The notes under the pieces: generated by a model | Told to the model about the DNA's origin: nothing | The model's input: the letters and a program-made list of their open reading frames with translations, nothing else | The model's database searches: none | Made by a program: the position numbers and the translations under genes | DNA from: an uncultured Alphaproteobacteria bacterium | Lineage (GTDB): Bacteria; Pseudomonadota; Alphaproteobacteria; MPNO01; UBA830 | Direction: 5' to 3' | DNA: 56,133 nucleotides | NCBI GenBank assembly: GCA_913046035.1 | Contig: CAJWSW010000011.1 | Coordinates: 1 to 56,133, forward strand | Shown: positions 1 to 56,133 of the stretch, piece after piece | Layout: each line of letters begins with the position of its first letter | How positions within the stretch are numbered: the first letter of the stretch is position 1

Positions 1-366
1 GGGCGAAAAAGGTATTCCTACACGAGCGAACAGCAGCCTCATGTAGTCATAAATTTCGGTTACGGTGCCGACTGTTGAACGTGGATTCCGCGACGTCGTC
101 TTTTGCTCAATTGAAATTGCCGGAGATAGGCCTTCGATAGAGTCGACGTCCGGTTTCTCCATTAGTTCCAGAAACTGCCGGGCATAAGCGGAGAGGCTTT
201 CGACATAACGTCTTTGTCCCTCCGCATAAATAGTATCAAATGCGAGTGTTGATTTCCCCGACCCTGACAAACCTGTGACAACGATTAACGAATCCCTCGG
301 GATATCGACGTCGATATTCTTAAGATTATTCTCGCGGGCACCGCGGACGACGATCTTCGATTGCAT
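1..366 (-). CDS. uvrA: UvrABC excinuclease subunit A, N-terminal part (runs off the window)
   Basis: This is the ATP-binding damage-recognition subunit of nucleotide excision repair. The reverse strand from the ATG at 366 reads about 122 residues without a stop to the window edge. It opens with the [10 protein letters not shown] signature (about residues 9-18), then the first Walker A GLSGSGKS (about 33-40), then the conserved stretches [18 protein letters not shown] and [12 protein letters not shown]. These match UvrA, whose full length is near 950 residues, so most of the gene lies outside the window. It is transcribed divergently from the dehydrogenase gene at 474. I found no convincing LexA box in the 107-base divergent gap. 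The assignment is certain from sequence; only the length is unknown. Confidence 0.96.
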
Positions 367-473
367 TGTAATTTTACGGCAAATAAAACGAACTGGATGT
401 CAGATAGAATAAAGCGCGGCGTTGCTCAAAGCGAGCACACAAAATGAGTTTTAAAGGAAAGGGTGTTTAACAT

Positions 474-1448
474 ATGAAAAAACTTGCAATCCTGGATGAC
501 TACCAGAATGTGGCAATGAAAATGGCTGACTGGACACCCCTAAAAGACGATGTCGAGATCACGGTTTTCAACGACCATTTGGCAGACGAGAATGCAATAG
601 CAAACCGCCTTGCCAATTTTGAAATTGTGATGGTAATGCGGGAGCGAACACCATTTCCTAGGTCGCTGATAGAGAAACTTCCAAAACTGGAGCATATCGT
701 AAGCAGTGGAATGCGTAATTTGTCTATCGATGTCGGTGCGGCGACAGAAAATGGCGTGATTTGTTCGGGCACGCCGTCACTTGGCTATCCAACGGCCGAG
801 TTAACCTGGGGGCTGATACATTCGCTTGCCCGCAATATCACTCTCGAAGATCGGGAAACAAGGTGCGGTTCGTGGCAGCGAACGCTTGGCATCGGTCTCC
901 GAGACAGGGTCCTCGGTATAATGGGGCTTGGGCGGATAGGATCCGACGTCGCTCGAGTGGGGATCGCAACTGGTATGCAGGTAATTGCCTGGTCCGAAAA
1001 CCTGACACAAGATCGCTGCGATGAAGTTGGCGCTCGTTTAGTTAGCAAAGATGAACTCCTAAAGCAGTCAGACTTCCTAACGATCCATCTGCTACTTAGT
1101 GAGCGAACCCGGGGTCTGCTGAAGGAACGCGATTTCGCGCTAATGAGGCAATCTGCATACCTGATCAATACCTCACGAGGACCTATTGTCGAAGAAGCCG
1201 CGTTAATAGATGCTCTGAAAAATAATCGAATTTCTGGCGCGGGCCTCGATGTTTTTGATATCGAACCGCTTCCAGACACACATCCGCTGCGTAGTATTTC
1301 AAATACAGTGATTATTCCACACCTCGGATATGCAACGATAGAAAACTATCGGAACTGGTATGGTGGAACAGTTGAAAACGTCCGGTCGTGGTTGGATGGA
1401 AAAATAATTAACCAAATGACGGGGCGCGATCCAACAAGACCAGGCTAA
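474..1448 (+). CDS. D-isomer-specific 2-hydroxyacid dehydrogenase family protein
   Basis: Predicted cytoplasmic NAD(P)-dependent oxidoreductase interconverting a 2-hydroxyacid and a 2-ketoacid; the substrate cannot be read from sequence. The 324-residue length is normal for the family. The Rossmann dinucleotide loop is GLGRIG at 151-156. The catalytic triad is visible: Arg235 in NTSRGP, Glu264 in DVFDIEP and His283 in IPHLGY. The ATG is preceded by a purine-rich AAGGAAAGGG at a suitable distance. The gene sits between uvrA and ssb, which are usually direct neighbours in alphaproteobacteria, so it looks inserted. It resembles the SerA-like group that lacks an ACT domain and could be a hydroxypyruvate/glyoxylate-type reductase. 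That is inference. Confidence 0.88.
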   Translation: MKKLAILDDYQNVAMKMADWTPLKDDVEITVFNDHLADENAIANRLANFEIVMVMRERTPFPRSLIEKLPKLEHIVSSGMRNLSIDVGAATENGVICSGTPSLGYPTAELTWGLIHSLARNITLEDRETRCGSWQRTLGIGLRDRVLGIMGLGRIGSDVARVGIATGMQVIAWSENLTQDRCDEVGARLVSKDELLKQSDFLTIHLLLSERTRGLLKERDFALMRQSAYLINTSRGPIVEEAALIDALKNNRISGAGLDVFDIEPLPDTHPLRSISNTVIIPHLGYATIENYRNWYGGTVENVRSWLDGKIINQMTGRDPTRPG

Positions 1449-1773
1449 TCTTGGAGTGTTCGTTTGCCTTTTAAATCCTCCTAAAACCTCTTTGTTACGA
1501 AACATCAGAGCTTACTCGCGGTTGTCGAATTGCGTTATCTAAAAGCAAAAATACTGTTTTTAAGCGAGCTCCCACCGGTGAGCCTTTTAAGGTATATCGG
1601 AGGGTAATCGGTGAAACTTGTTGAGGCTCCTGTTCCTGACAGTTGATATTTTGTCCACCGAAATTCTAGACAGATTCTTTATTCAACGTGGCACGTTGCG
1701 GACAGCTTGTTATGATATGGGCGGTGAAATCGTCATCCAAAATAATGTGTATGTTGAGACACTGGAGAAGGGC
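1449..1773. other. Intergenic region upstream of ssb
   Basis: This 325-base stretch holds no gene I can support. An open frame upstream of ssb begins at a TTG at 1618, but the conserved SSB start is at 1774 with its own ribosome binding site, so the upstream part is treated as leader. I searched for the alphaproteobacterial SOS motif GTTC-N7-GTTC and found only half sites. Confidence 0.5.
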
Positions 1774-2253
1774 ATGGCAGGAAGTGTAAACAAGGTAATT
1801 CTTATCGGAAATCTGGGCCGTGATCCGGAAATCCGACATACTAATGACGGGCGTCCTATTGCAAACCTGTCGATAGCAACTTCGGAGCAATGGCGAGACC
1901 GCAGTAGCGGTGAACGTAGGGAGAAGACCGAATGGCACCGCGTCGTGGTATTTGACGAAAAAATTTGCGAAGTCGCGCAGAAGTATCTTCAAAAGGGGTC
2001 CACAGTCTACTTGGAGGGATCACTCCAAACGCGCAAATGGACAGACCAACAGGGCGTCGAAAAATATACAACTGAGGTTGTTTTGCAGCGGTTCAGTGGG
2101 AAAATGACAATGTTAGGGTCACGCGGAGGCGGTGGCGAGATCGGAGACGACATGGGCAGTAATTATTCCGAGCAAGGCAGCCCTATGGATAGTAGCGACG
2201 CTTCTCCTGTTATCAGCGGTGCTGGAGACTTGGATGATGAAATCCCATTTTAA
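1774..2253 (+). CDS. ssb: Single-stranded DNA-binding protein
   Basis: Binds single-stranded DNA as a tetramer during replication, recombination and repair, and recruits partner proteins through its acidic tail. The 159-residue protein starts [15 protein letters not shown], the usual SSB beginning, and the ATG at 1774 follows GGAGAAGGGC. The N-terminal OB fold covers about residues 1-110. A Gly/Ser-rich linker leads to the C-terminal tip DLDDEIPF, which matches the canonical D-D-x-(I/L)-P-F interaction peptide. The frame stays open upstream to a TTG at 1618, but those 52 residues do not resemble SSB and I exclude them. The placement next to uvrA and gyrA is typical of alphaproteobacteria. Confidence 0.96.
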
Positions 2254-2619
2254 AAGTTCGTTGAGGCGTTGTTAAGCAGGTTGTTTTGTGTGAGCTGGAG
2301 ACGGTTCGGCGATCAAGTTTGATGTTGAATATCGCAAGAAAAGAACATTTTTGCGCAAAAAATGGTTTAAAAACAGCTCTGTGAGAATTAGTAAATTCAT
2401 TAAAAAATTCTGCTGTCATGATTCACGTCTAGCAGCGCCACAGCATCCTCATAGAGTTTCGCGGCCTACGACGCTTCTGATTATTTTCTAATATTTTTCA
2501 GCCATTTAGACCCAGGTATTTAAATTTCGAAATCTTGTTCGAATCAAGGCAAATCGCTAAAATATCGTATTGTTTTGTGGCTGAAATATTTGGCCGTTTT
2601 TACCCTGAAAGTCTGATTT
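2254..2619. other. Intergenic region between ssb and gyrA
   Basis: This 366-base, AT-rich stretch carries no gene or RNA that I recognise. It must contain the gyrA promoter, given its length and position, but I cannot point to a clear sigma-70 pair. A lone CTGTCATGA near 2413 resembles half a Pho box, but without a second half it is not called. Confidence 0.5.
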
Positions 2620-5448
2620 TTGGCTGAAGAATCCGTTCACCCGCCACCCACTGGGTCTGACATCGAGCAAGTTTCGATTGAGGACGAAATGCGGAAGTCA
2701 TACCTCGATTATGCGATGAGTGTGATCGTCAGCCGAGCATTACCGGATGTCCGTGACGGCCTAAAGCCTGTTCATCGTCGAATCCTGCACGTGATGAACG
2801 AGAGTAATTACGACTGGAACCGGCCGTACCGCAAATCGGCCCGCGTCGTTGGTGATGTAATGGGCCAGTACCATCCGCATGGTGATCAAGCAATATACGA
2901 TGCCATGGTGCGCATGGCCCAAGACTTCTCAATGCGACTGCCGCTCATTGATGGGCAGGGTAATTTTGGCTCCATGGACGGCGATCCGCCAGCAGCGATG
3001 CGGTATACGGAAGCGCGGCTAGAGCGAGTAGCACGTGAGTTACTTGATGATATAGACAAAGATACTGTCGATTTTCAGCCCAATTATGACGAAACAACAA
3101 AAGAGCCAACAGTTCTTCCGGCTAAATTCCCCAATCTATTGGTAAATGGTGGTGGCGGGATTGCGGTTGGTATGGCCACCAACATCCCACCGCACAATCT
3201 AGGTGAAGTTATCGATGCATGCTGTGCGCTAATAGATAATCCAAATGCCTCGATTGCTGATCTTATGGAGGTTATTCCCGGCCCTGATTTTCCGACGGGT
3301 GGCACCATCGTTGGTCGACAAGGTCTGACAAGTGCCTTCGAGACCGGACGAGGCTCGGTAGTAATGCGTGGAAAGGTCTCTATCGAGGAGATCCGCAAAG
3401 ACCGTGACGCGATAATTGTCTCGGAAATACCTTACCAAGTGAATAAGGCGCGTATGATCGAGCGCATAGCGGAAATGGTGCGCGACAAGAAAATCGAGGG
3501 AATTAGCGATCTTAGAGACGAGTCGGATCGAGAGGGCGTGCGGGTTGTTATCGAGATTAAGCGAGATGCCTTGGCAGAGGTCGTACTAAACCAACTCTAC
3601 AGGTACTCGCCACTTCAAACCAGTTTCGGCGTTAATACGCTCGCGCTTAATGGTAATAAGCCGCAACTACTGAACCTCAAGCAGATCCTCGAGGCATTCC
3701 TAGAGTTTCGCGAAGAGGTAATCCGTCGACGCACTGAATTTGATCTTTCAAAGGCCCGTGATCGCGCGCATGTATTAGTTGGCCTCGCAATCGCGGTTGC
3801 TAATATAGACGAAGTTATTGCCCTCATTCGTGGCGCCAAAGACCCTGTAGAGGCTCGCACCGGATTGATGGAGCGGGAATGGCAGGCGGAGGACGTAGCC
3901 TCACTGATAGAGTTGATCGACGATCCAAATCATTCAGTGGTTGGAGGGCGATATCGTCTTTCCGAGGCTCAGGCTCGTGCAATATTGGAACTGCGACTGC
4001 AACGGCTGACCGGTTTGGAGCGGGAAAAGATTGCCGAGGAATTGAGCGGGCTAGCATCAGAAATTGAGGACTATCTTGACATTTTGAGGTCTCGAGATCG
4101 CATACGCAGTATGATGCGAGATGAAATGCTCACTGTAAAAGAACAGTTTGCGACGCCGCGCCGGACTACTATCGAAGAGTCAGAACTTGAAACCGATATC
4201 GAAGACCTTATCCAAAAGGAGGATATGGTCGTCACGGTAAGTCACGCTGGTTACATAAAACGTGTTGCGTTATCAAGTTATCGGGCACAGCGCCGGGGTG
4301 GAAAAGGCCGCGCCGGAATGAGTACCCGTGACGAGGACTTTGTCAGCAATGTGTTTGTCTGTAATACACACACACCGGTACTTTTCTTTTCATCCCGCGG
4401 CATTGTATACAAACTAAAAGTTTACCGTCTCCCAGAGGGAAACCCTCAGGCGCGTGGAAAAGCGCTCATAAACCTTCTTCCTTTGGAGGAGGGAGAGACA
4501 ATCACCGCAGTCATGCCGATGCCTGAGGATGAAGGCGGCTGGGGTGAATTGTTCATACTGTTCGCTACAGCTTCCGGCGGCGTGCGACGCAATCGCTTAT
4601 CCGACTTCACAAATATTATGGCTAACGGAAAAATAGCAATGAAGCTGGATGATGGAGATCAGCTTATTGGTGTTAAGACGTGCAAAGAAGACCAAGATGT
4701 TTTACTGGCCGCTGACAGCGGAAAGAGCATTCGTTTTCCTGTGACTGAGGTGCGTGTATTTTCGGGGCGGACATCAACAGGTGTTAGAGGCATAAGGCTT
4801 CTAGACGGCCAAAAGATCGTTTCAATGACAATGCTGACCCATATCGAGCAAGGCACGGACATTCGAGATGCTTATTTGCGGATGTCAAAGGCTCGCCGTC
4901 GTCAGGAGGGTGATGAAGACACAATTGGCATGGAGGATGTTACATCCAGTGAAGCCGATGAAAGCGACAACATTACACTATCTGATGAACAGTTTGAAAA
5001 GCTGGCCTCGTCTGAAGAATTTATATTAACAGTTACTGAAAACGGTTACGGCAAAAGAACATCGGCTTTTGAGTATCGAACTACCAAGCGAGGTGGTCAG
5101 GGCGTCGTCAATATTACAACAGCCGGACGTAACGGTGCAGTGGTGGCTTCATTTCCTGTCGAAGACAGTGACCAAATGATGCTGGTGACAAACGGCGGTA
5201 AAATAATCCGAAGTCCAGTGGCTGATATCCGAATTGCCGGCCGTTCAACTCAAGGCGTAACGCTGTTTGACACTGCCGACGATGAAAAGGTTGTTTCAGT
5301 TGCACACCTCAAGGAAACCGAAGAAAACCCCGAAGGCAAAAAAGTGGATGTCGGAGAGACCGACGAAGACGATGCGGAAATCTTAGCCGGTGTGGATGAA
5401 GTTGAAGGAACCCGCGGAGAAGTGGACGACAGCGCCGAGGGGGCGTAA
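2620..5448 (+). CDS. gyrA: DNA gyrase subunit A
   Basis: Breakage-reunion subunit of DNA gyrase, which introduces negative supercoils with GyrB. The 942-residue protein begins at a TTG; an in-frame stop lies just upstream and the conserved [20 protein letters not shown] follows at about residue 21, so this start is well supported. Catalytic Tyr129 lies in [10 protein letters not shown] (E. coli Tyr122). The GyrA box QRRGGKG is present and begins the C-terminal beta-pinwheel. The quinolone pocket reads [12 protein letters not shown]: the E. coli Ser83 position is Gln90, while Asp94 (E. coli Asp87) is kept. The C-terminal tail is acidic. The gene is followed 34 bases later by coaD. Confidence 0.98.
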
Positions 5449-5482
5449 AACGCCGTCAATCGGGTAATCTGAGGGCGGAAAA

Positions 5483-5998
5483 ATGGCATCAAAAAAGATT
5501 GGTATATATCCCGGAACTTTTGACCCGATTACTCACGGGCATACTGACATCATAGGTCGAGCTGCTCGACTTCTTGACAGACTTGTTGTCGGTGTCGCTA
5601 TAAACCCCGGGAAAGGTCCGATTTTTGACATCGATGAACGGGTAAGTTTGGTGCAGGACGAAATTAGCCATCTCGAAAACGGCATTGGAGAACGGATAGA
5701 TGTTCAGCCGTTTTCCGGGCTTTTGATTGATTTCGCGCGTGATGTAAATGCAACTGTAATCGTTCGCGGACTTAGAGCGGTTTCCGATTTTGATTACGAA
5801 TTTCAAATGGCAAGCATGAACGCTAAAATGGCGCCTTCGGTAGAGACCGTCTGTCTTATGGCATCGGATAAATATCACTTCATTGCATCAAGTTTGGTAA
5901 AGGAGATCGCTAAGTTGGGAGGCGATGTAACACAGTTTGTTTCCCCGAGGGTTTCTAAGCGTTTGAACGAACGCCTAAACGACCCCAAAACGCCGTAA
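5483..5998 (+). CDS. coaD: Phosphopantetheine adenylyltransferase
   Basis: Catalyses the penultimate step of coenzyme A synthesis, 4'-phosphopantetheine plus ATP to dephospho-CoA plus pyrophosphate, in the cytosol. The 171-residue length is normal. The nucleotidyltransferase motif THGH is at residues 17-20 within GIYPGTFDPITHGHTDI. The downstream conserved segment is VIVRGLRAVSDFDYEFQMA, and the ISSx-type segment is present as IASSLVKEIA. The ATG is preceded by GAGGGCGG. It lies 34 bases after gyrA on the same strand, an arrangement common in alphaproteobacteria, and is probably co-transcribed with it. Nothing about the gene is unusual. Confidence 0.96.
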   Translation: MASKKIGIYPGTFDPITHGHTDIIGRAARLLDRLVVGVAINPGKGPIFDIDERVSLVQDEISHLENGIGERIDVQPFSGLLIDFARDVNATVIVRGLRAVSDFDYEFQMASMNAKMAPSVETVCLMASDKYHFIASSLVKEIAKLGGDVTQFVSPRVSKRLNERLNDPKTP

Positions 5999-6063
5999 TT
6001 AATAGGATTGTGTTGACCGGTCATTAGCAGCTACTTATGGTTGAAGTGTTAATTCGATATTTA

Positions 6064-6139
6064 GCGCCCTTAGCTCAGGTGGTAGAGCAACTGACTTTTA
6101 ATCAGTGGGTCGCAGGTTCGAGTCCTGCAGGGCGCACCA
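6064..6139 (+). tRNA. tRNA-Lys (anticodon UUU)
   Basis: A complete 76-base cloverleaf with encoded CCA. The acceptor stem pairs GCGCCCT (6064-6070) with AGGGCGC (6129-6135), followed by discriminator A and CCA. The D arm contains AGCTCAGGTGGTAGAGC. The anticodon stem CTGA/TCAG encloses loop CTTTTAA, giving anticodon UUU for lysine. The T arm contains GGTTCGAGTCC. It follows coaD directly and precedes the selenoprotein candidate. Confidence 0.97.
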
Positions 6140-6390
6140 TTTAAAATAAAACACTTAGGCGGATAGGCCTTCGCCAAATTGCCCCTGACGGACGACAAGT
6201 CGGTTCACTGGGAGACAAAATCTGCTACCTTCATTTTTGTTCTGCCCAGCGAAAAACTCTTCTAGCTCGCGCAACATTTGATTTTGACTAAGCTGCTATT
6301 TTTATTTTTTAAATAACGAAAATTAGCTATAGAAGGTTGTATCGATAGGATCTCAATTTTCGCCGCAGTGAAATATATGAGGAAATGCGT

Positions 6391-6801
6391 ATGAAGAGAT
6401 ATTTAATAGCCCTTTTCGCCCTGCTATCGTTCGTTTTCTCTGGGATAACCAAAGCGCAAGCTGATGAATGGATTACTTACAAACCGGGTGTTGTAAAATC
6501 AGCTGTTGCGAGTGGAGATCCTGCGTTGTTGTTCTATAGGACTACCTGGTGAGGCACTTGTGTACGCCAGGGTCGCGTACTGAAAAAGCTCCGTGAGAGC
6601 TTTCCAGCATACAACGAAAAAATCACCTTTATTTTGATCGATTGGGATCTTCACAAAGATGGGCGTGTGACCACTAGCAGAAAAATTCCGAGAAGGTCCA
6701 CTATGGTTTTGATTAAGGGTAGCAGAGAGGTAGGGCGCCTAATTGGTAAAACCGATGAGGGGAGTATTAAGGCTTTTCTCAATAAAGCATTGGCAAACTA
6801 A
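6391..6801 (+). CDS. Periplasmic thioredoxin-like selenoprotein (in-frame TGA at 6550-6552 read as selenocysteine)
   Basis: Reading through one in-frame TGA gives a 136-residue protein. It has a signal peptide (residues 1-24, ending in KAQA) and a thioredoxin fold. The TGA is codon 54 in the context ALLFYRTTW-U-GTCVRQ, exactly where thioredoxins have the first Cys of WCxxC; Cys57 is the resolving Cys. Downstream residues fit the fold without interruption: ITFILIDWD as a central strand, then IPRRSTMVLIKG and EVGRLIG, ending at a TAA. The usual cis-Pro position appears to be Ser in RRSTMVL, as in other periplasmic relatives I know. GAGGA at 6379-6383 serves the ATG at 6391; an in-frame ATG at 6385 is an alternative. 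A SECIS-like hairpin follows the TGA. The likely role is thiol-disulfide or peroxide chemistry in the periplasm. A point mutation or sequencing error in a Cys codon is the main alternative. Confidence 0.85.
6553..6592 (+). promoter_or_regulatory. Candidate bacterial SECIS element
   Basis: Immediately 3' of the TGA (6550-6552) the RNA can fold a perfect six-base-pair stem, GTACGC (6562-6567) with GCGTAC (6575-6580). The loop is CAGGGTC (6568-6574). Bacterial SECIS elements that bind SelB lie just downstream of UGA and carry a G-G-U-type apical loop; the loop here contains GGGU, about 17 bases after the UGA. A lower stem is possible between GG-CUU (6553-6559) and AAG-CC (6586-6592). The fit to the E. 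coli fdhF hairpin is in layout, not in detailed sequence. Confidence 0.72.
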
Positions 6802-7038
6802 ATACCTTCTATTTAATTGATCAAACAAAACCGGCTTTAGGTCCATTATTCTTGGTAGTTTTAACAGGACATGTAGGCTTGTTAAGCGAAGCCCATCAGA
6901 CGTTGGTAGTGAGCCTGAGTGATAACTTTTCTAATATTTCCGTAGCCCGTAACGCCCTCTCGACACCAAGCCGTCATAGGGTAAGATAGGTGAGATAAAT
7001 AGGGTATACGCGAATTTGCGTATTTCATTGGTGTTTGG

Positions 7039-8331
7039 ATGAGGTCACCTGCGGCACGCTTTGTAAGCCGACTAACAAACAACACACTGGCTCTGGTCTT
7101 GGCGGGAGGGCGCGGTGAACGTTTGGGTGTCCTTACTGATTGGCGCACTAAACCTGCGGTGCCGTTCGGCGGTAAATTCCGGATTATAGATTTCACGCTT
7201 TCAAACTGTATGCATTCCGGCATTAACAAAATCTGCGTTCTAACGCAGTACAAGTCACATTCACTTATTCAACACCTGATACAAGGCTGGACAAAACTCA
7301 ATTCTGAGCGTGGTGAGTTCCTCGATATAATCCCGGCACAACAATGGACTGACGACGAAACCTGGTTTCAGGGGACCGCGGATGCGGTTTACCAGTCCCT
7401 TGATATTATCGAAGGGCATGGGCCCGACTACGTAATTATTTTGGCGGGTGACCATATTTACAATATGGATTACGGCGAAATGCTGGCCCAACACGTAAAT
7501 ACACGCGCTGACTTCTCAGTCGCCTGCATAAGTATCGATAAGGAGCTTGCAGCAGGTCAGTACGGAGTTATGGAGGTCGATGGGAGCGGTCGGATTATCG
7601 GTTTTGAGGAAAAGCCAGAAAATCCGAAAACCGTACCCGGCCAAGACGATAAAGTTTTAGCCAGCATGGGAATTTATGTGGTTTCGCAATCGTATCTGGC
7701 GGCGCGTTTGCGTGACGATGCCGATCTTCAGGGGTCAAGTCACGATTTTGGCCGCGATATTATTCCTGAAGGGCTAAAACGTGGGGATCATTTTCAAGCG
7801 CACGAGTTTCGCAATCCAAATGATGAGCAAACACCATATTGGCGGGATGTAGGAACTATAGATGCCTATTATGAAGCTAATATGGAGCTTATTTCCACGA
7901 ACCCGCCGTTGAACCTTTACGATCCCGATTGGTCTACAGTAACGCACCAGCCGCAACTACCGCCGGCTTTGTTTAAAGGCGGCGGCGATATTCGCCGGAT
8001 TGACTCATCAATGGTCAGTGGTGGTTGTGTGATTGTAAATTCAGAACTTTCTAATTCGCTTTTATTTTCCAGCGTGCGCGTGGATAACGGATGTATATTA
8101 GAGGGCGTATTAGCGCTCCCCGGGTGCGAAATCGGGGCGGGGTCTAAGCTGAGGAATGTAATCCTGGATAACCGATGCGAGGTGCCACCCGGCACTATAA
8201 TCGGCGAAGACCGGAGCGCTGACGCTCAAAGGTTTGATATTACCGATGATGGCATTGTTATGGTTAACCGGCGAATGCTCGGGCAACGTGAAACCTATAT
8301 GCCAGGACAGCACTTGCCTCCCATGCCCTAA
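7039..8331 (+). CDS. glgC: Glucose-1-phosphate adenylyltransferase (ADP-glucose pyrophosphorylase)
   Basis: Makes ADP-glucose from glucose 1-phosphate and ATP, the activated donor for glycogen or related glucosides. The 430-residue length fits GlgC. The N-terminal nucleotidyltransferase motif is LALVLAGGRGERLGVLTD (about residues 18-35), followed by KPAVPFGGKFRIIDFTLSN. The metal/substrate segment VIILAGDHIYNMDY and the substrate loop GFEEKPENPK are present. A C-terminal left-handed beta-helix of hexapeptide repeats covers roughly residues 300-400. No glgA, glgB or glgP is in the window. The nearby sucrose-synthase-like enzyme is a possible user of the ADP-glucose, which is inference. It converges with the HIT gene 27 bases away. 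Confidence 0.95.
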   Translation: MRSPAARFVSRLTNNTLALVLAGGRGERLGVLTDWRTKPAVPFGGKFRIIDFTLSNCMHSGINKICVLTQYKSHSLIQHLIQGWTKLNSERGEFLDIIPAQQWTDDETWFQGTADAVYQSLDIIEGHGPDYVIILAGDHIYNMDYGEMLAQHVNTRADFSVACISIDKELAAGQYGVMEVDGSGRIIGFEEKPENPKTVPGQDDKVLASMGIYVVSQSYLAARLRDDADLQGSSHDFGRDIIPEGLKRGDHFQAHEFRNPNDEQTPYWRDVGTIDAYYEANMELISTNPPLNLYDPDWSTVTHQPQLPPALFKGGGDIRRIDSSMVSGGCVIVNSELSNSLLFSSVRVDNGCILEGVLALPGCEIGAGSKLRNVILDNRCEVPPGTIIGEDRSADAQRFDITDDGIVMVNRRMLGQRETYMPGQHLPPMP

Positions 8332-8358
8332 TTTGAATGATACCGCTATATCTGGATA

Positions 8359-9390
8359 TTAATTCAATGGCGCACAAACAGCCGAAAGGGCGTCTTCTAT
8401 AAAGCCATAATCGACAATACCGTTCTCAACCAATGCGCATTCCTCCTCGCTCGCAAGCACCAGTTCGCCAAGGATTTCTAATCCGCCGACGATCCCTTTA
8501 TCTCCATTCCAAAACTGCCGATCCCGACGGCGGGGCACAAAATAAAGAACAATGTCGCCACTATTCGGAGACCCCGTAGCAATGAAATTACAAGTCAAGA
8601 AATTACGGTCGATAACGTTTTCGTCTGCCCATGTACGGACCCAGACATCTGCTTCTGAAACAATATTCTTAAATTCGCCCCGCCAACGGACCACGCTTAT
8701 CGGATAATTGGTAATCATTTCCGGCGTGCCATTACCGTCTGACAATTCGAATGAGCGTTGCTCAAGCGGAAACAACGGGTCCTCCGGAATACGCTGAAAG
8801 AACTGAAAATGAAGGTGTTCCGGGATTGAGGCACCTGCACCAACCCCATTATAGAAACCAATGTGATTGGGTAGGCGTTGCGCGGTCTCGCAAAGATCGG
8901 ACAGAATTCGATTGAGCTCTAGGCCCTCACGGTCATCAGCAAATAGTTTAAACGCCTGGGGTATATGTTTGCGGGCTGCAACGACCACATGATTTGGGAG
9001 TAATGGGAACGGGTTCATCCATGCATTATAAATATCGTTTGAGGTGGTGATTTCAAAACCGAATTGACGCTGGTTTTGCTGCCATCGAATATTTTCACGG
9101 CAGAGAAAACAACCATCGTTAAAACGTTCTTCACCGGGGGGTGGTGTTTTTATTCCTGCACCACCTTTGCGGCGGGCACGCTTTGGATTTACTTGAGCCC
9201 GAAAGTTTAATGCACCATTTTGGGGATCCTTAAAGACAAGGCGCTTTACCTCTTGAAGATCATCTTGAATGAAACCGCATTTGCGTTGGTGTTTTTCAAG
9301 ACCCGCCAGCGCTGCACTCAAACCGCCGGATTCTGTCTCTTTGAACCTCAATTCAGCGTTTAAATTAGACCATAACAGATCGTAATCCAT
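8359..9390 (-). CDS. HIT-superfamily nucleotidylyltransferase/phosphorylase (DUF4922/GalT/VTC2-like)
   Basis: This 343-residue soluble protein carries the HIT transferase motif H-L-H-F-Q at 192-196. The second His (194) would be the nucleotidylated residue. Gln at the last position is typical of transferases/phosphorylases such as GalT and Ap4A phosphorylase rather than HIT hydrolases. A CFLC pair at 94-97 may bind zinc. The central segment NAWMNPFPLLPNHVVVAARKH is the usual HIT strand pattern. It resembles the group with plant GDP-galactose phosphorylase and DUF4922 proteins. It lies divergent from the kinase-glycosyltransferase pair and converges with glgC, so an ADP-sugar or NDP-hexose substrate is plausible. 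The substrate is unknown. Confidence 0.75.
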   Translation of the reverse strand: MDYDLLWSNLNAELRFKETESGGLSAALAGLEKHQRKCGFIQDDLQEVKRLVFKDPQNGALNFRAQVNPKRARRKGGAGIKTPPPGEERFNDGCFLCRENIRWQQNQRQFGFEITTSNDIYNAWMNPFPLLPNHVVVAARKHIPQAFKLFADDREGLELNRILSDLCETAQRLPNHIGFYNGVGAGASIPEHLHFQFFQRIPEDPLFPLEQRSFELSDGNGTPEMITNYPISVVRWRGEFKNIVSEADVWVRTWADENVIDRNFLTCNFIATGSPNSGDIVLYFVPRRRDRQFWNGDKGIVGGLEILGELVLASEEECALVENGIVDYGFIEDALSAVCAPLN

Positions 9391-9523
9391 GTTCTCCCTA
9401 ATATACTATTTTTACGTCATTTACTAAATTATGCATTGCTTTTGCGATGTTTTATCTGGCATTGATCCTGTTTAATTGAGTTAAGACAATTTCTTTTAAT
9501 CCCACAATATCATAGGCAAAATT

Positions 9524-10180
9524 ATGCGGGGCGACGTCATATTGGTTGAGCAGCATCATCGTGTTGCTGCAGAGGAGATCGCGCCTGCAATGCTTAAGGC
9601 TATCGCGTCTTCGGACGATAAATATACTATCACAGTCGCAGGTGAATCTGGCAGTGGCAAATCTGAGACTGCAACAGCTATTGCGGAAGTTTTGGAAGCG
9701 GCGGGTATTTCAAGCGTAATTCTTCAGCAAGATGATTACTTCGTTTACCCACCGAAATCTAACGACATGGCTCGACGAAAAAATATTTCATGGGTTGGAC
9801 CCCAGGAAGTAAAAATTGAACTTTTGAGCTCACATATGAAAGCATTTTTGGACGGAGCTGATCACATAGAAAAACCCCTTGTTGATTACGCGTCTGATCA
9901 CATCGGCAAGGAAGTCTTTGCATTCGGTGATGCCAAAGTCGCTATAACAGAGGGTACTTACACTTCTTTGCTTGAGAATGTGAAAACCCGAATATTCATA
10001 GCGCGTGACTTCAGTCAAACTCTGGAACACCGACGCAAACGCAGTCGCGACGCTTCCGAGCTGGATACCTTTACAGAGAAGGTCTTAGAGATCGAACACG
10101 GCATAATATCCGCGCACCGACTACGCGCTGATATAGTTATAAATGCGGACTATTCCGTAAACCTAAATCCGAATAATTAG
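9524..10180 (+). CDS. Uridine kinase/phosphoribulokinase-like P-loop protein
   Basis: A 218-residue cytoplasmic P-loop protein with Walker A GESGSGKS at residues 40-47 in the setting YTITVAGESGSGKSETA. This is followed by LQQDDYF, the uridine kinase-type acidic motif, and VAITEGTYTSLL, which is like the EG-Y motif of the URK/PRK family. RRKRSRDAS resembles the arginine-rich lid. It ends 8 bases before the GT4 gene and is surely co-transcribed with it, so it probably phosphorylates the acceptor or donor sugar for that enzyme, or a related small molecule. I do not recognise a named ortholog. Confidence 0.72.
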   Translation: MRGDVILVEQHHRVAAEEIAPAMLKAIASSDDKYTITVAGESGSGKSETATAIAEVLEAAGISSVILQQDDYFVYPPKSNDMARRKNISWVGPQEVKIELLSSHMKAFLDGADHIEKPLVDYASDHIGKEVFAFGDAKVAITEGTYTSLLENVKTRIFIARDFSQTLEHRRKRSRDASELDTFTEKVLEIEHGIISAHRLRADIVINADYSVNLNPNN

Positions 10181-10187
10181 CAGCATA

Positions 10188-11609
10188 ATGCATATTGTAT
10201 TTCTTAATCCACAAGGCAATTTTGATCCAAAAGACAGCTACCTAACTGAACACCCTGATTTTGGCGGACAGTTGGTTTATGTAAAAGAGGTCGCCCAGGC
10301 CATGGTCGACCTAGGCCACCGGGTGGATATCGTCACTCGGCGTATCCGGGATGTTGATTGGCCTGAGTTCGCCGCCAATCAAGACTTTTATCCTGACTAC
10401 GCAGAAAATCTTCGTATTTTGAGGTTCCCTTGCGGCGGAGATTGTTTTTTAGAAAAAGAGAAGTTGTGGCCGCATATGCCGGTATTTATCGATGCAATGC
10501 TCGATTTCTACGGAGAAGCGCTTCCCGATGTTGCCACAGGACATTACGCAGACGGTGGCTATTGTGCTGTTTTGACTAAAGCGAAAACAGGTATCCCATT
10601 TACCTTCACTGGTCATTCTCTCGGCGCACAGAAGCTTGAAAAGCTTGGCACCAACACCACTAACTGGCCAGATATGGAAGCGCGATATTGTTTTTCGCAC
10701 CGTATTGCCGCCGAGCGCATGAGCATGACCCATGCTGCACGTATAATTGTTTCGACTAGTCAGGAGCAACAAGAACAGTACGCCCACAGTCTTTACGCTG
10801 GTGCAGTAGACGCCTCTGATAACCAAAAGTTTGCTGTGACACCGCCGGGAGTGAACCAACGAATTTTTGCTATGGAGGCGACACAACTCGATAATGATGT
10901 CAGCGCCGCGTTAGATGCGCGTTTCGGAGCGGATAGGGGACCATGCACTGTGGTTTCGAGCCGCCTTGATGAAAAGAAGAATATAATCGGTGTGGTCAAA
11001 GCCTACGCCGGCAATGCGGATCTGCGCCGCCGGGCTGCGTTAATCCTTTGCGTGCGTGGAATTGACGATCCTGAGACAGATATTGTCAAGTTAGGTAGTG
11101 CTGAAAAAAAGGTTTTGCGCGAAATTCTAGATGTCATTAACCAGGCTGCGATGGGCGATCGAGTACATTTTCTGAATATTGGTTCGCAGCTTGAATTAGC
11201 GGCGACGTACCGTTATTTCGCGCGCCGGAGTTCTGTTTTCGCTCTAACCTCATTTTACGAGCCTTTTGGCCTCGCCCCCATTGAGGCGGCGGCGACTGGT
11301 TTGGCGCCGGTCGTTACTCAAAACGGTGGCCCTTCAGAAATATTCGAAGACGGCTCCGGCGTGCTCGTTGATCCATTCTCAGCGGATCACATTGCCGAAG
11401 GATTGTTGGACGGGTTGTCTCGACATGCAACACTATCGGCGGCGGCATTTAGACGAGTGCAGGAAACCTACACTTGGCGTCAAACAGCGGAGGGATACCT
11501 TTCTGCTATTAATATGGCCCACTCAGATAATTTGCGGCAGTCTATTTTGCCTTCAGAGCAGCTCGATGAAACCGCGCGGATCCAGAATTATTTGGGTGCG
11601 GTTGAATAG
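10188..11609 (+). CDS. GT4 glycosyltransferase, sucrose-phosphate-synthase-like
   Basis: A 473-residue GT-B retaining glycosyltransferase. The N-terminal segment EHPDFGGQLVYVKEVAQA (about 21-38) matches the acceptor/donor loop of sucrose-phosphate synthase, sucrose synthase and mannosylfructose-phosphate synthase. The C-terminal donor domain has SSRLDEKKN (about 257-265) and the E-x7-E motif in SFYEPFGLAPIEAA (Glu358, Glu366). Likely products are sucrose 6-phosphate, mannosylfructose phosphate or a similar osmolyte phosphate; sequence alone does not decide. No sugar-phosphate phosphatase follows in the operon. It is 8 bases after the P-loop kinase, with glgC and the HIT enzyme close by. Confidence 0.82.
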   Translation: MHIVFLNPQGNFDPKDSYLTEHPDFGGQLVYVKEVAQAMVDLGHRVDIVTRRIRDVDWPEFAANQDFYPDYAENLRILRFPCGGDCFLEKEKLWPHMPVFIDAMLDFYGEALPDVATGHYADGGYCAVLTKAKTGIPFTFTGHSLGAQKLEKLGTNTTNWPDMEARYCFSHRIAAERMSMTHAARIIVSTSQEQQEQYAHSLYAGAVDASDNQKFAVTPPGVNQRIFAMEATQLDNDVSAALDARFGADRGPCTVVSSRLDEKKNIIGVVKAYAGNADLRRRAALILCVRGIDDPETDIVKLGSAEKKVLREILDVINQAAMGDRVHFLNIGSQLELAATYRYFARRSSVFALTSFYEPFGLAPIEAAATGLAPVVTQNGGPSEIFEDGSGVLVDPFSADHIAEGLLDGLSRHATLSAAAFRRVQETYTWRQTAEGYLSAINMAHSDNLRQSILPSEQLDETARIQNYLGAVE

Positions 11610-11807
11610 AAAAATAAGGGAGTTAGGTCTACACTGAAGCACTTAAACTTCAAATTGAAACGCAACAAGAGTGAGAATAGTTGGTCTGATTCCGACTTGT
11701 GCCTGAAAGCAAATAAAGAAGCCTCAGGAGTGTAGTGGAATATTTAACGAGCCAATAACATTACGGGCCATAAGCTGTTGCGACAACGAACATAGATTTC
11801 GGATAAA

Positions 11808-13316
11808 ATGACTAGTCAAATTGACGAACAAACAATCGACGCGGATCAGGTTAATTTTAATTTTGAAAATAGCTTCGCCCGGGATTTGGAGGGGTTTTTT
11901 GTCCACTGCGAAGCCTCGACGGCGCCTGACCCGCAACTTCTTTTATTTAATAAGCCGTTGGCGGAGGAACTTCACCTCAAAGCATCTAATCTTCATACGA
12001 CCGTGGGCGCTGAAATTTTCTCAGGTAATAAACCGCCTGAGGGTGCCATGCCTCTCGCGCAAGTTTACGCCGGCCATCAGTTTGGAAATTTCTCTCCACA
12101 GCTAGGAGACGGCAGGGCCCTATTATTAGGGGAAATCATCGACAAAGCCGGTGTTCGGCAGGATATCCAGCTAAAAGGCAGCGGCCAAACACCCTTCTCC
12201 CGCAGGGGAGATGGTAAGGCGGCCCTGGGACCAGTGCTTCGCGAATATCTCATCAGCGAAGCGATGTATGCCCTCGGAGTACCAACAACACGGTCACTGG
12301 CAGCCGTCTCGACGGGTGAAAAAGTTTTTCGAGAAACCCCTCTACCTGGCGCTGTTTTAACGAGGGTTGCTTCAAGTCACTTGAGGGTAGGGACGTTTGA
12401 GTTTTTTGCCGCTAGGCGCGAATTCGACAAAGTTCGTCGACTGGCAGATTATGCAATAGCGCGGCACTACCCTGAGGTAGCTGACGCAGAAAACCCTTTT
12501 TTGGCATTTTTTAAATCCGTCGCCCACTCTCAACTTTCGCTGGTTGCCCGCTGGATGAGTATAGGTTTCATTCATGGGGTCATGAATACGGATAACACAG
12601 CTATTTCAGGGCAAACAATCGACTACGGTCCATGCGCATTCATGGACAGATTTAGTCCGAAGACGGTATTTAGTTCTATTGATACTCAAGGCCGTTATGC
12701 ATACGGGAACCAACCGTCAATACTCATTTGGAACCTTTGCCGACTGGCAGAAACCCTAATTCCGCACATCGATGATAATAAAGACCGTGCTGTTGAAATT
12801 CTCACCGACGAGATCAAAGGCTATGAAAACGAGTTTAAAAGTATCTGGTTAAACCTCATGCGCCGCAAAATCGGTCTTAATAATGAGGAAGAGGGTGATT
12901 TAAAGCTTATTCAAGCCCTGTTGAATGCAATGGAGGAGAGTGAGGCGGACTTTACACTCACCTTTAGGAGGCTATCTCGGGCCATATCCGGAGACAGTCT
13001 CGGCACCCGGAATTTGTTTGTTAACCCGACTTCATACGACTCATGGGAGCGTGACTGGTTTGCACGGTTGGAAAGAGAAACTATCTCGAAAGAATGCAGG
13101 TCGGCGACAATGGATCAAGTTAACCCGGTCTACATTCCGCGCAACCACAAGGTCGAAGAAGCCCTTTCATTTGCTGTCGAGGAGGGTGATTTATCGGCAT
13201 TTGAAAAAATCTTATCAATTGTCATCAAACCATTTGACGAAGTTGCTGGACAAGAGAGCTATGCAGAACCGGCCCCAGAAACGGATATCCCTTATCGAAC
13301 CTTTTGTGGGACCTAG
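11808..13316 (+). CDS. selO: SelO/YdiU family protein adenylyltransferase (AMPylator)
   Basis: Pseudokinase-fold enzyme that transfers AMP from ATP to protein hydroxyl groups in redox-stress signalling. The 502-residue length and conserved blocks fit: QVYAGHQFGNFSPQLGDGRA, LKGSGQTPFSRRGDGKAALG, REYLISEAMYALGVPTTRS, and the metal-binding FIHGVMNTDNTAISG followed by IDYGPCAFMD. It ends in the typical bacterial YRTFCGT with Cys at the position used by Sec in some eukaryotic SelO proteins, so this copy is a Cys form. It overlaps the convergent exporter gene by 4 bases at its 3' end. Confidence 0.95.
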   Translation: MTSQIDEQTIDADQVNFNFENSFARDLEGFFVHCEASTAPDPQLLLFNKPLAEELHLKASNLHTTVGAEIFSGNKPPEGAMPLAQVYAGHQFGNFSPQLGDGRALLLGEIIDKAGVRQDIQLKGSGQTPFSRRGDGKAALGPVLREYLISEAMYALGVPTTRSLAAVSTGEKVFRETPLPGAVLTRVASSHLRVGTFEFFAARREFDKVRRLADYAIARHYPEVADAENPFLAFFKSVAHSQLSLVARWMSIGFIHGVMNTDNTAISGQTIDYGPCAFMDRFSPKTVFSSIDTQGRYAYGNQPSILIWNLCRLAETLIPHIDDNKDRAVEILTDEIKGYENEFKSIWLNLMRRKIGLNNEEEGDLKLIQALLNAMEESEADFTLTFRRLSRAISGDSLGTRNLFVNPTSYDSWERDWFARLERETISKECRSATMDQVNPVYIPRNHKVEEALSFAVEEGDLSAFEKILSIVIKPFDEVAGQESYAEPAPETDIPYRTFCGT

Positions 13317-14815
13317 CTATTCTGAGACGGTGAGTTTTTCCGAATTAGTGCGAGTAAGGGGATCGGTAAAAGCGCGCCCAAGGCATATAGGATGAAAGAG
13401 TTTAAATACCCGATCATAACAGCCTGGTCGGTGATTTCCTGGGCCAATAAGAGCAACCCTTCTGTCGTATTTAGGTTGAATGAATTCTCTGCATCCGGCA
13501 GCGATAGCCGTTCATTATAAGGGTTCGCGATTTCTGACAATTCGGAATTATTTATTTTGCTGGTCCTAAGAACCACAAGCACGTTTAGCGCGATAAAAAT
13601 GCTACTCCCATAATTACGTATTAGATGGAAAAAGGCGGTTCCGTCTGCCATTAGATTTTCGCGGAGTGTCGCAAACGTTACAAGTGACAGTGGTATCCAT
13701 AGCAACCCACATCCCAACCCTTGAAGCACACCAACCCAAGAGACGAAAGAAACTGTGATTTGGGAATTAAAGGTTGCCGATATTACGCCCGATACGCCGA
13801 TTGCAAATAAGCCCAATGCCATGCAGTACCGAGGGTCGATTTGAGAAAGTTTCGGAGCGACCAAAAACCCGAGGAAAATCCCGACACTCCTCATTGCAAG
13901 GATAAAACCGATATCAGAATCCGGATAGCCGACGTAATCCTGCAGCATCGTCGGAAGCAAAACCGTCGGCGTTACATTCAGCATACCGTATACAAAGACA
14001 AAAAAGAGACCGAGGCTAAAGTTCCGATCTGTAAATAGTTGGGGTTTAATAAATGGATTTTTTGAATACAAAGAATTCATCAAAAACAGATAGAAACTAA
14101 ATAAAAGCACCAGGCCTAATATCAGTATTCCCGTGCTTTCAAACCAATCAAGGCGTTCACCGCGATCAAGAATTATCTGAAAACAAGTAACTGCTATTGA
14201 AAGGGCTATGAAACCTGTCCAATTCAGTTTTGATATGGTTGCGTTGCTACTCTCTTTTATAAATGCAACAACGCCAAGCAAAGCCGCCAAACTGACCGGT
14301 AGGAGAAGATAAAACGTCCACCGCCAGCTATACTCTTCGGCCATGTAACCACCCAATGCCGGCGCTATACCCGGCCCGATAACCACGGACATGCCCCAAA
14401 TGCCCATAGCGACAGCCCGTTTATCGGGCTCTTTATAAGCGTTTAAGATAACTGCTTGAGCGATTGGAACCAGGGGCGCACCGAATGCGCCCTGACCAAT
14501 CCGGTACACCAACAACGGTTCAAGCGAACTTACCGTTGCGCACAAATACGTCGTTATCGAGAAACCGCCAACGCACCATATCAGTACCTTCCGCTGACCC
14601 CATTTAGCAACCAACCATCCGGTGAGCGGCGTCGCGATCGCCGTTGCAACGAGATTAAGGGTAATCACCCACGAAATTTGATCGGGAGTGGCGGAAAGAG
14701 CACCCTGCATTTGAGGTAATGCCACGTTTACGACTGTTAACGCGCACAGATAAACAGCCGTGACCAAAGACATCACAACCAGAATTATTGCCCTCGGAAC
14801 TTCCCGCTCATCCAT
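13313..14815 (-). CDS. DHA2-family (EmrB/QacA-type) MFS drug transporter
   Basis: A 500-residue inner-membrane proton antiporter with about 14 hydrophobic helices, the hallmark of the DHA2 family. Motif A-like WLVAKWGQRKVLIW follows helix 2. Motif C-like GPGIAPALGGYMAE with the sequence WRWTFYLLLP is typical of EmrB. No adaptor (EmrA-like) gene or regulator lies next to it, so the substrate is unknown. It converges on selO with a 4-base overlap. Confidence 0.88.
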   Translation of the reverse strand: MDEREVPRAIILVVMSLVTAVYLCALTVVNVALPQMQGALSATPDQISWVITLNLVATAIATPLTGWLVAKWGQRKVLIWCVGGFSITTYLCATVSSLEPLLVYRIGQGAFGAPLVPIAQAVILNAYKEPDKRAVAMGIWGMSVVIGPGIAPALGGYMAEEYSWRWTFYLLLPVSLAALLGVVAFIKESSNATISKLNWTGFIALSIAVTCFQIILDRGERLDWFESTGILILGLVLLFSFYLFLMNSLYSKNPFIKPQLFTDRNFSLGLFFVFVYGMLNVTPTVLLPTMLQDYVGYPDSDIGFILAMRSVGIFLGFLVAPKLSQIDPRYCMALGLFAIGVSGVISATFNSQITVSFVSWVGVLQGLGCGLLWIPLSLVTFATLRENLMADGTAFFHLIRNYGSSIFIALNVLVVLRTSKINNSELSEIANPYNERLSLPDAENSFNLNTTEGLLLLAQEITDQAVMIGYLNSFILYALGALLPIPLLALIRKNSPSQNS

Positions 14816-15193
14816 ATTATTGTTTTTTAAAAATCCGTGTTCTGAACGATCATTATTGATCCTTTACATGAGATTTAAGTTCTACGCTCTTAACGGGTGT
14901 GTTCTTTGTCCCAAGATAGAAGCTCCGAGAGCTCTGAGCAGTTCATTCGAACTAAAATCTCTGTGGAGTGTACTGCAATTTATGCCATCGTGCGCATCGC
15001 CATGTGTATCGCTGCTCTAAACCCGCACCGAAACTTATGAAATTGGTTCGCCACAGCCTTAGGCTTTGAATAGGCAATGTATAAGCTCAAAGACAGATCA
15101 CTGATTGCGATGAAAGCAACTTTTTTAAAGCCGTTATAGAGATAACTGCTTAAAACAGAACCATTAAGTGCTTTTGTCCAAAACCAAGATTGC
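14816..15193. other. Intergenic region upstream of the MFS gene and downstream of phoB
   Basis: This 378-base stretch separates the starts/ends of two minus-strand units. I see no gene, RNA or clear terminator hairpin. Short open frames here have no ribosome binding site or protein-like composition. Confidence 0.45.
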
Positions 15194-15898
15194 CTAATCC
15201 CGGTCAATATCGAGTGCGTAGCCGGCACCACGGACAGTCCGAATAAGATCAGGTTGACCATCCTGTTTTAAAGCCTTCCGCAGACGACGGATGTGGACAT
15301 CAACTGTCCGGTCTTCCACATAAACGTCGTGGCCCCAGACTATATTAAGTAAATGCTCTCGGCTGCGAACCAAGCCAGGTTTCTCTATCAGCGTTTGAAG
15401 CAAGCCAAATTCCCTCGGGCTCAAATGAATCGGAACTCCATTCCGTCGGACTTTATGTGTTTCAATATCCATTTCTATATTGGCGTATTTTAGAATGCCA
15501 GATGTAATACCCGACGTGCTCCGTCGAAGAAGTGCGCGAAGGCGGGCAATAAGCTCCTTGGGTGAGAAGGGTTTGACGACATAGTCGTCCGCCCCGCTTT
15601 CCAAACCCTGCACTCGGTCTTCTTCTTCACCGCGAGCGGTAAGCATAATAACTGGAGTGTCACGCTTCTGATCTAATTGACGAATTTGGCGGACCAAATC
15701 TATGCCCGACATGTTGGGCATCATCCAGTCAAGGATAACTGCATCAAAATCACGCTCTATAATCGCTAGTCCGCCACCTTCGCCATCATTTTCGACTGAA
15801 ACTCCAAATCCTTCTCTTTCGAGGTTGTATCGTAACAATTCAACGAGAGAAGGATCATCCTCGACGACAAGGACAGACTTTTTAACGCCGGAAACCAT
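15194..15898 (-). CDS. phoB: Phosphate regulon response regulator PhoB
   Basis: OmpR/PhoB-type transcription factor that binds Pho boxes when phosphorylated by PhoR under phosphate limitation. The 234-residue protein has a receiver domain at 1-120 with the phospho-acceptor Asp57 in AVILDWMMPN, and Lys in DDYVVKPFS. The C-terminal winged helix includes LSPREFGLLQTLIEKPG and RTVDVHIRRLRKALK, which match PhoB closely. It is the last gene of the pst operon, starting 4 bases after phoU. A Pho box upstream of pstS would make it autoregulated. Confidence 0.95.
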   Translation of the reverse strand: MVSGVKKSVLVVEDDPSLVELLRYNLEREGFGVSVENDGEGGGLAIIERDFDAVILDWMMPNMSGIDLVRQIRQLDQKRDTPVIMLTARGEEEDRVQGLESGADDYVVKPFSPKELIARLRALLRRSTSGITSGILKYANIEMDIETHKVRRNGVPIHLSPREFGLLQTLIEKPGLVRSREHLLNIVWGHDVYVEDRTVDVHIRRLRKALKQDGQPDLIRTVRGAGYALDIDRD

Positions 15899-15902
15899 GA
15901 AG

Positions 15903-16619
15903 TTATGCGTCGGTATCAGGGTCTACAACGTAAACTGAGGCATCACCCTTTGAACGTTTCTCACCTGGTCTTTCACCGTGGACAAGAAAATGAATATTTT
16001 TTGCAATATTAGCGGCGTGATCGCCCATCCGCTCAATATTTTTAGTCACAAACATGAGATGCGTACACGCACTTATATTTCGCGGATCCTCCATCATATA
16101 GGTAAGTAATTCACGAAAAAGGCTGGTGTGGAGGTCGTCGACCTCTTCGTCGCGGCGCCGAACGTCTGCCGCTTTATCTGCATCTCTTTTCGAATAAGCA
16201 TCGAGGACATCCGAAATCATCTCCTGAACGAGCAGGCTCATCCGTTCAACAGTTTTTATCGCGCCGATCGGAGGGCTCTCTGCAAGCACCTTTGTCCTCT
16301 TTGCGGTGTTTTTTGCATGATCACCAATCCGCTCAATCACGGCCGCGGTTTTCAAAGCGACAACGATAGACCTTAAATCCTGACCCATGGGTTGCCGAAG
16401 AGCGAGCATCCGGATCGAGGTGGTGTCAATCTCATGAGCCAACGCATCAATGTTCTTATCGCTTTTCTTGATCGCCATTGCGGTATCGACGTCACGGTTG
16501 ATCATTGCTTCGATTGCGGTAGAGAACTGTTCTTCGGCGAGACCGCCCATTTCGGCAATTAAGCGGTCGAGTGTCTTGAGTTCATCTTCGAATGATTTGA
16601 CGGTGTGTTCGTGTTGCAT
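15903..16619 (-). CDS. phoU: Phosphate signalling complex protein PhoU
   Basis: Negative regulator linking PstSCAB transport state to PhoR. The 238-residue protein has two repeated three-helix PhoU domains. It starts at residue 1 with EHTVKSFEDELKTLDRLIAEMGGLAEEQF, and each repeat has a metal-binding E/D-xx-xD pattern (for example RRDEEVDDLHTSLFREL in the second). It lies between pstB (11-base gap) and phoB (4-base gap), the standard order. Confidence 0.95.
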   Translation of the reverse strand: MQHEHTVKSFEDELKTLDRLIAEMGGLAEEQFSTAIEAMINRDVDTAMAIKKSDKNIDALAHEIDTTSIRMLALRQPMGQDLRSIVVALKTAAVIERIGDHAKNTAKRTKVLAESPPIGAIKTVERMSLLVQEMISDVLDAYSKRDADKAADVRRRDEEVDDLHTSLFRELLTYMMEDPRNISACTHLMFVTKNIERMGDHAANIAKNIHFLVHGERPGEKRSKGDASVYVVDPDTDA

Positions 16620-16630
16620 AACGTGTCCTG

Positions 16631-17449
16631 CTATCCAAATCGGCCGGTAATGTAATCTTGGGTGCGTTTTTCTGTTGGCGTTGTAAAAATCTTTTCGGTG
16701 TCACCAGTCTCAACGAGGTTTCCCAAATGGAAAAAGGCTGTCCTTTTGGAAACTCGCGCCGCCTGCTGCATAGAGTGGGTTACAATTACGATCGTGTAGT
16801 TTTGGCATAGCTCATCCATTAACTCTTCGATCCGCGCCGTGGCTATCGGGTCAAGGGCAGAGCAGGGCTCATCCATCAGGATTACCTCCGGCTCGACGGC
16901 AATCGCCCTCGCAATACAAAGCCTCTGCTGTTGCCCGCCTGATAGACCAGTTCCGGGTTCGTCAAGACGATCTTTAACTTCATCCCAAAGTCCTGATTTG
17001 CGGAGGCTTCGTTCGACCAAGTTATTCAGGTCAGGCTTACTATCAACCAAACCATGTATCCGAGGTCCGTATGCAACGTTATCAAAGATTGACTTCGGAA
17101 ATGGGTTCGCCCTCTGAAACACCATTCCAACGCGGGCTCGTAAATGGACAGGGTCGAGGTCTTTTGCGTAGACGTCTTCGCCATTGAGTTCGACGGTGCC
17201 GTTAACTACGCAACCGTCAATCGTATCGTTCATTCGGTTAAGGCATCGGAGATACGTTGATTTACCGCAACCGGACGGACCAATTAACGATGTGACCTGG
17301 TATCGATAAATATCGAGGTTGATCCCGAATAATGCCTGAGCGTCGCCGTAAAAAACATCTAGGTTTTTAGTATGAAAAGTGAGTTTCGCTGGATCGATTT
17401 GAGGGTCACTTGCCACTTTATTGTCATCTGCGTGATTTATTTGGTCCAT
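16631..17449 (-). CDS. pstB: Phosphate ABC transporter ATP-binding protein
   Basis: ATPase energising high-affinity phosphate uptake. The 272-residue protein has Walker [10 protein letters not shown] at 57-65, with the PstB hallmark [10 protein letters not shown] next to it. The ABC signature is [14 protein letters not shown] and Walker B is [13 protein letters not shown]. The H-loop His is in [11 protein letters not shown]. It follows pstA by 9 bases in the same operon. Confidence 0.97.
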
Positions 17450-17458
17450 ACGGGTTTA

Positions 17459-18727
17459 CTACCATTGCCTTTCAAATTTTTTCCGCAGCACGGCTGCCAG
17501 CACGTTCATGGTCATAAGAAATCCGACGAGAACTATTACCGCGGCGGATGTGCGTTCTACAAATGCTCTTTCTGGGCTGTCGGCCCAGAGATAAATCTGG
17601 ACTGGCAGCGCCGTTGCAGGATCGGTTATACCGCCCGGTATATCAACTATGAAGGCAACCATTCCTATCATCAATAACGGCGCCGTCTCGCCGAGTGCCC
17701 GGGCCATGCCAATTATCGTTCCGGTTAAAACGCCTGGCATCGCTAGAGGAAGGACGTGGTGAAAAACCACCTGGTTACGGGAGGCCCCTAATCCCACGGC
17801 AGCCTCTCGTATAGATTGTGGGACCGACTTTAAGGCTGCGCGGGCTGCGATAATTATTGTTGGTAGCGTCATCAAAGCCAAAACAACTCCTCCGACCAAC
17901 GGCGCTGAACGCGGCATTCCCAGAAAATTGAGAAAAATAGCTAAACCAAGCAATCCAAAAACAATCGACGGGACGGCTGCAAGATTATTGATGTTGACTT
18001 CAATCATATCGGTCAGTCGGTTTTTTGGAGCGAATTCTTCAAGATAAATCGCACCGGCAACGCCTAACGGGAATGCCAGAATAAGAGTAACCAAAAGCGT
18101 AAAAAAAGACCCGACAGCTGCGCCCCAAACGCCGGAGAGCTCGGGTTCTCTCGAATCGCCGGCGCTAAAGAAAGTGGTATTAAAAATCTTTTTAACCCTT
18201 TGTTCTGACTGAAGTTTATCTATCCACGATAATTCCTTATTTGAAATACGCCTCTCGTTTTCCGGCAATTCTCGACGGATAAAACCTTTGGCAAACATAT
18301 CGACATCATCGTCAGCGGTTACCCAAACGGAGACGTTTTTGCCAATTAAAGAAGGGTCTTTACGAACCATATCCAGTAACTCGTAAGACGCACCCGAGCT
18401 TACAAGTTTATACAGGTCTTTCTTGTCGCGCCGCGACTTTACCTCGGGGAACAATCCACGGAGACTTTTCTTTACCAATCCTTGATAGTTGGCATCGGCA
18501 AGTTTTTTTGGATCTATTTGTTCACTGTCAAAGTGAATATCAATTTGAATATAGGTTTGCTGGAATGCAGAAATTCCCTTGCTGAGGATCGTAAAGAATA
18601 AAATCCCAAGACAAGCTACGGCAAAGCTAATCGCGAGCATTCCGTAGAAGCGAAAACGTCGTTCCGCCGCGTTGCGGCGTTTCAGTGACGCCTTGATCGT
18701 CTCGGAATGGGAACGGCTATCAGTCAT
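17459..18727 (-). CDS. pstA: Phosphate ABC transporter permease PstA
   Basis: Inner-membrane permease of the phosphate importer. I place the start at the ATG at 18727 (MTDSRSHSETIK), which overlaps the pstC stop by 8 bases (ATGACTGA). The frame extends upstream to 18763, but that would overlap pstC much more. The protein is about 422 residues. It has an N-terminal helix and a long extracytoplasmic segment of about 130 residues (DUF3333-like, common in alphaproteobacterial PstA). The permease core follows, with the EAA loop REAAVGLGASRNQVVFHHVLP. The C-terminal half contains the usual VIMDIPGGITDP-like region. Confidence 0.94.
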   Translation of the reverse strand: MTDSRSHSETIKASLKRRNAAERRFRFYGMLAISFAVACLGILFFTILSKGISAFQQTYIQIDIHFDSEQIDPKKLADANYQGLVKKSLRGLFPEVKSRRDKKDLYKLVSSGASYELLDMVRKDPSLIGKNVSVWVTADDDVDMFAKGFIRRELPENERRISNKELSWIDKLQSEQRVKKIFNTTFFSAGDSREPELSGVWGAAVGSFFTLLVTLILAFPLGVAGAIYLEEFAPKNRLTDMIEVNINNLAAVPSIVFGLLGLAIFLNFLGMPRSAPLVGGVVLALMTLPTIIIAARAALKSVPQSIREAAVGLGASRNQVVFHHVLPLAMPGVLTGTIIGMARALGETAPLLMIGMVAFIVDIPGGITDPATALPVQIYLWADSPERAFVERTSAAVIVLVGFLMTMNVLAAVLRKKFERQW

Positions 18728-20102
18728 ATTTTTCCCGGTATTTTTGTACAACACGGAGCGCAATTACATTCAAAATCAAAGTGACAAAGAAAAGTACAAG
18801 CCCAAGTGCGAACGCCGCGAGGGTCTTGGCGCTATCAAACTCCTGGTCCCCGATAAGAAGCGTCACGATCTGGACTGTCACTGTGGTGACCGCCTCAAAG
18901 GGGTTCGCGGTTAGATTTGCGGCAAGACCCGCCGCCATTACAACAATCATCGTTTCGCCAATTGCCCGCGAAATTGCGAGGAGAAGACCGCCAACGATAC
19001 CCGGTAGTGCCGCAGGAATAACGACCTGCCTGATGGTTTCTGATTGTGTTGCCCCAAGCCCCAAGGACCCGTCTCGCATTGCACGCGGTACAGCAGTGAT
19101 GACGTCATCGGAAAGGCTTGAAACAAAGGGGATAATCATGACCCCCATGACGACGCCGGCGGCTAATGCAGATTCCGATGAAATTTGAAAGCCACCCTGT
19201 TCTGCCCAGTCACGGAAAAGCGGCGCGACAGTGAGTGCTGCAAAAAAACCATATACGACCGTTGGTATACCGGCGAGAATTTCCAGAAGGGGCTTTGCAA
19301 AAGCCCTGACACGACTTGATGCATATTCAGCCATGTATATCGCAGCCATAAGACCGACAGGTGCGGCGATACAAATTGCAATAAAGGAGATTAACAAAGT
19401 ACCGGCAAAGAGGGGGATGGCGCCGAATTTTCCGGTACTCGCCACCTGATCCTCTCGAAGTGCAATTTGCGGCGACCATTCAAGCCCAAAAAGAAACTCC
19501 ATGGGAGAAACGAGCTGGAAAAACCTTAACGACTCGAAGAGAAGAGATAAGACGATCCCAACCGTTGCGAGGACAGCTATTACAGAAGAAATGATTAAGG
19601 TGCAGCGGACAAAAGTCTCAATTTTGACCCTCGCCTTAAGGCTTGGCTTAAGAGTTCGCCATCCTATCGTGAGACCGATCGAACCAAATCCAATGAGTGC
19701 CACGATTAACGTTAAATCACTCAATCGACTTAGCGATTGATAATACTCAACCGCAAAAGGTAGCGCAGGCGCTGATTTTCCCTGTAATAACGTTAAGTCG
19801 TTTAAATCACGCACATTGTTGAAGAAGAGGCTTAGCTGTGCAGGGTCTGTCGGGAGCGCTCCTTCCGGTAAGTTTGTCTTAAGCAACCATTCCAGAACAG
19901 CCGCCTCACTTAGATACCATCCAAAAAACACAACCGCCGCAGGAACTGATAGATAGAGGGCTAAATAAAATCCGTAGTGTTCCGGCAATGAATGCAGTGA
20001 TTTTCGATGACCTGAAGCCAGGCTAAGTGCCTTTTTCTTGCCGAAATGGAATGCTAACAACGACGAACCAATAATTGCCAGCATAAAAAAGAAAATAAGC
20101 AC
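18720..20102 (-). CDS. pstC: Phosphate ABC transporter permease PstC
   Basis: Partner permease to PstA. The 460-residue protein is longer than the E. coli form because of extra N-terminal helices and an extracytoplasmic insert (about residues 60-130). The permease core has the EAA loop RDGSLGLGATQSETIRQVVIPAALPG and ends near QKYREKYD. It follows pstS after a 69-base gap that contains a strong hairpin, which would allow much higher expression of pstS than of the permeases. Confidence 0.94.
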   Translation of the reverse strand: MLIFFFMLAIIGSSLLAFHFGKKKALSLASGHRKSLHSLPEHYGFYLALYLSVPAAVVFFGWYLSEAAVLEWLLKTNLPEGALPTDPAQLSLFFNNVRDLNDLTLLQGKSAPALPFAVEYYQSLSRLSDLTLIVALIGFGSIGLTIGWRTLKPSLKARVKIETFVRCTLIISSVIAVLATVGIVLSLLFESLRFFQLVSPMEFLFGLEWSPQIALREDQVASTGKFGAIPLFAGTLLISFIAICIAAPVGLMAAIYMAEYASSRVRAFAKPLLEILAGIPTVVYGFFAALTVAPLFRDWAEQGGFQISSESALAAGVVMGVMIIPFVSSLSDDVITAVPRAMRDGSLGLGATQSETIRQVVIPAALPGIVGGLLLAISRAIGETMIVVMAAGLAANLTANPFEAVTTVTVQIVTLLIGDQEFDSAKTLAAFALGLVLFFVTLILNVIALRVVQKYREKYD

Positions 20103-20122
20103 CTTTTACCCTTATTGATAAA

Positions 20123-20149
20123 CAGATGGCGGAGGAACCCCGCCATCTG
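20123..20149 (-). terminator. Stem-loop between pstS and pstC (attenuating terminator)
   Basis: A ten-base-pair perfect stem, CAGATGGCGG (20123-20132) and its complement (20140-20149), encloses a 7-base loop. Read on the minus strand it is followed by TTTATCA. It sits directly after pstS and before pstC, where partial termination or 3'-end stabilisation of pstS mRNA is common in pst operons. Confidence 0.75.
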
Positions 20150-20171
20150 CGATTTCTATTTTCTACGTTAC

Positions 20172-21203
20172 CTACATCTTCAGGTTTTGAAGGTTTGCGG
20201 CATCGGCTTTAAACTTTCGGCGCTCCGCCGAAGGCATTGGTATTAAGCCTTTGTCGGTCAGGTAGCCCTCATCGCCCCAGGCTTTGTCCGAAGTAAACTC
20301 GGCAAGATATTCCTTTATTCCAGGAACAACTCCGACGTGTGCGTTTTTCACATAAAGATATAACGCCCGTGAAACCGGGTATTTACCGTCGGAGATGTTC
20401 TCAAATGTTGGAGGCTTTCCCTCAATCAGCGATCCTTGGACTTTGTCGGCATTCTGATCAAGAAATGAATACCCAAAGACACCGAAGGCATTTGGATTTG
20501 CCTCCAACTTCCTGATTATCAGGACATCATTTTCGCCGGCTTCAATATACGCCCCATCCTCGCGTACAGAACGACATATAGCCTTGTAGCGTTTCTTGTC
20601 CTTTTTTTTCATCGCCTTGATAAAAGGAAACTTTTTACAGCCACCTTCAAGTGCCAACTCGGCGAATGCGTCCCGTGTCCCGGATGTTGGTGGCGGGCCG
20701 AGAACCTCGATCTTCCTGTTTGGCAGGGATGGATCAACGTCTGACCACTTCTTATTTGGGTTCGCAATTAGCTTGCCGTCGGGGCCGGGAACTGTTTTTC
20801 CAAGCGCGAGGTATATTTGCTTTCGCGTCAGGTCCAACTTCTTAGACGCTTTCGAGTTGGCCATTACGATCCCATCGTATCCAACCTTAACTTCTGTGAC
20901 ACCTGTGACGCCATTTTTCTGGCATTTCTTGACTTCCGACATTTTGATCCGCCGCGATGCGTTCGTTATGTCAGGCGTTTCGACGCCGACGCCGGTACAA
21001 AATAGCTTCAGGCCGCCGCCGGAGCCAGTGGCCTCAACCACCGGCGTTTTAAAGTTAGTGGCCTTGCCGAATTGCTCGGCAACGGTTGTTGCGAATGGAT
21101 AAACTGTAGACGAGCCGACAATGCGGATCTGATCACGAGCAAAAGCCGTGCCTGCAAACGCCAATGAGGCAATTGCGGCAATAGATAGGGACGTTCGTAA
21201 CAT
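20172..21203 (-). CDS. pstS: Phosphate ABC transporter substrate-binding protein
   Basis: Periplasmic phosphate-binding protein. The start at 21203 gives MLRTSLSIAAIASLAFAGTAFA, a clean signal peptide of about 22 residues. AGAGAGAA lies upstream; the frame extends further to 21281 but that adds non-signal residues. The mature protein begins RDQIRIVGSSTVYPF with the phosphate-binding GSSTVYPF motif, and later has TGSGGGLKLFC and GPPPTSGTRDAFAELAL. The protein is about 343 residues. It is the first gene of pstSCAB-phoUB, downstream of phoR, with a Pho box 118 bases before the start. Confidence 0.95.
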   Translation of the reverse strand: MLRTSLSIAAIASLAFAGTAFARDQIRIVGSSTVYPFATTVAEQFGKATNFKTPVVEATGSGGGLKLFCTGVGVETPDITNASRRIKMSEVKKCQKNGVTGVTEVKVGYDGIVMANSKASKKLDLTRKQIYLALGKTVPGPDGKLIANPNKKWSDVDPSLPNRKIEVLGPPPTSGTRDAFAELALEGGCKKFPFIKAMKKKDKKRYKAICRSVREDGAYIEAGENDVLIIRKLEANPNAFGVFGYSFLDQNADKVQGSLIEGKPPTFENISDGKYPVSRALYLYVKNAHVGVVPGIKEYLAEFTSDKAWGDEGYLTDKGLIPMPSAERRKFKADAANLQNLKM

Positions 21204-21308
21204 TCTTTTTCTCTCTTGATGCTGCATGGCGTATAACAACTTGAGCCATTGATTGCCGGTATGTGAACTCCGGAACAGCACCGGTTTAAATCCCTGATGA
21301 CGAGTGTT

Positions 21309-21340
21309 TTATTACGAACTTGTTACAGTTTTATGACAAC
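21309..21340 (-). promoter_or_regulatory. Pho box and -10 element upstream of pstS
   Basis: On the minus strand 21340-21321 reads GTTGTCATAAAACTGTAACA. This is two direct TGTCA/TGTAA repeats in 11-base register, close to the Pho box consensus CTGTCATA-N-A-CTGTCAT. A TAATAA (21314-21309) six bases after it is a plausible -10. The position between phoR and pstS suggests that PhoB drives the pst genes while phoR has a separate promoter. Confidence 0.82.
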
Positions 21341-21356
21341 GGAAGAATCACCTTAA

Positions 21357-22406
21357 TCAGCTCTCAAATGTCGGTAAGAATACGGTAAAGGTGCTCCCGA
21401 CACCCTCTTCGCTATCTATCTCAAGCCTGCCGCGATGTCTCCCAATGATGTGCTTCACGATTGCAAGCCCGAGACCGGTGCCGCCCAATTCTCGGGACCG
21501 GGCCTTGTCAACCCGATAAAAACGCTCAGTAAGACGCGAAAGGTCTTTTGATGGTATCCCATCGCCTTGATCTCTTATCCTGACCATTACGTGGGAAGCT
21601 GAATTCTCCGATAATTGGTGATCTACTATGATCTTTATCTGGATTTCACTTTCCGGGCGCCCATATTTCATGGCGTTTTCCAGGAGATTTTGAAAAACCT
21701 GTGTGAGTTGGTCAACGTCACCTGGAATGTTGGGTAAGTGTTCAGGAAAGTCAGAAATGAACCTGATCCCCTTTTTAACGGCTTGGGCCTGGATAACATT
21801 CACAACGCCGCTGAGAAGGGGAATTAGATTGACCGGCTCTCGGGGTTGAACATGTTCATCAACCTCCACGCTCGATAAGGACAGAAGATCGTCAATTAGC
21901 CTGCTCATTCGGCTGGCTTCATTTTCCATTATCGAAAGGAATTTCTCGCGCGCCTCGGGGTCGTCTTTTGCAGCGCCTTGCAGTGTCTCAATAAAACCGA
22001 GAAGTGATGCGAGGGGCGATCTTAATTCGTGAGAGACGTTTGCTACAAATGTTGAGCGTATTTCATCCGCCTGCTTGATACGTGTGTTGTTTTTTAGTGA
22101 GATCAACGCCTTAATACGCTCGTTTCCGTGGATCGGCGTCGCCTGAATTTCAAAGATCTGAACTGTACCTCTGGAGATTTTTATCTCACCGGGTTCCGGA
22201 TGTTTGCCTGCTAACGCGGCGTCTGCCAGGGACAGAACCACTGGCTGTCGTAATGCCATCGAAATATCCTCGCCTTCGATGGCTTCACCTAGAAGCTCTT
22301 TTCCCGCCTTGTTTGCAAAGAATATCGCGCGGCCGCTATCTAGAGCGAGAACCGGATCGGGTAATGCGTCAAAAACATCCGTTGGCGTAAGAAGATTTTC
22401 TTCCAT
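21357..22406 (-). CDS. phoR: Phosphate regulon sensor histidine kinase PhoR
   Basis: Phosphorylates PhoB under phosphate limitation. This 349-residue form has no transmembrane helix, like several alphaproteobacterial PhoR proteins, and should sense through PstSCAB/PhoU at the membrane. A PAS domain covers about residues 8-100. Phospho-acceptor His126 lies in VANVSHELRSPL. The ATPase domain has the N box NLLENAMKYG, the G1 box RDQGDGIP and the G2 box GGTGLGLAIVKHI. An unusually AT-rich 123-base region upstream probably contains its promoter. It is followed by the Pho box and pstS. Confidence 0.93.
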   Translation of the reverse strand: MEENLLTPTDVFDALPDPVLALDSGRAIFFANKAGKELLGEAIEGEDISMALRQPVVLSLADAALAGKHPEPGEIKISRGTVQIFEIQATPIHGNERIKALISLKNNTRIKQADEIRSTFVANVSHELRSPLASLLGFIETLQGAAKDDPEAREKFLSIMENEASRMSRLIDDLLSLSSVEVDEHVQPREPVNLIPLLSGVVNVIQAQAVKKGIRFISDFPEHLPNIPGDVDQLTQVFQNLLENAMKYGRPESEIQIKIIVDHQLSENSASHVMVRIRDQGDGIPSKDLSRLTERFYRVDKARSRELGGTGLGLAIVKHIIGRHRGRLEIDSEEGVGSTFTVFLPTFES

Positions 22407-22529
22407 TTCTATCTAACTAAAATATATCTTTATGCTTTTTTTCAATAACTTAAGATAATTTATATATTTAATTTCTTAACTTTTTACTTCTTTTTAATAA
22501 AATCACCACCACTATTTTTCATCAAACAA

Positions 22530-23225
22530 TCAGACTGGATCCGCCCTCAACGAAAACCGATGAGAGAGAAGGAGATCTTCATCTTCTGACCGTTGTTGAA
22601 AAATGCAAATCTCATCTACCTGGAACTGAAAGTCTATGAGAGGCGCGAAACGTGCACGTAGCTCATCTTGGAACCTTCCAATCTCACCAGCGGCTAAAGA
22701 TCCCGTAAGTGTCATGTGGAACCGAAAATCCCCCATGACAAAAGGTGAACCCCAGCGATCAATCAGAGACTGCTGGGTCGCGGAAAGATCTTCCATCCGG
22801 TACTTTGCAACGTCAGTTGTTGTTAACGGGGCCCGAAAATCGTCAAAATCCATTACTAACGCCGACGCCAACCGCCCGATACCATCCGAATATTCCGAAG
22901 TAAGTGCCAGAAATGTAGAAACCTGACTTATGGATAATGATCCGAGACCGACAGGATTAGATTTCGCCGAAAATGCTTCAACTGCGCTAAGAAAGTCATT
23001 TTCGTTATAGCTATCATGTAACCGAAAAGGCGGTTTAAGGGTTGCATGAAATCCATATGCACGTGGCGATGCTACTGCCACCCTCCAGCTCTCATCGTCG
23101 ATATGGGCAAACGTGGGTGGAGATAGATCCTGCCCCTCTACAGTTCGGCCAAGCCATTCTGCACCAAATGCGCCAAGATGGCTTGCTGTCGCGGGAGAAA
23201 AATAGATTGCGTAACGATGTGCCAA
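22530..23225 (-). CDS. DUF1045 family 2H phosphoesterase-like protein (phosphonate-associated)
   Basis: A 231-residue cytoplasmic protein with two H-x-T motifs, FHATLKPPF (about residue 59) and FHMTLTG (about residue 168). These define the 2H phosphoesterase fold. DUF1045 proteins often lie in phosphonate-utilisation (phn) operons and are thought to act on phosphorylated ribosyl intermediates. Here no phn genes are visible, but the gene stands next to phoR and points the same way, consistent with a phosphate-related role. The exact substrate is unknown. Confidence 0.85.
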   Translation of the reverse strand: MAHRYAIYFSPATASHLGAFGAEWLGRTVEGQDLSPPTFAHIDDESWRVAVASPRAYGFHATLKPPFRLHDSYNENDFLSAVEAFSAKSNPVGLGSLSISQVSTFLALTSEYSDGIGRLASALVMDFDDFRAPLTTTDVAKYRMEDLSATQQSLIDRWGSPFVMGDFRFHMTLTGSLAAGEIGRFQDELRARFAPLIDFQFQVDEICIFQQRSEDEDLLLSHRFSLRADPV

Positions 23226-23600
23226 TTCCGTGTTCCTAACAAATCATACCATATACCCGAACGAACGTGCACTTTCGCCGGCTATACACTTACCTTGAGC
23301 GGTTGCTACATGCATTCGTCGCGATGCAGACTGATCAAGGAGATATAAAAGCTCATTGAGCAGGAATTCAAACTAGTACGTAAATCGGTGGCGACGAAAT
23401 GTAGATCGCTTAGCGATAGGTAAATTCAAGCTTCCGTCTTTGTGACTGTCTCCAAACAGACACTAACCTGAAAAGTTCAGCTCACTCTTGGACCTGAGTG
23501 AATTCCCAAACAGGAAAGGGATCAGGCAGGTTAGGCAACACCATAACCCCGATCGAAGATAACCACAGTTTGGTATGTTTAAGACTGAACGCGCTCGAAG
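23226..23600. other. Intergenic region between yaaA and the DUF1045 gene
   Basis: This 375-base stretch has no coding potential that I can defend and no RNA motif I recognise. I looked for 4.5S and 6S-like structures and found none. Confidence 0.4.
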
Positions 23601-24386
23601 CTAACCCTTCAACGGGGGTTGTTGTCGCTTGAACGTGAGGACCCTGTCGGTCGAGGCGGAGACGTCTAAAGAGTAATTTTCCGCGTTGAATTCTTTCAAC
23701 TGGGCCGCCCGATCGACCCGGTTTTCCATTATCCACCGCGCCATGCTGCCGCGGGCGCGTTTTGCGTAGTACATTAGTGAACGTGCTTCCCCATCCTTAA
23801 CGTTAAGAAACTTTACGTTGATCACGTTACCGCCGAGCGTAGCCGGGTCTACCGCGTTGAAGTATTCATTCGAAGCAAGGTTAACGACGGTGGGATCGGG
23901 ATGCCCTTCCAGGTCATCATTTAACTGCTCTGCAATCCTGCTGCCCCAAAATTCGTAAAGCGACTTCCCTCGTGAATTTACCAATTTAGTGCCCATCTCA
24001 AGTCGGTAAGGTTGGATCAGGTCCATTGGACGCAGGACGCCGTATAAGCCAGATAGAATACGAAGGTGATCTTGTGCATAAGCAAGAGTGCCCTCAGAGA
24101 GGGTTTTGGCTTCAAAACCCCAATAAACGTCACCATCAAATGCAAGTCCTGCCGGCTTTGCGCTATTACTTCTGTTATCGAGGTCGAAGGATTGAAAACG
24201 TTCGAAATTCACTTCGGCTAATTTATCGCTAATCCGCATCAAGCGTTTTAGGTCGCCTGCCGTCTGGGTCTTGGCTACGGACGCAAGTTCGCGGGTGTCA
24301 ACGTCCAGCCTCGGACTGGTTGCCTGTATGCGAGTTTCAACGGGGGTCATGTCCAGTTTTTTCGCGGGGGAGAGTAGCGTCAACAT
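23601..24386 (-). CDS. yaaA: Peroxide stress protein YaaA (DUF328)
   Basis: Cytosolic protein that limits DNA and protein damage during peroxide stress by lowering free iron. The 261-residue length is typical. It starts MLTLLSPAKKLD, the family signature. LYGVLRPMDLIQPYRLEMGT and VNLASNEYFNAVD are the other conserved blocks, and the C-terminal part has FLNVKDGEARSLMYYAKRARG. No OxyR site could be recognised. It is a single gene between the phosphate regulon and the osmoprotectant transporter. Confidence 0.95.
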   Translation of the reverse strand: MLTLLSPAKKLDMTPVETRIQATSPRLDVDTRELASVAKTQTAGDLKRLMRISDKLAEVNFERFQSFDLDNRSNSAKPAGLAFDGDVYWGFEAKTLSEGTLAYAQDHLRILSGLYGVLRPMDLIQPYRLEMGTKLVNSRGKSLYEFWGSRIAEQLNDDLEGHPDPTVVNLASNEYFNAVDPATLGGNVINVKFLNVKDGEARSLMYYAKRARGSMARWIMENRVDRAAQLKEFNAENYSLDVSASTDRVLTFKRQQPPLKG

Positions 24387-24603
24387 AGTTTACTTTGACC
24401 TCCTAAAGTCGCCCTTAACGATTAAGCTCGGGGTGATTAGACCCCCGACAATTAAAGTTAAATCTCTGCACCGGAAACGCAAGTGAGTAAGAGCCCATTA
24501 AAAACGCCACAAAATCTGGCTATTAAAATAAATAATAAGTCTGCTTTTCAATTATTTAAAAAGGGTTATTAATTTAATTTATAAGTGGTATTGGCAACTT
24601 CCT

Positions 24604-25680
24604 TCAAATTTCTTTGGAGCGAATCTCGTTCTTTTTTACCGGGACAAGGGCCTCAAGCAACCTCTCCATCTTGGCAATCCCGACACTATCAACCCCATTC
24701 TTTACCAGGTAGTTTTTGCTTATGTCGCCGCCAGACAACTTGATCATGGTCTCTAGCGTCTCTTCTTGGTCAATTTCTCCTTCGATAAACATATGGCTTG
24801 ATGATGAAATTGGCTCCATGATAGTGCGTACGCGAAGAACGCGAGCGCGGTTGGTATCGCTCACAAAATCGAAAACATAACGATCTTCGGGTTCGACCAG
24901 CACACGCTGCGGGTCTCCCTGCTGAACGATTTTACCGTCTTTTAAAATTACCAAATGATCTGCAAGCTTTAGTGCCTCATCCAAGTCATGGGTTATGAAA
25001 ACGATAGTCTTGCGAAGGCCTTTTTGGAGTTTGAGCAGCAAATCCTGCATATCGCTCCTTATCAAGGGGTCGAGTGCCGAAAATGCCTCATCCATCAACA
25101 TAACCTCGGCGTTTGATGCGAGAGCCCGGGCTATTCCGACCCGTTGCTGCATTCCCCCAGACAACTGATCCGGGTATTTGCCCTCGTATCCCTGCAATCC
25201 AACCTCGTCGAGCCACTTTTCAGCCTCCGAAAATATCCGTTTTCGTGAAAAGCTCCGCGCTTCAAGCGATAGTCCTACATTTTGAATTACGGTCCGGTGC
25301 GGCAGAAGTCCAAAATTCTGGAATACCATCGACATTTTTTCCCGACGTATCTGGCGTATTTCGTCGGCAGAGCAACTCAAAATATCGTTCCCCCCGTATA
25401 TAATCTCACCCGACGTAGGCTCGATGAGACGATTTATGTGCCGAATGAGGGTGGATTTGCCGGAGCCTGAAAGTCCCATGATTACAGAGATTTCACCTGC
25501 CTTGGCATTGAAATTAATATCTTCTAACGCCAAGACATGATTGTATTCCTCAAGGAGTTCAGACTTGGTTAAGTTCCTATCCCTGAGAGCCTTCAGAGCA
25601 ATCTCGGGCTCTTCACCAAATATTTTATAAAGTGCGTTGATCTTGAACTTAGGCTCACCGGCATCGGAAGATACGGTCAT
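24604..25680 (-). CDS. proV: Glycine betaine/proline-type ABC transporter ATP-binding protein
   Basis: ATPase of a quaternary-amine osmoprotectant importer. The 358-residue protein has Walker [10 protein letters not shown] at 69-77, signature LSGGMQQRVGIARAL and Walker B VMLMDEAFSALDP. The N-terminal KINALYKIFGEEPEIAL is specific for the ProV/OpuAA group, and FITHDLDEALKLADHL carries the H-loop. The C-terminal part (about 275-350) is shortened compared with full tandem CBS domains but may still be regulatory. Its start overlaps the proW stop by 4 bases. Confidence 0.9.
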   Translation of the reverse strand: MTVSSDAGEPKFKINALYKIFGEEPEIALKALRDRNLTKSELLEEYNHVLALEDINFNAKAGEISVIMGLSGSGKSTLIRHINRLIEPTSGEIIYGGNDILSCSADEIRQIRREKMSMVFQNFGLLPHRTVIQNVGLSLEARSFSRKRIFSEAEKWLDEVGLQGYEGKYPDQLSGGMQQRVGIARALASNAEVMLMDEAFSALDPLIRSDMQDLLLKLQKGLRKTIVFITHDLDEALKLADHLVILKDGKIVQQGDPQRVLVEPEDRYVFDFVSDTNRARVLRVRTIMEPISSSSHMFIEGEIDQEETLETMIKLSGGDISKNYLVKNGVDSVGIAKMERLLEALVPVKKNEIRSKEI

Positions 25681-26717
25681 CGGCGGTGTCCGGGAGTTAT
25701 TCGAGCCAGTGCAAGCTTTGTTGTCCTATCCAAAATTATAGCTAACACCACTATCCCGAGGCCGGACAAAAGGCCAACGCCGAGTTCAAGGTTTCGTATT
25801 CCGCGGAGTACCAGTACGCCCAGGCCTGGGGCTGATACAAGAGACGCGATAACCACCATAGACAGGCTCATCATAATAGTTTGGTTAATGCCAGCCATAA
25901 TGTTGGGAAGTGCAAGTGGTATCTGAACTTTCGTAAGCTTTTGACGGTCGGTTAAGCCATAGGCGGTTGCTGCCTCCAAAACTTCGACATCAACCAATCG
26001 AATGCCCAGGTCGGTGAGACGAATGACAGGAACAATCGCATACAAAATGATCGCAATTCCGTATAACTTTGGCTCGGTGACGGAAAACAGAAAAATTAGC
26101 GGTATTAGGTATACGAAGGCGGGAAGCGTTTGCAGCATATCCAGAATCGGTATTACTGATCGCTGTAAACGGTTGCTGCGCGACATCGCTATTCCGATTG
26201 GAACTCCGATAATGACGCAAAGTAGAGAGCAAACAAAAATCACAGCTAAAGTCTGGACGGCGAATGAGTAGTAGTCGACGAAAGCAAAGCCTATCAGTCC
26301 AGCGGCAACAAAACAGACTAATACAAGTGAGCGACCCACAAGCATAACGATCGCAAGCAAGGCGGGGATCATTATCCACCATGGTGTGGTTTCAAAAAGC
26401 CACAAAGATCCCTCTAAAAGCCAGCTAAGCGGCTGTGTTAGCGGATCCAGCACAAGGCTGAGGCTGTCTTTGATATCAAGAAAGACGTTCTCTATGCCCT
26501 TTGAGAGTTCCCTCGATTTAGGAAAGGCTGGACACGACGCGTGCAGCGCATCCATTGAAGGGAAGGGTAGTTCCCACAGTGAGAGGTTTGCTGACCCTTC
26601 TCCTCTTGCTTTTGCAACAAGATCGGTAAGGCTTGTTAGGTTGTCTCCCTTCCCGTTACCACCTTGGCACCACTCAGTGAGGCCAAACGCGGAGAAGACA
26701 GGCTCATAAATCGACAT
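25677..26717 (-). CDS. proW: Glycine betaine/proline-type ABC transporter permease
   Basis: Inner-membrane permease of the osmoprotectant importer, 346 residues. About 110 N-terminal residues are mainly soluble, as in ProW. Several helices follow, with the EAA loop EAATAYGLTDRQKLTKVQIPLALP. QTLPAFVYLIPLIFLF and MAGINQTIMMSLSMVVIASLV are typical of the OpuAB/ProW family. It lies between the binding-protein gene (31-base gap) and proV (4-base overlap). The substrate is probably glycine betaine, proline betaine or choline. Confidence 0.9.
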   Translation of the reverse strand: MSIYEPVFSAFGLTEWCQGGNGKGDNLTSLTDLVAKARGEGSANLSLWELPFPSMDALHASCPAFPKSRELSKGIENVFLDIKDSLSLVLDPLTQPLSWLLEGSLWLFETTPWWIMIPALLAIVMLVGRSLVLVCFVAAGLIGFAFVDYYSFAVQTLAVIFVCSLLCVIIGVPIGIAMSRSNRLQRSVIPILDMLQTLPAFVYLIPLIFLFSVTEPKLYGIAIILYAIVPVIRLTDLGIRLVDVEVLEAATAYGLTDRQKLTKVQIPLALPNIMAGINQTIMMSLSMVVIASLVSAPGLGVLVLRGIRNLELGVGLLSGLGIVVLAIILDRTTKLALARITPGHRR

Positions 26718-26748
26718 TTTCTAGTGCCAAATCAGCGTTTCTGAATTC

Positions 26749-27741
26749 TTATTTCAGTATTCCGGCCAGCTTTCCTCTCGCCTCGTCATTTAACCAACCA
26801 GCCCAGACCTTTTTGTAATTTTTCAAGAAATAAGCCGTGGTTTCCTGTGAGGAGGCATTGTTATCCTTTTTCCAAGCCAGAAGCGTCCCCATTTGCAGGT
26901 TAGTAAAGCTTAACTTTGACAACATTTCTACGATCTGGGGCTCGCGGCTGGCGAGCTTGCTGGTTACTCCGGTCACCACTCTTGCTGCAGGGAAGGATGA
27001 GATGCCCTTTGGGGAACAATCTGGTTTTCGGTTGCACATGTGCACTTCCGATTTAAATGGGCCTAATTCTACGGGAACCATATCGTACTTTCCAAGCAAA
27101 GCAGTTGGCGCCCAATAGTAGCCAAACCACGGCTCCTTTTTCTCATATGCAGACGCAAGCGATGCAGCGAGTGTGTCACCGGAACCGTGGTTGAAAACCC
27201 GCATTCCTTTTGCTTTGAAGTTGAAGGCCTGCTTGAGACTGTCATTAATGATACGGCACCCCCAACCTTCCGGACAATTATGAAAACGGCCACCCACTAA
27301 CTGAGGGTTTTTTAGAACGCCTTGTATTGTCTTAAGTTCGGGGTGTTTTTCGGCTAAGTACTTTGGTATTAACCAATGTTCCTCGCCGCCGTCAGAGAGC
27401 ACATTACCGACAGTTTTCACTTTTCCTTCCGCTTCCAACTGCTGATAAACAGGCGCCGAGTTAATCCACATCTCGGTAACAATATCCGGCTCTCCTTTTT
27501 CGGCAAGCGATGTTGCTGCAGGAACAGTATCGGAGGGAACGGCTGTTACCTCACAGCCATAACCCTGTTCCATAAGAAACTTAGCAACGTTGGTAATTAC
27601 TGACGCTGATGCCCAATTCATTTCAGTGATCGATACCTTACCGCAATCAGCGTTAGCATTTGTTGAAGATACCGAAATCAAAAGGATAATGGCCAATGCA
27701 ACGCTGAAAAGGCGGTCACAATTTTTCCAAGGCTTATCCAT
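26749..27741 (-). CDS. proX: Osmoprotectant ABC transporter substrate-binding protein (OpuAC/ProX-like)
   Basis: Periplasmic binding protein of the importer, 330 residues. It has a signal peptide (about residues 1-31, hydrophobic VALAIILLISVSS, ending in NANA). The mature part begins CGKVSITEMNWASASVITNVAKFL, the OpuAC start. Aromatic residues for quaternary-amine binding are likely in TEMWINS and WFGYYWAPTAL. GGAG lies 7 bases before the ATG. It is the first gene of the operon. The mature part contains several Cys, which is notable for a periplasmic protein and may mean disulfides. Confidence 0.88.
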   Translation of the reverse strand: MDKPWKNCDRLFSVALAIILLISVSSTNANADCGKVSITEMNWASASVITNVAKFLMEQGYGCEVTAVPSDTVPAATSLAEKGEPDIVTEMWINSAPVYQQLEAEGKVKTVGNVLSDGGEEHWLIPKYLAEKHPELKTIQGVLKNPQLVGGRFHNCPEGWGCRIINDSLKQAFNFKAKGMRVFNHGSGDTLAASLASAYEKKEPWFGYYWAPTALLGKYDMVPVELGPFKSEVHMCNRKPDCSPKGISSFPAARVVTGVTSKLASREPQIVEMLSKLSFTNLQMGTLLAWKKDNNASSQETTAYFLKNYKKVWAGWLNDEARGKLAGILK

Positions 27742-27844
27742 GGCTACGTCTCCAATTCTGTACCGGCGTTAAGGCCGCATTGATGAGAGAGCCTACCAAA
27801 GTTCGGATATGCGGCGGCGGGAACTCCCACGAGGCTAAGGAATT

Positions 27845-27860
27845 TTGATCGCTTGATCAA
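27845..27860. promoter_or_regulatory. Palindrome upstream of the proXWV operon
   Basis: TTGATC-GCTT-GATCAA is a perfect inverted repeat with a 4-base spacer, 104 bases before the binding-protein start. Its symmetry and position fit an operator for a dimeric repressor, but no regulator gene is adjacent, so this is only a candidate. The rest of 27742-28015 shows no gene. Confidence 0.35.
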
Positions 27861-28015
27861 ACTTCACTGGCCCAATCTCAAATAGTGAATGCAATAGACG
27901 GAAAGGAAATTTCGAAAATATCCTTGTGGCTTAAACGGCGGCTCCCGACGAAGGCTCAATATCCTAGAGCGATAATGAGGGCGTTACTAACGAAACTTAT
28001 AAGGTGCAAACAAAA

Positions 28016-28043
28016 ATGCCTGTCGACCGAAACCGACAGGCAT
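28016..28043 (-). terminator. Rho-independent terminator of the EF-hand gene
   Basis: A perfect ten-base-pair stem, ATGCCTGTCG and its complement, encloses an 8-base loop. Read on the minus strand it is followed by TTTTTGTTT. It lies 27 bases after the stop of the EF-hand gene (28070). Confidence 0.88.
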
Positions 28044-28069
28044 AAGGTATTAAAATTTTGCAATGAGAG

Positions 28070-28384
28070 TTAGGCGTTAGAACCCTTATCAGAATGGGCG
28101 TCAACAAACATCTTCACGAAAGCCTCTTTCTCAACGAGGCCTTCAGCATTTGGACCCAACGCGTCGAAGTTTTTCACGAATTTGGTCATCGGAGAGGCCT
28201 TGAATTCGGCTTCCGACACAACTGAGTCCGAGTTGGCATCCATCGATGCAAAGTACTTTTCAGCCATCTCTTGGGCTGAGTGCGCGTGTCCTGCACCGCC
28301 GCATCCGCCGGCGAAGGCGGCACTAGACATGAGTGCGGTTGAAAATGCGATCCCGGAAAGGATCACTGCTTGTCGTATCTTCAT
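28070..28384 (-). CDS. Small secreted EF-hand protein
   Basis: A 104-residue protein with a signal peptide (about residues 1-25, ending SSAAFA). A GGCGGAGHAH segment with possible metal ligands follows. One good EF-hand loop is present, DANSDSVVSEAEF (about 49-61), and a degenerate second one, DALGPNAEGLVEKEAF. It is probably a periplasmic calcium-binding protein of unknown partner. It is a single gene with its own terminator at 28016-28043. Calcium binding is inferred from the loop residues. Confidence 0.82.
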   Translation of the reverse strand: MKIRQAVILSGIAFSTALMSSAAFAGGCGGAGHAHSAQEMAEKYFASMDANSDSVVSEAEFKASPMTKFVKNFDALGPNAEGLVEKEAFVKMFVDAHSDKGSNA

Positions 28385-28615
28385 TATTAGCTCCTGAATT
28401 TGATATGTAAGTTACGCGATGAACAAATAGTCGGATCAGGAAGCAACGACATTTATAAATGGAACAAACATTTGCATGAATTAGTTCCCTAAATTGCAGC
28501 TATTTTACCGTCGGCGCACTTTACAAAATCTTAATCCTGTGAGGGTCCAAACAGTCAGACCTGTCGTAAAAGCGATATTATATCTTTTCGGATTTTTCGT
28601 GACGGAATTTACTTT

Positions 28616-29005
28616 ATGGAAACTATCGCCCTCCTTTTTTGCAGCCTTTTATTCGGTGGAATGACCCTCTACTCTTTTGGGTTTGCCGCGTTTGTTTTTT
28701 CTGCACTTCCGCCCGAACTTTCTGGCCAAACAATTCGGCAGGCGTTTCCGCATTTCTATATCTTTGTGTTTTTAACGTCGGTTATTTCGGCGGTGTTATT
28801 TTATTTTTTAGACCCAATAGCGGCCGCCGTGATGACCATAATCGCGGTAGTGACCGTTCCTACGAGGCAAATTCTTATGCCGGCAATAAACCTAGCTTCT
28901 GATAATGGTGCAAAACAGAAGTTTAAAATTTTGCATAGCCTCTCCGTATTAATCACTTTGAGCCAAATTATTGGCTGCGGTTACGTCCTGGCGAGGTTCG
29001 TCTGA
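28616..29005 (+). CDS. DUF4149 (TMEM205-like) membrane protein
   Basis: A 129-residue integral membrane protein with four predicted helices: about 5-30, 47-65, 70-85 and 105-127. The family signature features are visible: GGMTLYSFGFAAFVFSAL at the start, then HFYIFVFLTSVIS, and an RQILMPAIN segment between helices 3 and 4. The function of the family is not known to me. It stands alone between the EF-hand gene (divergent) and coq7. Confidence 0.75.
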   Translation: METIALLFCSLLFGGMTLYSFGFAAFVFSALPPELSGQTIRQAFPHFYIFVFLTSVISAVLFYFLDPIAAAVMTIIAVVTVPTRQILMPAINLASDNGAKQKFKILHSLSVLITLSQIIGCGYVLARFV

Positions 29006-29155
29006 AATTCGACCGGCCGCGACAAACGTAGCCTCGGTCACGCAATTTTGAGCGACAGCCTCCTTCCTTAATAGTGGCATCCGCGACGGATAGCGGCAGC
29101 CCTTTGGGTATACGTCAGCATATTACGTGATTTTTAATATTAAACGCCGGTGAAA

Positions 29156-29776
29156 ATGCTCGGTCCAAATTTTCTTGTGAAGCGTAATAAAGACATGGTG
29201 AGCAGCTCTAATTCAGGACCGCCTGAAAAATCGTCTGGTGATATCAATGCCAAGGCGGTTTCTGGCCCCGATTGGCTGCTACGGGATCTCCGGTCGGACG
29301 TAGCTGGTGAGGTTGGTGCCGTAGCGATTTATCAGGGTATCCTTGCCGTATCACGTAACCCCTCGGTGCGGATTTTTGCACAAAATCATCTGCGGTCAGA
29401 GCGTCGGCATTTGCAATTGGTGTCGACACTTTTAGGTAAAAAACAAAGGACGCTTCTAACACCAGTGTGGCGGCTCGCTGGTTTTCTCACCGGCGCATTG
29501 CCATCTTTCTTCGGCGCCAATGCTATTTTTCATACTATTTGCGCGGTCGAGACGTTTGTCGATACACATTATCAGCAACAAATAGACAGACTTCAGGCAG
29601 AGGCGCTGCACCCAGAAGTATTGAGCATCTTGGAATCATGCAGAACGGACGAGATTAAACATCGAGACGAGGCGAAAGACCTGTCAGGCGCCGCGGCTGG
29701 TTTTTTCACTAAAATATGGACTTTTAACGTAGACCTTGGTTCACGTGTCGCCGTGATGTTGGCTCGCAGGATTTAG
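29156..29776 (+). CDS. coq7: Demethoxyubiquinone hydroxylase (Coq7/CAT5 family)
   Basis: Di-iron hydroxylase for the late ring hydroxylation in ubiquinone synthesis, acting at the inner membrane surface. From the ATG at 29156 it is 206 residues; a GTG two codons earlier is an alternative start. About 40 N-terminal residues are low-complexity and not typical. The ferritin-like core follows with Glu in VAGEVGAVAIYQG, E-x-x-H in SERRHLQL, Glu in CAVETFVDTHYQ and E-x-x-H in TDEIKHRDEA, the expected set of iron ligands. It stands as a single gene. Confidence 0.92.
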   Translation: MLGPNFLVKRNKDMVSSSNSGPPEKSSGDINAKAVSGPDWLLRDLRSDVAGEVGAVAIYQGILAVSRNPSVRIFAQNHLRSERRHLQLVSTLLGKKQRTLLTPVWRLAGFLTGALPSFFGANAIFHTICAVETFVDTHYQQQIDRLQAEALHPEVLSILESCRTDEIKHRDEAKDLSGAAAGFFTKIWTFNVDLGSRVAVMLARRI

Positions 29777-29833
29777 AACACTCATTCAGGCAACTCAGAC
29801 GTTATATGCAAGGCAATATCGACCGAGCCGTAA

Positions 29834-30601
29834 TCAATTCATCACGAGCCCGCCATCCACATAAAGTGTTTGTCCTGTCATAAACTCACTCCATGATGAA
29901 GCGAGAAATAAGACAGGTCCGGCGACGTCTTCCGGTCTCGCTATTCTTCCCAAAGGGGTTTGCATCGAGATCGTATCCTTAATCATTTCCTTTGTGTTAA
30001 CGGTGCCTTCAGTCGGATAGACCAAACCAGGCGCGACGCAGTTAACTCTTATACCGAGCGGCCCGAGTTCAACGGCAAGATTGCGACTAAAGCCAATTAG
30101 GGCAGATTTGGCCGTGGTGTATTCATGATAGGGGATTGACGGGCGGGCAACGAGATCAGTTGCAACATTTATGATAGCTCCATTAGATCGTCGTCGCATG
30201 CCTGGCAGTACCGCCTTGCACACGCCATGAGCTGACATCAAAGCCCCATCAATTTGCGCCTGATAGTCTGACCAATCGAGTTCCCAAAACATCTTTCTGT
30301 TTTCCTGATCAAACGTATAGGGCTTGAAGGCGTTATTAACGAGAACATCGATTTTGCCAAAATTTTCCAGAACGTTACTCACAAGGTCGTCAACCGCCTC
30401 TCCAACGGTCACATCAGCCTTGAACGCCAACGCATCACCAACCTCAGTACAGCAAGCAGTAACAACCTCATCCGCAGCTTCCGAATTTTTCAAGTAGTTT
30501 ATTGCTACCGACGCCCCCTCGGCGGCAAAAGCCCTAGCAATGGCGGCACCGATCCCACGGCCTGAACCGGTTACGAGGACCACTTTCCCTTCAAAATTCA
30601 T
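29834..30601 (-). CDS. Short-chain dehydrogenase/reductase, third gene of TPP-riboswitch operon
   Basis: A 255-residue classical SDR. The cofactor loop TGSGRGIG is at 11-18, NNA at 89-91 and catalytic YTTAK at 161-165. The usual catalytic Ser position in INVATDL seems to be Thr148, which is less common. The C-terminal GQTLYVDGGLVMN is typical of FabG-like SDRs. It follows the LuxC-like gene by 38 bases, so it is in the same transcript. I infer that it reduces the aldehyde made by LuxC to an alcohol, or oxidises in reverse. The substrate is not known. Confidence 0.85.
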   Translation of the reverse strand: MNFEGKVVLVTGSGRGIGAAIARAFAAEGASVAINYLKNSEAADEVVTACCTEVGDALAFKADVTVGEAVDDLVSNVLENFGKIDVLVNNAFKPYTFDQENRKMFWELDWSDYQAQIDGALMSAHGVCKAVLPGMRRRSNGAIINVATDLVARPSIPYHEYTTAKSALIGFSRNLAVELGPLGIRVNCVAPGLVYPTEGTVNTKEMIKDTISMQTPLGRIARPEDVAGPVLFLASSWSEFMTGQTLYVDGGLVMN

Positions 30602-30639
30602 AGAATGTCCTGTCGTTGCGATTTTTTAAGTGTTTAAAC

Positions 30640-32112
30640 TCAATCAACAAAAGTCGCCAAGGTGTCAGCGCCGTCGATGGCTGATTGTTCAATTTCCGTT
30701 AACGTCACCAAATCAAGCAGATTAAATCGCCCGTCATGGTGCCAGCCAGCTTCGGGTTTTGTCATACAGCCAAGAGCGCTTACCCTTGTTACCCCGGAGA
30801 GCGCTAGTGAATTTGAGAGATTAAATAATTGATCTGGTGATGCAGAAATACCGACAGTTTGAAGGGTAGTTTTATAGGGCGCGATCAGGGGGACTACTTC
30901 AGCAAGTGCGTCAACTGCAACGACCTTGATCGTTCGATTTAGACTGCTTGGTGAAAGTCTCTCTGTATGGTCGACAAAGGCTACACTCCAGCTTTTACCG
31001 GCGGAACCAATTAGTCCTCCGGCAGGATCGTCAAACGATTTAATTTCCTCTTCATTGCGCCAAGCAGCAATATTATTCAAGTCGCCATCAGAAAGGGACC
31101 GGCGCGGATATTTACTCTCGAACACGTCAAGCTCATGAGCGAGATATTCCGCGAATTCCCGCGGTGAAACCTTTCCACCCCGCTCTACAAAAAATACATG
31201 AGGTGAATAACAACCATGTTGGTCGTAGCGCATAACGTCGTAGGCGGCCTTGTGCGCATTGAGTTTTCCTTTTTGGATGTCCAATGCATCCTTAGAAATC
31301 ATGCCGAAGCCTACTTTATGCCCGTAAGCTAAAAATCGCGTTGTGATTGGCGTGCGATCACGCATGGATTTGAGCGCATCATTGCCCCCGTATGCGAGCA
31401 CTGCTTCAGACCCTTCGAGTAAAATGCTCTCAAGCCTAGTGTTTCCACCTTTCCACCAAACGACCGCGAAGCAGTCGGAAATCTCGGGTGCAACCGCCGC
31501 AATCGCCTCAGCAAACCAGCCCGCAAAAAGTGGTTCGGCACTCGGCACCTTTCCGATGTTACCTGCTTTCACAAGAAGGCCTGAAATCATGCTCCAAATT
31601 GGGAGCCCGGGAACATTACCCGACCATATATGAGTGAGAAGATCAGGGCCATACGCGCGGGCATATCCGCCTTTCGGAACGGGCTGAAAGTCATCGAGAA
31701 TAGTGGGGTTCGCAAAATCCTCGACAAGAAATTTCTGAAGCTCGGGTTTTCGAAAGGTTTTCAGATATCCGGTCAAACCCAAACGTATCATCTCTGCATC
31801 GTAACCGGTTACAAGCGGTAAAATTTCCTCGCATTTTTTTCGATAAGGATCGTTTCGGTCGAGAAGGCGATTAATCGCGCAATCAATAATCTCAATGATC
31901 TGTGCCACAGGCATGGCCTTTAACTTCGTACGAGCAGCGTTTCGGACACTTGTTGTGAGTGTCCTCACCTGATCTTCTGAAAGTAGGGGAACCTGTATCT
32001 CAAATTTGGATCCGACACCGTCAAAATATAGTGCCTGCCACTCAACCTCGTCGACCGACAAGCCAGGCAAGTAACCTCCGCGCTCAATCATTTTTTTATC
32101 GCCCACATTCAA
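30640..32112 (-). CDS. LuxC-like acyl-CoA/acyl-protein reductase
   Basis: NADPH-dependent reductase that takes an acyl group from LuxE or CoA onto a Cys and reduces it to the aldehyde. The 490-residue length fits LuxC (about 480). The active-site Cys301 is in YDQHGCYSPHVFFVERGG, which matches the LuxC catalytic segment. HIWSGNVPGLPIWSMISGLL and SAEPLFAGWFAEAI are also typical. It overlaps the luxE-like gene by 4 bases (ATGA) and precedes an SDR. No luxA, luxB or luxD is present, so bioluminescence is excluded; the pathway is likely reduction of a specific carboxylate. Confidence 0.9.
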   Translation of the reverse strand: MNVGDKKMIERGGYLPGLSVDEVEWQALYFDGVGSKFEIQVPLLSEDQVRTLTTSVRNAARTKLKAMPVAQIIEIIDCAINRLLDRNDPYRKKCEEILPLVTGYDAEMIRLGLTGYLKTFRKPELQKFLVEDFANPTILDDFQPVPKGGYARAYGPDLLTHIWSGNVPGLPIWSMISGLLVKAGNIGKVPSAEPLFAGWFAEAIAAVAPEISDCFAVVWWKGGNTRLESILLEGSEAVLAYGGNDALKSMRDRTPITTRFLAYGHKVGFGMISKDALDIQKGKLNAHKAAYDVMRYDQHGCYSPHVFFVERGGKVSPREFAEYLAHELDVFESKYPRRSLSDGDLNNIAAWRNEEEIKSFDDPAGGLIGSAGKSWSVAFVDHTERLSPSSLNRTIKVVAVDALAEVVPLIAPYKTTLQTVGISASPDQLFNLSNSLALSGVTRVSALGCMTKPEAGWHHDGRFNLLDLVTLTEIEQSAIDGADTLATFVD

Positions 32113-33212
32113 GTTTGCGCGGCATTCAAGAATTCCTCAACCGCCATTGAGCAGCCCCTCGCGTCGTTACCATCGGCACGACCTAATAGTTTGAAACCAT
32201 CAGCAGTTGCGATGCCCGCGTCTTCAGTCAGGATTGATGTAACGATATTAAAATGCGCAAGATCGCAATGTGCTAGAACTCCTCTTTCACCTTGAGGCAA
32301 TTCTCTGCCAGTAACCGGGTTTACGACACGGGTTTTTATCCAGTGTGGTCCAAATTTAACGGATGGACAAACTACATTTCCTTGGTCATAAAACTGCGTA
32401 CTAAGCTCCGTCATGCCGTACATGTTGATGCACATATCGCGCGGGACCCCAAAAGCCCTCGAAATATCGGTGTAGAAGTCATCTAGCGTAGGTGCATTCG
32501 ACTTGGTTTTAAATCCGCCAGTATCAAATAACCGACTACCTGCAGGAAGTGAGAACGAAATTTCGCGTGCTCTCATCTCCTCCAACAGCGGAATATAACT
32601 ATAACTCGCGCCAAGAAGAGCATGAGGCTCCTTATTTACCTCAGCCTCATTTAGCCTCTCAAAAAGAGCTTCAAAATCGATACCTTCATGGTTCATTACA
32701 TAAGCACTTTGCGGAGTACCAAAATTTTTAATGGCCAGTGAGAAGTAGTGGGCTAACGAAGAATTCGGCATAACCTCTTCTGAGGGATATAAGACGCTCA
32801 TTTCGATACTGTCCCTATCGGCAATAAAGAATTCCTTAAAACCACGGGTCATAGAGGCGTCATACACGTCTAAACTTGAATGATAGCTTTTGCCCTTTAC
32901 TCCAGTCTCCGTCGTGCCACTGGTTGTAAACAGATATGGGGCGTCGTCAGGCCGACAGCAGGACAAACAAAGTTTCTTAAAGGCGTTAATCGGTACGAGG
33001 GGTATATCCTGCCATGACTTCACTGTGCGTGGGGTTCGTCCGCGTTGAGATGAAAAATGACGAAAAGGATCATTGAAACTAAATTGATACCTGTAGAGCT
33101 CGAGCGCTATTTCGTTGAATACTTCATTCGAAGTCGTTGACCCAACAATTGCGCGTTCATCATCCGCGACAATAAAGTCCAGTAAAGTTTCGATAATCTT
33201 CTCTTGTGTCAT
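32109..33212 (-). CDS. LuxE-like acyl-protein synthetase
   Basis: ANL-superfamily enzyme that adenylates a carboxylic acid and loads it on a C-terminal Cys for transfer to LuxC. I use the ATG at 33212 (MTQEKIIETLLDF); a TTG two codons earlier is possible. Length is 367 residues, normal for LuxE. The adenylate-binding stretch LFTTSGTTETGVKG is clear, MYGMTELSTQFYD matches the A5-like motif, and the acyl-accepting Cys354 lies in GNDARGCSMAVEEF. It is the first gene after the TPP riboswitch. Ribosome-binding sequence is weak, which fits translation control by the riboswitch. Confidence 0.9.
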   Translation of the reverse strand: MTQEKIIETLLDFIVADDERAIVGSTTSNEVFNEIALELYRYQFSFNDPFRHFSSQRGRTPRTVKSWQDIPLVPINAFKKLCLSCCRPDDAPYLFTTSGTTETGVKGKSYHSSLDVYDASMTRGFKEFFIADRDSIEMSVLYPSEEVMPNSSLAHYFSLAIKNFGTPQSAYVMNHEGIDFEALFERLNEAEVNKEPHALLGASYSYIPLLEEMRAREISFSLPAGSRLFDTGGFKTKSNAPTLDDFYTDISRAFGVPRDMCINMYGMTELSTQFYDQGNVVCPSVKFGPHWIKTRVVNPVTGRELPQGERGVLAHCDLAHFNIVTSILTEDAGIATADGFKLLGRADGNDARGCSMAVEEFLNAAQT

Positions 33213-33304
33213 GCCCAAACTACTGCATTACCATTCAAGTGATCCGACTAATGCTTTCGGGGTGGGGCAGACTGACAACGCAGTGATTATGCGAAGACAT
33301 CCCG

Positions 33305-33408
33305 TTTCCCTACGCCGGCACAACCCGGATCAGGTTCTAAGGGTCGTCGTGTTGGCACCTTGCGCCGCGTCGACATCTCAGCTTCCTAACGAAGCTCCCC
33401 TAGGGTTC
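33305..33408 (-). promoter_or_regulatory. TPP riboswitch (THI element) controlling the LuxE-LuxC-SDR operon
   Basis: Read on the minus strand, the element starts CCCTAGGGGAGC (near 33405), then GCTGAGATG (33382-33374). It continues with a variable P3 arm, then CCCTTAGAACCTGATC (ending 33328) and CGGGTTGTGCCGGCGTAGGGAA (ending near 33306). The conserved THI boxes GGGG-x-GC, CTGAGA, ACCTGATC and GCGTAGGGAA are all present, and CCCTA/TAGGG can form P1. About 93 bases separate its end from the luxE-like ATG. Binding of thiamin pyrophosphate is expected to repress the operon. Confidence 0.95.
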
Positions 33409-33535
33409 GATCCCCGAGTATGACAACGGGAATGCATGAGGACAACCCGATAAGTGAACGAAATTACCACTCGTTACCTATACTCCTAATCTAATCGTCT
33501 GGTGTTTTCGTAAATTTTTAAAAGACGGGAATACT

Positions 33536-33601
33536 ATGAAACAACTTCTTATACTCGCTGTTCTCATGATGGCATTTGCAACCGCGCCAGCCTTTGCCTG
33601 A
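33536..33601 (+). CDS. Micro-ORF encoding only a signal-peptide-like sequence (21 residues)
   Basis: An ATG preceded by GACGGGAA opens a frame that reads MKQLLILAVLMMAFATAPAF-A and then TGA. It looks exactly like a Sec signal peptide with an AFA cleavage site but stops where the mature protein should begin. No continuation in another frame looks coding, and more stops follow in frame. It is either the remnant of a decayed secreted-protein gene or a tiny membrane peptide. Low confidence as a functional gene. Confidence 0.35.
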   Translation: MKQLLILAVLMMAFATAPAFA

Positions 33602-33674
33602 CGCCTTTGATGCACAAAGCGTTGATCAGTAACAACTCCCGCATTTTGTTGCGCGGATACATTAGGCACGGAAA

Positions 33675-34001
33675 ATGAAGACACTTCCCTACACAGCTGC
33701 AACCGAGACCGGCGACAAATTCGATATCAATTTTCCGCTCCACGAGGAGACCGGTGATGCCGTTAAGGTGCACAACCTGGTTTCTTCTCTCCTGAGCGCG
33801 ATCGAGAGTGACATAAAGCTCTCAAATGGAATGGACAATGGAGATGTCTTGCAGGCGATTGCGATGGCCCTTGCTATTCGCGCACGCATGATACACGCAC
33901 CCCACGAAGTCACAGCGCAGATCGCTCTCGACCTGCTCTCAACAGCGGTAAATGCCGCCGGAAAAGCCCTTCATGATCGCGCCGAAGCAGGGACAGCCTG
34001 A
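33675..34001 (+). CDS. Small hypothetical protein, helical
   Basis: A 108-residue acidic protein beginning MKTLPYTAATETGDKFDINF, with a CACGGAAA upstream. The composition is protein-like, with strong helix-forming stretches from about residue 27 to the end (VHNLVSSLLSAIESDI and ALDLLSTAVNAAGKAL). No signal peptide, membrane segment or known motif. I do not recognise a family. It lies between the TPP riboswitch operon (divergent) and the envelope-system operon. Confidence 0.55.
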   Translation: MKTLPYTAATETGDKFDINFPLHEETGDAVKVHNLVSSLLSAIESDIKLSNGMDNGDVLQAIAMALAIRARMIHAPHEVTAQIALDLLSTAVNAAGKALHDRAEAGTA

Positions 34002-34231
34002 GGCGGTGACTTTTTTTGGCACAAAATGTTGTGACCTTGTAAGTCTGTTTCCTTTGATAGTGAAAAACTCCAAAATTACTCCAGAAAAGTTCTCTAAACA
34101 TGTTGCGCCGGTAGACTATTATTGTTCGCCTTGAGACGCGCGGATCCGTTGAAAAAAATTGGTTAATCCGCAGTTTAACTTTTGCGGTATTGACGGTTGA
34201 CCGCGCACCGAAGAACCCCCACCTTTTTAGT

Positions 34232-35134
34232 ATGAAGTCGACGGGTATTATTGTGGCAAGCCTCACCTTAATCTCCATACCTCTATTATTTCGCGGTGTG
34301 GCTTTTGCCAATGACCCAGCATTGGCTCGCGCGATTGCTGACCTCCGTGCAAGCGACACGGAGTGGCGTCAAGAGCGAGATCTCTTTAAAGAGCAGAGAA
34401 AAGCTAAAACCATCGACCGTGTCGAAGCTGAAGAATACGCGGAATTCGTTGCCTCATTACAACGCCAGAAACTAGAAAACTGCGAAGAGGTTCGAAGGCT
34501 CGGTGGAAACACCGCCCTCGAAGGAACTGATTGTATAATTCTTACAGCTCGTGAATCCATGCGGATACAGGAGACAGTGGCCTCAGAACCTCCGCCCACC
34601 GAGATGGAAGAGGCCAGTTCCCTTGACGACCAGTTAAAAGCCCTAGAAGCAGAACTCGATAAAGAACTTGCAAAAGCTGAACGTAGAGTGCGGGAGACGA
34701 CAGCAAAGCGCGTGGCACAATTGCCTCAAAGACAGAATGCGAACAGCGGGGGCGCAGCTAATTCACAGTCGAGAGAAAACCGAGAACTACAACAGGCTCG
34801 ATTTTCGGAACAGAAATTCTCTGATGCAAATCAGAAGCCGAGTAATAACGCCGAGGTAATTCAACGAAAAACAGGACTTCGCGATGCGAACAATCAACGG
34901 CCAGAAAATCGATCCGGTGATACAGATCGAGATGACACGATTAATCAAGGCTCTAGTGCAGTCGCTGAGAAGAAGTACAGGTCCCTTAAGGCAGACAGTT
35001 CGCCCGGTGAAAGCGGGAATGACGACGATATCGTCTTGAGGCAAATACGCGAGGCAGCAGAAAAAGAAACCGACCCCGTGCTAAAAGGAAAGCTGTGGGA
35101 AGAATACCGGAAGATAAAAAAAGCACGGAACTGA
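34232..35134 (+). CDS. Secreted charged/coiled protein, first gene of the envelope-system operon
   Basis: From the ATG at 34232 it is 300 residues, with a clean signal peptide (about 1-26, IIVASLTLISIPLL...VAFA). An upstream TTG at 34190 gives an unlikely extension. The mature part is rich in Glu, Lys, Arg, Gln and Asn. It has a helical first half, including LDDQLKALEAELDKELAKAE as a likely coiled coil, a disordered Asn/Ser-rich middle and a helical end. No family recognised. It is 34 bases before the lipoprotein gene and on the same strand as the rest of the system. Periplasmic location is inferred. Confidence 0.7.
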   Translation: MKSTGIIVASLTLISIPLLFRGVAFANDPALARAIADLRASDTEWRQERDLFKEQRKAKTIDRVEAEEYAEFVASLQRQKLENCEEVRRLGGNTALEGTDCIILTARESMRIQETVASEPPPTEMEEASSLDDQLKALEAELDKELAKAERRVRETTAKRVAQLPQRQNANSGGAANSQSRENRELQQARFSEQKFSDANQKPSNNAEVIQRKTGLRDANNQRPENRSGDTDRDDTINQGSSAVAEKKYRSLKADSSPGESGNDDDIVLRQIREAAEKETDPVLKGKLWEEYRKIKKARN

Positions 35135-35168
35135 CGAATTCATTGTAAGAGAAGGCAAGGTGAAGCAA

Positions 35169-36545
35169 ATGTCCCCCAAAAAAGCCGCTTATAGTTCGCC
35201 GAATAGTAGAAGCTGGTTAAGCGCCATAGCTGTGTCCTTGGTAGGCATTTTTTTGGCAGGTTGTGTGACTACATACGAGAAACGAGGGGCATCTATAAAA
35301 AAAACCGAACTGCTTCAAACTGATACCAAAATCGCGGAAGCAGAGCTTTTAGAGGTGCGTATCAGTACATTTGATCCCGGAAAAATTTCAGAGGAAGATG
35401 GCAAATCAAAAGACGTAAGTAAAAAAATCCGTCAAGCCGAAGGATACTTTATTTCGACAAAACTGCGCGATGCTATGCAGAGTTCGGGACAATGGGGACC
35501 GGTCCGCGTCGTCCCTCGAGGTAAAAACGACGGTGAAGTAGCGGTCACCGGGGAAATCCTCGAATCTGACGGCGAAATACTTAAGGTCAAAGTAAGGGCA
35601 GCGGATGCAACCGGCCTCGAATGGTTTGATAAGGAGTATGAGGCAGTCGTTGACGAAAGTGTGTATCAAGAGGCATCGCGTCAGAGAACCGATGTATTCC
35701 AGTCGCTCTATAATAAGATTGCAAACGATATTGCGGCTCATCGACTGGAAATGTCAAAAAGTCGTATCGCCCGCATTCGGCAGGTCGCAGAGTTAAAATT
35801 TGCGGCAGAATTCGCTCCAGATTTATATGGAGAATACCTTAAGGCGGAAAAAACACCCGCCTCATCCAGCGGCTCTAACATCCTGGCCGGATTATTCTCG
35901 GCGGTTAAACCCACCTCGAAGCCAAAAGACACAGGCCCAATCCGGATCGTTCGTCTTCCGGCAAACAATGATCCATCATTCCAGCGCATAAAAAGGATCC
36001 GCGCCCGGGAAAACCAGCTAATAGAAACGCTTGACCAGCAATACGATGGTTTAAGCAGAAGTATAGAAGGCGCATACACACAATGGCGTACCGCCCGACT
36101 TACGGAAATGAACGCGGTAAGAAAAGCCGAACAGTTGGAAAATGAGCGAGCCGGAAAGGCGATTATTACGGGGCTAATCGGCACCGCTTTGATCGTCGCC
36201 GGCGCTAATAGTAACAACAACTGTCCTGGCTGCGGAAGTGCAGCTACAACCGCCGGCGCAGTTGTTCTCGCCAAAGCTCTTCAAGATGCCATTGAATTAT
36301 CGGAGACTGCAGGCGCCGACCGTAAACTTCATCAAATAGCGCTTGAAGAACTGGGGCAATCACTCGCGTCAGAGGTTTCACCCATCGTGCTAGAAGTTGA
36401 AGGCGAAGTTGTCGAACTCAAAGGCTCGGTTGAGGATAAATTTCAACAATGGCGTGTCATAATGACAAAACTGCACCAGAAAGAGGTTGGACCGCTTGAT
36501 AAGGTTTCATTCTTGAACAACTCTAATACAAGACTGCTCCGATAG
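35169..36545 (+). CDS. Lipoprotein of the envelope-system operon
   Basis: Predicted membrane lipoprotein. I use the ATG at 35169, which has AAGG 8 bases upstream; a GTG at 35160 is possible. The lipobox is LAGC, giving a lipid-modified Cys at about residue 32. Two nearly independent parts follow. The first (about 45-200) includes ISTKLRDAMQSSGQWGPVRVV and VAVTGEILESDGEILKVKV, like components that test a protein ligand or pore. The C-terminal part has a hydrophobic stretch, AIITGLIGTALIVAGANS, and a CPGCG motif (about 350). It ends 31 bases before the TPR gene. Unknown family; the lipoprotein assignment is firm. Confidence 0.78.
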   Translation: MSPKKAAYSSPNSRSWLSAIAVSLVGIFLAGCVTTYEKRGASIKKTELLQTDTKIAEAELLEVRISTFDPGKISEEDGKSKDVSKKIRQAEGYFISTKLRDAMQSSGQWGPVRVVPRGKNDGEVAVTGEILESDGEILKVKVRAADATGLEWFDKEYEAVVDESVYQEASRQRTDVFQSLYNKIANDIAAHRLEMSKSRIARIRQVAELKFAAEFAPDLYGEYLKAEKTPASSSGSNILAGLFSAVKPTSKPKDTGPIRIVRLPANNDPSFQRIKRIRARENQLIETLDQQYDGLSRSIEGAYTQWRTARLTEMNAVRKAEQLENERAGKAIITGLIGTALIVAGANSNNNCPGCGSAATTAGAVVLAKALQDAIELSETAGADRKLHQIALEELGQSLASEVSPIVLEVEGEVVELKGSVEDKFQQWRVIMTKLHQKEVGPLDKVSFLNNSNTRLLR

Positions 36546-36576
36546 GTCTGCAGTAACAAAGAAACGGGTTTTGAAA

Positions 36577-38082
36577 ATGAAAATTTCCGGCCCAAAGCCC
36601 ATAGCGAAAGACACGCAACAGAGAAAACTATATCTGGCTGCCGGTGCAGGCATCGCGTTACTGTCTGTAATCGCGCTTTCTGTTGTCTTCATACTTCCAG
36701 AAACTGTTAAGGAAATATCTTCGTCTGAAAATAAAGTTCGTGAAGCCTCGAATTATAAAAGCACACCGACATCCAAAAAACGCGATCCTGTTCAGATAAC
36801 AGAGACATCATCGGCGTCACGATCCGCTGATTTTGCTGAAAAACAAAATCTTGGAACTGCAGAGAATTTATTGCGGGATGCCCTGCGCTTAAAATCTGAA
36901 CTTGAGGGCAGGGGTGTTAAAGTATGGGGCAAACAAAAGCTGACCACCAGTTACACAGAAGCGCTCATCGCACTAAAAAATGCCAATACCGATTTCGATC
37001 GCGCCGACTACAAAAAAGCTATTTACGGATTTCAAGAAACAATCAGGTTACTAAATACGCTTCAAACAAGTATCAATGAGCGCTTCATTAGGGCAGTTAC
37101 GGACGGTAGAGCCGCCCTTGAAACGGAGAACTACGAAGAAGCACTCTCTGCATTTAAAGTCGCAGCGGCAATCGCACCGGAAGACCAGCAGGTCGCCAGT
37201 TTACTTAAAAGAGCAAGATTGCTCCCAGAGGTTATCGAATTAATGAAAAAGGGGCGTCGCCTCGGTCTAGAGGGAAATCTTGACGCCGCGAATGAAGCCT
37301 TCCGGAAAGCAGCAAATCTCGATCCTGAATATCATCCGGTAAAAATCGCCGCCAATAGAACCCAAAGACTAATTGCAGACCGTGATTATCGAGATGCTAT
37401 TTCAAAAGCAATTATAGCTATTGACGAACGCCGTTTTGAAAAGGCCGCAGCCGCCCTGTCGGCTGCTCTGAAAATAAAATCCGGCGGCGACGAACTGCGG
37501 GAGTTACAAAACCGTCTTGAACATGAGCGTCAGGCGGCTATCGTTACGGATTTTTCACGCAGCGCACTTCAATCGCAGGAAAAAGAAGAATGGCAGGCGG
37601 CAGCAAAAAAATATGGCCGGATCCTCGAAATCGATCCCAACAACGGTACAGCAAAAAAAGGGCTCGAACGTTCCAAAAGGATGCTAAAGCTGCACCGCCA
37701 GATCGAATTTTATATTAAAAAACCAGAGCGATTGACCTCTGACGAGCCTCTCGATCATGCAAAACGACTTTTAAAAGCAGGGGAGGTCTCCGTAAATTCA
37801 GGACCCCGGCTAGCGGCCAACATCCGTCGACTAGAAGATCTCATCACGGCAGCCTCGGTACCGCAAAAGGTAGTGATAAAATCAGATGGCAAGACGTTCG
37901 TTACAATCTACAGGATTGGACGTTTCGGCTCTTTTTCGCAGAAAATTGTTAGTCTGAAGCCTGGTAAGTACACAGCGGTAGGGAACCGTCCAGGTTATCG
38001 GGATGTCCGCATAGATTTTCGGGTGCTCAACAATGCGATAGACCCTATTACGATAGTCGTGCAATGCCTCGAAAGGATCTAG
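36577..38082 (+). CDS. Membrane-anchored TPR protein with C-terminal PEGA-like domain
   Basis: About 501 residues from the ATG at 36577 (a TTG two codons earlier is possible). One N-terminal transmembrane helix (about 20-41, LAAGAGIALLSVIALSVVFIL) is preceded by basic residues, so most of the protein should be periplasmic. TPR-like helix pairs run from about 95 to 390, for example YEEALSAFKVAAAIAPEDQ, LDAANEAFRKAANLDPEY and WQAAAKKYGRILEIDPNNG. The last 70 residues, with VTIYRIGRFGSFSQKIVSLK and PGKYTAVGNRPGYRDVRI, look like a PEGA fold. It is followed after 4 bases by the FHA/PEGA/FGE gene, which also has PEGA repeats. Confidence 0.8.
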   Translation: MKISGPKPIAKDTQQRKLYLAAGAGIALLSVIALSVVFILPETVKEISSSENKVREASNYKSTPTSKKRDPVQITETSSASRSADFAEKQNLGTAENLLRDALRLKSELEGRGVKVWGKQKLTTSYTEALIALKNANTDFDRADYKKAIYGFQETIRLLNTLQTSINERFIRAVTDGRAALETENYEEALSAFKVAAAIAPEDQQVASLLKRARLLPEVIELMKKGRRLGLEGNLDAANEAFRKAANLDPEYHPVKIAANRTQRLIADRDYRDAISKAIIAIDERRFEKAAAALSAALKIKSGGDELRELQNRLEHERQAAIVTDFSRSALQSQEKEEWQAAAKKYGRILEIDPNNGTAKKGLERSKRMLKLHRQIEFYIKKPERLTSDEPLDHAKRLLKAGEVSVNSGPRLAANIRRLEDLITAASVPQKVVIKSDGKTFVTIYRIGRFGSFSQKIVSLKPGKYTAVGNRPGYRDVRIDFRVLNNAIDPITIVVQCLERI

Positions 38083-38086
38083 TTTA

Positions 38087-40510
38087 ATGATCCGAGTTTC
38101 TTACGGCGGCAAAGAAACCAAGAATTTGTCATTGGAATTTCCAATTGCACTTGGTCTTGCTAATGACGGTACGCTGTTGATCGGGAAAAAGGCGGAGGCT
38201 GTCGCCAGCCTTTGGCTAAGAAACCACAAAGAACGATACTTTCTTCAACCCGACCCCGGCGGTTCGCCAGCGAAGCACAACGGCAATCCAATCGAAGGTT
38301 CCGTTTGGCTGTCAGATGGTGATTGCCTCGAACTCTCCGGCGTATCGATCCAAGTCGGTATGGATGGAAATAGATTCGGTCTTAGTATTACCGATAGCGC
38401 CTTCGGCCGGGATACGGCTACCGCTGCACCCGCAGCCGTCACTCAAAAAGAAGATGAACCGAAGTTCAGTTTCTCAGAACCCCGCCGCGGAAAAGCCAAT
38501 TTTACACCTGCCGCTGGGACGAGAATTTCAAAGGCAAAGAAATATATCGCAGGTATATTTGTAATCCTTGGTCTCGGAGTTGCGTTTGTTCTGTCCGCGT
38601 CGCCAGTTTCTCTCGATATAAACCCGTCCCCGTATTCCGTCTCACTATCTGGCGTGGTACCGCCGATACCAGTCGGCGGCCGCTACTTGGCTTTACCGGG
38701 AACCTATAAAGTCCGCGCAACGCTGCCAGGCTACCGCTCACTTGACGAAATTGTTTCAGTGAAATTTGGCGAGACGCACCTCTTCAAGCTGCAAATGCCT
38801 AAATTGCCAGGCCTTGTTACGGTAAAAACATTTCCTCAGTCCGAAGCAGAGGTGCGTATAGATGGAAAACCTTCAGGTAAAACACCACTTTTCGATGCAG
38901 AGGTTGAGCCAGGACTTCGGACATTTGAGATTACATCGAAACGTTATCTTTCTGCCAAAAAGAAGTTAGAGGTTGCCGGTAAAAACCAACGGCAAATCCT
39001 AAATTTCAACTTGAAGCCTGCCTGGGGGGTGGTAAATGTCACTACAATACCTCCGGGCGCTAAAATTCATCTTAACAATGATGCTGTTGGCTTTACGCCG
39101 CAGTTGATCGAGCCCGTTCAGGGAGAGTACCGATTAAAATTGACCAAAGACGGTTGGAAAGCCGCTTACCGAGAATTCGCAATTAAAGCAGGTCAAAACA
39201 TCGATCTAGGTACTATCCGTCTCAGAAGAATTGACGGAAAGCTCGGATTGACCTCGAAACCTGCGGGCGCAACGGTCACAGTGAACAAAATTTTCAAAGG
39301 CCAAACGCCTATTATATTAGACCTAGAATCGGGGAAAACTTATAATCTCAGGTTATCTAAAACGGGCTTTGTTACAAAAAGACTCACCGCAAAGGTCCGG
39401 CCAAATCAAACGACGACGCGCTCAGTGCAATTAACTCCCGAATACGGCACCGTTTTCCTAAAAACGACGCCGCCGGGAGCGTTACTTAAAATCGATGGTA
39501 AGGCATCGGGGAGCGCATCGAAGCGGCTCCGTTTGCAAACACGAACTCACCGCCTCGAAATTACAAAACCAGGTTATTTGCCATACATAAGCAGCGTTAC
39601 ACCAAGGAAAGGCTCATCAAAACAAATAAATGTAGTCCTAAAAAGAGAGGTAGACGCTCTTCGCGAAAAATCACGTCAAACAGTAACTACACCGTCAGGC
39701 CTCAAAGTGCGGATTGTACCAATTGATGGGTCTGTTCGCTTCAATGTCGGGGCATCTCGCAGAGAGGCGGGTCGCAGATCTAATGAAAGTCTCTATCCTG
39801 TTGAATTGACCAAAAGCTTTTTAATAGGTGAGACCGAGATCACCAATGCGCAATACCGACAGTTTCGTCCACAGCACAATTCCGGGCCAGGTCTCGACGG
39901 AGAAAGGCAACCCGCTGTATCGATAACCTGGGATGAAGCAGCCCGCTTCCTCAACTGGCTCAGCAAGAAAGAGAAATTAGTGCCTGCATACCGTGAGGTG
40001 GGCAAACGTATGGTCGCGAAAATGCCATTGACGTCGGGATATCGGTTACCAACCGAAGCAGAATGGGTGTACGCTGCAAGATATATCGCCGGACTACGGC
40101 CGGCGTCAGATCCGCTAAAATTTCCCTGGGGGGCGTCTATGCCACCGCCAAAACGAAGTGGCAATTACGCAGATGAAATGGCTGCTTCCATTGTCCCCAT
40201 CAGCATCAAGGGATATTCGGACGGTTTTCGAAAGAGCTCACCGGTGGCAACATTTTCGGCCAATGCTTATGGTGTATATGATTTAGGCGGTAATGCAGCC
40301 GAATGGATAAACGATTTTTATGATACATCCATCGGCAGTCGCCGGCTTAAAAAAGACCCGGCGGGGCCAGATAGCGGCAGGTTTCATGTCATTCGTGGCT
40401 CAAGTTGGCGTCATGGTTCGATCACGGAACTTCGTCTTTCTTATCGGGATTATTCAGATGAAAAACGGAATGACCTTGGCTTCAGGATTGCTCGTTATGT
40501 CCAAAACTAG
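38087..40510 (+). CDS. FHA-like / transmembrane / PEGA repeats / FGE-sulfatase-fold fusion protein
   Basis: An 807-residue multi-domain protein. Residues 1-100 resemble an FHA domain (LLIGKKAEA, then WLSDGDCLELSGVSIQV), though the GR and SxxH phosphothreonine residues are not clear. A transmembrane helix lies at about 152-171 after basic residues, so the rest is periplasmic. About four to five PEGA repeats follow (about 175-535, with signatures such as PGYRSLDE and PSGKTPL). The C-terminal part (about 550-807) has the SUMF1/FGE fold: GETEITNAQYRQF, GYRLPTEAEWVYAAR, YGVYDLGGNAAEWINDF, and RGSSWRHGSITELRLSYRDY. The two catalytic Cys of formylglycine-generating enzymes are missing in that last segment, so a binding or structural role is likely. 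Confidence 0.85.
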   Translation: MIRVSYGGKETKNLSLEFPIALGLANDGTLLIGKKAEAVASLWLRNHKERYFLQPDPGGSPAKHNGNPIEGSVWLSDGDCLELSGVSIQVGMDGNRFGLSITDSAFGRDTATAAPAAVTQKEDEPKFSFSEPRRGKANFTPAAGTRISKAKKYIAGIFVILGLGVAFVLSASPVSLDINPSPYSVSLSGVVPPIPVGGRYLALPGTYKVRATLPGYRSLDEIVSVKFGETHLFKLQMPKLPGLVTVKTFPQSEAEVRIDGKPSGKTPLFDAEVEPGLRTFEITSKRYLSAKKKLEVAGKNQRQILNFNLKPAWGVVNVTTIPPGAKIHLNNDAVGFTPQLIEPVQGEYRLKLTKDGWKAAYREFAIKAGQNIDLGTIRLRRIDGKLGLTSKPAGATVTVNKIFKGQTPIILDLESGKTYNLRLSKTGFVTKRLTAKVRPNQTTTRSVQLTPEYGTVFLKTTPPGALLKIDGKASGSASKRLRLQTRTHRLEITKPGYLPYISSVTPRKGSSKQINVVLKREVDALREKSRQTVTTPSGLKVRIVPIDGSVRFNVGASRREAGRRSNESLYPVELTKSFLIGETEITNAQYRQFRPQHNSGPGLDGERQPAVSITWDEAARFLNWLSKKEKLVPAYREVGKRMVAKMPLTSGYRLPTEAEWVYAARYIAGLRPASDPLKFPWGASMPPPKRSGNYADEMAASIVPISIKGYSDGFRKSSPVATFSANAYGVYDLGGNAAEWINDFYDTSIGSRRLKKDPAGPDSGRFHVIRGSSWRHGSITELRLSYRDYSDEKRNDLGFRIARYVQN

Positions 40511-40745
40511 AATAAGTTTCGCGCGCGTTGCAGGGGCTGCCGCTTTCGCCGGCGTTATATCTCTAGCGTCAGTGGGTTTTGCTCAATCCGATAAAAAAAA
40601 GCCATTTTCAACATCTGCAGCAACCGAGCAGGCATCCGGCGCGGCATCGTCAACTAAGACGAAAAGAAAAACCAGAAAGACCGTTTTCCGGCCGAAAGAG
40701 ACAATCGCGCCTGGGAAATCGGTTTCCTTCCCACCCGATATTTGA
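40497..40745 (+). CDS. Small secreted basic protein of the envelope-system operon
   Basis: An 82-residue protein starting at the ATG at 40497, overlapping the previous gene by 14 bases in another frame. The signal peptide (about 1-29) has a hydrophobic core VAGAAAFAGVISLASVGFA. The mature part is short, Ser/Thr/Lys/Arg-rich and probably disordered. No family recognised. Tight packing between operon genes and the good signal peptide support it. Confidence 0.6.
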   Translation: MSKTRISFARVAGAAAFAGVISLASVGFAQSDKKKPFSTSAATEQASGAASSTKTKRKTRKTVFRPKETIAPGKSVSFPPDI

Positions 40746-40754
40746 GCTCATTTC

Positions 40755-41552
40755 ATGCGAAAATTATTTCCGTCCGAACTTATTTTTCAAATTTTTGCCC
40801 TACTGGCGGCTTTCATTATAGTCCATGCAATTTATGTCGCATTAATAAGACCTAATGCAGAGGCCTTCCAAACTGAAGAACAAATACGGCTGGAACAAAA
40901 TGCCGACTATGAGCCTCAGCGTTCAATATACGTAGTCTTGCGAGACTTCGAACAAGAGGTCTGCTTTGTTCTGATGCTATGGGCCCTCTCTATCCTCGGA
41001 TACAAGGCTGCGCGAATACGAAGACAAAATACACAGCTCCGGCTCGATCTTGTCGGGCTACCGGAGGGTGAGTATGTCTCGGTAGAGACGGCAGAGCAGG
41101 CATCTTCTCTAATTAGAAAGCGTTTAACGCCGGAGGCACAGGATTATCTACTGTCTCGTGTAATGCTTGCCGCGATCGACAGGTTTTCCGCAACACGAAG
41201 CGTTCAGGATGCATCCAGTGTTGTCCATTCAACATGTGACGCGGAGGCGGAAAGGGCCGAGTCAGAGCTTTCGATTATTCGTTATATCGCATGGGCAATC
41301 CCTTCGGTCGGATTTATTGGCACCGTACGCGGTATAGGCAATGCATTGGGACAGGCACACCGTGCCGTCGAGGGAGATATTACTGGAGTAACCGAAAGTC
41401 TCGGCGTCGCCTTCAATTCAACTTTCATCGCACTATTAATCTCTATCGTACTAATGTTTCTTATCCACGCCCTTCAGTCATCTCAAGAACGTTTAGTCCT
41501 GGATGTTCGACGATATTGCGATGACTGGTTTGTCCGTCGCCTGAGAAGTTGA
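40755..41552 (+). CDS. MotA/TolQ/ExbB-like proton channel family protein
   Basis: A 265-residue inner-membrane protein. Helices are predicted at about 8-30, 68-86, 175-197 and 213-238. The last two are in the TolQ/ExbB pattern WAIPSVGFIGTVRGIGNALG (179-198) followed by GVTESLGVAFNSTFIALLIS. These contain the GxxGTVxG and Thr-rich pore features of the family. A large soluble loop lies between helices 2 and 3. It is followed by two genes with TolR/ExbD-like helices, so it should form the channel half of an ion-driven stator. The ion (proton or sodium) is unknown. Confidence 0.85.
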   Translation: MRKLFPSELIFQIFALLAAFIIVHAIYVALIRPNAEAFQTEEQIRLEQNADYEPQRSIYVVLRDFEQEVCFVLMLWALSILGYKAARIRRQNTQLRLDLVGLPEGEYVSVETAEQASSLIRKRLTPEAQDYLLSRVMLAAIDRFSATRSVQDASSVVHSTCDAEAERAESELSIIRYIAWAIPSVGFIGTVRGIGNALGQAHRAVEGDITGVTESLGVAFNSTFIALLISIVLMFLIHALQSSQERLVLDVRRYCDDWFVRRLRS

Positions 41553-41570
41553 AGGACCGGCAAAGCGTAG

Positions 41571-42665
41571 ATGAAAAAGAAACGGACAGTTACGCCGTTT
41601 AGCCTCGCCTTCCTAGACATTATGTTTTGTGGATTTGGTGCCGTGGTTCTGCTCGTGATCATCCTTAACGGCGAAGTTCTTCAAAAGCGAGAGATAAAAT
41701 CGGAAGATTTACGCGGAGAATTAAGCCGCGCGATGATTGAGGAGCAGCTCGCCTTCGAAAAGCTGAGCCGAATTCGAAAACAAGTAGAAAGTGTGAAGCT
41801 TACGACCGAAAAAATAAAAACAGCAATCGTTAGCGATGCTGAAGAGCAAGAAAAGGCCGAGAATGAACGCCGGATATTGCGTCAAAAACTGGCTAACCTC
41901 GAGAAAAAACGTGTCGCGCTTGAGGCCGAAAAGGCGGCGTTACAATCCAGTACCCAAATACTTCTGTCTCGGAATAATGATAAGCCTCAGAACGGTTCGA
42001 GAAAAATCGGTTTTACCGGCGACGGCAAACGCCAGTACTTGACGGGGCTCAAATTAGGCGGCGAGAGAACTCTCATCCTTGTCGATAGATCCGCCAGCAT
42101 GATGGATGAAACCATTGTCAACATCGTCCGCCGCAAACTAATGAGCGACAAGCAAAAGCAACAATCCCCCAAATGGCGGAGGACAATCCGCTCCGTAAAC
42201 TGGTTACTCGCAAACCTTCAGAGTGATACAAGTTTTCAAATTTTCACATTCAGCACCGACGCAAGACCCGCCATTAGCGGAAGCGGCAACCAGTGGATGA
42301 GTTCTGACGACAAGGCGGATCTCGAGTCAGCGCTGAAAGGTATAAAAAATGTTGTTCCGGGCGGAGGGACCAGTCTTCACCGTGCTTTTCAGGTTATCCA
42401 AAAACTCTCGCCAAGACCTGACAGCATTATCTTGCTCACCGACGGATTGCCAACACAAGACCTTACTGCAAAGAACAACCGGTCCGTCTCTAGTGAAGAC
42501 CGTTTAGAATTGTTTCAGTCAGCAGTCCAAAACCTGCCCGACAATATCCCTATCAACACAATGTTGTTTCCAATTGAGGGGGATCCGCTCGCTGCCGTTT
42601 CATTCTGGGAATTAGCTATACGGACGAAGGGCTCTTTCATTACACCTGCAAAGGACTGGCCATGA
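41571..42665 (+). CDS. TolR/ExbD-like TM helix fused to coiled coil and vWA domain (first copy)
   Basis: A 364-residue protein. The single N-terminal helix (about 10-32) has SLAFLDIMFCGFGAVVLL with Asp16 at its start, like the essential Asp of TolR/ExbD/MotB helices. A Lys/Glu-rich coiled coil covers about 40-130. A vWA domain follows (about 165-355) with a complete MIDAS: Asp172, Ser174 and Ser176 in VDRSASM, Thr267 in GGGTSL and Asp291 in LTDGLP. The N-terminus should be cytoplasmic and the vWA domain periplasmic. It comes 18 bases after the channel gene and overlaps the next vWA gene by 4 bases. Ligand unknown. Confidence 0.83.
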   Translation: MKKKRTVTPFSLAFLDIMFCGFGAVVLLVIILNGEVLQKREIKSEDLRGELSRAMIEEQLAFEKLSRIRKQVESVKLTTEKIKTAIVSDAEEQEKAENERRILRQKLANLEKKRVALEAEKAALQSSTQILLSRNNDKPQNGSRKIGFTGDGKRQYLTGLKLGGERTLILVDRSASMMDETIVNIVRRKLMSDKQKQQSPKWRRTIRSVNWLLANLQSDTSFQIFTFSTDARPAISGSGNQWMSSDDKADLESALKGIKNVVPGGGTSLHRAFQVIQKLSPRPDSIILLTDGLPTQDLTAKNNRSVSSEDRLELFQSAVQNLPDNIPINTMLFPIEGDPLAAVSFWELAIRTKGSFITPAKDWP

Positions 42666-43669
42666 GCCGTAGCCGTCGCCGTGATACCCAAATATTCTCG
42701 ATGTCATTTCTTGATGTCGTGTCTTGCGGTTTCGGCGCTGTGATCCTGTTGCTCGTTCTTGCACTTTCCCTAGAACCGGTAACGGTAAAGCGGGTTACTG
42801 AAGGTCTTCGTATTGACGTTGCAGAGAGCACTGCCGCCCGCAAGAAACATGACCGTGAAACGGAGCTCCTGATGGTTGAGTTGGCCGAGCAGGAGCGCAT
42901 CGCCGCCAACTTGAGCAGAGAGCTAAAACGCGTGAAACAACAGTCGTTGCAGTCTAACGCCATAATAGCCAAAACATCAGATCAACTCGCCAGACAGCAG
43001 CAGAAGGCGAAGGAGCTGGAGATCGTTCGACAGAGGCTAAGCGACGAGATGAGACGCTTGCTTGAGCAGCCAGGATATAACCCTCCAAAAGAAAATTCTA
43101 TTATTGGGGGTATCCCAGTTGACAGCGAATACATCCTTTTCATCATTGATACCTCCGGCAGCATGCAACAATTTGCATGGCCGCTTGTCATTAAGAAGGT
43201 GCGTGAGGTCCTGGAAGTATACCCTCGGGTAAAGGGCATTCAAATTATGAACGACATGGGTCGATATATGTTCGAGACCTATAGCGGTCGTTGGATCCCA
43301 GATACTCCGTCTCGGCGCCGAGCAGTTGTTGACCGATTGAGAAGCTGGAACAGCTTTAGCAACAGCAGCCCAGTCGAAGGAATTGTATCTGCAATCCGAG
43401 GATTTTACAGGAAAGACCGCAGGATCAGTCTTTATGTCTTCGGGGACGACTTTACCGGACGTAATATTACTAACGTGGTCAAGGAAGTCGCCCGGATCAA
43501 CGCTTTGGACAGAAATGGTCGTCCACGTGTTCGCATTCACGCGTTTGGATTTCCTGTGCTTTTCCGTTCCAATAAGCACAAAGCGAATAGGGAACGCTTC
43601 GCACACTTGATGCGTGTTCTAACTGAGCGGAATGCCGGCAGTTTTGTTGGGCTAAACGCCCTTAAATAA
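42662..43669 (+). CDS. TolR/ExbD-like TM helix fused to coiled coil and vWA domain (second copy)
   Basis: A 335-residue paralog of the previous protein. The N-terminal helix (about 11-34) is SMSFLDVVSCGFGAVILL, sharing F-L-D-[IV]-x-x-C-G-F-G-A-V with the first copy (Asp18 in the helix). A coiled coil covers about 50-135. A vWA domain from about 155 has D163-T-S165-G-S167 in IIDTSGSM. The remaining MIDAS residues are less clear, for example in SPVEGIVSAIRG and VFGDDFTG. It is the last gene of the operon, followed by the convergent PhyH gene 15 bases later. The two copies may form a heterodimer. Confidence 0.82.
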   Translation: MSRSRRRDTQIFSMSFLDVVSCGFGAVILLLVLALSLEPVTVKRVTEGLRIDVAESTAARKKHDRETELLMVELAEQERIAANLSRELKRVKQQSLQSNAIIAKTSDQLARQQQKAKELEIVRQRLSDEMRRLLEQPGYNPPKENSIIGGIPVDSEYILFIIDTSGSMQQFAWPLVIKKVREVLEVYPRVKGIQIMNDMGRYMFETYSGRWIPDTPSRRRAVVDRLRSWNSFSNSSPVEGIVSAIRGFYRKDRRISLYVFGDDFTGRNITNVVKEVARINALDRNGRPRVRIHAFGFPVLFRSNKHKANRERFAHLMRVLTERNAGSFVGLNALK

Positions 43670-43684
43670 ATTTTGACCGCTGTT

Positions 43685-44533
43685 TCAGTCGAGCCGGGTT
43701 ACAGTCCTCTTGCCGAGCTCTGCTTCTTTTGCGCGATAAAGAGCTACAGCCTCGGTGTGACGTCTTGTCCTTTCATTTTCCGATGAACCAATGGGTGGTT
43801 GCTCGTGATGATAGAGGCCGTAATGGTCTTCACCTCTTACAAGCATCGCACTCGTCTGCAGCTTACCGCGTTGTCTGAGGCTTGGCGCTTGGAAACAGAA
43901 CGTCAATCCCATTCGCCTATGATCCGACATATTCGGGAGAGACCCATGAATGGCACACGAATGATGTACCGATGCTTCTCCAGGAGCAAGCGGCATCGAA
44001 ACTGGAACCACATCGTCAGTTTCAAAGTCAACCAATTGGCCGCTTGGCAACATATTCCGGTCATTAAGGTCCGGCGCGGCAAGCGGTAATGGACCATGTT
44101 TATGGGTGCCGGGTAGTACCTGCATGCAGCCACTTTCTTCGGTGGAGGGCGTTAAAGCGACCCAAAATGTCAAAACTTCTGGCGGTTCATGACCGAAATA
44201 GGTTATGTCCTGGTGCCAAGTCACGTACCCTTCGTCGCGATCGTTTTTAAACCAGCAGTTGCTGTAATATAGCAATATATCTGGGCCAATTAGGTCCTCA
44301 GCGACGTCAAGCATTCGCGGTGTAATTGCTAGCTGATATATCCAATCGTGTTTAAGGTATAGTTTAGAGCGATTAGTTCCTGCGATTTGACCACCTAAAC
44401 CTTTTTCAAGCGCTTCTACCCGCTCACAGATATCGGCGGCTTCAGTTCCGGAGATAATATTTACAGGAGACAAGTACCCATCTTCACGATAACCGATAAC
44501 TTGTTTTTCGTTCAGTGCATTTAGAGTATCCAT
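43685..44533 (-). CDS. Phytanoyl-CoA dioxygenase (PhyH) family protein
   Basis: Fe(II)/2-oxoglutarate-dependent hydroxylase of unknown substrate. I place the start at the ATG at 44533 (MDTLNALNEKQVIGY); the frame extends to 44578 but the extra residues are atypical. About 282 residues. The facial triad is visible as H107 and D109 in TWHQDITYFG and H196 in HHSCAIHGSLPN, with a conserved Arg in DHRRMGLTF. It converges on the last vWA gene and shows no functional link to it. Confidence 0.88.
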   Translation of the reverse strand: MDTLNALNEKQVIGYREDGYLSPVNIISGTEAADICERVEALEKGLGGQIAGTNRSKLYLKHDWIYQLAITPRMLDVAEDLIGPDILLYYSNCWFKNDRDEGYVTWHQDITYFGHEPPEVLTFWVALTPSTEESGCMQVLPGTHKHGPLPLAAPDLNDRNMLPSGQLVDFETDDVVPVSMPLAPGEASVHHSCAIHGSLPNMSDHRRMGLTFCFQAPSLRQRGKLQTSAMLVRGEDHYGLYHHEQPPIGSSENERTRRHTEAVALYRAKEAELGKRTVTRLD

Positions 44534-44726
44534 TGGGATGGAATGTACCCTTTGTTGTTTGAAGTATTTCGAATACACATAAAAACTGTGTCTAAACTGC
44601 GTTTACTGCGAAAACACAAATGGGGTTTGTTTTACTACCTAAATTCGCATGTCAAACCCCTTCTATTTGACGATAGAGGTTGGCACAAATCAGCTTTTCA
44701 AATGCAACCGTTATGGAAATTGATTT

Positions 44727-45305
44727 ATGACACTCAGAATGACACCAAAGCTCAAGAAATGTGCCAAGATCTACCTCACAAGTTTGTTACTGATACTGTC
44801 AAAAAGCGTCATGGCCGAGCAAAAATTACTGGATGATTTCAAAAACAACCCCGCAGACAGATGGAAGTTTATTGCCGACACGGTAATGGGAGGCATTTCA
44901 AGCGGACGATTGTCGTTTAGTCATAACGAAAACGCGAATTTTGCACGAATGATCGGAAAGGTGAGCACGGAAAACAACGGCGGATTTATTCAATTTCGTA
45001 GATCCATAATCGACGGCCTCCCGGCGGACACCAGAGGATTGAAGCTCTCGTTAAGAGGCAACGGGCAAAAGTATTTTGTGCATATTCGCACAAAAGGCAC
45101 TTTCTTGCCTTGGCAATATTACCAGCATAGCTTCATAGCGAATGTAGATTGGTCGGAGACGACGATGTTGTTAAACGAATTTCGGCCCTCAGGTGTTCTC
45201 CTCAGAAAAAACATCGATCCAAAGAGTATTAAATCGATTGGCATCGTGGCATTTGGGAGGGACCATGAAGCAGAAATAGATGTAAGGAAAATCAGTTTTT
45301 TCTAG
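44727..45305 (+). CDS. CIA30 family protein
   Basis: A 192-residue protein with an N-terminal signal peptide (about 1-30, YLTSLLLILSKSVMA). The CIA30 fold follows (DDFKNNPADRWKFIADTVMGGISSGRLSF and FIQFRRS-containing block, then FRPSGVLL). The family is named for a eukaryotic complex I assembly factor, but the bacterial secreted forms are uncharacterised and may bind carbohydrate or redox partners. It converges with the DUF4198 gene 16 bases away. An in-frame ATG at 44739 is a possible start. Confidence 0.8.
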   Translation: MTLRMTPKLKKCAKIYLTSLLLILSKSVMAEQKLLDDFKNNPADRWKFIADTVMGGISSGRLSFSHNENANFARMIGKVSTENNGGFIQFRRSIIDGLPADTRGLKLSLRGNGQKYFVHIRTKGTFLPWQYYQHSFIANVDWSETTMLLNEFRPSGVLLRKNIDPKSIKSIGIVAFGRDHEAEIDVRKISFF

Positions 45306-45321
45306 GTGTTACGGTAATCAT

Positions 45322-46152
45322 TCACCGCGCATCAACACCATCGATTTCAAAAGTGAGCGTCGACCAGAAACTTCGCCAGACAGCACCGTCGCTACCTGAA
45401 GTCGGGATCATATGAACAGTGTCCATCATATATAAACCTTCATCATTGATCGGCACTTGGACTTTTCCATTTTGATCAGTAAACAGCCTTCCAACCTCCA
45501 CGGTTGCATCGGTAGAGCGGTGGAAAATAGTAGTCGGTGCCATAGGAAGGGGTTGCCCTTTCCACAATAATCTCGCTGTTAAGTAGATTTGTTCCCTCGG
45601 CCTTAATAAAAATGGATTGTCTTCTGCCACCCATTCTAAAGTTAAGCCTGTAGGGATATCTTTTCCCCTCGTTATTAATGACTTACCTCTCATTAGAAGC
45701 GCCTTTGCAGAACGCGAATAAGCTTCCGAAAAATTTTCCTCGCTCAATCCGCGAGACAGATGAGTTTTCCATATGGCATCCAGGCCTTTTTCACCAAGAT
45801 ACTTCCGAAATTTCTCAGCCTTCTCAAAGGTCATGATTTCTGGCTTTGTTTCGTAGAAAAGAACCTGAAGCCCCGCAACAGTGACCCTCTGGTTTATCGC
45901 GGGGATGTCACCTACGAAACCCTCCAAGGGTCTCTTGCCGCCTCGGTCAGCAATTCCTCCCAAAACGGTCTCAGAGGGCAGATAGGGGAGGGCTTCGCCT
46001 TTAAAATTAGCACCAATTTTCACATCCGCGACGATGGGAACACTCTTGCCGGCGCGAAATTCAGTTGGCTCGAGCCAGACTTCATGACTATGAGTTTGTT
46101 TCGTCAGGAAAACTATGCTGAATGTAAAAATTAAAGTTATAAGAAGTTGCAT
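45322..46152 (-). CDS. DUF4198 secreted protein
   Basis: A 276-residue protein from the ATG at 46152 (MQLLITLIFTFSIVFL), with a signal peptide ending near QTHS. The mature N-terminus HEVWLEPTEFRAG is characteristic of DUF4198, a periplasmic beta-sandwich family often placed near metal (nickel or cobalt) uptake genes. Conserved features include VEGFVGDIP-like and ARLLWKGQPLPMAPTTIF segments. It is divergent from the HupE/UreJ-like gene with a 70-base shared promoter region, which supports a metal-related role. The metal is inferred. Confidence 0.75.
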   Translation of the reverse strand: MQLLITLIFTFSIVFLTKQTHSHEVWLEPTEFRAGKSVPIVADVKIGANFKGEALPYLPSETVLGGIADRGGKRPLEGFVGDIPAINQRVTVAGLQVLFYETKPEIMTFEKAEKFRKYLGEKGLDAIWKTHLSRGLSEENFSEAYSRSAKALLMRGKSLITRGKDIPTGLTLEWVAEDNPFLLRPREQIYLTARLLWKGQPLPMAPTTIFHRSTDATVEVGRLFTDQNGKVQVPINDEGLYMMDTVHMIPTSGSDGAVWRSFWSTLTFEIDGVDAR

Positions 46153-46222
46153 ATTGCAGCGTCGATGACCCAATTGATACCGACCTTCAAATTATTTGAT
46201 CGCTACATCGTATAGGACAAAA

Positions 46223-47371
46223 ATGAACATACGCAGCCTTTCAATTGTATTTTTTGCCGTATTTTCATTCTATTTTGCCAGCCTTTCAATTGTAAATTCT
46301 CATGAATTACGGCCGGCGATTGCCGATTTATCGGTCGTTGGTGATGATAGCTTTAAGATTTCTATATCTCTAAATTTAGAAGCTTTTATAGCCGAAGTAA
46401 GTCCCGATCACGAGGATACAGATGAAGCACCGTCCGCAAAAAAATATAACGACTTGCGAAAATTCTCACCCTCGAGACTGCGTTCTGCTTTTACCCCAAA
46501 AGAAAAGGAATTCTTAAAAACGCTCACGGTAAAGGACAGCGGAACGACGCTGGCGATTGCGCTTGAAAATATAGTTGTCCCACCTGTAGGCGATATCGAA
46601 CTGCCGCGTCGATCAAACGTTATACTCACAGGAAAACTCACCCGAAGAACTGACGCTCTCATACTCAAATGGAGTAAATCCTTCGGCCCGGTGGCGGTTC
46701 GAGTTCGAGGCGTGTCCTCGGCAATGGGATCTCGAGGCACAATTCTTCAATCCGCCTATCTAAAGAATGGCGAAAAAAGCCCACCCTTGCGCTTAACGTC
46801 AACTATTACGTCGACAAGCTGGCAGGTTTTTCGTCAATACATTGTTGTCGGTTTCGAACACATACTCCCGATGGGCCTTGATCACATTTTATTCGTGATT
46901 GGTTTATTTCTTCTATCGCCCCGACTGAGGCCCCTGGCGTGGCAAGTCTCGAGCTTTACAGTGGCGCATACGGTCACTCTGGCTCTCGGTATGCTTGGGA
47001 TCATTACTATTTCCCCAACTATTGTTGAACCCCTTATAGCCGCGTCTATCGTCTATGTTGGCGTCGAGAATATCATCACCAAAAATCTTAATCGCTGGCG
47101 AACAATCATCGTTTTTCTATTCGGTCTTCTTCATGGACTTGGATTTGCAGGGGTGCTGACTGACTTCGGTCTTGAAAAAGGTCATTTTGCTGCGGGGTTG
47201 ATTGCTTTCAACATAGGTGTAGAGCTGGGTCAATTAGCCGTTATCGCGATCTGTTTTCTTTTGGTCGGTATATGGTTACGGAATAAACCCTGGTATCGAA
47301 CAATCATTTCAGTACCCGCGTCGATTTGCATATCTTTTGTAGGGATTTTTTGGTTTTTTGAGCGCGTGTGA
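46223..47371 (+). CDS. HupE/UreJ-like membrane protein
   Basis: About 382 residues from the ATG at 46223, with AGGACAA upstream (a TTG at 46196 is less likely). A signal-like helix leads to an extracytoplasmic part (about 28-215) beginning HELRPAIADLSVVG. Six to seven helices follow, with the HupE/UreJ motif GFEHILPMGLDHILFVIGLFLL and the His-containing FTVAHTVTLALG and GLLHGLGFAGVL. HupE/UreJ proteins are nickel (or cobalt) permeases. No hydrogenase or urease gene is in the window. The pairing with DUF4198 fits a metal uptake role. Confidence 0.82.
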   Translation: MNIRSLSIVFFAVFSFYFASLSIVNSHELRPAIADLSVVGDDSFKISISLNLEAFIAEVSPDHEDTDEAPSAKKYNDLRKFSPSRLRSAFTPKEKEFLKTLTVKDSGTTLAIALENIVVPPVGDIELPRRSNVILTGKLTRRTDALILKWSKSFGPVAVRVRGVSSAMGSRGTILQSAYLKNGEKSPPLRLTSTITSTSWQVFRQYIVVGFEHILPMGLDHILFVIGLFLLSPRLRPLAWQVSSFTVAHTVTLALGMLGIITISPTIVEPLIAASIVYVGVENIITKNLNRWRTIIVFLFGLLHGLGFAGVLTDFGLEKGHFAAGLIAFNIGVELGQLAVIAICFLLVGIWLRNKPWYRTIISVPASICISFVGIFWFFERV

Positions 47372-47442
47372 TGATATCTGCACCATCTATCATACCTACC
47401 CATCTACCTGATAATTCAACTCAGTAATGGAATCATATCGGA

Positions 47443-48666
47443 CTAATGCTCGAAATTACCTGCTTTTGAAGCACGTATGATTAAGATCCAGATCCATAAA
47501 CAAGCTGCCATCATGAGAACACCCATCAGATAAAAACTAAGATGAAGTCCTATTGCCTCAATCATCAAACCCATGGCAACGGGAATAATAGTCGACGCTG
47601 CACGGTTGGCAGTAGTGCGCAGCCCAACAGTCTGTCCCTGAGTTTCGGGGGGTGATGCAGAGGCCATGACCGAAATCATGAGTGGCTGGTTAAAACCAAG
47701 CATCAATCCTCTTAGGGCAATAGCCGCGAAGAGTGGCCAGAAATCCAAGAGAAGCGGCGTAATCGAAATGAGAATTACGGCGATTGCCAAGGTAATCAGA
47801 AATAAATAAAGCTGTCGCTCGACCGATTTTATGCGCGGAGCGAGGGTTAGCATTAGCGCTCCCACAGCACCGAGTAGAGAATGGCCTGTGCCGGCCAATA
47901 AGCCGATATTCTCTCCACTCATACCGATATCTTTCAGATAAACGATATAGAAGGATTCCTGAACGCCGTAGCTCGCGATGCGAACGGCACTCAGATAAAC
48001 GCATATACCAATCGCCGGGACCGTCATCATCCGAAGCGCCGACATATAATCTGCTCGGCGCGGCAAAAGGTCAGAAATGCGGAAACGACGTGCAGACGGA
48101 ATTGAAGCAGTTTTAAACGTCGGTATAGCTAAACAGGATATAAGAAGGCCCAAAGCCCACGCTGAAATCGCGATAAATCCACCCCACGGCCCCCAAGTGT
48201 CCCATCCCCAGCCCGCCAACGGCGGTCCTAAGAGCATTCCAAGTCGGACGGAGACTGATAAGCGACCAGCATGCCTAGTGCTTCCTCTCATAAGCTGTGA
48301 CACGCTGGTCTGCGCACCCATCCAGGTCATCGTTGTAGCGAAGCCCCAAACCATTTGAAGTATGAGGATGGCCCACACAGATGGCAGAACAGGAAAGAGT
48401 AGCGGCACAACCACCGCTATACCAGCGAAGAAGATCATTACCGGCCTTGCGCCTAAACGATCCAGCAAAACCCCGCCATGAATTGCAAACAACAGACCCG
48501 GCAAATGTCTTATACCGAGGAGAACGCCGATAATCCCTGGTGACATCTCCAAGTAAACTGCCCACAGAGGAACTATGATTGATGAGATCGTTACATTACT
48601 GTTTGAAAAGACGCCTGCACCGTATATCGGTAGTTGTTGTCGCAAAGCAGCAGGAAACCTGATCAT
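47443..48666 (-). CDS. MFS transporter
   Basis: A 407-residue major facilitator with about 12 helices. Motif-A-like GVLLDRLGARPVMIFFAG follows helix 2, and RGLMLGFNQPLMISVMASASPPETQG is a typical half-2 segment. Substrate unknown; no regulator is adjacent. It is a single gene. Confidence 0.85.
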   Translation of the reverse strand: MIRFPAALRQQLPIYGAGVFSNSNVTISSIIVPLWAVYLEMSPGIIGVLLGIRHLPGLLFAIHGGVLLDRLGARPVMIFFAGIAVVVPLLFPVLPSVWAILILQMVWGFATTMTWMGAQTSVSQLMRGSTRHAGRLSVSVRLGMLLGPPLAGWGWDTWGPWGGFIAISAWALGLLISCLAIPTFKTASIPSARRFRISDLLPRRADYMSALRMMTVPAIGICVYLSAVRIASYGVQESFYIVYLKDIGMSGENIGLLAGTGHSLLGAVGALMLTLAPRIKSVERQLYLFLITLAIAVILISITPLLLDFWPLFAAIALRGLMLGFNQPLMISVMASASPPETQGQTVGLRTTANRAASTIIPVAMGLMIEAIGLHLSFYLMGVLMMAACLWIWILIIRASKAGNFEH

Positions 48667-48763
48667 TTGTGGCGAGAGAGGTTTGATGATGAGGGTAAGG
48701 ACTTTGAAGGCGACATATCCAGACTTATAGCGGGTTTTGTAGGAAAGGGGAGGTTAGTCGAAA

Positions 48764-48973
48764 ATGAAATACATGCTGGTTGTGATGATCACGATGGGTT
48801 CACCGGTTATCGGAGAAAAGTCAAAGACGTTTGAACTCCGAATCCCGCAAGAAAACTATGAAGAGTGCATGAAATCAGCAAAAGCTTTCGAGTTCGCTCT
48901 ACCGGTGATTTCCATTACGACAAATTGTGAACCTAAACGTGATGGTGAAGAACCTAAAATGAAGGAAATTTGA
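48764..48973 (+). CDS. Small hypothetical protein
   Basis: A 69-residue protein with a strong GGGGAGG before the ATG. It begins MKYMLVVMITMGSPVIGEKS, a weak signal-like segment, and has two Cys (about 35 and 54) that could form a disulfide. EYMECMK-type polar features and a Lys/Glu-rich tail follow. No family recognised. The very good ribosome binding site supports real translation. It ends 1 base before the next small gene. Confidence 0.6.
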   Translation: MKYMLVVMITMGSPVIGEKSKTFELRIPQENYEECMKSAKAFEFALPVISITTNCEPKRDGEEPKMKEI

Positions 48974-48974
48974 A

Positions 48975-49139
48975 TTGGACGGCATAATTGGAATTTTAGT
49001 GCTCGGATTAATGGCCTATTTAATCGTCCGATACCCACTCAAAAAGATGCCTGTCGCATACAAAGTCACATTTATCTTCATTTTCGGCATAGTTGGTCTA
49101 ATCTGCTTATTTGCAGTGATGGGATATATGGTAAACTAA
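48975..49139 (+). CDS. Small two-helix membrane protein
   Basis: A 54-residue protein starting at a TTG one base after the previous stop, in another frame, with GAAGGAAA just upstream. Sequence: DGIIGILVLGLMAYLIV as helix 1, a basic loop (RYPLKKMPVAYK), and VTFIFIFGIVGLICLFAVMG as helix 2. Probably an inner-membrane peptide translated with the gene before it. Function unknown. Confidence 0.55.
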   Translation: MDGIIGILVLGLMAYLIVRYPLKKMPVAYKVTFIFIFGIVGLICLFAVMGYMVN

Positions 49140-49297
49140 AATATATCTATTTAAATTAGATACTTATACCTTTATATTGATTCTCTACTGGATCACCCAA
49201 CAAAGTCTTCCAGTCTGCATTTATTTGTATGGTGAGAATAAGAGAACCACTACGATCAAGTGCTCTCTTAAAAAACTCTAATTGTTTCAATCCAACG

Positions 49298-49762
49298 TTA
49301 ACCTCGGCCGCGATACGTCGGGACCCCAGGATCCGGCAGCCAAATACCCTCTGGAGTAGGGCCAGATTGCCAAAATATATCTATTGGTATCCCGCCTCGA
49401 GGGTACCAATAACCGCCTATGCGCAACCAGGTAGGCTCTATACTTGAAATAATTCGTTTTCCAATTCCGACAGTGCAATCTTCGTGGAAGGCGCCGTGGT
49501 TTCGGAACGAGCCTAAGTATATTTTTAACGACTTCGATTCGACAAGCCAATCAGCTGGCACATAATCAACGACAAGATGAGCGAAGTCCGGTTGCCCCGT
49601 CATCGGGCAAATAGAGGTGAATTCTGGCGCTGTAAACCTTACTAAAAATTGCGTGTCAGAGTTCGAGTTGGGAACTTTCTCGAGTTCTGCTTCGTCCGGG
49701 TTTGTCGGCAGAGTGACGCTCGATCCAAGCTGTGTTAGCTGAGATACATCGGTTTTTGTCAT
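49298..49762 (-). CDS. queF: NADPH-dependent preQ0 reductase (7-cyano-7-deazaguanine reductase)
   Basis: Reduces preQ0 to preQ1 in queuosine tRNA-modification biosynthesis. The 154-residue short (type I) form is typical for alphaproteobacteria. Catalytic Cys52 and Asp59 lie in [16 protein letters not shown] and the QueF motif ESKSLK at 75-80. The C-terminal part includes HGAFHEDC. It is separated from queC by 253 bases and divergently transcribed. Confidence 0.95.
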
Positions 49763-49999
49763 CTAATTAACCTTTGCATTAAACGGCCGTGGTGCTCCGT
49801 ATGATACCGCAGTTTAAACAATAACCCTCGGGTGTCACGAAACTGCTACCAAAATTAAACACATTAGCATCTAACTGATGGCCGGGAATATCTAACTCTT
49901 TTTATAGAATTGGAACTAGCAAATCTGTTTAACAAGAGTGATATTTGCACAGAGCTTGCAACCAGAGGGTTAGGTTTTGTAAATGTCGTAATTTTAATG

Positions 50000-50016
50000 T
50001 GTAATTACAAATTACA
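50000..50016. promoter_or_regulatory. Inverted repeat overlapping the queC start
   Basis: TGTAATT-ACA-AATTACA is a perfect 7-base inverted repeat whose last base is the A of the assumed queC ATG. No Shine-Dalgarno sequence lies before this ATG. It could be an operator or an RNA hairpin blocking initiation. I could not fit a preQ1 riboswitch to the 49763-50015 region. Confidence 0.35.
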
Positions 50017-50774
50017 TGCCGAAAATCCCTCAAGATTTTCTGCAGCAGGAGGTTAAAATAGACCGATCTAAAGCCCTTGTTTTATTCTCTGGCGGTCAGG
50101 ATTCCGCAACTTGTTTAATGTGGGCGCTTGATCAATTCGATCACGTGGAAACGATTGGGTTTGACTACCGACAACGACATTTAGTTGAGCTCGATGTTCG
50201 AGAAGAATTTCTCTTGTTGCTGAGGCAAGATTTTGCGGCGTGGAAAAGCAAACTCGGTGACGATCATTTGATAGACTTAGGCGGGCTTGCTTCGTTGGGC
50301 GATACGGCTATGACACATGAAGTTGAATTCAAAGCCAATGAAGATGGTTTACCAAACACCTTCGTACCTGGCCGCAACATAGTTTTCTTCACATTTGCGG
50401 CGGCTCTTGCCTACCGCCGTGGGTGCAAACACGTCGTGGCAGGAATGTGTGAGACAGACTACTCCGGTTACCCAGACTGTCGTGACGATACAATCAAATC
50501 CCTACAAGCTACATTAAATTTAGGTATGGATGCGCGTTTTGTGCTCCACACACCATTAATGTGGGTAGACAAAGCGGAAACCTGGCAGCTTGCCAAAAAT
50601 CTTGGCGGGGACACGGCGGTAAAACTGATTACTCGAAGCACTCACTCTTGTTATTTAGGTGATCGCAGTGAATTGAAAGACTGGGGTTATGGATGCGGAA
50701 ACTGCCCAGCTTGTGTGCTAAGGAAAAACGGATGGAACAAATTCCAAAACTCCCTGCATCCCCTAAAGAGGTAA
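50016..50774 (+). CDS. queC: 7-cyano-7-deazaguanine synthase
   Basis: Makes preQ0 from 7-carboxy-7-deazaguanine, ammonia and ATP for queuosine synthesis. The 252-residue protein has the PP-loop [13 protein letters not shown] (about 22-34). [21 protein letters not shown] is another conserved block. The C-terminal zinc ligands are in HSCYLGDRS and [13 protein letters not shown]. The start ATG at 50016 has no clear ribosome binding site, while an AGGAGG (50046-50051) lies inside the frame before an ATA codon. The true start may therefore be odd. It pairs with the divergent queF. Confidence 0.94.
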
Positions 50775-50822
50775 TTCCGAGTTGTTTTGATCTCAAGAAA
50801 ATCAGCAATTACGGTGTTTATT

Positions 50823-51953
50823 TTAGAACAGGTGGCCGCTTTTTTCAGCTTTTACGGCGAGATAGCGCTCGTTGTGTTCATTAGAGGCAAAAACGTGCTC
50901 AACACGTTCGGCAACCTTGATACCGTATTCTTCAAGCTGTTTTACTTTGCGAGGATTATTTGTGAGCAGTCGCACCTCAGAAATGTCGAGTTGGCGGAGC
51001 ATTTCGGCAGCCGCTAAAAAAACTCGCTCATCATCAGCAAAGCCGAGGCGTTGGTTAGCCTCTACTGTATCGAAGCCCTGGTCCTGAAGCGCATAAGCAC
51101 GTAACTTATTAATCAGCCCAATCCCTCGGCCTTCCTGTGCCAGATAAAGCAATACGCCGGCACCTTCATTGCCAATCTGATCGATTGCGCCGCGCAGCTG
51201 ATCACCACAATCACATTTTAATGATCCTAAAACATCGCCCGTAAAACACTCCGAGTGTAATCTTATCAAGACTGCTGTATCCGGGTCCGGATTGCCTATC
51301 ACAATGGCAAGATGTTCGGTACCACCATCTTCGGGTCGAAAAGCAACAATTTTTGCATTTTCTGCACCAATTAGCGGCACATTGGCTGCAGTTATACGCC
51401 TAAGCCCCGCGGCCGAGCGGGTATCATATTCATTGATTTCATCTGCGCTCACGGAGACAATCTCTGGATGGCTGCCGATTGTGATACCCGGCACCGGGAC
51501 AGCCATTACGGAAGGCAACAGTCTGCCTATCTTCGCAAGTTTTACCGACGACATAATAGCGGCGGGCACATCCTCCCGCTCAGAATTAAATGGTCCACGC
51601 ATAGGATCGGAGAGATCAAATTGAGGATCGGCAAGCTGGCGGATTTGTTCGACTTTTAACCAATCGGGGTAAGGTATGCGAACCACTTCGGGTGTGTATA
51701 GACGGATTTTCAGGGTTTCAGCGCGATAATGGGTTAACACGACGTGAGGTCGTATTCCGCCGGCAATATTCGTTTGATCATCAATCCTCTCGGATGTCGC
51801 CATCTCAGTAGCAATAACAATTGCGGCATCCTCGGTCCCGTTAACGACGAACACCGGTCGCCCGCTTCTTAATTCATAAGCAGCGCGCTCGACGCTAGCC
51901 AGAGGCGAAAGTAAGCCTTGCATTGAGAGATCAGTAGGAGATTGGTTGGTCAT
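50823..51953 (-). CDS. ribA: GTP cyclohydrolase II with a degenerate N-terminal RibB-like domain
   Basis: First committed step of riboflavin synthesis from GTP. The C-terminal half (about 195-376) is a complete GTP cyclohydrolase II. Zinc ligands are Cys236, Cys247 and Cys249 in SECFTGDVLGSLKCDCGDQL, YLAQEGRGIGLINKL is the catalytic segment, and LLTNNPRKVKQLEEYGI is conserved near the end. The N-terminal part (about 18-190) aligns with RibB (VERAAYELRSGRPVFVVNG...), but the acidic catalytic motif DxREnEGD is replaced by GTEDAAIVIA, so it should be inactive as DHBP synthase. This layout occurs in other alphaproteobacteria. It converges with queC. Confidence 0.92.
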   Translation of the reverse strand: MTNQSPTDLSMQGLLSPLASVERAAYELRSGRPVFVVNGTEDAAIVIATEMATSERIDDQTNIAGGIRPHVVLTHYRAETLKIRLYTPEVVRIPYPDWLKVEQIRQLADPQFDLSDPMRGPFNSEREDVPAAIMSSVKLAKIGRLLPSVMAVPVPGITIGSHPEIVSVSADEINEYDTRSAAGLRRITAANVPLIGAENAKIVAFRPEDGGTEHLAIVIGNPDPDTAVLIRLHSECFTGDVLGSLKCDCGDQLRGAIDQIGNEGAGVLLYLAQEGRGIGLINKLRAYALQDQGFDTVEANQRLGFADDERVFLAAAEMLRQLDISEVRLLTNNPRKVKQLEEYGIKVAERVEHVFASNEHNERYLAVKAEKSGHLF

Positions 51954-52539
51954 AAAAAAACAAGCAAAGTTGATACCATTTAATACGCCCCCTGACGTAA
52001 TTCGACAATGGCTGGTTGCAACGGGGACAATAAATATTCATCTGTTTGATCTAATTCAAAAGCGAATACTGAATGGTGTGTGTGCGCCAAGAAAAGCCTA
52101 AGCCGCTAATTTTATTTTCAGCAACGTTAATCGATCTAAAAATAATGAGGCGACGTCTACATGTCCTGGGATGGACGGACGGTCACGTTTTCGCCCACTG
52201 AGTTGAGAGGAAACGGCGTATTATTCAATGCAGGACCTCCAACAATGAAATACCTCTACAAACGATTTTGATAAACTTTGCATCGTCAGAAAAGGTATGA
52301 GACATCGATGTTCAAAACTTTTGCGACATTGCTATGTCAGATATCCGCAGAAACATGTACACCTGTATAAAGGACATGTTTTTATAAAGGACATGTTTTC
52401 CGGCGCTTAGCGGTTTGTACCAGTTTGTTAGATCGGTTGTGACGAAATTTACTTTTATTTATCCGCTCAGAATGTAAGTTTCGCACAACAACTTATGATC
52501 CTTTGAAGTGGCTTCACACTCTGACAGGTTTTCGAAAAA
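51954..52539. other. Long intergenic region upstream of the RdhA-like operon
   Basis: This 586-base gap holds no gene I can defend. A 36-codon frame at 52161 has only a weak GAGG upstream and no recognisable product. A perfect 17-base tandem repeat lies at 52366-52399. The region must contain the promoter of the minus-strand ribA and that of the operon starting at 52540. Confidence 0.45.
52366..52399. repeat. Perfect tandem duplication, 17-base unit TATAAAGGACATGTTTT
   Basis: Two identical head-to-tail copies at 52366-52382 and 52383-52399. Each contains the palindrome ACATGT; another ACATGT is nearby at 52353. It lies about 140-175 bases before the first RdhA-like gene and could be a regulator site or a slippage product. 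Confidence 0.9.
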
Positions 52540-53568
52540 ATGAGTTTTGATCTCGACGCAAATATCGTTAAAGAAAAAGCAAATGAACTAGGCGCCGATC
52601 TAGTAGGAATTGTCAGCGCCGACACTCTCAATGAGTTTCCTCCAGACCCAAAGTGGCCGCAGACACCTGACCGTATTTCGCCACACGTCAAAAGTGTGAT
52701 CGTAATCTCAAAAAGGATACCCGTCGGCGCATTTCGATCGAAGTCTAATATTCCTGTTCAATACATGGATATGTTGGTCCTTCGCGCGATGGACAAAGTC
52801 GGTTACCGGCTAACCGAATGGCTTGAAAGTCAGGGCTATCCGGCATTCGTTACAGCAGCGCAGGAAACAGACTGGAGCTACAAGAAAGCAAGTTACGGAC
52901 GTTTAAGTACGCGCCACCTCGGTATTGAGGCTGGTCTCGGCACATTTGGGCTTGAGGTAAATATTTTGACACCCGAATTTGGGCCGCGTGTATACCTTAC
53001 TGGTATTCTTACAGAGGCGACCATTGAAGCTGATGAACGCATTACCGAGCAAGTTTGCATAGGTGAATCCTGCAGTCGCTGTCTTTATTCTTGCCCATCA
53101 GATGCCGTTCGGCACTTCGGGATAGATAAGAGGGAATGCGCAACAGAGGCTCAAGAATTTGGTTTTGCGACAATCCTGAAGTTTTGGGGTCAATTTATAA
53201 ACGAAAGTGAAGAAAAAAAACGTGACCTGCTGCGCGATCGTGAAATTTTTGGTTTTTGGCAAGGACTACTTCGCGTCGTTGGCTCCTTCGGAGATTGTCC
53301 CCGCTGTCTCGCGGTGTGCCCCGTCGGGAATGACTATCACGCCTTTTTATCAGACATTCAAAAAGTCATTCCCGAAAAAACTCCTGAAAAAGTTGAGAAG
53401 GCTAAAGGCTTCAAGGAGGCGCGTAAGAATGGTGATCCAGTCGACGGTCTAAATGACTGGAATGTGCGTTGGGTTGGCCCTGAGGGCTATAAGGGCATGG
53501 TTGCGCGCCAACTTCAGGCCTTCAAAAAGGAACAACGAGAAAAAGAAGAAGCCGCCGCTAAAAAGTAG
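52540..53568 (+). CDS. Reductive-dehalogenase/QueG-like iron-sulfur protein (first copy)
   Basis: A 342-residue cytoplasmic protein (no TAT signal). The N-terminal part (about 1-165) resembles the cobalamin-associated domain of RdhA and QueG, with AGLGTFGLEVNILTPEFGPRVYL (131-153) matching the RdhA pattern of AGLG...LLTPEFG. Two [4Fe-4S] clusters are likely: Cys173, 178, 181 and 185 in CIGESCSRCLYSCP, and Cys253, 256 and 260 in CPRCLAVCPVG, with Cys200 possibly the extra ligand. It lacks the HEAT repeats of QueG. It is the first of three tightly packed genes. Substrate and cofactor are not established. Confidence 0.75.
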   Translation: MSFDLDANIVKEKANELGADLVGIVSADTLNEFPPDPKWPQTPDRISPHVKSVIVISKRIPVGAFRSKSNIPVQYMDMLVLRAMDKVGYRLTEWLESQGYPAFVTAAQETDWSYKKASYGRLSTRHLGIEAGLGTFGLEVNILTPEFGPRVYLTGILTEATIEADERITEQVCIGESCSRCLYSCPSDAVRHFGIDKRECATEAQEFGFATILKFWGQFINESEEKKRDLLRDREIFGFWQGLLRVVGSFGDCPRCLAVCPVGNDYHAFLSDIQKVIPEKTPEKVEKAKGFKEARKNGDPVDGLNDWNVRWVGPEGYKGMVARQLQAFKKEQREKEEAAAKK

Positions 53569-53571
53569 GGG

Positions 53572-54579
53572 ATGAACAGCATGGTTTCAGCATTTCAATC
53601 GGTATTAACAGCCGAGCAAATAAAAACGAAAGCGCAAGAGCTGGGCGTAGACTTGGTCGGTATTGCCGATGGTTCAGTTCTTGAAAACAACCCACCGCCG
53701 GAATTTCCAAAAAAGCCGTCGGACATCACAGAACACGACGGCGGTAAGGTGATCGTTCTTGCCAAACGATACACGAGCGGTACGACGAGGATCACGCGTT
53801 GGGATGAGCGGCATAAGTACTACAATGACGAGCTAACGCTCACGATGCTTGAAGAAGCCTCACTTCATCTTGTTTACTGGCTGGAAGACGAGGGTTATCC
53901 CGGCATAATTATCCCACCAACGCATGTCGATCCGTGGGCCTATCGAAACGATCCCGACGAGCATCTAACCACATTGCTGTCCTTAAACCACGCCGCGGTG
54001 GAGGCCGGGCTCGGGACGCTTGGGTTAAACCTCCAACTCCTTACACCGGAATTTGGTCCCCGGGTCATGTTGTCTGCAGTAATGTGCACATTAGACTGCG
54101 ATACCGACCAACCGATGACCGACGCACTCTGCAAAGGACCAGAATGCGGTCGTTGTCTATCAACATGCCCCGGTGATGTAGTAGGGCATTGGTCGCGTGA
54201 TTGGGCGGCTTGTGACAAATATCGCTCGCCTCACGGATTTGCTCAGTTAACGGATCATTTAGAGAACATTTTTGATGAACCAGACCCCAGCGAGAAGCTT
54301 AACCTTCTTCGCTCCGAAAATTCTTTTAATCTCTGGCAAAGCATCCTGAGGGGGTCCGGTGTCGTTACTGGTTGTCGTCGATGCCAAGATGTTTGTCCCG
54401 TCGGCGAAGACTACGAGAGAATGATCGGAAGTACATTAGACAAAATCCCAGAAGATACACCCGAGAAAGCTGCTCGTCTGGCGGCAATGATCGATGCGGA
54501 AGCGAGCAACGATCTACCGGTAGAATTTGAGGCCCAGAAACGTTGGATCGGTGCACCAAAATATAGTCGCGGGAAATGA
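53572..54579 (+). CDS. Reductive-dehalogenase/QueG-like iron-sulfur protein (second copy)
   Basis: A 335-residue paralog of the previous gene, 3 bases downstream. The same architecture is seen: AGLGTLGLNLQLLTPEFGPRV (145-165), Cys187, 192, 195 and 199 in CKGPECGRCLSTCP, Cys214, and Cys268, 271 and 275 in CRRCQDVCPVG. Both keep the full set of cluster Cys, so both are probably active or form a heterodimer. The stop overlaps the start of the ligase gene by 4 bases (ATGA). Confidence 0.75.
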   Translation: MNSMVSAFQSVLTAEQIKTKAQELGVDLVGIADGSVLENNPPPEFPKKPSDITEHDGGKVIVLAKRYTSGTTRITRWDERHKYYNDELTLTMLEEASLHLVYWLEDEGYPGIIIPPTHVDPWAYRNDPDEHLTTLLSLNHAAVEAGLGTLGLNLQLLTPEFGPRVMLSAVMCTLDCDTDQPMTDALCKGPECGRCLSTCPGDVVGHWSRDWAACDKYRSPHGFAQLTDHLENIFDEPDPSEKLNLLRSENSFNLWQSILRGSGVVTGCRRCQDVCPVGEDYERMIGSTLDKIPEDTPEKAARLAAMIDAEASNDLPVEFEAQKRWIGAPKYSRGK

Positions 54580-55886
54580 AGAAATCAGACGAACGGTTAG
54601 CGCTAGGCATTCCAGATTCGCCAGAAGCCATTTTAGAAATTCAGCGCCGTCAAAAGCCAGTCGCCTTTAATAATGCCAAAAGGGCGCCCTTCTGGAAGGG
54701 AAAGCTTGATCATATTAATGCATCCAAACTCGACGACCCTGAAGAATGGGCAAAGATCCCGATACTCGACAAGGATCAACTTCGCAAACTCAGTGTAGAA
54801 CAATTCTACGAGGATTTTTGCATCGCACCACGAGAGGATATTTGTGAGTATTGGAGATCCGGTGGCAGCACCGGGCAGCCCCTTTTCTACCCCAAAACTT
54901 ATGATGATATTCGGTACAATATGGTGGGTTTCGCGCGAACCTTCCAATGCTCCGGCACACTTCCCGGCAACGTCGCACACGTCTCCTTCCCGTTGGGCAT
55001 TCATCCGGCTGGACACATGTGGGCGCGGGCTGCACGAATTATTGGTGTCGGTGCGGTATGGGGTGGAGCAGGGGCTTCGCTTCCGTCCGCCATGCAGCTT
55101 CAATTAATCAAGGATCTTAAGCCAACCTTATGGCTAGGAATGTCTAGCTACGGGCTGCACCTTGCAAATCTCGCGGCGGCGGAGGGTATTGACCTCAAGG
55201 CTGGCTCAGTGAGCCGAATTATGTGCACAGCAGAGGCCGTCTCATCGGCTAAAAGAGCTAAATTGGAGAGAGATTGGGGGGCCGAGGTTTACGACTGCTT
55301 TGGCATGACAGAGTGCAGTATGATGGGGGCTGAAAGTGAGAAACGCGACGGTTTTCACATTTGGACCGATCTCGCGCATATCGAAATTCTAAATGAGGAA
55401 ACCTTTAAACCCGTAGACGAAGGCGAACCAGGTTTATTAGTTATGACGCCTATGTTTAGCAATAATGGAGCGGCTTTCCTGCGGTGGAACTCGGGTGATA
55501 TCGTCACTTGGAAAAGAAATGGTGAGACCTCTTCAGAGTTTGGTGTCTTTCCTATTATCCGCCACGCACACCGCACGGCCGGCTTCTTCAAAATTCGAGG
55601 GGTGAATATAAATCATCAGGAATATGAAGATTTCATATTTGATATCCCAGAGATCAACGATTTCAAAGCGGAACTTGTTACAGCGAGTGACGGAACCGAC
55701 GCATTCTTACTTTCGATCGAATTGCGACCTGGCAGCGATACCTCCGTCGTCACGCAGAACGTAATCGATAAGACAAAGCGTGTCTTTGAGGTCACAGCAG
55801 ACGTTCACGTCATGCAAATAGGAACTCTTGCAAAAGAATTTGAAAGTTCCGTTAAGGCGCCAAGATTTGCCGATCTTCGCAAATAA
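54576..55886 (+). CDS. PaaK-like (phenylacetate-CoA ligase family) adenylate-forming enzyme
   Basis: A 436-residue ANL-superfamily protein, a typical PaaK length. The adenylate loop is EYWRSGGSTGQPLFYPKTYDD (near 90-110), A5-like motif VYDCFGMTECSMMGAE, and the A7/A8-like RHAHRTAGFFKIRGVNINHQ. It should activate a carboxylic acid to an acyl-AMP and perhaps acyl-CoA. It is co-transcribed with the two iron-sulfur proteins, so the acid is probably then reduced or dehalogenated. The acid is unknown. It is related in fold but not in detail to the LuxE-like protein at 32109. Confidence 0.8.
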   Translation: MKKSDERLALGIPDSPEAILEIQRRQKPVAFNNAKRAPFWKGKLDHINASKLDDPEEWAKIPILDKDQLRKLSVEQFYEDFCIAPREDICEYWRSGGSTGQPLFYPKTYDDIRYNMVGFARTFQCSGTLPGNVAHVSFPLGIHPAGHMWARAARIIGVGAVWGGAGASLPSAMQLQLIKDLKPTLWLGMSSYGLHLANLAAAEGIDLKAGSVSRIMCTAEAVSSAKRAKLERDWGAEVYDCFGMTECSMMGAESEKRDGFHIWTDLAHIEILNEETFKPVDEGEPGLLVMTPMFSNNGAAFLRWNSGDIVTWKRNGETSSEFGVFPIIRHAHRTAGFFKIRGVNINHQEYEDFIFDIPEINDFKAELVTASDGTDAFLLSIELRPGSDTSVVTQNVIDKTKRVFEVTADVHVMQIGTLAKEFESSVKAPRFADLRK

Positions 55887-55907
55887 GATCCTCAACAAAT
55901 TGCGTTC

Positions 55908-55935
55908 TTGCCGTGGTGGAGGCAATTAATTTTTT
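55908..55935 (+). terminator. Weak terminator candidate after the ligase gene
   Basis: A five-base-pair stem TTGCC (55908-55912) with GGCAA (55921-55925), an 8-base loop, followed by TTAATTTTTT. It is short but lies 22 bases after the stop of the three-gene operon. The remaining 55936-56133 shows no gene. Confidence 0.45.
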
Positions 55936-56133
55936 ACCGCATAAGTGTGGGAGCTTTTTATACATCGGGAAAATAGACACAGCCGGAAAGGGCGGTGACT
56001 ATTGACAACATACCCGTTGTTGCGAGAGGCCGGGTGATGCGGGACACATTTCGATTCGGCTATGTTGAGAAGGAATGTGCACCATATTCTTTAATATACT
56101 GATAAATCTATACTTTTCAAAAAAAGTGGCCCA

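Follow-up and report, generated by a model that had tools for sequence, protein, structure and literature searches.

Long-chain acids are the substrates chiefly associated with the LuxC and LuxE families. Another described way to reduce a carboxylate is that of the CAR carboxylate reductases, in which a single large protein carries a phosphopantetheine arm. On the thiamin side, FAMP is salvaged through uptake by ThiXYZ, together with YlmB and TenA, and an SDR under THI control was reportedly named oarX (by Rodionov, in 2002). Vitamin B1 auxotrophy is common among plankton. The exchangeable B1 precursors considered in recent surveys are HMP, AmMP, FAMP, HET and cHET, as far as the accessible parts of these sources go (PMC10881298, PMC10470507), and the uptake of HMP by ThiV in SAR11 is an example of TPP-riboswitch salvage of thiamin precursors, according to the portion of the source that was available (PMC11452348).

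Operons of the type described here share with this precursor salvage the class of riboswitch, ABC importers of the THI5 type and, as proposed, the supply of HMP to ThiD, but the known systems take up HMP or hydrolyse amino- or formylamino-pyrimidines, whereas a reduction of an acid driven by ATP and NAD(P)H is proposed here. The proposed adenylation, thioester formation and reduction with NADPH are also the steps of CAR, which performs them in a single protein and not with a separate LuxE and LuxC that use cysteines as carriers. The closest resemblance in parts is to the LuxC-LuxE fatty acid reductase of Photobacterium phosphoreum (PDB 7xc6): both have adjacent LuxE and LuxC, acyl cysteines and the LuxC fold. 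In contrast to the bioluminescence pair, the present operon has no luciferase or LuxD in the six neighbouring ORFs scanned, scores far below the luminescence cut-offs, carries a TPP riboswitch and an SDR, and belongs to a type of operon that is linked to thiamin genes. No description of a TPP-controlled LuxE/LuxC pathway was found in the literature, supplementary tables not being covered.

The luxE-luxC-SDR operon and its riboswitch

The features assigned in the window (the whole stretch of DNA analysed, 56,133 nucleotides) are the following:

29834-30601, minus strand: short-chain dehydrogenase/reductase (SDR), 255 aa (PF13561, E 1.2e-57); proposed aldehyde-to-alcohol step
30640-32091, minus strand: LuxC-like acyl-protein/acyl-CoA reductase, 483 aa (PF05893, E 2.4e-90, 303.7 bits against a cut-off of 21)
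31210-31212, minus strand: codon of LuxC Cys294, the expected catalytic cysteine, from conservation
32109-33212, minus strand: LuxE-like acyl-protein synthetase, 367 aa (PF04443, E 6.9e-22, 78.3 bits against a cut-off of 24.9)
32151-32153, minus strand: codon of LuxE Cys354, the expected acyl-thioester cysteine, from conservation
33213-33288, minus strand: leader between the aptamer and the luxE start, presumed expression platform (role inferred)
33289-33411, minus strand: TPP riboswitch aptamer (Rfam RF00059, 69.2 bits, above the gathering score of 54.3)

The aptamer is complete, since the match covers model positions 1-105 of 105, and the conserved segments CUGAGA, GAACCUGAUCCGG and CCGGCGUAGGGA are all unbroken; it is also the only TPP riboswitch match in the entire window genome, which is 91% complete. 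It extends 3 bases past the end of the interval given in the first-pass annotation (33408). The binding of TPP by this aptamer and the repression of the genes 3' of it are inferred from sequence. The fold of the leader 3' of the aptamer is not distinctive (z -0.50), no clear sequestering hairpin was seen in the leader, and a scan for promoters and terminators gave results at chance level only. Because the leader fold is not unusual, the mechanism of switching remains undemonstrated.

When an alignment of the LuxE-like protein was searched against the PDB, the single sequence match was the LuxE chain of the luminescence complex (7xc6_E, E 3.6e-29), and the alignment suggests the ATG at 33212 as its start, the TTG at 33218 being the alternative ORF start. 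The predicted model of this protein resembles, by fold, PaaK and other ligases for small or aromatic acids, which is weak evidence; 7xc6_E, though found by sequence, is absent from the best 50 matches of that fold search. For the LuxC-like protein (start suggested at ATG 32091, alternative TTG 32112) the single sequence match was 7xc6_A (E 8.6e-38), which also ranks first in the fold search made with the predicted model (pLDDT 74.7). LuxE Cys354, counted from ATG 33212, is invariant in alignment A1 and is a cysteine in 64/64 of the related loci tested (L071, L073 and L134 were omitted from this check), and LuxC Cys294 is a cysteine in 63 of the same 64, the remaining locus (L131) being cut off by the end of its contig. 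In the SDR, Tyr161 and Lys165 are invariant in 24/24 sequences. The three genes lie on one strand, separated by 17 and 38 nt when the alignment-suggested starts are used, and a single transcript is inferred from this spacing. No luciferase or LuxD family was found among the six neighbouring ORFs in a Pfam scan of nine ORFs that included the operon. The riboswitch sequence, the gene families and the catalytic cysteines are observed features, and they bear out what had been read at first from the letters alone: a clear THI element on the minus strand ahead of luxE, a LuxE-like protein with acyl-Cys354, a LuxC-like protein with Cys301 (Cys294 when counted from the ATG), and no luxAB or luxD nearby.

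Recurrence of the operon and its linkage to thiamin genes

The arrangement was followed through 67 distinct related loci from Alpha-, Beta- and Gammaproteobacteria, Bacilli and plasmids. The set comprises the window, L002-L024, L063, L064, L066-L076 and L119-L149 without L134, which is the same record as L072; L058-L061 were excluded as repeats of L004, L012, L013 and L015, and L070 and L071, with a nearly identical cassette, were counted as two loci. LuxE matches occur in 44 plasmid records: 27 close ones (38-55% identity), of which 11 were taken into the set, and 17 distant ones (at most 27%). LuxC matches occur in 52 records; 25 of them are distant, and seven of these served as controls. 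The plasmid records annotate the LuxE and LuxC genes as long-chain fatty acid--CoA ligase and acyl-CoA reductase.

A TPP aptamer lies upstream in 64/67 related loci and in 0/7 loci of distant LuxC relatives, a recurrence that excludes chance. For two of the exceptions, L011 and L023, a search relaxed to E 5 still gives no TPP aptamer; in L131 the contig ends behind luxE and the search gave only a 19.5-bit fragment. L068 was scored positive with 49.0 bits for Rfam, below the cut-off, and 55.8 bits for the aptamer model R1. This model has only 12 pairs and so works mostly by sequence, and its training aptamers include those of L072 (= L134), L063 and L064 (= L150, L151), so that hits there are not independent. 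When nine Bacillaceae loci were rechecked with Rfam, eight were above the gathering score and L119 was not. An SDR of at least 40% identity is present in 66/67 loci, the exception being again the contig end of L131. The outcome named in the first-pass annotation as refuting, homologous operons without TPP riboswitches, was looked for and did not materialise.

Genes for thiamin synthesis (thiM, thiD, thiE, thiW or thiC) occur within the fetched stretch of 24/67 loci. In Bacilli, the module is accompanied by thiM-thiD-thiE (L019, L020, L022) and, in seven Bacillaceae loci, by thiM-thiD-thiE-thiW. By family search, L146 has thiM-thiE-thiD-thiG-thiH before the module and a tenI-like gene and a thiF-family gene behind it. 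In Ramlibacter (L018) thiD alone immediately precedes luxE, and in L014 thiC stands before the module. The thi families were confirmed in L019, L020, L121, L146, L018, L072 and L142, and for the thiC of L014. An importer belongs to the operon in 52/67 loci; it is an ABC system whose binding protein is of the NMT1/THI5 type in 35 of them and a xanthine/uracil-type permease in 17. One such binding protein matches ThiY (E 4.6e-7) and Thi5 (E 5.9e-7), although two other binding proteins rank higher. Neither of the two importer types searched was found in the operons of the window and 14 other loci, among them nine further alphaproteobacterial loci (L002, L003, L004, L007, L009, L012, L013, L017, L024) and three on plasmids (L066, L073, L074). 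The counts of importers and thi genes rest on at least 40% similarity to a few reference proteins, so other importers were possibly missed.

Operon conservation and linkage to thiamin genes are, in this way, matters of observation, and the connection of luxE-luxC-SDR with thiamin is near certain. The idea put forward at first, that a carboxylate-to-alcohol reductase serves thiamin metabolism, gains support from the retained riboswitch and from the linkage to thiM, thiD, thiE, thiW, thiG, thiH, thiF and thiC in other genomes, its chemistry being inferred. That the operon encodes an ordinary fatty acid reductase next to an incidental riboswitch is scarcely tenable: the long-chain acids for which both families are best known speak for it, but aptamers in 64/67 loci against 0/7 distant ones and thi genes in 24/67 speak against it, as do the scores against the luminescence equivalogs, which are not reached by LuxE (76.9 bits, long-chain fatty acid cut-off 550) or LuxC (89.3 bits, cut-off 750). 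Fatty acid reduction was rejected on these grounds. Since both proteins fall so far below these cut-offs, belonging to the two families does not reveal the substrate.

The acid and its possible origins

In our judgement the operon is probably a TPP-repressed salvage module that returns 4-amino-2-methylpyrimidine-5-carboxylate to HMP. When TPP is scarce, the riboswitch would permit expression of the genes; LuxE would adenylate this acid, an oxidised form of HMP, and load the acyl group on its conserved cysteine, from which it would pass to LuxC for NAD(P)H-dependent reduction to the aldehyde. HMP would then be formed from the aldehyde by the SDR, and ThiD would turn it into HMP-PP for coupling to the thiazole by ThiE. 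Which acid is used, in which direction the reaction runs and that TPP represses the genes are inferred, and the enzyme activity is likewise untested.

The inventory of carrier genomes bears on the choice of acid. ThiE is present in 24/24 genomes, a strong ThiD (HMP kinase) in 22/24 (18/20 of the proteobacterial ones) and ThiG in 17/24, while ThiM (hydroxyethylthiazole kinase) was found in 0/20 proteobacterial carriers, in which HET is therefore unusable by the known kinase. Weak matches to ThiG (up to 33.7 bits), ThiM (up to 22) and ThiD (up to 115) were dropped as unrelated barrels or kinases. Thi4 was discarded as a thiazole source: all 24 genomes match, but the matches listed are short and mostly N-terminal, the best of them at 35.7 bits.

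The pyrimidine acid is favoured because of the absence of ThiM in these 20 genomes, the thiD of the Ramlibacter operon and the importers of THI5 or nucleobase type. These same facts, and the presence of ThiG in 17/24 genomes, weigh against an acid from the thiazole side, either 4-methylthiazole-5-acetic acid reduced to HET, a dead end in proteobacterial carriers, or thiamin acetic acid reduced to thiamin. Such a substrate is unlikely, though it stays in play: both acids are known breakdown products of thiamin, and in Bacilli they are not excluded, because the module adjoins thiM in 14/67 loci and thiW, as a separate gene, in 15/67, ThiW being presumably a thiazole carrier; that thiW is a gene of its own there is also counted in favour of the pyrimidine. 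Thiamin acetic acid is the less well excluded of the two, as thiamin kinase was outside the search. Literature searches under the names of the thiazole-side acids and the pyrimidine acid found nothing. The carboxyl of cHET is lost rather than reduced during thiamin use, and this compound was rejected as a substrate. Among the substrates suggested at first, then, the pyrimidine acid is preferred and cHET appears unlikely, the choice being an inference.

It is decidedly unlikely, but conceivable, that the substrate is some other vitamin-related acid, or that the product of LuxC is not what the SDR reduces, the aldehyde itself being, for example, the end product. The specificity of the SDR cannot be read from its sequence, which matches 223 SDR models; nevertheless, a related SDR accompanies the module in 66/67 loci, and ThiD requires HMP, an alcohol.

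The acid might also be made internally, in which case the module would complete a route to HMP that does without ThiC, instead of being a salvage system. No thiC match was found in 19/24 genomes of the first set, and 10 alphaproteobacterial loci and 3 plasmid loci lack an importer of the two types searched. This route is nonetheless highly unlikely: 52/67 loci have an importer in the operon, 22/33 further carriers have thiC, and no acid-making gene was noticed, without a dedicated search. Overall, thiC is above the cut-off in 26/57 carriers, and within the class it occurs in 0/7 LuxE-bearing and 128/378 other genomes (Fisher p 0.10; 128/385 class-wide). The replacement of thiC was dropped as support, given this class-wide control and the further carriers. 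In the window genome there is no match to thiC, no true match to ThiG, ThiM or Thi4, and no strong ThiD; the lack of thiC or thiG, proposed at first as a check, holds as far as these matches go. With ThiG, ThiM, Thi4 and a strong ThiD missing, the thiamin route of this genome is incomplete as read.

Implications for vitamin B1 salvage

Returning to the pyrimidine acid, we lean, with hesitation, towards a wider reading: that there is in nature a hitherto unrecognised oxidised B1 pool, 4-amino-2-methylpyrimidine-5-carboxylate, and a dedicated, horizontally moving LuxE-LuxC-SDR reductase that returns it to HMP, in many cases accompanied by an importer and a TPP switch of its own. Its carriers would be marine and soil bacteria, bacteria from plant surfaces and from fermented food, and even a 10-kb Lactobacillus plasmid. 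If true, B1 salvage would have a reductive branch, and the LuxC-LuxE pair would have a role apart from luminescence. Such a branch would add a compound missing from the lists of precursors in the accessible parts of the surveys, would provide luxE-luxC as a marker gene pair for that compound and would alter predictions of auxotrophy for genomes without thiC. A LuxC-LuxE pair outside bioluminescence, apparently acting on a small vitamin-related acid, may also be of use for obtaining aldehydes from heteroaromatic acids.

The operon and its place among LuxC-LuxE systems

The operon of the window consists of a single run of elements:

29834-33411, minus strand: TPP riboswitch, LuxE-like, LuxC-like and SDR genes, in this order

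The aptamer scores 69.2 bits (cut-off 54.3) and is the sole TPP aptamer found in the window genome (2.78 Mb, 127 contigs, 91% complete). The three genes, separated by gaps of 17 and 38 nt if the start codons suggested by alignment are taken, match PF04443 (LuxE), PF05893 (LuxC) and PF13561 (SDR). Aptamer score, family matches and gene order bear out the first-pass annotation, which had read a TPP riboswitch followed by LuxE, LuxC and SDR genes on the minus strand. The two cysteines that it had singled out are upheld by conservation: LuxE Cys354 in 64/64, and LuxC Cys294 (its Cys301, counted here from the ATG) in 63/64, the remaining one being cut off. In the SDR, Tyr161 and Lys165 are invariant in 24/24.

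At E 0.001, the LuxE and LuxC alignments have no sequence relatives in the PDB other than chains of 7xc6, the Photobacterium LuxC-LuxE complex, and in a fold search with the LuxC model 7xc6_A ranks first, followed by aldehyde dehydrogenases. The curated long-chain fatty acid equivalogs are missed by far (76.9 of 550 bits and 89.3 of 750 bits), and therefore the window LuxE and LuxC form a separate branch. In the LuxC tree, one long branch (support 97/98) divides 34 thiamin-linked rows from 7 distant rows; given the program's warning about long branches meeting, the tree is used only for that split and for the placement of a Priestia plasmid.

The formation of an acyl-AMP, the transfer to cysteine and the reduction are established for the luminescence enzymes. 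By analogy, LuxE would convert an acid and ATP to an acyl-AMP and take the acyl group onto Cys354, from which it would pass to LuxC Cys294; hydride transfer would then set free an aldehyde, to be reduced by the SDR. The reductive direction is inferred from two presumed features, a first step driven by ATP and regulation by a riboswitch of a class whose usual effect is to repress thiamin supply genes.

The riboswitch link across genomes and plasmids

A pattern-based LuxE scan of the species genomes turned up 23 loci, all with LuxC and SDR and 21 with an upstream TPP aptamer. A close LuxE is present in 27 plasmid records, of which 11 were fetched; the aptamer is over the cut-off in 10, and reaches 49 bits (E 8.4e-7) in the eleventh. 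LuxE occurs in 7/385 genomes of the window's class, where both newly met carriers (of another family) have the aptamer, and in 34/193 genomes of the family to which Bacillus sp. MUM 116 belongs. Thirty-one of these 34 lie outside the first set (one of the 31, L134, repeats the plasmid of L072), and R1, a mostly sequence-driven aptamer model built partly from L072, finds the aptamer in 30 of the 31 and none in 7 control loci; an Rfam recheck of 9 loci placed 8 over the cut-off. Altogether, 64/67 distinct loci have an upstream TPP aptamer, as against 0/7 control loci of LuxC relatives (≤27% identity, out of 25 such records). The thiamin link of the module is conserved, and the outcome that was to refute the first-pass interpretation, homologous operons consistently without the riboswitch, did not occur. 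At L011 and L023 the aptamer was not found; their genomes have thiC, in that of L011 in pieces.

Tandem riboswitches were also observed: two TPP riboswitches before thiW on a Niallia megaplasmid (L072:2621-2917), with tandem pairs in several relatives, and, at a Bacillaceae locus, two cobalamin riboswitches that directly follow the SDR gene (L119:1500-2079).

A TPP - permease - luxE - luxC - SDR cassette is carried by a 10-kb plasmid of Lactiplantibacillus plantarum and a 21-kb mobilizable plasmid of Levilactobacillus brevis; the copies (L070:1390-6321 and L071:2947-7878), from two lactobacillus genera and both recorded in South Korea, are identical at 4930/4932 bases. LuxC from a Priestia megaterium plasmid clusters with two alphaproteobacterial LuxC (94/92, not starred), apart from the permease-type Bacilli, in a tree that left out the later-found ABC-type Bacillaceae loci. 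Thirteen other Priestia plasmids have a distant LuxE-family gene (22-24% identity) and no LuxC match; judged by sequence, it is a different LuxE-like system. On a Pseudomonas silvicola plasmid, luxE is unannotated, matches only in separate pieces (L073:4979-5984) and is probably broken.

Neighbouring thiamin genes and importers

At 24/67 loci, thiM, thiD, thiE, thiW or thiC lies within the fetched stretch.

Gene orders at loci with neighbouring thiamin genes (TPP, TPP riboswitch)
L019 (Bacillus MUM 116), L022 (UNC438): TPP - nucleobase-type permease - luxE - luxC - SDR - thiM - thiD - thiE
L020 (Tuberibacillus): TPP - thiM - thiD - thiE - permease - luxE - luxC - SDR
L121, L122, L125, L127-L130 (7 Bacillaceae; gene families confirmed for L121): TPP - thiM - thiD - thiE, TPP - thiW - luxE - luxC - ABC - SDR
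L146: TPP - thiM - thiE - thiD - TPP - thiG - thiH - luxE - luxC - ABC - SDR - tenI-like (241 bits, 251 needed) - thiF-family
L018 (Ramlibacter): TPP - thiD - luxE - luxC - ABC - SDR
L014: TPP - thiC - TPP - luxE - luxC - ABC - SDR

L147-L149 share with L146 thiM, thiE and thiD, both aptamers, the lux genes, ABC and SDR, and the tenI-like gene. Over the 67 loci, 35 have an ABC system, 17 a permease and 15 neither. The ABC binding protein is of the NMT1/THI5 family; ThiY and Thi5 are among its solved relatives, and two other binding proteins outrank both.

Two close relatives have a divergent gene adjoining the operon, outside the riboswitch transcript: at L002 (2066-3262) it encodes a luciferase-like flavin monooxygenase (PF00296), and at L024 (3603-4706) it looks alike by eye.

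Probable thiamin salvage and the likely acid

As far as the available text goes, recent surveys name HMP, AmMP, FAMP, HET and cHET as B1 precursors (PMC10881298, PMC10470507), and ThiV takes up HMP under TPP riboswitch control (PMC11452348). Literature searches found no paper joining LuxE or LuxC to a TPP riboswitch in this sense, in agreement with the first-pass statement that no such pathway is known; the main text of two riboswitch surveys (PMC2211319, PMC3766115) has no word starting with lux, their supplements not being covered. The novelty of the module, resting on searches without a match, is therefore provisional.

The annotation had proposed checking the window genome for loss of thiC or thiG, and at 91% completeness it indeed has no ThiC and no true ThiG match. 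In genome searches of its clade (G000, the window genome, with G001, G002 and G023), no match was found for ThiC, true ThiG, ThiM or, among the matches listed, Thi4, so the thiazole source is unaccounted for by known genes. ThiE is present throughout; strong ThiD was found in G001, G002 and G023 and not in the incomplete G000. G001 and G005, two carriers with no true match to ThiG, ThiM or, among the matches listed, Thi4, have an additional TPP riboswitch ahead of a LIV-type ABC transporter whose binding protein is of the Peripla_BP_6 family (L078:6391-7773 and L079:1257-2384), a candidate thiazole or thiamin importer.

4-Amino-2-methylpyrimidine-5-carboxylate, 4-methylthiazole-5-acetic acid and thiamin acetic acid are thiamin breakdown products; a literature search by their names found no paper. 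Searches of the whole genomes of 24 carriers found true ThiM in the 4 Bacilli only (proteobacteria 0/20), strong ThiD in 22, ThiE in all 24, true ThiG in 17 and, among the matches listed, true Thi4 in none. Since a completeness value is given for no genome but that of the window, and many other carriers are MAGs, any single absence carries little weight. Lacking ThiM, the proteobacterial carriers could not use HET through the known pathway, while they could use HMP. Because of this, of the thiD inside the Ramlibacter operon and of the importers of THI5 or nucleobase kind, the acid is most likely 4-amino-2-methylpyrimidine-5-carboxylate, a substrate that is inferred.

ThiC is missing in 19/24 first-set carriers (4 are over the cut-off, one is in pieces). 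A general replacement of ThiC by the module finds no support, since two thirds of the genomes of the window's class also have no thiC match (found in 128/385), the difference within that class between LuxE carriers (0/7) and other genomes (128/378) is not significant (p 0.10), and thiC is present in 22/33 further carriers. From these counts, the module fits salvage.
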